Source: a virus
Length of the DNA: 26,823 nt
Virus record (IMG/VR): IMGVR_UViG_3300036985_000738
Coordinates: 1-26,823 of that record
Strand: one strand, 5' to 3'
The translations under genes were made by a program, and so were the position numbers. Below the pieces are notes generated by a model. That model saw nothing but the letters and a program-made list of their open reading frames with translations. It had not been told where the DNA came from and did no database searches. Shown one piece after another: positions 1 to 26,823 of this stretch; positions within the stretch are counted from its first letter, which is position 1; the number at the start of each line of letters is the position of its first letter.

Positions 1-91
1 GGGGGGTACCGGGAAAAGAAGGCGGCGGGGGGTAAGGATTCTGAAGATATGCCGTATGTCCCTAGATAGATAGAGTATCTATTATATACAT

Positions 92-115
92 GGGGTACGG
101 GGGGGGTGGTGTGGG
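92..115 (+). other. G-run cluster, G-quadruplex-capable
   Basis: Runs GGGG (92-95), eight G (99-106) and GGG (113-115) are separated by 3 and 6 bases. If the eight-G run supplies two tracts, the canonical four-tract pattern with loops of 1-7 bases is met. A second set of G-runs at 1-6, 11-13 and 27-32 shares the string GGGGTAC with 92-98. Such runs are unusual in this AT-rich sequence. Function is unknown, and an assembly edge effect cannot be excluded. Confidence 0.35.
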
Positions 116-196
116 TGTGTGTCTGGGTTTAGTCTTTGATTGTTCTCATCTGATCCTGTAAGCCGGCTGATATATCACATATATATCTCTGGGAGC

Positions 197-226
197 TTGA
201 CTGGGTTCCTGGAAGTGTGCTAGACT
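197..226 (+). promoter_or_regulatory. Sigma-70-type promoter with extended -10
   Basis: The -35 element is TTGACT (197-202). After 18 bases comes TAGACT (221-226), preceded by TG at 218-219, which gives an extended -10 (TGnTAGACT). The expected start site is near 233. No coding gene follows for 530 bases; the first thing downstream is the structured segment at 242-409, so this promoter probably makes a non-coding or long leader RNA. Confidence 0.5.
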
Positions 227-232
227 GTACCT

Positions 233-409
233 TGTCAGTGAGGGAGCCTTAGAGGGTTGGCTTCTTTACTGATACTGTTGTTAAGCTATGCCATAATAAG
301 GCCCAGGATTGTTCGGGATAATACCTGAATAGTCCTGGGCATCTCCTTGTAAAGGGAGATATTGCTCCACTACGTGGGAGCATTCTCCTTTGTGTAGGCT
401 AAGGCTTCT
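233..409 (+). ncRNA. Candidate structured non-coding RNA with a closing stem and three hairpins
   Basis: Seen directly: positions 242-252 can pair with 399-409 (11 pairs including two G-U; core AGCCTTAG with CTAAGGCT). This stem encloses three hairpins in a row. The first, 301-340, has outer arms GCCCAGGA / TCCTGGGC and an inner 9-pair stem with G-U pairs, so 17 pairs close a 6-base loop. The second, 341-360, is an 8-pair stem with a GTAA (GNRA-type) tetraloop. The third, 363-382, pairs TGCTCC with GGAGCA. The hairpins are contiguous or nearly so. G-U pairs, which complete the stems only as RNA, favour an RNA-level role. A promoter ending at 226 would start transcription just before it. Family is not recognised; the 5' boundary is inferred from the promoter and the 3' end may lie further right. 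Confidence 0.5.
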
Positions 410-562
410 CCTATCTGGATTAGTGATGGATGATACGTGAACTATCTGAGTTAAAGATACCTCTAGTATTAAATTGAAGTATACCCTATTAGTTCGGGTG
501 AGTGAACCTATCTGTGTTTGTGATGGGGAAGTCCAGTTGAAGCTTATAATATAATGCTTGTA

Positions 563-601
563 GTAACTGACGCAGGAAGTTACACATGCAGTTAGGCATG
601 T
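563..601 (+). other. Two back-to-back hairpins
   Basis: GTAACT (563-568) pairs with AGTTAC (578-583) over a 9-base loop. Immediately after, ACATGC (584-589) pairs with GCATGT (596-601) over a 6-base loop. A pyrimidine-rich stretch follows (602-616). They could be the 3' part of the upstream RNA or a terminator-like structure, but there is no clear U-tract. Confidence 0.35.
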
Positions 602-658
602 CTTCTCTCCCTCTCTAGAATATGTATTATCATATATAGAACTATTAGAACTTGTGAT

Positions 659-704
659 TTGCGGCGAATCATATTAAAGTTTTGTTTTGAGTTGCGGCGA
701 GTCA
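659..704 (+). repeat. 13-base direct repeat TTGCGGCGARTCA, operator candidate
   Basis: TTGCGGCGAATCA at 659-671 and TTGCGGCGAGTCA at 692-704 differ at one base and are 33 bases apart, about three helical turns. The right copy covers the -35 element of the promoter at 692-720. This placement fits a binding site for a regulator of that promoter; which protein would bind is unknown. Confidence 0.45.
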
Positions 705-720
705 CTAAACCTGCTATAAT
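692..720 (+). promoter_or_regulatory. Sigma-70-type promoter for the plus-strand gene cluster
   Basis: TTGCGG (692-697) lies 17 bases before a perfect TATAAT (715-720). The start site is expected near 727, giving a leader of about 38 bases with the Shine-Dalgarno sequence AAGGAG at 753-758 before the ATG at 765. It is the best-placed promoter for the early genes. Confidence 0.65.
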
Positions 721-764
721 ACTTCTAGCTGCTAATAAGGGCAGTGATTAACAAGGAGATTAAA

Positions 765-860
765 ATGAAGCTAGGTTCAATGTTCGCAGTAAGACAAGCA
801 GTAAGCAATGTTAAATACTCAATCGAATTGTTGGTTGAGAGAATCATCTGGATGTTCTAA
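765..860 (+). CDS. 31-residue small protein
   Basis: This tiny reading frame starts with ATG six bases after a perfect AAGGAG (753-758) and lies directly downstream of the TATAAT promoter at 715-720, which together make it likely to be translated. The product begins MKLGSMFAVRQAV and ends in a hydrophobic/aromatic tail (IELLVERIIWMF), so it could be an amphipathic or membrane-associated helix. It is too short for family recognition. A second promoter (864-892) begins just after its stop codon, so it may be expressed apart from the genes that follow. Confidence 0.55.
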   Translation: MKLGSMFAVRQAVSNVKYSIELLVERIIWMF

Positions 861-863
861 TCA

Positions 864-892
864 TTGTAAGAAACTGATGTTTCTGATATACT
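864..892 (+). promoter_or_regulatory. Sigma-70-type promoter with extended -10
   Basis: TTGTAA (864-869), a 17-base spacer, then TATACT (887-892) preceded by TG at 884-885 (extended -10). The start site would be near 899, ahead of the Shine-Dalgarno sequence AAGGA (920-924) of the gene at 933. It probably drives the long run of overlapping plus-strand genes. Confidence 0.55.
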
Positions 893-932
893 TGATTACT
901 ATTACCTATAGGAGAGTGGAAGGATTAACACT

Positions 933-1046
933 ATGAATGAAACGATTACATATGCAGGAGTTATCTGGCTGATTTGTGGCTGGACTATTGGTAGGATTAT
1001 AGGCATATTGCTTATTGATAGATTGGATAGACGTAATGGTAAGTGA
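933..1046 (+). CDS. 37-residue single-pass membrane protein
   Basis: ATG at 933 follows AAGGA (920-924) by eight bases. Residues about 6-29 are hydrophobic (tyrosine, glycine, valine, isoleucine, tryptophan, leucine), followed by a basic tail DRLDRRNGK, so the protein probably spans the membrane once with a cytoplasmic positive C-terminus. The next gene starts inside it at 1036, an 11-base overlap, which argues for coupled translation. Function is unknown; small early membrane proteins of phages often act on host envelope processes or superinfection, but nothing here shows that. Confidence 0.55.
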   Translation: MNETITYAGVIWLICGWTIGRIIGILLIDRLDRRNGK

Positions 1047-1131
1047 AATTATATTCATGACTGTTATGTTTGCGGCGACCTTCATTATTATTAAAGGTGT
1101 GTGTGGAATTGCAGGGAAGTTTATTAAGTGA
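1036..1131 (+). CDS. 31-residue hydrophobic small protein
   Basis: ATG at 1036 overlaps the previous small gene by 11 bases, and its stop TGA (1129-1131) overlaps the GTG start at 1128 of the next gene (GTGA). The product is hydrophobic from about residue 4 to 19 (EIIFMTVMFAATFIII) with lysines at 20, 28 and 31, so it is probably a small membrane protein. It has no strong Shine-Dalgarno sequence of its own, so translation most likely depends on the upstream gene. The nested overlaps on both sides are the main support. Confidence 0.45.
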   Translation: MVSEIIFMTVMFAATFIIIKGVCGIAGKFIK

Positions 1132-1772
1132 ACTATTTAAATTTAAATATACCTACGTTCCTTGCCTACCTGGACACAGGGTTCTTATACAACGAGGAAC
1201 CTAACCATAAGAATGATGCAGTGCCAGTTGAAGTATTTAATTTTACTTCTATACCACAACGCTGTGGTTTGTTTAGTGTCATGACTGAGTGGGGAACACA
1301 ACATGCAAGGGTTCCGATCCATTACCTACGCGCAACACCAGAAGCCACAACAACCTACCCATTGGACTGGCTGCAGCTATGGGATAACATGTCATACTAC
1401 GCAAGTGCCGGCATATATGACTACCTGAAGAACAGAACAGCTATGATAATGTTAAAGGATAAGACCAGACACAAGGCTAAGTACATGTTTACTATCGACT
1501 GGTGTCTTGGACCACAATACCATGCAGGATATGGTGAGATGGCAGCAGGACACAAGTGTGCACACGTCTTTGAGGGTGAAGGTGGACAGTTCTTCATGCA
1601 ACCAAACAACAGACTGCTGTGGCTAGATGGTGGTGCATGGATTAGTAAGGAATTAACCAAGCCAGACTGGCAAGTCTTTGGCTTAGAGTTCAGCTGTGAG
1701 TCTACTGGCTCACGTTGGGTGTCAGAATCAGATGAAGAGTTATACTTCTACGACTTTAAGGAAAAGCCATGA
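1128..1772 (+). CDS. Hypothetical protein, 214 residues
   Basis: The frame starts with GTG at 1128, overlapping the upstream stop by four bases, and its own stop overlaps the ATG of the glycosyltransferase (ATGA at 1769-1772), so it sits inside a tightly coupled operon. It is a soluble protein rich in aromatic residues (Trp, Tyr, Phe) with no signal peptide or membrane segment. A histidine/cysteine-containing stretch lies around residues 131-149 (YHAGYGEMAAGHKCAHVF), followed by a segment rich in Trp and Gly. I do not recognise the family. Its position directly before a glycosyltransferase and a methyltransferase suggests a role with them, which is only inference. Confidence 0.75.
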   Translation: MNYLNLNIPTFLAYLDTGFLYNEEPNHKNDAVPVEVFNFTSIPQRCGLFSVMTEWGTQHARVPIHYLRATPEATTTYPLDWLQLWDNMSYYASAGIYDYLKNRTAMIMLKDKTRHKAKYMFTIDWCLGPQYHAGYGEMAAGHKCAHVFEGEGGQFFMQPNNRLLWLDGGAWISKELTKPDWQVFGLEFSCESTGSRWVSESDEELYFYDFKEKP

Positions 1773-3490
1773 AAGTTATTGTTTGTTCTATTGCTAAGAA
1801 TGAAGCACAGTTTGTTAAGCGTTGGGCCGAGTCAGCTAAAGATGCTGATCAGGTATGGTTGCTTGACACTGGTAGTACTGATGACACTATTAAGATAGCT
1901 AAAGAGTGTGGTGTTATTGTTATTGAGAAAGCATGGGAAGATTGGTCTTTTGCGGTGGCTCGTAACCATCTGCTTGATAGTCTACCTGATGAGGATGCTT
2001 GGCTTATTAACTTAGACCTTGATGAAGTTTTAATTGATGGTTGGCGCGGGCATATCGACAATGCACCAACTGATGTCAACAGATTAAGATATGAGTACAC
2101 TTGGTCATGGAAAGAAGATGGCACACCAGGATTGCAGTACCATGGGGATAAGATTGTGCGTAGACACAGCCACCACTGGGTTAACCGTGTACATGAGGTT
2201 AACATTACAAAGCCAGGACATGAAGAGCGTCAGGCTTTCGTAGGATTACAGATCCACCATCATGCTGACAACACCAAGCCGCGCAGTCAGTATCTTCCTT
2301 TACTTCTTAAAGATATTGAAGAGAACCCTAACAATGACCGTAATACTTATTATGGTGCAAGAGAACTGTTTTTTCACGGGCGATTTGAAGAGGCAACCAT
2401 TCTTTTCAAACGTCACTTGATTATGCCTGAGTCAACATGGAATGCTGAACGCGCATGGTCAATGAGATACCTAGCTAAGATGCATCCTGCTGAGGCAGAG
2501 CATTGGTTGTTGCGTGCCTGTGGTGAATACCCTCATGGTGCAGAGGTATGGACTGACTTAGCTAGACACTACTACATATCAGAGAACTGGATTGGTATGT
2601 ACTATGCAGCTAAGCGTGCACTTACCATACCGTACAGTGCAGGATTATATTTAACTGAACCTGATGCTTATGGTTGGTGGCCTAATGACATGGTTGCTCT
2701 AGCTGCTCATCGTATTGGTCTTGATAAGGAAGCATTGCACTATGGTGAGATTGCTCTTGCTTTAAGTTCTGATGATGATAGATTAAAGAGTAACTTGTTC
2801 TTTTATAAGTTGCGCGGAGCCAAAATCAATGTAGTCATACCGACTAAGACAAACATCGGTGGCTTGACCAAGCTTGTAGCTCAGTTACTTGCCGACACCA
2901 TGGTAAATAAGATTATCATTGTTGCAGATGGCAGTGAAGCTTATAATAATTTAACTGCAATACCAAAGTTCAACAAAGTAATTAAAGTTATGGTCAATGA
3001 AGGCGTTGGCATCCATGCTATGTGGAACTTAGGCATGAACATTGCAGGCTATGATGGGCACATTGCATTCATTAATGATGATGTGAGTCTCGATAAAGAT
3101 TGCATGTATGAACTAGGTGCAGTGCTGTCAAAGAATCATGACTATGGTTTGATCTGCCCAAGCTACTCAACAGTTAAACCAACAGAGGATAGAGTTGTTA
3201 CTGACACATGCCGTAGTAGATACGATGGTACTGGTGGTATGGCCGGCTTCTGTATGGTGCTAGCTGAGAACCTGGTGCCACAGTTCCGCTTTGATGAGAA
3301 CATGAAGTGGTGGTATGGTGATGATGAGATAGTTGATTGGGTTACTAAACAAAACCGTAAGTGTGTGATTAGTGCGGCGACCAGCTGTACACATGATGAC
3401 TCTAAAACTATAAAGACTAATCCACCAAAGGACTTTGCTGCAATCGTAGCAAACGACAAGAGAATATACGAAGGAAAGAAGAATGCATAA
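1769..3490 (+). CDS. Two-domain family 2 (GT-A) glycosyltransferase
   Basis: The protein has 573 residues. The N-terminal domain shows a family 2 glycosyltransferase start (VIVCSIAKNEAQFVKRW), a nucleotide-binding stretch DTGSTDDT at 33-40 and the metal-binding acidic motif LDLDE at 82-86. The middle (about 180-345) is helical and repeat-like (FHGRFEEATILFKRHL, AERAWSMRYLAKMHP), resembling the TPR-type segments attached to such enzymes. A second Rossmann-like unit starts at about 353 (INVVIPTKTNIGG) with another acidic motif, INDDVS, at 435-440. It would transfer sugars from nucleotide-sugars in the cytoplasm. The acceptor is unknown: host surface glycan, phage protein and modified DNA are all possible. 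It overlaps the genes on both sides, so it is co-translated with the methyltransferase. Confidence 0.85.
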   Translation: MKVIVCSIAKNEAQFVKRWAESAKDADQVWLLDTGSTDDTIKIAKECGVIVIEKAWEDWSFAVARNHLLDSLPDEDAWLINLDLDEVLIDGWRGHIDNAPTDVNRLRYEYTWSWKEDGTPGLQYHGDKIVRRHSHHWVNRVHEVNITKPGHEERQAFVGLQIHHHADNTKPRSQYLPLLLKDIEENPNNDRNTYYGARELFFHGRFEEATILFKRHLIMPESTWNAERAWSMRYLAKMHPAEAEHWLLRACGEYPHGAEVWTDLARHYYISENWIGMYYAAKRALTIPYSAGLYLTEPDAYGWWPNDMVALAAHRIGLDKEALHYGEIALALSSDDDRLKSNLFFYKLRGAKINVVIPTKTNIGGLTKLVAQLLADTMVNKIIIVADGSEAYNNLTAIPKFNKVIKVMVNEGVGIHAMWNLGMNIAGYDGHIAFINDDVSLDKDCMYELGAVLSKNHDYGLICPSYSTVKPTEDRVVTDTCRSRYDGTGGMAGFCMVLAENLVPQFRFDENMKWWYGDDEIVDWVTKQNRKCVISAATSCTHDDSKTIKTNPPKDFAAIVANDKRIYEGKKNA

Positions 3491-3986
3491 TGCAGCTATG
3501 GAGTTTATATTTACTGGCTTTAATAATTGGAAGGGTGATAGGACTGATCTAAATGTATTAGAGATTGGTTCACTAGATATTAATGGTAGTGTGCGCCCAA
3601 TGTTTAAACCATTCCAGCTAACCTATACTGGTATTGATATGCAAGAAGGACCAGGCGTAGACATTGTTGTAGATGCTGCTAAGTTTATTAACTTTGAAGC
3701 TTATGATGTTGTTGTTTGTGCTGAAGTCTTTGAACACACGCCACAGTGGCCACAGATTATTCAGAATAGTTATAACAATTTAGTTGATGGCGGAATCTTT
3801 ATTGCTACTATGGCAGGTGAGGGTAGGTATCCACACTCAGCCATAGATGAGAAACCGATCCGTGATTGGGAACATTATTCAAACATAGGATGGTGGGAAT
3901 TAAAGCAAACCCTTACAAAGATTGGGTTTAAAAAGGTAGATGTAAATGTATTCGAGAATGATACCCGTTGTTTAGCTGTAAAATAA
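3483..3986 (+). CDS. SAM-dependent class I methyltransferase
   Basis: The protein has 167 residues. Motif I, which binds SAM, is VLEIGSLDINGS at 25-36. An acidic residue after strand 2 is in YTGIDM (D52), and VVDA (61-64) follows. The motif IV region is YDVVVCAEVFEHT (74-86), typical of the small-molecule or sugar methyltransferases of the Methyltransf_11 type rather than a DNA methyltransferase, which would show DPPY or NPPF. The ATG at 3483 is eight bases after AAGG (3471-3474) and overlaps the glycosyltransferase by eight bases. Coupling to that gene suggests methylation of a sugar or glycan, which is an inference. Confidence 0.8.
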   Translation: MHNAAMEFIFTGFNNWKGDRTDLNVLEIGSLDINGSVRPMFKPFQLTYTGIDMQEGPGVDIVVDAAKFINFEAYDVVVCAEVFEHTPQWPQIIQNSYNNLVDGGIFIATMAGEGRYPHSAIDEKPIRDWEHYSNIGWWELKQTLTKIGFKKVDVNVFENDTRCLAVK

Positions 3987-4010
3987 TTGACAATAGATAA
4001 GGAAACCTAT

Positions 4011-4178
4011 ATGTACTATGAAAGACTAGAAGAAACAGATAAAAAGCTAGAAGCCATCGAAGCATGGCAGAAGAAGAAACTAATAAAACTGTACGAAAAA
4101 TCAGAAAAGAAAGTAATGAAAGTGTTTAAGAAATTAAACGCCACAATACCTGAGGAGGTTAAGCGTGGACGCAAGTGA
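4011..4178 (+). CDS. 55-residue charged helical protein
   Basis: I chose the ATG at 4011, seven bases after AAGGA (3999-4003), over a possible TTG at 3987 that has no Shine-Dalgarno sequence. The product is almost entirely lysine, glutamate and tyrosine (YYERLEETDKKLEAIEAW, then KSEKKVMKVFKKL) and should form a long charged helix or coiled coil. The last 14 bases overlap the next gene and contain its GAGGAGG ribosome-binding site nearby. No family is recognised. Confidence 0.65.
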   Translation: MYYERLEETDKKLEAIEAWQKKKLIKLYEKSEKKVMKVFKKLNATIPEEVKRGRK

Positions 4179-4437
4179 AGTAGCACTCAAACTAATGTTA
4201 ATGGTAGAAGAAGGATATACTTTGGATGACGCCATTGCTGACTATAAGAAAGTTATAGATGCTGTTGGTGGATCTATTACTATATCAAGTAACAATAGCC
4301 AAGCAAGCAATGTACTTGGTAAAACCGGTGGACGCAACGTCCCAGTTGTTAAACATCAAGACATTAAAAGTAAATTGAATCAAACTATTGCTGCCTCAGC
4401 TGGTACCTCTGTGACATCTAACTTGGTGCAGTTCTAA
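4165..4437 (+). CDS. Hypothetical protein, 90 residues
   Basis: The frame starts with GTG at 4165, six bases after a very strong GAGGAGG (4152-4158), and overlaps the previous gene by 14 bases. The N-terminal 35 residues are an acidic helical segment (ASEVALKLMLMVEEGYTLDD); the rest is rich in Ser, Asn, Thr and Gly and looks flexible. There are no cysteines and no membrane segment. Family and role are not recognised. The strong ribosome-binding site suggests high translation. Confidence 0.65.
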   Translation: MDASEVALKLMLMVEEGYTLDDAIADYKKVIDAVGGSITISSNNSQASNVLGKTGGRNVPVVKHQDIKSKLNQTIAASAGTSVTSNLVQF

Positions 4438-4438
4438 T

Positions 4439-4621
4439 ATGAAGAAGATCCTTTCTATTATCATTAAGACAACAGGAGATTTAGCATTTACCTATTCAGG
4501 TTTTGCGGTTCTTTATTTTACTTTGTCTGGTGATACTAGAAGGATGGCTACTATTGCAATGCTTGCGGCAAGCGTTGTGCACTATGTGCATCAGATAATC
4601 GAGGGATTAAATGACAAGTAA
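4439..4621 (+). CDS. 60-residue membrane protein with two helices
   Basis: The ATG at 4439 is one base after the upstream stop. Hydrophobic segments lie at about 14-30 (LAFTYSGFAVLYFTLSG) and 37-50 (ATIAMLAASVVHYV), separated by a short polar turn DTRR, giving a hairpin-like two-pass topology. It is not next to the lysis genes, so there is no strong reason to call it a holin. The next small gene starts inside its last codons (4611). Function is unknown. Confidence 0.65.
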   Translation: MKKILSIIIKTTGDLAFTYSGFAVLYFTLSGDTRRMATIAMLAASVVHYVHQIIEGLNDK

Positions 4622-4718
4622 ACAAGTAGAAGGTCATGTCTCTACTCATGATATAGAGTACACTGCTAACCGTAAGATTAGTTGGAAGAATGATTTAGCT
4701 TTGCGGCAAAGAGGGTGA
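4611..4718 (+). CDS. 35-residue small polar protein
   Basis: The ATG at 4611 overlaps the end of the two-helix membrane gene by 11 bases. The product (MTSKQVEGHVSTHDIEYTAN, then a basic tail ending LRQRG) is polar and has no recognisable domain. Its stop at 4716-4718 lies just before the TTG start of the next gene, and its last codons carry that gene's ribosome-binding site. The gap between the two larger genes is filled exactly by this frame, which supports it. Confidence 0.4.
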   Translation: MTSKQVEGHVSTHDIEYTANRKISWKNDLALRQRG

Positions 4719-4722
4719 GCGT

Positions 4723-5121
4723 TTGTTTCAAGAGTTTTTAGATTCATTAGATAAGAAAGACTTTGAAATTAAACGTGACATGTATCGCAATGGCAGGTTA
4801 GTTGTTGAGATGGAACAGAAACATCGTGACCAAGATTGGAAACCATCTGGTCTATCTGTAACTACAGCTAAGTGGTGGGTCTACCTGTTCTCTGATGACG
4901 CATTCTTAGTAGTTGAAGTTGCACGTTTAAAAAAGTACATTGAAATAAATAATCAAATGGAATTAAAAACATTTGCACCTCGTAGTTACAACCCGACAAG
5001 GGGATATTTATTATTAGCTGAGGACGTAAGTAAGCTAATGGCTAGCGAAGTGTATGATAGGCCTATTGAACGCAACACAGAGCCTCACAGAGGGCAACCA
5101 GGGCAATGTGGTGGAGCATAG
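4723..5121 (+). CDS. Probable PD-(D/E)XK-fold phage protein
   Basis: The protein has 132 residues with a TTG start at 4723, eight bases after GAGG (4711-4714). No other start codon exists upstream in this frame before a stop at 4696. The sequence pattern is an acidic residue in DFEIKRD (13-19), a strand with LVVEMEQK (26-33), then GLSVTTAKWWVYLF (43-56) and a hydrophobic strand FLVVEVARL. This layout resembles phage proteins with a restriction-endonuclease-like fold that process DNA ends or junctions. The catalytic set would be D/E13-15, E29 or E31 and K33. The assignment is from pattern only. It overlaps the sigma-like gene by 16 bases. Confidence 0.6.
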   Translation: MFQEFLDSLDKKDFEIKRDMYRNGRLVVEMEQKHRDQDWKPSGLSVTTAKWWVYLFSDDAFLVVEVARLKKYIEINNQMELKTFAPRSYNPTRGYLLLAEDVSKLMASEVYDRPIERNTEPHRGQPGQCGGA

Positions 5122-5495
5122 GTCACACAGTGAAGCCTAACAACCGAGAGATACCTTTCCTCATTGACGACCTGTTGGCTATAACAATTAGACCAAGACC
5201 TGAAAATGAATGGCAAGCTTTAATGGAAGCTGTACCTGGTGATGAACCAGAAGGATCTAAAGATGTGTTGCAGCCACTGCGTGAAGCAGTAGTAGATTGC
5301 ATTGACATGTTGTCAGAGCAGGACCATTTTATTATTGATGCTATGAACTCAGAACAAATAACTTACGATGAGTTGGGCAAACGATTAGGCACATCGCTTA
5401 CACATGCCTGGCGTCTACGCAATGCAGCTTATAAGAACTTAGAACAAATATTAGAACGTCATGATGTTATAAGAACTTACTTAAGGTTCAGCTGA
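5106..5495 (+). CDS. Sigma factor region 4-like helix-turn-helix protein
   Basis: The protein has 129 residues. Residues about 55-115 look like sigma-70 region 4: a helix LREAVVDCIDMLSEQDHFII, then a helix-turn-helix ITYDELGKRLGTSLTHAWRL (85-104) followed by RNAAYKNLEQIL. It lacks regions 2 and 3, so it is not a complete sigma factor; it may bind RNA polymerase or DNA as a transcription regulator. The ATG overlaps the upstream gene by 16 bases, and its stop overlaps the next start (TGATG). As the only obvious transcription-factor-like protein in the window, it is a candidate for switching on late genes, which is an inference. Confidence 0.7.
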   Translation: MWWSIGHTVKPNNREIPFLIDDLLAITIRPRPENEWQALMEAVPGDEPEGSKDVLQPLREAVVDCIDMLSEQDHFIIDAMNSEQITYDELGKRLGTSLTHAWRLRNAAYKNLEQILERHDVIRTYLRFS

Positions 5496-5779
5496 TGAGT
5501 GATGAGTGGGCTAAAGAAGTCTTACATGATAAAGACTTACATGATTTATCTTTAACATCTGAACGTATTGTTCGCGACAACGAGCATGGCATTACTGTTA
5601 ACCTAGGTTTGTCTAATGAGTTTTGCATTAACCTTTGTCAACGCTGGACTAAAGCTATGTTGTTTGCTGACTGGCAATCAACCATCATGGTACATGCATT
5701 CTTCCAAAGCTTTATAGATTACCTTGATGAATATTTAAAGGAAGAGGGAATTGACTTTAGGGAATACCCTGAGTTATAA
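5495..5779 (+). CDS. Hypothetical protein, 94 residues
   Basis: The ATG at 5495 shares a base with the upstream TGA (TGATG), so translation is coupled to the sigma-like gene. The protein is acidic and probably helical: a hydrophobic-aromatic half (WTKAMLFADWQSTIMVHAFF) is followed by an acidic tail (DYLDEYLKEEGIDFREY). Two cysteines at about 44 and 48 are not a clear metal site. The 3' end of the gene contains the promoter for the next gene (5751-5780). The family is not recognised. Confidence 0.7.
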   Translation: MSDEWAKEVLHDKDLHDLSLTSERIVRDNEHGITVNLGLSNEFCINLCQRWTKAMLFADWQSTIMVHAFFQSFIDYLDEYLKEEGIDFREYPEL

Positions 5780-5780
5780 T
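5751..5780 (+). promoter_or_regulatory. Promoter giving a leaderless transcript
   Basis: TTGACT (5751-5756), an 18-base spacer, then TATAAT (5775-5780). With the usual spacing the first transcribed base is 5787 or 5788, which is at the ATG (5788-5790) of the zinc-ribbon gene. No Shine-Dalgarno sequence precedes that ATG, so the mRNA is likely to be leaderless. Confidence 0.6.
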
Positions 5781-5787
5781 ATTAACA

Positions 5788-6369
5788 ATGAAGAAAGCAA
5801 TCAAGCATTACAGATGCCGCAAATGCAACAAAGATTTCTCTGCGCCGATCCGTCAAGGTAGAGACCCACAGTATTGTTCTAATGAATGCAGGGGTAGTGT
5901 TCCACATAAGAAACCAAGACCAACGATATGGCATTTAAATTGCAAAGCTTGTAAAAAAGATTGGTCAATGGAACGTCTTAAAAAAAGTGGACGCAAGCCA
6001 CACTTCTGTCCTGACTGTTATGAAGTAGCTAATAAAGAACGTCATAAGAAAAGACAAAGAGAACGTGACAGAAGTTATACCATTAGAAAAGAACGTAATG
6101 TATACGAACAAAAAATGGTTAAGTGGTTACCAGCTGAACCATTAATAAAAGTATTGAAGCAAGGTCATATTAAAGATGAAGACTGGGCTATTGCAACATC
6201 ACGTGACCGCAGTTTAATAACATACATGGCTACTAGATTAGGTGTTGAGTATACTTCTGTGGCTCGTTATACAGAACCAGATGCATTGATTAGTGCATAC
6301 AAAGCTGATGAGTTTGCTATCCGTTTACGGATTGCACCCTATACTCATCTGGGGAATGGATTTTTATGA
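5788..6369 (+). CDS. Double zinc-ribbon protein
   Basis: The protein has 193 residues. Two four-cysteine sites are visible: C10/C13 with C30/C34, and C52/C55 with C74/C77. A very basic segment follows (about 83-105, many Lys, Arg and His), then a globular helical part to the end. The architecture suggests DNA or RNA binding in the cytoplasm, but the fold is not one I can name. It has its own promoter (5751-5780) and no Shine-Dalgarno sequence. Its last 14 bases overlap the start of the next reading frame. Confidence 0.75.
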   Translation: MKKAIKHYRCRKCNKDFSAPIRQGRDPQYCSNECRGSVPHKKPRPTIWHLNCKACKKDWSMERLKKSGRKPHFCPDCYEVANKERHKKRQRERDRSYTIRKERNVYEQKMVKWLPAEPLIKVLKQGHIKDEDWAIATSRDRSLITYMATRLGVEYTSVARYTEPDALISAYKADEFAIRLRIAPYTHLGNGFL

Positions 6370-6803
6370 GCGTGAGGACGTTGATTCTGAAGCTGTTGAG
6401 AAACGTCGACAGGCTTCACGTATCGCCATGGCGAAAGCCCGTGAGCATCGTATAGATGCTTTGCTGCAGCAAGGTTACAGTCGAGGGTCAATAACAGCTT
6501 CAGGTTACCTCCGCAAACGCGATGTACCATCTCACGATGACCAGAATTAATTTGTAGTAAACCTGAGTCATAACTCTTATTCTTATTCAGGTGATATATC
6601 ATCTCACCTTTCTCATTCCATATAGCATTGATTGCTTTAACGCGGCATCTTGATTCGCGCCAAGCAATGTAACTAAACTCTTTTACTGGCAGGCCAGCAG
6701 CTTTAATGGCGGGTTCCCACTTAGGGCAACTGTTGGTGGCAGCTGATGCTTGAGTGGGTATAGCAAAAAAAGTTATGGCAATAGCCAATATAAGCTTACG
6801 CAA
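6345..6803 (-). CDS. Exported lysozyme / lytic transglycosylase-like endolysin
   Basis: The protein has 152 residues with a TTG start six bases after AAAGGAG. It begins with a Sec signal peptide (basic MRK, hydrophobic LILAIAITFFAIP, cleavage near ASA at 20-22). The catalytic domain has the lysozyme-like glutamate in AWRESR (E50), the core YDSGLLQIN (78-86) and the terminal helix with LSPWRY (123-128), as in transglycosylase SLT and related folds. Four cysteines (26, 53, 97, 109) could form disulfides outside the cytoplasm. It would cleave peptidoglycan at the end of infection. It lies directly downstream of the holin. The last 65 codons overlap a plus-strand reading frame. Confidence 0.85.
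   Translation of the reverse strand: MRKLILAIAITFFAIPTQASAATNSCPKWEPAIKAAGLPVKEFSYIAWRESRCRVKAINAIWNEKGEMIYHLNKNKSYDSGLLQINSGHREMVHRVCGGNLKLLLTLDCNLAAAKHLYDAHGLSPWRYVKPVDVSQQLQNQRPHAHKNPFPR
6356..6550 (+). CDS. 64-residue charged protein overlapping the lysozyme gene antisense
   Basis: I chose the ATG at 6356 (product starts MDFYEREDVDSEAVEKRRQA), 14 bases inside the zinc-ribbon gene, with GGGG just upstream; a longer start at 6293 would lie deep in that gene. The protein is acidic then basic and probably helical (EKRRQASRIAMAKAREHRID). It lies entirely opposite the 3' half of the minus-strand lysozyme-like gene. GC in this stretch is about 50%, well above the roughly 35-40% on either side, as expected if both strands are constrained by coding. 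The antisense location keeps certainty moderate. Confidence 0.5.
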   Translation: MDFYEREDVDSEAVEKRRQASRIAMAKAREHRIDALLQQGYSRGSITASGYLRKRDVPSHDDQN

Positions 6804-6852
6804 TAATTTCTCCTTTGTTAAAACTCAGCCGGCAGTATTGCCTGGCTATGAG

Positions 6853-7104
6853 TTATTCAGCTGATGAGTCAGCCTTCTTATCAACCTTGGCAAATACCGA
6901 GTTGATTTCTGTAGAGCTTAGTCTACCATCATCGAGGAAGGCTCTTGATAATCCTTCTACTACGACTGCTACTCCTGCTACGCCAGCCATAAGGCAAGCC
7001 TTCCAAATAGGTACGTTGGCTATTGCGCCGGCACCTATCACTCCTAATCCTGATGCTGCAAATGTTGCAAGGATACGTAAAAATATATTATGTAGTTGTT
7101 TCAT
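6853..7104 (-). CDS. Holin, two transmembrane helices
   Basis: The protein has 83 residues and starts with ATG after AAGGAG. Hydrophobic helices lie at about 8-30 and 34-52, followed by LDDGRLSSTEINSVF (57-71) and a charged tail. This ending resembles that of class II holins common in actinobacterial phages. It would permeabilise the cell membrane and time lysis. The exported lysozyme follows directly, so together they form the lysis cassette at the end of the late operon. Confidence 0.75.
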   Translation of the reverse strand: MKQLHNIFLRILATFAASGLGVIGAGAIANVPIWKACLMAGVAGVAVVVEGLSRAFLDDGRLSSTEINSVFAKVDKKADSSAE

Positions 7105-7114
7105 TTGTTTCTCC

Positions 7115-10100
7115 TTATTTATTCTTTAACATTTCATTTAGTTTTTTAATGATTTCAATACGCGCACTGTTCTCTTGGTTTGCAGTATTAACTTTTAGCG
7201 GTATACCAAACAGTGAAAAAGCTGAGTTAAGTTTTTCATAGTTAGCACTACCTGGTTCTTCCGCTTTTTTAATACCAGGTATTGATTTAAGTCCAGGTAT
7301 ATCTGTGCCAGCAATCAATGGATTTAAATAACGTGATGCAGTACCAACAGGACCACCAAAACGTTGACCTGCATATCCTGCAAGTTCACCAAAACCTTCA
7401 AGCTTTTCACCAGTCGCAGCCTTTTCACCAAGTAGAAGTTCAAGGATTGTTAAATACTGTGGTGCAACAGAACCAAGTATGCCTCGACGGTCAGTAAACC
7501 CAGTTTCCAATGGTGATGGTGAACCTGCACCAGGGAAACCAAAGTTTGGATTAGCAAGCAATCTACCAGCAATTGGGAATGCTCCTGCATTTGATAACCA
7601 TTCTGGAATTAACATGTTATTACCATCTTCATCCGTGTATGCTTTGCGGATCTGATTGTATCTCTGGTATACCTGTGGATTGTAAAACATATTTTCTATT
7701 TGTGCTGGAAGGTTGTTGCTCATGAACATCCAGAAAGGAACAATCTGTTTTAAGGCTTGGTCAACTGTTGATGTATCTGCATAATCAATTAAGAACTTAG
7801 ATGTTCTTGCTGCAGCTTCTGCTGGACTTAAACCTTGACGAATGCCATCATATGTAAACATGAAACGCATATGGTTTTCTATGCTTTGCCCAACTGCTTG
7901 TGATGTTTCTGCAGTTTTGCCAAAGCCTCTAGATACTATGTTTCTTGCTTTACCTAAAGCCGTTTTTGATGCTTGCATTTCTCTACCAGAAATTCCAGTA
8001 ACTCCTTTAGTTGTACCAGCTGCCACTTCTCCAGCCATACCGTATCCAGAAGCACCTGCAATTTCCATAGCATTCTTAAATGCATAAGCTTGATTCTTTG
8101 GAACTTTAGCTTCTATTAAAAATACATCAATCAATTCATCTGGAGTGTAAGTAAAGGTGTCTATATTTTCTGCTTGTTTTTTTAAGAATGCATTCCATTC
8201 ACGAGAAAGAGGTAGTCCTTCTTTCTTTAAGTATCTATACTTACCACCACCTGAAAGCATCTGCATGCTGCCGCTTAATGTGTTACGTGAATGAAACCCT
8301 GGTGTAGTAATCAACCATGTTTTAATAAATTGGTTATAGTCTTGTAAGAAAGAAAGAAATTCTCCTCTTGCTTTTGGAGATTTTAATGTCATAATATTTT
8401 TATATATCTCAGCTATGTCTGAACGCACATATCCGTCAGGAATAATTGCACTATCTAATTTTACATAAGAATCTTCAATAAGATTAACTATAGTTTTTAA
8501 TTTAGTTGGATCCATAGTTTTTATAAAATCTTTTACTTCAGACACTGGACGCGAGAACAAACCATAATAATTATTAGTAAGACCTGCTGCCATTTCTAAA
8601 TAAACATTTGCTAGATCTGCATCAGTTGCAATTGCAGAATCAAATCCAGCTAATAGATTATCTACTTCCTGTAATGCATTATCAACAGCATCTCTATATT
8701 CTTTTACAATTGGAGCAGTTTTATTATCTTCGGCAAGGTCAACTATCTTTCCACGTACTTGTCTAACATCTTTTTCAGTCCATTCAGAAACGTTTTTAAC
8801 TAACTGTGTTGCATAATCTTTTGTATCTATTTCTCCAGCACGTGAAACAATCTGCGCTTCTGTTTGAAACTTTGGTCTGACAACTGCAGCAGCACCTTCG
8901 CTATATTGTTCTACCATACGCATAAATGCATAGTCTTTTGCAAACTTACTACTGTACTTTTGTAATGCGGCAGCTACGTTTGTTTCAAAGAACTGACCAT
9001 CGAATGCTTTTTTACCATCTTTCAGCCAACTAGGGTGTGGATTATTAGCAAGTCTATTTAATTCTTTTACACTGTTTGCTTGTGTTTCTGTTAATGCATG
9101 GCCAAACCAACTTGAACCCTCGTTAAGTGCACTGGCTATGTTTTGCCCAGGTACTGGAGCTGCATCCAATCTTAATGAAGTTAAAATTTCTCTAGCTTCT
9201 TTGCTTCCACTGGCTAACCATCGTGAAGCTTTGTTAACTATAGCTTGTGGAAACCACTTTGTTGGTTTTACTATACCTGGAAATCCTGCTGCAGCATTTT
9301 GAATAGCATAGTTACTTACGATTGTATGGAGTCCTTCTCCAAATCCAGCTACTTCTTGTGCCATTTTTATTTCAGATAATGGTCTACCTAATCTAGCAGC
9401 GACTTCAACTGCATCTCCAGTGTACTGCTCTATTGGAAGTGATAGTACTTCATGAACTGTATTTAAATATGGTTTGTATTCTGAATTAGAAACTATTTTT
9501 CTAATAGCAGTGTTTGATGATGCGGCACTAAGTTTTTCAAATCCTTTATTAACAACATCTTCTGATAAAAGTTTAACTGCTTGAACTGCTTTTTCCCCTT
9601 GTAAAGTTCCACTCTTAAGTCCAGTTCTCATGTCCCATATTGCTTCACTGCCACCAGTCTTAGTTAATGCACCAAGGATTTTTGCACCCGGTTGGTTAAC
9701 GTATTTGCCCCAGTTCCAAACACCTTTTCTTAAAGACGCAGCTGCATTACCAATAGGATTAGTTAATCTTTCAGATCCACGTATAGAAACTTTTTCAAGG
9801 AATGGAAGACCCCACTTAAGTCCACCTTTAACACCAACTAATTCGGCTACTGGTCCACGCATACCAGCGTAACCTTTAGTTGCTACGTTGCCAATAACTT
9901 CTGGTGTAATAGTATCGACAAACTTTTGAGCGAGTCTTCCTCTTGCAGTGCCAGCAAATTGTTTAGCTTCAATGATTGCTTCTTCTTTCATGGTTTGTAA
10001 AGAATCAGCTAATGCAACTTTAGTTTTAGAACCCAATGTTCTACGTGGCCCTACTGCAGAGTATCTTGAGATTGCTTGTGTACCAGCTTTTTTTGCTGCT

Positions 10101-10990
10101 GCTGCAGCTGCTTTATTTCCAACTAGTAATGCTTGTTCTTCTGCTAATTTAGCAGCCTCTACTATAACAGAACGTGCTGCAACTTGTATTTCTTTTTTAG
10201 TAGCACTCTCACCAAGTTCTTTGCTAATAATTATTGCTGCTTCTTTAGCTGCTTGCTTTGCTCCTTTAGTAGCAATATCTTTTGCGGCATTTTCTGCAAT
10301 TGCTTGCACTGCCTCTTTGCCAATTGTTCCAACTAATTGTTTCATTCCAATTTTTGCAGCAGTACCAGTACCCAACGTAAGATACGTTACTGGATCCAGT
10401 GCCGCATCAATAGCAAGAAAAATTGTTCCGTCAATCCATTTGTTTCCTGTTGGTTTAACGCCTTTGAATAAAGTATTGCGTCCACTAGTATTAGTATCAA
10501 ATGACTGGTTCCACCAATCCTTTATACCAAAACCAGATGTGCCTCCGCCAAGAGCTTGCTTACCCTTAACTGCTTGAACTAAGTCTGCAGTTTCTTTAAT
10601 AGTAGAAATTACAACACGATGAGCAAAGTCTAAAGTGTTTAATGGTTTAACTATGAATGTATCTAATGCACCAAGGGCAACATCTTTATACCAAGGTAAA
10701 TCTGGTTTAGCTTTTTCAATTTCCTTTGATGAATATTTTGTACCATACAACTGTGACTGCTTATAAAGGATCTGTTCATTTAACTTTTCGGACAAAGGGA
10801 TACCAGCACGTGCTAAGTCACTTTTAATTATAGGTGCATTAGTTTTAGGTGCATTAGTTTTAGGTACAGTAGATTTAGGTTGACCAACTACAGTAGTAGG
10901 AGTAGGAGTAGGACTAAACACATTGTTAAATATTTCATCAGCAATGCTAATAGTAGTTGGAGTTGTGGGTGGTTTAGGAACTGTTGCCAT
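7115..10990 (-). CDS. Giant internal virion / DNA ejection protein, 1291 residues
   Basis: The largest gene in the window. It starts with a Pro/Thr-rich segment (PKPPTTPTTISI, PTPTPTTVV) with a short tandem APKTN repeat near residues 46-55, then long alanine-rich helical stretches (about 215-315) and mixed helical regions to the end. The C-terminal third has aromatic and membrane-seeking segments such as IVPFWMFMSNNLPAQIENMF. Size, composition and place between tail and lysis genes match the large core/ejection proteins of podoviruses (role like T7 gp16). I see no convincing catalytic Glu motif of a transglycosylase. Its ATG directly follows the upstream stop (TAAATG). Confidence 0.65.
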   Translation of the reverse strand: MATVPKPPTTPTTISIADEIFNNVFSPTPTPTTVVGQPKSTVPKTNAPKTNAPIIKSDLARAGIPLSEKLNEQILYKQSQLYGTKYSSKEIEKAKPDLPWYKDVALGALDTFIVKPLNTLDFAHRVVISTIKETADLVQAVKGKQALGGGTSGFGIKDWWNQSFDTNTSGRNTLFKGVKPTGNKWIDGTIFLAIDAALDPVTYLTLGTGTAAKIGMKQLVGTIGKEAVQAIAENAAKDIATKGAKQAAKEAAIIISKELGESATKKEIQVAARSVIVEAAKLAEEQALLVGNKAAAAAAKKAGTQAISRYSAVGPRRTLGSKTKVALADSLQTMKEEAIIEAKQFAGTARGRLAQKFVDTITPEVIGNVATKGYAGMRGPVAELVGVKGGLKWGLPFLEKVSIRGSERLTNPIGNAAASLRKGVWNWGKYVNQPGAKILGALTKTGGSEAIWDMRTGLKSGTLQGEKAVQAVKLLSEDVVNKGFEKLSAASSNTAIRKIVSNSEYKPYLNTVHEVLSLPIEQYTGDAVEVAARLGRPLSEIKMAQEVAGFGEGLHTIVSNYAIQNAAAGFPGIVKPTKWFPQAIVNKASRWLASGSKEAREILTSLRLDAAPVPGQNIASALNEGSSWFGHALTETQANSVKELNRLANNPHPSWLKDGKKAFDGQFFETNVAAALQKYSSKFAKDYAFMRMVEQYSEGAAAVVRPKFQTEAQIVSRAGEIDTKDYATQLVKNVSEWTEKDVRQVRGKIVDLAEDNKTAPIVKEYRDAVDNALQEVDNLLAGFDSAIATDADLANVYLEMAAGLTNNYYGLFSRPVSEVKDFIKTMDPTKLKTIVNLIEDSYVKLDSAIIPDGYVRSDIAEIYKNIMTLKSPKARGEFLSFLQDYNQFIKTWLITTPGFHSRNTLSGSMQMLSGGGKYRYLKKEGLPLSREWNAFLKKQAENIDTFTYTPDELIDVFLIEAKVPKNQAYAFKNAMEIAGASGYGMAGEVAAGTTKGVTGISGREMQASKTALGKARNIVSRGFGKTAETSQAVGQSIENHMRFMFTYDGIRQGLSPAEAAARTSKFLIDYADTSTVDQALKQIVPFWMFMSNNLPAQIENMFYNPQVYQRYNQIRKAYTDEDGNNMLIPEWLSNAGAFPIAGRLLANPNFGFPGAGSPSPLETGFTDRRGILGSVAPQYLTILELLLGEKAATGEKLEGFGELAGYAGQRFGGPVGTASRYLNPLIAGTDIPGLKSIPGIKKAEEPGSANYEKLNSAFSLFGIPLKVNTANQENSARIEIIKKLNEMLKNK

Positions 10991-11689
10991 TTATTTTCTT
11001 ACGCCTAACTTTGCACGGACTTGGTCAGTAAAAGGATTAATACCAGCTGCATTTATCTTTGCAAGTACTGCTGAACCTAAATTCTTTACGTATGCTTCAG
11101 TATATGCTTTAGCATTTTGTGCACTGACACCACGTTTAATAAGGTCATTATATCTTTGAGTTGTTTTTGATTTTATATAGTCTACTGCTGGTTTGTATGC
11201 TACTGTGTTACCATCTGGACTGTTAACCAAACCATAACGTGCTTCTGGATTTAAACCATATTGACTGAACACATGTGTTTCTTTTTGTTTAGCGTAAGCT
11301 TTTTCAGCTGCACTCTTTTGATAGTAAATGTCTTTAAGTTGTGTATATAAATCATTAACAGCAGTGTTTTGACCTTGAATAAGATTATCTTTTGCAGCTT
11401 TTCTAGCAGCTGCAGATAAATCTGAAAGTGATGTTGCATTCTTTAAAGTATCTCTAGCAAATTGAGAAACTTTATCATCGCCATCGTAACTAATAGCTGC
11501 AATATAATCAGGTGCATCATAAGCATACCATTCATCTTTTGAATACCACGTTGGTGGTTTCTTAAAACTAGCAATTGTTCCTTTAGGGTTAGCAATATAT
11601 TGGAATGCAGTATACTGTGATGCTTTAACAGGGTCTTGGAACTCCGTAATATATTGATTGTATACTTGACCTAGATCTAATCCTGCCAT
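10991..11689 (-). CDS. Virion-associated protein, 232 residues
   Basis: Starts with ATG after AAGGA in the short gap from the preceding gene. The protein is basic and helical, with many Tyr, Lys and Ala residues (AKQKETHVFSQYGLNPEARY). The coiled region is around 85-140. It has no signal peptide, cysteines or enzyme motif. It stands in the block of internal virion-type genes and is probably a structural or ejected protein; the exact role is unknown. Confidence 0.6.
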   Translation of the reverse strand: MAGLDLGQVYNQYITEFQDPVKASQYTAFQYIANPKGTIASFKKPPTWYSKDEWYAYDAPDYIAAISYDGDDKVSQFARDTLKNATSLSDLSAAARKAAKDNLIQGQNTAVNDLYTQLKDIYYQKSAAEKAYAKQKETHVFSQYGLNPEARYGLVNSPDGNTVAYKPAVDYIKSKTTQRYNDLIKRGVSAQNAKAYTEAYVKNLGSAVLAKINAAGINPFTDQVRAKLGVRK

Positions 11690-11698
11690 AATTAATCC

Positions 11699-13000
11699 TT
11701 ACTTCTTTTTAGCAGCAGCTGTTGCTTTTACTGCAGCTGCTCTAAGTTTTGGAAACTCTTCTTTAACTTGTGCTGGTGTTGCCTTTGGATTAGCAGCTAT
11801 AAACTTATCAACTCTAGTTGTTAATGCTGTGCTCTTTGCATTAGCTACTTGTTTAGCAAGTGTGTTAACTGCTGCTGAACGAGATGCTGCTGTTGTAGCT
11901 GCTGCTTTATCAGCTTCTACTTTTGCTGCTGCTTCTTCTTTAGCTATACGGGCTGCTCTTTCTTCTGGAGTTTCAGTAGACTCAGTGGTATCTATATTAA
12001 GATTACCAGATACTTGCAGTTCAGCAATAGCATCTTGCAATGCTTGTTCACGCGCAACAGAATCTCTTTGCAGTTGCAACTTAGCTGAGTTGTATTCAGT
12101 TTGTATTGCATTCAATTGATTTAACTGTGCTTGTGACAAGCTTCCTTCTTGTGAAGCTTTTTGTGCAGTGAGTTGTGCTTGCGCAAATCTCTGTGCCATA
12201 GCTTGTTCATTCTGTCTCGACTGGTTTGCTTGTGTAGCAGATGCAGCAAGAACTGTTAGAAGATTATTATAATTAGCTGCTCCACCTTGTGCTGCTGCAT
12301 TAGCTGCTTGTAGTCCAGGCTCTACTCTTCCTGCTTCTACGCCACGTGATGCCATGTACTGAGCAAGGTCACTAGCTGCTGGTGCTGCAGTTGCACGTTC
12401 AGCTGTAGCATAAGCATTCTGTGGTGCATTCTCTAGGTAAGCTTGCAAGTTAGCAAAACCTTCATTAGTTAAATCGCCAGCTTGTGTATATGCAGTACCT
12501 AATCTATTAAATAAATTACTATAGGTAGTGTTTGCAAAATCTGTACGTTGATTTCTTTGGTCTTCTAAAGTTTGACCCAAGGTTTCTGGGATTGCACCAT
12601 CTGCATACTTACCAAGTTGACCTTGATAATATTTCAAAGCTTCTTGTGCGCCCAGCCCTTTTCTTTGCAAAGCTGCTGCATCTAATGCGTCTGTTCTATT
12701 AGCTTTTTGAAAATCCAAAGCAAATTTTTGTGCGGCGGTTTCTGATTCTAATGTACGAGCAGCACCCAACGCATCATAGTATGAGCTAGGTATATTACTG
12801 CCACCACTGCCACTGCCAAGTACAAGACCTGTAAAGTCAGTAGGTTCGATAACAAAGTCATCTGCCATATCACCACCCGAACCAGCTTCAGCAGCTGTAA
12901 CAGGAGTTATAGTATTAAAAACAGAAGGAGCACCAATACCTGCAGCTTTAGCTCCTGCTCGTGCACCCGGAGGTGCTGCTCCATATTTAACAACAGCCAT
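11699..13000 (-). CDS. Alanine-rich internal virion-type protein, 433 residues
   Basis: The protein is dominated by Ala, Gln, Thr and Asn, with long helices and coiled segments (for example about 240-330: QANQSRQNEQAMAQRF, LQRDSVAREQALQDAI). The N-terminal 80 residues are Gly/Ala-rich and flexible; the C-terminal 90 are Ala/Lys-rich and basic (AAVKATAAAKKK). The start follows AAGGTAGGA. Composition and context match the inner core proteins ejected with DNA by podoviruses. There is no catalytic signature. Confidence 0.6.
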   Translation of the reverse strand: MAVVKYGAAPPGARAGAKAAGIGAPSVFNTITPVTAAEAGSGGDMADDFVIEPTDFTGLVLGSGSGGSNIPSSYYDALGAARTLESETAAQKFALDFQKANRTDALDAAALQRKGLGAQEALKYYQGQLGKYADGAIPETLGQTLEDQRNQRTDFANTTYSNLFNRLGTAYTQAGDLTNEGFANLQAYLENAPQNAYATAERATAAPAASDLAQYMASRGVEAGRVEPGLQAANAAAQGGAANYNNLLTVLAASATQANQSRQNEQAMAQRFAQAQLTAQKASQEGSLSQAQLNQLNAIQTEYNSAKLQLQRDSVAREQALQDAIAELQVSGNLNIDTTESTETPEERAARIAKEEAAAKVEADKAAATTAASRSAAVNTLAKQVANAKSTALTTRVDKFIAANPKATPAQVKEEFPKLRAAAVKATAAAKKK

Positions 13001-13006
13001 CTTGTC

Positions 13007-13438
13007 CTACCTTAGTTCTAATAGTGATGCAGCATCTGCTGCTATTTGTCTTGCTTTATCTGATTCTATATTCTTTAAAGCATCTTGATAAGACTCTTGA
13101 CCTTGTGTTGCGGCCAAGTCATACCCTCTTTGCTGATTGGCTAGGTCACTTCTAGCATAACCTAATTGCCTAGCTCTTTCTGAGGCATAGTCACCCAAAG
13201 CTTTATTATATACGCCAGATCTAACACCCATACCTTTAAGTCCACGCTTGCCATAGTTAGCAGTAAGTCTTGGTACCTGTTTCTGTGCACCAAAAGCTGC
13301 TTCGTCCACGGTAGTAATAGCACGTTGACCAGCAGTGTCTGCCAGATAACGCTTATAAGTATTGATTGCCTGCTGCTGAGCAAAGCCTAGGTTTAGGCCT
13401 CTGCGCTGCTGCTCATATAAACTTGGGTCAAAAGCCAT
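13007..13438 (-). CDS. Internal virion-type protein, 143 residues
   Basis: A helical protein rich in Gln, Ala, Arg and Tyr (SLYEQQRRGLNLGFAQQQAI, RARQLGYARSDLANQQRGYD). It is the first gene of the block of internal virion-type genes and is preceded by a copy of the 29-base AT-rich motif (13447-13475), so it may begin a separate late transcript. The AAGAGG ribosome-binding site abuts the TATAAT of that motif. Family is not recognised; a structural role is inferred. Confidence 0.6.
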   Translation of the reverse strand: MAFDPSLYEQQRRGLNLGFAQQQAINTYKRYLADTAGQRAITTVDEAAFGAQKQVPRLTANYGKRGLKGMGVRSGVYNKALGDYASERARQLGYARSDLANQQRGYDLAATQGQESYQDALKNIESDKARQIAADAASLLELR

Positions 13439-13446
13439 GTAAAATA

Positions 13447-13475
13447 CCTCTTATTATAATGTAAAAAATTTTCCT
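13447..13475 (-). promoter_or_regulatory. AT-rich late motif, copy 1
   Basis: Read on the minus strand it has GGAAAATTTT, then TTACAT, then TATAAT followed by AAGAGG. It fills the gap between the stop of the Cys-rich gene at 13477 and the ATG at 13438. It aligns without gaps over 29 bases with copies at 18433, 20388 and 24051. It has TATAAT but no -35 at the usual distance. Confidence 0.5.
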
Positions 13476-13476
13476 A

Positions 13477-13704
13477 TTACCATTGCCCTATTGGACAGGT
13501 AGCGTGTTTTAATTTAACTTTCATCTTCATGAAACAACCACACTGCTTGCACTGGGTAGTTGGTTTGATAAACTCTGGGCAGTCCATACATAAAGAATAT
13601 CTAGTGCTTTCTTCCTCGTCACTAGCATACTCTGTGTTTGGGTTTAAAAAATCCCAGGGTCTCGTTACTCCTATCTTAGCCTTGTAATCCTTCCAAGCTG
13701 ACAC
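13477..13704 (-). CDS. Small Cys-rich zinc-binding phage protein
   Basis: The protein has 75 residues with a GTG start that overlaps the upstream stop (TAGTG) after GGAGGA. Cysteines are at 39, 42, 52, 55, 57 and 70, in the pattern LCMDCPEF ... QCKQCGCFM ... ATCPIGQW. This CxxC/CxxCxC/CPxGxW arrangement recurs in small proteins of many tailed phages whose job is unknown. It should bind one or two zinc ions. Its stop is followed at once by the AT-rich motif. Confidence 0.7.
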   Translation of the reverse strand: MSAWKDYKAKIGVTRPWDFLNPNTEYASDEEESTRYSLCMDCPEFIKPTTQCKQCGCFMKMKVKLKHATCPIGQW

Positions 13705-13904
13705 TATTCCTCCGTTAATTTAAATTCTGTACCATCCCAAATCATACCTAATTGTAGCATACTTAGTTGTTCTTCTTTAATTGGGACTATTGTTGGATCT
13801 GAATTCATGCCGGCAATTAAAGGTTCATGGTTTTTAGCCACCCCTACAACGCCAGTAAATTCACCATCTACTACACATGCAAAAAAATCAAATTGTTGAT
13901 TCAT
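13704..13904 (-). CDS. Hypothetical protein, 66 residues
   Basis: I chose the ATG at 13904 (MNQQFDFFACVVDGEF), six bases after AAGGA, rather than an ATG at 13931 that overlaps the end of the adhesin gene. The product is a small beta-rich protein ending with WDGTEFKLTEE; similar short proteins sit next to tail genes in many phages. No catalytic or metal site is visible. Its stop overlaps the GTG of the next gene. Confidence 0.65.
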   Translation of the reverse strand: MNQQFDFFACVVDGEFTGVVGVAKNHEPLIAGMNSDPTIVPIKEEQLSMLQLGMIWDGTEFKLTEE

Positions 13905-13918
13905 TATTTTTCCTTCTA

Positions 13919-14761
13919 TTATCCATTGCATATTCCTTGGCCTGTATTATACCAGGCTCCCCAGTATGTATTTCCTGCTAGGGAAGAACAATCACATCCT
14001 TGACATTGACCACCGCAATTAGTTCCTGTTCCACCAGTTGCCCCGCAGCCACCTGCATAGTATATTCCATTGCGATTTTGCCATATACAAGTAAACTCAG
14101 GTCCTCTAGGACAGAAGCATCGTCGCGTATCAGTAACTCCTACACCTGTACAGCATGTGCAGTTAGGAAGTGGAACATATCCACAATCTACTGATTGTCC
14201 TTGTGATACTTCATAACTGCCACAACTTCCATCAGCGTAATTAAAAATTAAAGTAGTTCCACTACACGTTGATGATAAGAATGTTCCATATGGAGTGCAT
14301 GCTGGAGGAGGAGGAACATACCCACAGGCAGTGCTATTGTAAGCTAATATTTCGTTATACGTGCCACCGCTACCATCAGCACGTAAGTTAAAGAGAGTAG
14401 TACCACTGCATTGGTTTGCTGCAATGAGTGTGCCATACGGAGGATAAACTGGTGGAGCAAACGGAGTAACAGCATTTGATGAAGCTGTAGATGGGGATTG
14501 AACTCCATAGTTAGTTGTTCCATATACTATAAAAGTATAAGCTGTTCCATTTGTTAAACCTGCAACTTCAATTGGTGAACCTGCGGAACTTCCAGTTAGT
14601 CCACCTGGTGAAGAAACAGCAGTATAAACTATAGTTCCTTTACCAATATAGGATGGAGGAACAAAGGTAATAACTGCTCGAGTGTTTCCAGCCGTAGCTG
14701 TACCCATCACTGGTCTACCTGGAGTATCACCTCCACCATCTATAAATCCAAGGATTGGCAT
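13919..14761 (-). CDS. Fibronectin III / Cys-rich repeat adhesin, probable tail fiber component
   Basis: I chose the ATG at 14761, which shares a base with the upstream stop (TAATG); the alternative TTG at 14791 lies inside that gene. The protein has 280 residues. Residues about 15-101 form a fibronectin type III domain (ITFVPPSYIG, GLTNGTAYTFIVYGT, SNAVTPFAPP). Two repeats follow, at about 108-149 and 157-196, each with PYGT, CSGTTL, ADGS and CGY. The last 80 residues are Cys/Gly-rich (CTCCTGVG, CQGCDC) and would be disulfide- or metal-stabilised. It probably takes part in receptor binding at the tail. Confidence 0.7.
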   Translation of the reverse strand: MPILGFIDGGGDTPGRPVMGTATAGNTRAVITFVPPSYIGKGTIVYTAVSSPGGLTGSSAGSPIEVAGLTNGTAYTFIVYGTTNYGVQSPSTASSNAVTPFAPPVYPPYGTLIAANQCSGTTLFNLRADGSGGTYNEILAYNSTACGYVPPPPACTPYGTFLSSTCSGTTLIFNYADGSCGSYEVSQGQSVDCGYVPLPNCTCCTGVGVTDTRRCFCPRGPEFTCIWQNRNGIYYAGGCGATGGTGTNCGGQCQGCDCSSLAGNTYWGAWYNTGQGICNG

Positions 14762-15411
14762 TACGCGCTCAGGTCGCCAACTGCTACCCAAGTATCAGGC
14801 ATTGCTCTTTTAATTAAAGTTGCAGCTGTCCATTGTGCACGTGTCTTATTTCCAGGGTTTGAATTTAATGATACACCAGTGCCTGGAGTAAATGTTATTT
14901 GTCCTGCGCCAGTTTGAAGGAATGTTATTTGTGTGCCAAGTGGAAAAGCTACAGAAGAATTGGGTGGAATAGTTACGGCAACTCCCGTTGCATTACTGAC
15001 CTCTATCAATTTGCCATCATCTGATAAAATTAAAACATAACTAGCAACCTGTGCATTTATTTCTAAGTGATAAACAACATTGCCTGCCGTTACAATTCCA
15101 GAGGTTGGAGTAGGAACTGCTATTGTGCCTACTGTAATGTTTGATGCAATAGCTGTACCAATATTAGGTGTTCCAGCTAAAACTACTGATGATTGAATCT
15201 TAATGCTTGTCACGTTGCCGTCAGCAAGCAGTGCAGTAGTAATAGCGCCAGGTGTAATAGTTGCAGTTCCTATTACGCCTGTTCCAAAGTTTGTACCATT
15301 CTGTAATGATGTACAAAAGTTAGCTATTGATGTGTTGTTTCCGTTGTGCTGTGCAGCTACTACTGGGAAGCCAACTTGAAAGTTAAATGGAATATTGATT
15401 GGTGTAGACAT
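14761..15411 (-). CDS. Fiber-like structural protein, 216 residues
   Basis: A beta-rich, low-charge protein. The N-terminal part has a motif frequent in phage fiber proteins (FNFQVGFPVVAAQHNGNN), then a Gly/Thr/Ala/Ile-rich shaft. The C-terminal domain has DDGKLIEVSNATGVAVTIPP, GTQITFLQTGAGQITFTPG and ending TWVAVGDLSA, a pattern common at fiber tips and head-fiber proteins. A related C-terminal pattern is seen in the cut gene at 26503-26823. It lies between tail tubular B and the adhesin, so a tail role is likely. Confidence 0.65.
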   Translation of the reverse strand: MSTPINIPFNFQVGFPVVAAQHNGNNTSIANFCTSLQNGTNFGTGVIGTATITPGAITTALLADGNVTSIKIQSSVVLAGTPNIGTAIASNITVGTIAVPTPTSGIVTAGNVVYHLEINAQVASYVLILSDDGKLIEVSNATGVAVTIPPNSSVAFPLGTQITFLQTGAGQITFTPGTGVSLNSNPGNKTRAQWTAATLIKRAMPDTWVAVGDLSA

Positions 15412-15413
15412 TA

Positions 15414-17198
15414 TTAAGTGCTCCTAATTTTTCTTCTCTTGTATTTGTAGGCTATTGAATTTAATCCCCATTTTCTTCCTGGAAATTGAACCTCATATGT
15501 TGTTTCATCTGGTCCTAGGAATTGTAACTGTATTGCAAAACCTCTTCCAAGGGGTGAAATACCTTTTCTCTTAAGTGCTGCACCTTCTGTACTAAAACCA
15601 TACGTTGCAGAATTAGCAAGTAAAGGTTCAGGTGGTGGATCTGCTACATACACTTCACCTGGACTAGAATCATTTAATGAATATACTGCACCCCCAGTTG
15701 TAGGTGCTAAGAAAATACTTCTAGTTCCACCAATTGGATTAGTTTCATCATAGTTTTTATAACGATTTAATCTAATAATTGTATCGATAGGTACATCTTT
15801 AAATACAAAGTAAGGACGAATAAAAGTTTTTAACTGTGCGTATGTTGCATCATTAAACCAAGATGTAGTGTAGTATGATGGGTATCTGCCGTTAAAACCT
15901 GCACCTGTTGCAATGTCATCGTCAACATAATTATAATCATCTACAAAATAAACACACGGTAAATCATCATCTTGACCTGTCATTAAATAATATGGTGTGT
16001 CATCAGATGTTCTCCAATCACAACCAGATAGTAATGCAAAACCAGATACACCTGAAGGTACGTCTTCCTCAAATGAAGGTGCAGTTTGAAACATACTGTA
16101 TGCACCATTAGGTCCGATTGTAGCATCAAATATTAAATTAACAGATGCATAGAGTGGTGGTGCTCCTTCATCGCTTGCACGATATGGCAATGATATCCAA
16201 ACTCTATTGCGTACAAATGAAAGCGTTATAGTATTAGTTGCAATAGGATTAATTTCACCGTTAATAATTAATGGTCTTATGCGTTCAAAGATATCATTAA
16301 CACCATTACGATTGTAAAAGAATAATCCTTGCGGCCAATCAAAGAAGTATACTCCACCATTACCAGCAATAGCTTGCTGCGGTGTATCAATGCCTAAGTT
16401 TGTTGTAACTTCTACAAGTTGGAATGAGTCAGCATCATAACCCATAAGAAGATAAACAGCTTTAGGTTTAAATATTAATAATTGTCCATCAACTATTTGG
16501 ATACCACGGATACCATCTCCGCCTGCAATAATGTCTATGTAGTCATCTTGGAACCAGTTTTCTGGTGAGCTTTCATGTGACCAACGAAGTCTATTACTAT
16601 ATGCTGTACCGTCTTCATAAGTATTAGCTACAAATAATTTATTAGCATGAGCGACTGTTAGTTCTGCGCGAGGCATATAACCACCAACTGGTAATTGATA
16701 TGGTTGCCACGTTGGACCAGATGCAGCTAGTAAAGTTGCATACGTATCTCCCACTTTCCACTTGTACATGTTTGGAGAATTTTTACCAAGTGCAATATAA
16801 AGAGTATCTTCCCACTGTGTAAATGATGCACCGTTTAAAGAATAAACATTAAGCGGTGTTAATGATGCGCTGTTTAAATAGCTGAAATCACTACCAGAAG
16901 AAACATAAACTCTACCATATATTGGTGTTGCCAAATCTTGCAATCCAGTTGAAAGCATAATTTGCGGAGCTGCAGTATATTTATAATTATAAATTGTTTT
17001 AGGATTCCATGTTCCATCAAATGCTATTACAGTAGGATTTAGTTTTTGAAAGCCGGCACGGGAAAACACACCACCACGTGGGTCAATCTCTACGTTAAGC
17101 ATTCCTGGTGATTCATTAGTCTTTAATTGGAATTGGTCAGCACGAAAGTTAAGCCCACCGGTAAAGTTAAAAGCTTCTTGTACTATAATGTTAGCCAT
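15414..17198 (-). CDS. Tail tubular protein B-like (tail nozzle)
   Basis: The protein has 594 residues. The start NFTGGLNFRADQFQLKTNES, followed by MLNVEIDPRGGVFSRAGFQK, is typical of podovirus tail tubular B / tail nozzle or stabilisation proteins. The rest is beta-propeller-like, with segments such as WEDTLYIALGKNSP, RWSHESSPENWFQDDYID and QLLIFKPKAVYLLMG. It would form the lower part of the short tail. It follows the tail tubular A gene closely. The size fits the lower end of the family. Confidence 0.8.
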   Translation of the reverse strand: MANIIVQEAFNFTGGLNFRADQFQLKTNESPGMLNVEIDPRGGVFSRAGFQKLNPTVIAFDGTWNPKTIYNYKYTAAPQIMLSTGLQDLATPIYGRVYVSSGSDFSYLNSASLTPLNVYSLNGASFTQWEDTLYIALGKNSPNMYKWKVGDTYATLLAASGPTWQPYQLPVGGYMPRAELTVAHANKLFVANTYEDGTAYSNRLRWSHESSPENWFQDDYIDIIAGGDGIRGIQIVDGQLLIFKPKAVYLLMGYDADSFQLVEVTTNLGIDTPQQAIAGNGGVYFFDWPQGLFFYNRNGVNDIFERIRPLIINGEINPIATNTITLSFVRNRVWISLPYRASDEGAPPLYASVNLIFDATIGPNGAYSMFQTAPSFEEDVPSGVSGFALLSGCDWRTSDDTPYYLMTGQDDDLPCVYFVDDYNYVDDDIATGAGFNGRYPSYYTTSWFNDATYAQLKTFIRPYFVFKDVPIDTIIRLNRYKNYDETNPIGGTRSIFLAPTTGGAVYSLNDSSPGEVYVADPPPEPLLANSATYGFSTEGAALKRKGISPLGRGFAIQLQFLGPDETTYEVQFPGRKWGLNSIAYKYKRRKIRST

Positions 17199-17201
17199 TA
17201 T

Positions 17202-18119
17202 TTACCAGGCTGTTCCGTATGCGGGACCATTGCCTGCACCCGGGGATACCCTTATTCCTGGACCCAGCCCATAACGAGATCCGCTAAGTTGTAATCCACC
17301 AGAATAAATTATTGGTTGATTGCTAGATGGTGCTGTTAGGTAATCTTGATAGTTCTTTAAGTTTGTAACAAATTGTTCTCTATAAATCCTTGACATTTCA
17401 GCATCTTCTTGGAACTGATAAATGCGTGACATTGTATAAGCAATCAAACATGCTTGTAGTTCATTGTCTAAGTCTACATACTGTTCACTTGCTGGGTTGT
17501 TTTGGTTAGCATCAGACAGCCAGCTTAAGTTTGGTTGACGGTATCCTCTAACCTGTAAAAAGTATGTCATGTTTGGTCGCGGCCATAGGTACAATGAATT
17601 TGAATATAAAGAAAAATAAGCTGGAATATTAATTTGGTTGTTAGAACCTATCCAAATTCTTTCAGCTTGATGTTGACTAATATAAATTAATTCAAGACCA
17701 AAACCAGCAAGCTCGTCAGTTCCTTGAATAGCAATAACGTTAGTTAATTCTTTAATACCAGGTACTACTATAAGTTCAAGAGTGTCAGGGTCTTCGTATG
17801 TGTACCCTTCCATGCTAGCTGGCTGGTCATAGTTTACAATAGTTATTGGCGCAGTTGAGTTTGTAACAGTAAAAACTGGTTCATCACCAAATATTAATTG
17901 AGTTCCTTCAGTTACTGAAGTAGTATAGTTTGCTTCAAACCAAGGCCAACGAACTTCAGAATCTACAATTGTTTGAAAACCTTCTTTAAGAAATTGTACT
18001 ACTAGCTCTTGGCTTATGTCATCAGTATTTTCATTGGAGCCAATTTCTAATTGAGAAAGACTTTCAAGCAGTGATAATAAATTAAAACAATTTAAACCAC
18101 CCGTTGGATCTATTGCCAT
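17202..18119 (-). CDS. Tail tubular protein A-like (head-tail adaptor)
   Basis: The protein has 305 residues. The N-terminal region has FLKEGFQTIVDSEVRWPWFE and TSVTEGTQLIF, as in adaptor / tail tubular A proteins of podoviruses, followed by a beta part (FSLYSNSLYLWPRPN, TYFLQVRGYRQPN) and a helical end (ALIAYTMSRIYQFQEDAEMS-type). The Gly/Pro-rich tail closes the protein. It links the portal to the tail tube. It starts with ATG after AGGA and lies directly before the tail nozzle gene. Confidence 0.75.
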   Translation of the reverse strand: MAIDPTGGLNCFNLLSLLESLSQLEIGSNENTDDISQELVVQFLKEGFQTIVDSEVRWPWFEANYTTSVTEGTQLIFGDEPVFTVTNSTAPITIVNYDQPASMEGYTYEDPDTLELIVVPGIKELTNVIAIQGTDELAGFGLELIYISQHQAERIWIGSNNQINIPAYFSLYSNSLYLWPRPNMTYFLQVRGYRQPNLSWLSDANQNNPASEQYVDLDNELQACLIAYTMSRIYQFQEDAEMSRIYREQFVTNLKNYQDYLTAPSSNQPIIYSGGLQLSGSRYGLGPGIRVSPGAGNGPAYGTAW

Positions 18120-18128
18120 ATTAAATTC

Positions 18129-18407
18129 CTATTCTTTAGACTTTGCTAATTTTTCCATTCGCTTAAGATGACCAATGCAGAAGTCTGTCCCTTTAGCTTT
18201 AGGTGCGCGGCATCTCTCTTCTTTAAGATTAAAACCAATACAAGTAGGCATTGCAGCAACATACTCAACACCAGATGGTGGAGCAAGTTCAGTATTAGAT
18301 TGAATAAAGCTAGGCATAATGCTTGCAACATCTTGTCCAGGCCTTGGAGAATTATACATCTCACATCCTGCTGGAACTTGACTTGTAAATACTGGTTGTC
18401 TTGTCAT
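18129..18407 (-). CDS. Small zinc-knuckle protein
   Basis: The protein has 92 residues. The C-terminal part has a C-x9-C-x10-C-x2-H arrangement (C56, C66, C77, H80; ERCRAPKAKGTDFCIGH), a plausible single zinc site followed by a basic tail (LKRMEKLAKSKE). The first 50 residues are Pro/Ser-rich and flexible. It is the first gene after the terminator hairpin and follows a copy of the AT-rich motif, so it may start a transcript of tail genes. It starts with ATG after AAGGA. Role unknown. Confidence 0.65.
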   Translation of the reverse strand: MTRQPVFTSQVPAGCEMYNSPRPGQDVASIMPSFIQSNTELAPPSGVEYVAAMPTCIGFNLKEERCRAPKAKGTDFCIGHLKRMEKLAKSKE

Positions 18408-18432
18408 ATGTTTAATCCTTCGTTCATATTTT

Positions 18433-18461
18433 GTTCTCTATATACTATACAAAATTTTCCA
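18433..18461 (-). promoter_or_regulatory. AT-rich late motif, copy 4
   Basis: Read on the minus strand: TGGAAAATTTT, then GTATAGT, then ATATAGAGAAC. It lies between the terminator hairpin (18473-18533) and the gene at 18407, exactly where a new promoter would be expected after a terminator. Confidence 0.55.
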
Positions 18462-18472
18462 TTAAAAGGAAA

Positions 18473-18533
18473 TAGCTGGCACTAAGAGGGTTGCCCGAAG
18501 GATGAACAACCTTTCAACTCTTAGCACCAGCTA
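18473..18533 (-). terminator. Strong hairpin terminator after the capsid gene
   Basis: On the minus strand, TAGCTGGTGCTAAGAG pairs with CTCTTAGTGCCAGCTA: 16 pairs, two of them G-U. Inside, GGTTG pairs with CAACC and the tip is CC-TTCG-GG, a stable UUCG tetraloop. A T-rich stretch (TTTCCTTTT) follows. It begins 35 bases after the capsid stop codon. The T-tract is interrupted, so it may be partial, as is common after phage capsid genes. Confidence 0.7.
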
Positions 18534-18568
18534 AACCTATTTTAACTAGCCGAAGCTAATTAAGTTTA

Positions 18569-19546
18569 TTATACGTCAGCCGACAAGTAGCCTTGACGTG
18601 AACGGTTGGAGCAGGTAAGCTGACCGTAGGCCAATACGATGGCGTAACGAGCGTCTTTCTGCGCAACTGTACCCTGCTGGAATGGAGTACTGGTGAACCA
18701 GTGACCATTCATACCAGTAAGCTTGAGGTACTTCGTATTGAGGAAGTACATCGAGGCATTGGATGACTGGGCGCCAGGCATTGCCAAGTCGTAAACGACT
18801 GGGGTTTGCTTGAACATCAAGTTCTGGAATCCAGCATTTGCTTTTGCAACGTCCTGGTAACGTACGTTTGGTGTCAACAGAGACTCATACTTGCTGAACA
18901 ATGGCTCAGTTGTGATGATGATATCTGGTGTGTCGTTACCCTTCGATGCATTGTTGTACACGTTTGCCATGTTAACAAGGCTCAAAGTTGCGTTTTGTAT
19001 TCCTGCTGGAATGGTTGGGTTCCACCATGATTCGGTTGCTGCGTCAATGCCACCAATTGCTGTGTTTAATGAACCAGCGTAACCGCCGATACCATTGAAC
19101 TCAAGTGGGTTGGTTGTACCGTCGTTCGAGCTAAGGAGCTGGTCGTTGACGAGCTTCTTGATCGACATTTCGGCTTGCATAATTTTAGCATTCAACAACT
19201 TGATGATTGCTTCTGTTCCACGGTTCTTGGCTTCTTCAATACCGCTGATTGCAATGGATGCAGCAATCTGCTTCCAGTTGTAAATAGCAGCTGTGATGCC
19301 TTCTTGTGGTGTAAGCAAGATGTTATCGTAGTCAGCGTACGATGCAGCAGTTGTGTTTTCCTCATAGAGTACTGGCTCAACTATCTGAGTTCCGCCTTCT
19401 TCCATAACAACTCTTCCACCTTGATTCATGTGGTTCAAAAGAACGAGGTCCTTGAATATGTTGTCAACCAGCGTTGGCTGGTAGTTTTGCAATGTTGTAG
19501 AAAACAGAGCATTCATGTCTACTGTATTCACGTTTGGTGAAGTCAT
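18569..19546 (-). CDS. Major capsid protein, HK97-like
   Basis: The protein has 325 residues. It follows scaffold and portal and precedes a terminator, the usual place. Visible features: an N-terminal arm (TLVDNIFKDLVLLNHMNQGG), an E-loop region (TQIVEPVLYEENTTAASYAD), a long spine-type helix (EAIIKLLNAKIMQAEMSIKK) and a C-terminal part (YFLNTKYLKLTGMNGHWF, YAIVLAYGQLTCSNRSRQGY). The gene's GC (about 43-53% in sampled lines) is higher than its neighbours (near 33-38%), which suggests codon selection for very high expression. It starts with ATG after AAGGAG. Confidence 0.8.
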   Translation of the reverse strand: MTSPNVNTVDMNALFSTTLQNYQPTLVDNIFKDLVLLNHMNQGGRVVMEEGGTQIVEPVLYEENTTAASYADYDNILLTPQEGITAAIYNWKQIAASIAISGIEEAKNRGTEAIIKLLNAKIMQAEMSIKKLVNDQLLSSNDGTTNPLEFNGIGGYAGSLNTAIGGIDAATESWWNPTIPAGIQNATLSLVNMANVYNNASKGNDTPDIIITTEPLFSKYESLLTPNVRYQDVAKANAGFQNLMFKQTPVVYDLAMPGAQSSNASMYFLNTKYLKLTGMNGHWFTSTPFQQGTVAQKDARYAIVLAYGQLTCSNRSRQGYLSADV

Positions 19547-19576
19547 TTTATTCTCCTTGTAATGTTAGTGTTTTGG

Positions 19577-20362
19577 TTAAAGCCCCAAGCCTTTTTTGGC
19601 TTGTTCAAAGGCTTCAAATACTGTTTTAGGTGCAGTAGTTGCGGCTGGATTCCCACCCTTAGAAGATGCGCCTGTGGAAACAATTGTTGCCGAACGCTTT
19701 GCTTGAACTCTAGCTTGCTCATCAGCCAGTTTTTTACTGGACTCAGAAGCTTTAGAATAAATTTTATCAAAAGCAACTTGTTTAAAAACTGCTTCTAAAT
19801 CTGTCATTCCTGTTGCTATAGCTTTAGCTACAACTTCATCTGAATTAAAATCTTCACCGTACTTGCTTTGTAATGTATCGATAGTTCTCTTCAAATCATC
19901 CATAGCTTTTGATTGTTCGAAAGCCTGGATTCTTTGCTCTAACTGTCGCATTTGCTTTTCAGCTGGATCCAACCACTCCTCTTCTTCAGGAGTTGTTGTA
20001 ACCGTTTCCACACCATAGTGCTGCTGTAAAGCCTGCAAGGTGCCTGCTGGGTCTTCTTGCAACGATTGTGCAAGAGTAGCAGCAAATTCAACTTGCTTTC
20101 TTTGTTCGCTAAGTTCCTGTGTCTTACGGGTATAATCCGCTTGACGTTGGTACCCAGCTAGAGCCTCCTGTAAAGGGACTGTAACTTCTTCTCCATTAAC
20201 TTGGATTTTGACGACCTTGTCGGCAACATCTGTATAGTCAAAAAAGTCTGGCTCTTCTATTACGCCTGCTTCGCCTAATTCCTCAACTTGTCCATCTTCG
20301 ATAATGGGGTCGATTACTTCAGTACTAGCACTAGCATCATTATTTATTTCTTCATTACTCAT
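19577..20362 (-). CDS. Scaffolding protein
   Basis: The protein has 261 residues, is very acidic at the N-terminus, and has a coiled middle. The segment VNGEEVTVPLQEALAGYQRQ, followed by ADYTRKTQELSEQRK (about 53-87), is typical of podovirus capsid assembly scaffolds. Coiled coil continues to about residue 180; the Thr/Ala/Gly-rich linker leads to a C-terminal helix (FEAFEQAKKGLGL) that would bind capsid protein. It lies between portal and capsid and is preceded by the AT-rich motif (20388-20416). Confidence 0.8.
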   Translation of the reverse strand: MSNEEINNDASASTEVIDPIIEDGQVEELGEAGVIEEPDFFDYTDVADKVVKIQVNGEEVTVPLQEALAGYQRQADYTRKTQELSEQRKQVEFAATLAQSLQEDPAGTLQALQQHYGVETVTTTPEEEEWLDPAEKQMRQLEQRIQAFEQSKAMDDLKRTIDTLQSKYGEDFNSDEVVAKAIATGMTDLEAVFKQVAFDKIYSKASESSKKLADEQARVQAKRSATIVSTGASSKGGNPAATTAPKTVFEAFEQAKKGLGL

Positions 20363-20387
20363 TTGGAATCCATCCTTCTAATTGGTT

Positions 20388-20416
20388 GTTCCTATATGTA
20401 TGTAAAAAATTTTACA
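20388..20416 (-). promoter_or_regulatory. AT-rich late motif, copy 2
   Basis: Read on the minus strand: TGTAAAATTTTTTACAT, then ACATATAGGAAC. On either strand it contains a perfect dyad ATGTAAAA-n2-TTTTACAT (20400-20417). It lies between the portal stop and the scaffold start, 26 bases before the ATG. Confidence 0.5.
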
Positions 20417-20427
20417 TAATTCTTTTA

Positions 20428-22377
20428 TTATTGTGGCGGCTGTCCTTGTAACGCTGCCAATATCTCAGGTGGTAGACCTTCTAATCCTCCAGCTTGAGGT
20501 GCTTGGCCCTGTAAAGCAGCCAGTATTTCAGGAGGTAAACCTTCCATGCCGCCTTGAGGTAGTGCTTCCTGCTGTGGAGGACCACCTTGTCCAGCCATTA
20601 AAGCAGCCATTAATTCAGGAGGCAATCCCTCCATGCCACCTTGTTCTGCTTCCATCCCTGCCATATCATCTGGGGGCATACCTGGTGGCATGCCTTGTCC
20701 TTCTAGATCTGCCTCGTCAGGAGTCATACCTTCTGGTGCTTGTTGTTCTGGACTTTGTAAAAATGCTCCTGCATTCTTTACTCCGAATCCAGTACTTAAA
20801 ACATACTCAGCCAACTTAGGTAAATTAACAAGTCCTGCCTGGGCAAACGGTTGCATTGCCGAAACGATCTGCATAGCCATATCTCTACGGAAAGCTTCGT
20901 TACGTGGGGCTGTAGATCCAGCCTCAACATTAAAGTCAAACTCACCAGAGATATAATCTTTATCAAAAGTCAACCATACAGGTGCGTTCTCACTGCCTAC
21001 TATTCTTACAGTCTGCTCACCAGTTAAATACTGTTGGGCTAGCATTATAAGATTAGAAGCACATGCAGCTATGCAGTTCTCAATATCTATAAGCTTTTCA
21101 GCTACTCTAGCATTACCGGACTCAGCAATGATTGATGCTTCGCGGGCGGTTCTAGTTGTTTCTGGGATGATTCCACGCTGATACTCTGACACACCTGACA
21201 CACGGTCGATGTCTGCTTCAATTGACTCACTCATCTTATAGAATTCAGGTGGGTTAATATAAGCCGGCATTGCAGCCACTACGTTCTGTAGATTTTCATT
21301 ACCTTTAACTGGAACCAATACGTTGTCATCGTCTGATGCTAAAGCCTGACGTCCAACATCATCGAATGCTGATTCACTAAATAGATACTTACGGGAGAAG
21401 CGTTTTCTATGGTTCATCATCTGTGTACGAGTTTCATTTAATTCGTACTGCAATGGTTCGATTGCTTCTAGTTCACCCATTGGATAAAACAATCCAGGAA
21501 TCTCGTAGTTGCGTAACATGATGAATGGATGACCAAATACATATGGCATCTTTACTGGCTTGACTAGGAACTTATCACCAGTGTCTGAGAATATGCACAT
21601 CTCACCAGTATCAACATTGTAATACTCATAGATATTGCACATAGCTTCTTCTGTGTCATAGTTATAATCATAAGCATTGGTAGTTAGATAATCTATTGAT
21701 GCTGTATTAACAGCTGGTCCTACGTTTTGTCTTGCTGAATAATCATAACGTTCATCGTTCTTAACATCTTTTAATGTGCGGCGACTTTTCTGTGCAATCC
21801 AACGCAAGTCATTCATATCTGTTGCATAAGGATCTACATACATATTAAATGGGTCAACACGTTCTAGGAATGGACGGTCTTCTCTAATTATAAATGTTGA
21901 TTCAACATCACCTGTTGGTGGATTTTCTTTACTTACAGCTTCATCAGCAGTGTCTTGAATATCATCAAGCTTTGCTTCTTCAACAAAACGATAACCAGTC
22001 TTAACCCAACCATGACCAATAATTAAATAATCTTTTGCTGCTCTTTGAAACTCTGGTTGACAACCATAATGCTGCCACCAATAGTTAATGATTGATTCAG
22101 TAACAACAGCCTTGTCACCGTCTTCTGGTCTACGTGGATTAACATTAATCTTTGGACGACCAATAGCAATTGCAGGAGCTAGAGTATTAATAGTTGAGAA
22201 TGCAACGTTAACAAGCAATCTGTCACCAACACCAGCACCACGATAATGTCTACCACGATACAAGTTAATTAAACGTTGCCAAAGTTGAATATAATTTTGT
22301 TGCTCTAATACTTTTTGTGCTAAGTTAATCTTTTGTCTATACTGACTTAACTTATCCGAATTACTTTGACGTGCCAT
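20428..22377 (-). CDS. Portal protein
   Basis: The protein has 649 residues. Typical podovirus portal features: NLYRGRHYRG near the start, AIAIGRPKINVNPRRPEDGD, YLIIGHGWVKTGYRF, ERVDPFNMYVDPYATDMNDL, and RVSGVSEYQRGIIPETTRTA. The C-terminal 110 residues are Pro/Met/Gly/Gln-rich and contain three near-repeats (GGxEGLPPExxAAL). It forms the 12-fold ring for DNA passage and docks the terminase. It starts with ATG; the upstream ribosome-binding site is weak (GGGA). Confidence 0.85.
   Translation of the reverse strand: MARQSNSDKLSQYRQKINLAQKVLEQQNYIQLWQRLINLYRGRHYRGAGVGDRLLVNVAFSTINTLAPAIAIGRPKINVNPRRPEDGDKAVVTESIINYWWQHYGCQPEFQRAAKDYLIIGHGWVKTGYRFVEEAKLDDIQDTADEAVSKENPPTGDVESTFIIREDRPFLERVDPFNMYVDPYATDMNDLRWIAQKSRRTLKDVKNDERYDYSARQNVGPAVNTASIDYLTTNAYDYNYDTEEAMCNIYEYYNVDTGEMCIFSDTGDKFLVKPVKMPYVFGHPFIMLRNYEIPGLFYPMGELEAIEPLQYELNETRTQMMNHRKRFSRKYLFSESAFDDVGRQALASDDDNVLVPVKGNENLQNVVAAMPAYINPPEFYKMSESIEADIDRVSGVSEYQRGIIPETTRTAREASIIAESGNARVAEKLIDIENCIAACASNLIMLAQQYLTGEQTVRIVGSENAPVWLTFDKDYISGEFDFNVEAGSTAPRNEAFRRDMAMQIVSAMQPFAQAGLVNLPKLAEYVLSTGFGVKNAGAFLQSPEQQAPEGMTPDEADLEGQGMPPGMPPDDMAGMEAEQGGMEGLPPELMAALMAGQGGPPQQEALPQGGMEGLPPEILAALQGQAPQAGGLEGLPPEILAALQGQPPQ
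20456..20640 (-). repeat. Three near-identical repeats in the portal C-terminus
   Basis: A 35-base unit occurs at 20456-20490, 20519-20553 and 20606-20640 and encodes GGxEGLPPExxAAL each time. Unit spacing is 63 and 87 bases; the spacer encodes Gln/Pro/Gly-rich linkers. DNA identity between units suggests recent duplication or continuing slippage. Confidence 0.7.
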
Positions 22378-22407
22378 ATTAACAATCCCACTTCTTTTTT
22401 GCGGCCA

Positions 22408-22527
22408 TTATTTCTTCTTTACTGGTACGTTGTTGACAACTTTTTTCTTTTTCTTCTTAGGATACTTTTGCGTAGTGGTACTATTCATAGCATCCATATC
22501 CCTCATCTGAATGTTAGGACTAGGCAT
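22408..22527 (-). CDS. 39-residue lysine-rich protein
   Basis: The ATG at 22527 shares a base with the stop of the upstream gene (TAATG), so it is likely translated by coupling. The product is MPSPNIQMRDMDAMNSTTTQ followed by a basic tail with a run of six lysines and a final KKK. It would bind nucleic acid or acidic capsid surfaces. It fills the 150-base gap before the portal gene, and no other frame does. Confidence 0.5.
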   Translation of the reverse strand: MPSPNIQMRDMDAMNSTTTQKYPKKKKKKVVNNVPVKKK

Positions 22528-22913
22528 TACTTAGCGCTTGAATAGAAGCCAAGTTGAACTGTAATGATACCTTGTGCAGAAACATAAGTTGTTGGGTTTG
22601 CAAAGTACACACCAAATTCTGCTAATCCAGCAACACTGCCTCTAAAGTTTCTTGAATAATATGATGGTGTTGCACCAACAACTGTTTCTACTTGAGACAC
22701 CAATGAAGCATCTTCTGCGTCATTAAGTGACCACAATGCTGGTGAAAGTTGGTCTGCACCTGCTCCACCCCAAAATGATATTGTTCCAATCCAACCCCCT
22801 GGTGCCACAAGAGTCAAAGCTATTGTGTCATAACCAGAAACATTGCTTGGGAACCAATCTGATGTTGGTGTTGCTAAAGTACTATCGTATGTATAGGTGA
22901 ACTGCTGTAACAT
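22527..22913 (-). CDS. Beta-rich structural protein, 128 residues
   Basis: A low-charge protein rich in Ser, Thr, Val, Gly and Tyr (SGYDTIALTLVAPGG, GTISFWGGAGADQL, SAQGIITVQLGFYSSAK). It has no signal peptide, cysteines or enzyme motif. Composition suggests a beta-sandwich virion protein, possibly a head decoration or fiber-attachment protein. The ATG at 22913 shares a base with the stop of an 11-codon reading frame, and its own stop overlaps the next start (TAATG). Confidence 0.6.
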   Translation of the reverse strand: MLQQFTYTYDSTLATPTSDWFPSNVSGYDTIALTLVAPGGWIGTISFWGGAGADQLSPALWSLNDAEDASLVSQVETVVGATPSYYSRNFRGSVAGLAEFGVYFANPTTYVSAQGIITVQLGFYSSAK

Positions 22914-22948
22914 TATTTACCTTTTGCTTTCTTGTTGTATTTTTTCAT
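22913..22948 (-). CDS. Possible 11-residue basic microprotein or coupling leader
   Basis: The frame MKKYNKKAKGK starts at an ATG that shares a base with the upstream stop (TAATG at 22948) and ends in a stop that shares a base with the next ATG (TAATG at 22913). The AAAGG inside it is the likely ribosome-binding site for the next gene. It may be only a translational bridge. Confidence 0.25.
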   Translation of the reverse strand: MKKYNKKAKGK

Positions 22949-23607
22949 TATGCTTCTGGTTTATTTTTCGTTGGACCTGGACCTGGACCAGTCCAACCCG
23001 ACTGTTTTGGAGAGTCAGGCATTGGCGTAGATTTCTTTTGGAACTTATTCTTCTTATCCCAAGTTGCACGTGCCTTTACTCTTGCAGCTTTTTCTGCTGC
23101 ACTGCGTGGTTTACCTGCAGGTGTTGGCTTGATGCCAAGTCTGTCAAGTTGCTTTTGTACATATGCACGACGTGCTGCTTCTCTTGGAGCTTGCTTAAGT
23201 TTTACATATGGCTTAGCAGCTTTAGTTGTAGCTTTTACAACAGCTTTCGGACCAACTTTATCATACTTTGCATCAGTTACCATACGAGCAGTATTAGCTT
23301 TTTTATCTTTTGCTTTTGCTTGTGCAGTTAGATCTGTTTGTTCTGCTTTAGGAATTGGTTTAGAAGAAGATGGCTTATTGAAACCTTCTGGTTTACCAAC
23401 AGCAGGTATTCCACCCTTAGCAAAAAAGTTTACAACACTTTTTCCAATATTACCAACTGCTTCACGATTAGCAGCCGCGGAACCCGGTGATGGTTTAGTT
23501 GGTCTTGCTACTGCTGGACCCTGTGCAGCTTGAAATGCCTGAGCCATTGTTGGCTTAGCTACTGGTTTTTGCCCTGGTGGATATTTTTTATCTTTTTGAC
23601 TGGCCAT
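22948..23607 (-). CDS. Basic Lys/Ala/Pro-rich protein, 219 residues
   Basis: The protein is strongly basic and low in complexity (KDKKYPPGQKPVAKP, AKAKDKKANTARMV, KAVVKATTKAAKPYVKLKQ) with a Gly/Pro tail (WTGPGPGPTKNKPEA). One more hydrophobic patch lies around 55-70 (IGKSVVNFFAKGGIPAVG). It should be largely disordered and could bind DNA, for example as an internal head protein or packaging aid. It starts with ATG after AAGGAG that lies within the end of the upstream gene. Function is not recognised. Confidence 0.6.
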   Translation of the reverse strand: MASQKDKKYPPGQKPVAKPTMAQAFQAAQGPAVARPTKPSPGSAAANREAVGNIGKSVVNFFAKGGIPAVGKPEGFNKPSSSKPIPKAEQTDLTAQAKAKDKKANTARMVTDAKYDKVGPKAVVKATTKAAKPYVKLKQAPREAARRAYVQKQLDRLGIKPTPAGKPRSAAEKAARVKARATWDKKNKFQKKSTPMPDSPKQSGWTGPGPGPTKNKPEA

Positions 23608-23609
23608 GA

Positions 23610-23825
23610 TTATTGCTCCTTATTTGATTTTCTTGTTGGTTTTTTTAAATGCCAATTGATATGGCCATCTAACTTGTCATCTACTTTATCTACCTTACTA
23701 GCAACCATTTTTAATAGTTCTCTAGCTTCAGCATGTTGACTAGTATTTTCTTTTCTAAGGCTTTGGACTACAACAACTAGTGGTCCACCAATAACAGCAA
23801 CCACTACCGGCACTAGCCATTCCAT
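23610..23825 (-). CDS. Small membrane-anchored coiled-coil protein
   Basis: The protein has 71 residues. An N-terminal membrane helix (LVPVVVAVIGGPLVVVV, about 4-20) is followed by a charged helix (SLRKENTSQHAEARELLKMV, then SKVDKVDDKLDGHINWHLKK). This resembles small proteins of actinobacterial phages (DUF2746-like) that are sometimes proposed as holin-like. Here it lies next to the terminase, not the lysis genes. The ATG shares a base with the upstream stop (TAATG). Confidence 0.55.
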   Translation of the reverse strand: MEWLVPVVVAVIGGPLVVVVQSLRKENTSQHAEARELLKMVASKVDKVDDKLDGHINWHLKKPTRKSNKEQ

Positions 23826-24046
23826 TAGATTAGTTCTCTTCTTGCTGGAATCTTTTCAATTTCGCCTGCTTTAAATCTTGGGGAATTTTCCATAGCTCTT
23901 TGCTGTTCTCTTTCAGTTGGTCCATGAAAAGCTTCTTGCCCATAAGTAAAGCCTAATCGCACACCCTTCACATGACACTTGAAGCAAAGCTGCCTCTTCA
24001 GGTCATTTTCTGAGTCAATCGGTCTTTCACAGGTTGAACACTTCAT
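23825..24046 (-). CDS. Small zinc-finger protein, 73 residues
   Basis: Two CxxC knuckles, C3/C6 (KCSTCERP) and C21/C24 (LCFKCHVKG), make one four-cysteine zinc site. The rest (GFTYGQEAFHGPTEREQQRA) is polar and has no known enzyme motif. It follows the terminase, with a copy of the AT-rich motif in the short gap. Proteins with this layout occur beside packaging genes in phage contigs; a DNA-binding or packaging-related role is only inference. Confidence 0.65.
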   Translation of the reverse strand: MKCSTCERPIDSENDLKRQLCFKCHVKGVRLGFTYGQEAFHGPTEREQQRAMENSPRFKAGEIEKIPARRELI

Positions 24047-24050
24047 ATAA

Positions 24051-24079
24051 GCTCCTATTATACTATAAAACTTTTTACA
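24051..24079 (-). promoter_or_regulatory. AT-rich late motif, copy 3
   Basis: Read on the minus strand: TGTAAAAAGTTTT, then ATAGTATAAT, then AGGAGC. It lies in the 36-base gap between the terminase stop and the zinc-finger ATG. AGGAG, the ribosome-binding site, abuts the TATAAT as in copy 1. Confidence 0.5.
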
Positions 24080-24082
24080 TGT

Positions 24083-25672
24083 CTAGTAATTATTAAACTC
24101 ACCAATCCAGTGACGTTCACGACTCTTCTCTTTCTTAATAACAGTCTTTGAAAAATAAGCTAAGGTTCCAAATGCAGGGTCAGTTTTAGGGGTGTACTCT
24201 GGCAGCCAAACATACTTAAGCATCTGGTTAGCAATAGCCAAAGACATTACGCGGTCGTCGTGCGGGGAACCATGTGTAGCTCCATTGTCGTCACGGACAA
24301 AGGTCTTAAGTTCAGCAATCGTAAACTCACACTTAAGATCTAAAGCACCGTCTCTTAGGTTAGCATTGAGTTCGTCTATAGCTAAAGGCTTTGACAAGGT
24401 TGTTGTGCGCCAACCCAGCTTTTCTCCTGCTTCTGCGTGGCGTGTATTCAATTGACGCTGTCTATAAAGATTAATATAATTAGCTTTATTTAAAGATGTT
24501 AAAGTTGTTAAACCGTGGTTATTAGACTCAACACCTATTAAAGCTTCATTATAAAAGAAGCCTAATGCATATAATATTTCTTCGCCAAATTTGTCTGGGT
24601 CTACGTGTCCATGCCAATGGGCTACAACCTGTCCAGACTTAGCGTCAATAACGTGAGCAGCAGAATAGTCACCTCTAGCTAGACCTTCAGCAACGTCAGC
24701 ACCAATAACATATCTAGCTCTTGCTTGGGGCAATTGCCATATGGATAAAGGACCGCCAGAAGATTCAAACATATAGGAGTTCCTAATATCTGAAAGCTTT
24801 TTATTAAAACCTTTTTTAGGAGCTTCAGTTTCAAACTTCATTAAAGCATCAATATCAAATACTGGACGACCCGAACGAATAAAGGCTTCTTCAGGGTTTG
24901 ACGGGTACTCTTGGTGCAACTGCCATGGTGGTAGTTCTGCAGCTTGCGCGTCATACCAGGCTTGGTCACGGTCTGATGCTGACCATGGAAAGAAGATTCC
25001 ACGGAAACGATTAGTCCCAGTCTGGGAACCATGCCATAAATTAAAGAATATATTACCTTCACCCTTGGCAGTAGACAGACAGATTACTCGACCGCCTACG
25101 TCAGCAATAGGCTCAATAGATGCCCAGGCTTCTTCAGGGTTAGGTAAGAAGGCCATCTCGTCAATGATAGCTAGGTATACTGATTCACCACGAGCAGGTT
25201 CATTAGCAGATGGCATTGATTCAATTACGGAATCATTACCGAATGACATCTTAAGAACGTTATTTTGCAGCATCTCTGGACCAGATAATCTTATGAAATC
25301 TGGCAAGAACTTGTAGATATATTTAGCTTTAGATAAAAGTTTTGCAGCTTCACGTTCAGTCTTTGAAAGCATGACCACAAATCTGTCTGGCCAGAAGAAA
25401 GTAATCCAGAAGGCATAAGCTGCAGCCAGTGTGGAGAATCCGATCTGACGTGCTTTAAGAACTATAGTATATCTTTCACCTAACCATACTTTAACAGTTT
25501 CTTTTTGCGCGTTCCTTAGAACAAGAGGAATACGTCCTTTGTTAGGATGTTTAATGAATGCATAGTTTTCACAGAAGAAAGCAAATGCTTCTGCTAGTTC
25601 TTCTGGTGTTGCATTCTCTGGACCACGGCACTTACGAAAGTTATATTCATTTAAAAGTTCATCTAAATTCAC
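24083..25672 (-). CDS. terL: Terminase large subunit
   Basis: The protein has 529 residues. ATPase domain: Walker A-like KARQIGFST (73-81), Walker B VYLAIIDE (165-172), and coupling motif LSTAKG (199-204). Nuclease domain: D326 in YVIGADVAEG, E382 in LIGVESNNHG, and D472/D473 in SPHDDRVMSLAI. These fit an RNase H-fold packaging nuclease. It cuts and pumps DNA into the prohead through the portal. The start is GTG at 25672, seven bases after GGAG, and overlaps the sulfotransferase gene by 14 bases. No small subunit is recognised in the window. Confidence 0.9.
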   Translation of the reverse strand: MNLDELLNEYNFRKCRGPENATPEELAEAFAFFCENYAFIKHPNKGRIPLVLRNAQKETVKVWLGERYTIVLKARQIGFSTLAAAYAFWITFFWPDRFVVMLSKTEREAAKLLSKAKYIYKFLPDFIRLSGPEMLQNNVLKMSFGNDSVIESMPSANEPARGESVYLAIIDEMAFLPNPEEAWASIEPIADVGGRVICLSTAKGEGNIFFNLWHGSQTGTNRFRGIFFPWSASDRDQAWYDAQAAELPPWQLHQEYPSNPEEAFIRSGRPVFDIDALMKFETEAPKKGFNKKLSDIRNSYMFESSGGPLSIWQLPQARARYVIGADVAEGLARGDYSAAHVIDAKSGQVVAHWHGHVDPDKFGEEILYALGFFYNEALIGVESNNHGLTTLTSLNKANYINLYRQRQLNTRHAEAGEKLGWRTTTLSKPLAIDELNANLRDGALDLKCEFTIAELKTFVRDDNGATHGSPHDDRVMSLAIANQMLKYVWLPEYTPKTDPAFGTLAYFSKTVIKKEKSRERHWIGEFNNY

Positions 25673-26480
25673 GCCAAAACTCCAATCCTGAATAACGTCT
25701 TAGTGTTTCTGGCAAGAACACGTCCTGCGGTCTTTTAGACAGCTTTTGCACTTGGGGTCGAATCTTGTGTAGATTCTTAATGCCTGTGAGACTGTTTTCA
25801 GAGATGCCTGAGCTGTCTTCAATATTTTCAAATTCATGATTGTATTTCTTAATTTCCAAGAAGTCATATATTTTATTAATCTCTTTCTCTGGGTTGTTTA
25901 TAAAATTATCATATTCAACAAAATGAAACATATGTCTGTATTGTGGATCCATTGCATGCTTCATATTATTTATACATCTCATTATATCATTGCCAAATTT
26001 CATTAACCAATCTGCTCTGCGGTCAGCCATTGGTTTATCTGGAAATGTTTCTAATAAAACTTCTTTATCCATTAAAGCATTTTGCTGTGATTCAGGATGA
26101 GCATTAATGATTGTGTCAAATGAAACTAAAATATCAAGTATATCTCTTACTGGACATATTATTTTAATATTTTGATTTATATAACGATGAGCTACTTCTA
26201 CTCCATTGACTGATGTCCAATTAAGGTTCTTGTCAACAATGTAGTTAGCTTGTTTATCATAATAAAAGTTTTGTGGTATTGCGGCAATTGCATTAGATAT
26301 TGCGTTGCCTCTATCGTAATCTTTATGTTCAAATGAATCAAATGTTTGTGTAGCATTAATCATCATTTGTAACATTGGACTTGCCGGCGAAACCCACAAG
26401 TCTGGATTCTGATTTAATATTGCACTAAGTACTGTTGCACCTGAGCGTTGAAGCCCAGCCATAAAAAATATTTCCTTCAT
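25659..26480 (-). CDS. Sulfotransferase (PAPS-dependent)
   Basis: The protein has 273 residues. The 5'-phosphosulfate-binding loop is AGLQRSGATVLSAIL (8-22), the 3'-phosphate-binding site CPVRDILDILVS (109-120, with R112 and S120), and the FVEYDNFINNPEKEI segment matches the usual later motif. The end (RRYSGLEFW) is also typical. It would transfer sulfate to a sugar or Tyr-type acceptor in the cytoplasm. It lies in the late module between a fiber-type gene and the terminase, overlapping the latter, so the acceptor may be a virion glycan or the host surface. Confidence 0.8.
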   Translation of the reverse strand: MKEIFFMAGLQRSGATVLSAILNQNPDLWVSPASPMLQMMINATQTFDSFEHKDYDRGNAISNAIAAIPQNFYYDKQANYIVDKNLNWTSVNGVEVAHRYINQNIKIICPVRDILDILVSFDTIINAHPESQQNALMDKEVLLETFPDKPMADRRADWLMKFGNDIMRCINNMKHAMDPQYRHMFHFVEYDNFINNPEKEINKIYDFLEIKKYNHEFENIEDSSGISENSLTGIKNLHKIRPQVQKLSKRPQDVFLPETLRRYSGLEFWREFR

Positions 26481-26502
26481 ATTGTTTCCTTCGTAAATTT
26501 AA

Positions 26503-26823
26503 TTATGCGTTTGTTGCCATTACATACCAGTTGGTACCATCATACACTATAGTACTGAATCTGCCATCGGTTCCAGCATTAATTGCTGTTCCTAGTGACC
26601 CACCATTATGAGGATAAACATTTGACGATGCTGACGAAACGGAATGATTAGTCCAGTTAATGATTGTTACAGAACGTCCAATATATTCTGAGCCAGATGG
26701 CAATGTTACCACAATATCAACAGATGCGTTATTAACAATCCAGTTTTCAGTATCAGCTAAAGTAAAGTCTGCTGTCTTTGTTACTGGTGCAGTTGATGCA
26801 TAGTATTCAGAAACTTTAGCATA
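26503..26823 (-). CDS. Fiber-type protein, C-terminal part (cut by the window edge)
   Basis: The frame is open to the right edge for 106 codons; a start at an internal GTG (26712) is not required and would be wrong. The visible part has TAPVTKTADFTLADTENWIV, then VTLPSGSEYIGRSVTIINW, SSASSNVYP and TIVYDGTNWYVMATNA. This is the common C-terminal beta domain of phage fiber and head-fiber proteins, similar in plan to the end of the protein at 14761-15411. The 5' part is missing. Confidence 0.65.
   Translation of the reverse strand, partial: YAKVSEYYASTAPVTKTADFTLADTENWIVNNASVDIVVTLPSGSEYIGRSVTIINWTNHSVSSASSNVYPHNGGSLGTAINAGTDGRFSTIVYDGTNWYVMATNA

Follow-up and report, generated by a model that had tools for sequence, protein, structure and literature searches.

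The locus and its phage

The window analysed here is the whole of a 26.8-kb IMG/VR virus record. Its minus strand carries genes for a terminase large subunit of the T4/P22 type (Terminase_6N/6C, 24083–25672), a P22-like portal (20428–22377), a scaffold-like protein (19577–20362) and the major capsid protein (18569–19546). A plus-strand gene cluster, with a glycosyltransferase and a methyltransferase among its genes, starts at 1128. A small protein of 129 aa encoded at 5106–5492 (plus strand) shows weak matches to sigma-factor families. Named phages gave no DNA match to window positions 1–1130, and by terminase the closest annotated relative is MW202803 (Manatee Spring) with 54%. The carrier looks like a small, uncultured P22-like phage from freshwater; its genome may measure about 36 kb, judging from related contigs of 35 to 38 kb.

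Sequence comparison identifies window positions 233–391 (plus strand) as a copy of a conserved phage RNA gene. Further features surround it. Upstream of the RNA promoter there is a strongly G-rich plus-strand tract with runs of up to 8 G (window 1–130); it is also found in L083, L089, L092 and L170, and even in L096, a relative that yielded no copy of the RNA. This tract is possibly a replication or recombination feature. Downstream of the RNA the element ATCTGKRTTWGTGATGG is repeated at 413–429 and 510–526; it occurs in many relatives at varying distance. The motif TTGCGGCGA is present three times in the window (659–667, 692–700 and 1070–1078; 0.06 expected), and the copy at 692 lies 17 bases before a TATAAT box (715–720). 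This copy may be one element of a class of phage promoters.

Anatomy and ends of the RNA

The conserved order is promoter, 5′ hairpin P1, linker, hairpin P2 and an invariant UUCUCCUU tail, all on the plus strand. A consensus scan found the promoter at 197–226 (TTGACT, 18-base spacer and extended −10 box TGCTAGACT), in agreement with the first-pass annotation, which had placed the end of an extended −10 promoter at 226. Homologues of the −10 box are co-located in 13/13 variants. The first P1 pair is found 5 to 6 bases past this box in 12 of the 13 variants (6 bases in the window) and, by the same count, 2 bases past it in L089. The start of P1 is predicted to lie close to the expected transcription start, at about +1. 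Further upstream, about 35 to 55 bases before the −10 box, is the element TGATATATCA-N5-ATATC (168–187, plus strand). Its distance from the −10 box is similar in most variants, including some without a TTGACA-like −35 box. Many copies of it occur in the fetched loci, and it is not enriched in the window (two sites vs. 1.5 expected). It is a possible operator or activator site.

P1 (233–274) stands at the predicted 5′ end and has 16 pairs (233–248 with 259–274), mostly with pair probabilities above 0.97 in the window fold, and a G-rich apical loop, UUAGAGGGUU (249–258). The single-stranded linker that follows is 26 bases long in the window (275–300) and roughly 20 to 35 nt across the family; its motif (consensus AGCUAWGCCAU(AA)UAAG) is conserved in 13/13 variants. 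P2 (301–340, with 301–317 paired to 324–340) is the most conserved segment. Between P2 and the tail the window carries an insert of two hairpins (341–360 with a GUAA loop, and 363–382). This 42-base insert (341–382) is absent from the other 12 variants, its pieces are found in no other fetched locus, and it appears to be lineage-specific. The polypyrimidine tail UUCUCCUUU occupies 383–391, and its UUCUCCUU is invariant in all variants. The RNA core is about 117 to 127 nt in relatives and, because of the insert, about 159 nt in the window.

The first-pass annotation had described a compact structured RNA behind its own promoter, in which a long-range stem (242–252 with 399–409) encloses three contiguous hairpins. 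Its general proposal held up. The segment 233–409 folds at −84.9 kcal/mol (z = −8.25; 0/200 shuffles as good), and the z-score is −6.4 for 233–349, while in five other variants it ranges from −4.9 to −6.5. All three hairpins (301–340 with 17 pairs, 341–360 with its GUAA loop, and 363–382) are real, although the GNRA hairpin and the third one form the window-only insert. The enclosing stem did not stand. Its two strands are complementary in the window (11/11), but the stem has an ensemble probability of 0, a fold made to include it is 6 kcal/mol worse, and the homologous positions in four relatives pair at only 3 to 6 of 11. It would also break P1, which had been overlooked and which shares bases with it; the core is P1-linker-P2-tail. 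A further helix enclosing P2 (P3, linker with 391–405), suggested by single-sequence folds, was dropped as its 3′ strand is not conserved. GGA loops of the CsrA type are not kept across the variants by reading of the alignment. The view that no protein is encoded here was borne out: only short ORFs were found at the RNA, none of them credible, including one of 44 aa on the minus strand that spans the window-only insert. The sequence changes in the RNA track base pairing, and coding capacity is not conserved.

The 3′ conservation boundary is sharp. Directly past the last hairpin eight tail columns have 100% identity, and right after UUCUCCUU identity falls to about 0.3–0.77. Scored as a terminator, P2 plus tail is borderline in relatives, at −7 to +3.5, and the window scores poorly, with −25 for P2 and −27 for the insert hairpin; termination is thus the least secure part of the structural reading.

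Relatives and conservation of structure

A protein search with the 214-aa product of the next large gene yielded 37 loci, and blastn found the RNA upstream of this gene in several of them. Two IMG/VR pattern scans raised the total to 13 distinct sequence variants; some of the contigs end near the RNA, and the synteny check covered part of the 13. A 47.8-kb contig with two copies of the RNA (G001) probably consists of two related genomes joined in assembly and is unlikely to be a true duplication. The covariance model R1 was built from four relatives only, so that the window served as a held-out test, and it recovered the window with 84 bits (E = 1.1e-16). R1 also recovered L092, L082, L127, L145–L150, L153 and L154, with scores of 63 to 101 bits when the window is included. 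Pattern matches in L151 and L152 were rejected as due to chance. Two syntenic candidates of similar shape, L102:3873-3982 and L184:3726-3827, scored 18.9 and 19.2 bits with R1; a second model, R2, found L102 on the minus strand only and L184 at 12.7 bits. These two are unproven as distant members of the family. Downstream of the L102 candidate (L102:4000-4260) lie repeated, operator-like palindromes, GTTAGGTNAGCCTAAC.

The first-pass annotation could match the RNA to no named family, and Rfam, including its GOLLD and ROOL models, was likewise silent for the window and its relatives; Phage_pRNA gave no match even at a relaxed threshold. A search of bacterial genomes (GTDB) for homologues returned a single match, in a Snodgrassella coding sequence, which was judged to be due to chance. 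On the comparative evidence the RNA is a real phage family that is not in Rfam.

Compensatory changes in relatives had been named beforehand as the test that could refute the proposal, and they are present. In an alignment of the 13 variants (32 modelled pairs, 415 cells), 96.6% of cells are paired, compared with 89.8% after shuffling and 34 to 52% when the partners are slid by one to three columns. Both sides have changed in 12 of the 32 pairs (shuffled mean 7.1; 1/500 as high), double changes are seen in 34 cells vs. 11.2 expected (0/500 shuffles), and the covariation score is 0.439 vs. 0.285. P1 is the most sequence-variable and the best-covarying part, with both-side changes in 8 of its 14 modelled pairs and 95% of cells paired. 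In P2, the most conserved part, 97.9% of cells are paired over 18 modelled pairs, of which four have changed on both sides and nine are invariable. G-U cells (91) far outnumber A-C cells (6), which places the RNA on the plus strand. The alignment had been fitted to the structure model, and through recombination the variants are not fully independent, but both the slid control and the recovery of the held-out window speak against an artefact. Homology, covariation, strand and conserved ends of the RNA are in this way established by comparison of the variants.

About 0.5 kb upstream of the P1-P2 RNA, relatives have another structured RNA, which is conserved and about 150 nt long; its position falls left of the window start (L083:2642-2794, L089:2220-2373, L092:3712-3868, L140:6259-6411 and L142:17238-17388). 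It has a −10-like box just upstream, a conserved core ATAATCAGTGATGATGAACTAA, eight pairs with both-side changes and, in several variants, an intrinsic terminator. Rfam gave no match to it in L083, L089 and L092.

Possible roles of the RNA

The phage RNA is best filed as an sRNA gene: a promoter lies directly upstream, the structure is under selection and coding capacity is not conserved. Its transcription, its termination and any target are predicted from sequence. The RNA is probably made as a free-standing sRNA of about 117 to 127 nt (about 159 nt in the window), in which P1 would shield the 5′ terminus and P2 with the tail would act as a weak or factor-assisted intrinsic terminator. It may also act in trans by base pairing, with the tail covering ribosome-binding sites, a step we put forward with clearly less confidence than the first. 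The P1 loop is G-rich and SD-like; it could hide the tail or contact a binding partner. P1 loop-tail kissing was calculated at −6 to −12.6 kcal/mol, no better than with shuffled tails. Taken as a whole, a phage sRNA gene acting in this manner is our best reading, held at a little short of even confidence.

The 3′ end of 16S rRNA carries the anti-Shine-Dalgarno sequence CUCCUUU, which the tail UUCUCCUUU resembles, and the tail complements AAGGAG-type ribosome-binding sites. Its best site is the Shine-Dalgarno sequence of the capsid gene, AAGGAGAA (8/8, −10.2 kcal/mol), which ranks first among the 28 start regions compared. In relatives AAGGAGAA often precedes the capsid gene; the close relative L016 has AAGGAGUA in its place, and distant phages that lack the RNA also have AGGAGAA at this gene. 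A match to Shine-Dalgarno sequences like that of the tail is to be expected of any CUCCUU run. The C residues among the eight tail bases are invariant and are needless for a plain U-tract, which suggests a sequence-specific role. Pairing of the tail with the capsid gene is a lead from sequence matching. A bolder version has the RNA as a mimic of the 16S rRNA 3′ end, with UUCUCCUUU displayed on a hairpin scaffold, the translation of the infected cell controlled by occupation of Shine-Dalgarno sites, the G-rich SD-like loop as the off switch and the capsid mRNA as a main target. We consider this improbable.

The main rival is a cis-acting leader, that is, an attenuator or antitermination element like HK022 put or the lambda pR′ leader, governing the entry of polymerase into the downstream plus-strand genes. 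We think it unlikely, though it has more in its favor than the other rivals. The RNA would open a transcript directed towards the plus-strand gene cluster, P2 appears to derive from a terminator, though a weak one, and in distant phages with the same downstream gene (L102, L184 and L170) a promoter is followed within 60 to 140 nt by a hairpin and a U-rich tail, elements whose homology to the RNA is unproven. However, the sequence past the tail diverges strongly among the variants while the RNA is kept, and the next small ORF has its own promoter-like box (713–720, by sequence reading). Lambda 6S RNA, the pR′ leader, is a short terminated phage transcript with its own promoter. Our RNA is likewise a short phage RNA with its own promoter and predicted termination; unlike lambda 6S RNA, it does not have the late structural genes downstream, since these are on the other strand. 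The HK022 putL site is a two-stem RNA just downstream of an early promoter, and put is a V-shaped cis antiterminator of about 70 nt (PMC9378689). Both systems have two long stem-loops near a phage transcript start. Compared with the compact put RNA, the phage RNA core is longer (117 to 127 nt), its stems are split by the linker (26 bases apart here) and it carries a polypyrimidine tail.

Somewhat less probable again is a protein-binding decoy or scaffold, in which the P1 stem and G-rich loop bind a protein of host or phage origin (RNA polymerase, an RNA chaperone or a nuclease) and mRNA pairing is not the job of the RNA. The P1 stem sequence drifts freely while its pairing and the G-rich loop stay, as is typical of a recognised shape; the invariance of the eight tail bases would be left unexplained. 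That there is no RNA function, and that the hairpins are fortuitous or are conserved features of the DNA itself in an intergenic regulatory region, could draw on a neighborhood rich in repeats and G-rich DNA; the compensatory changes, the one-strand G-U bias and the fixed promoter-to-P1 spacing speak against it, and the covariation has largely refuted it. Least credible is a packaging RNA like phi29 pRNA or a large ornate RNA (GOLLD, ROOL), analogies drawn by the first-pass annotation that fit here only in the compact structure and the location in a phage. The large terminase subunit belongs to the T4/P22 kind, the portal is P22-like, Rfam has no match, and with about 120 nt the core falls far short of GOLLD or ROOL in size. 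The position at the left end of the window had first suggested a phi29-like pRNA; it was rejected by the P22-like gene content and the silence of Rfam. phi29 pRNA is also a structured phage RNA of roughly similar length, but our RNA has a simple two-hairpin fold, no Rfam match and, in its phage, a different packaging motor with a T4/P22-type terminase.

With the sRNA reading preferred, the closest comparison is to phage sRNAs such as DicF and svsR, the latter a prophage sRNA that alters host gene expression (PMC12803456). The RNA resembles them in being short, non-coding and phage-encoded, with a tail that may pair. It differs in that it has no Rfam match, is carried by an apparent small P22-like phage and gave only the chance match in GTDB genomes.

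Comparative support exists for few sRNAs of uncultured phages. With a clear promoter, sharp ends, 13 variants and strong covariation, this one is a candidate for curation as a new RNA family, and it could be sought in freshwater metatranscriptomes. The second RNA upstream in relatives suggests a two-RNA control region. The system could also serve to study gene regulation in small phages that have no recognised RNA polymerase.
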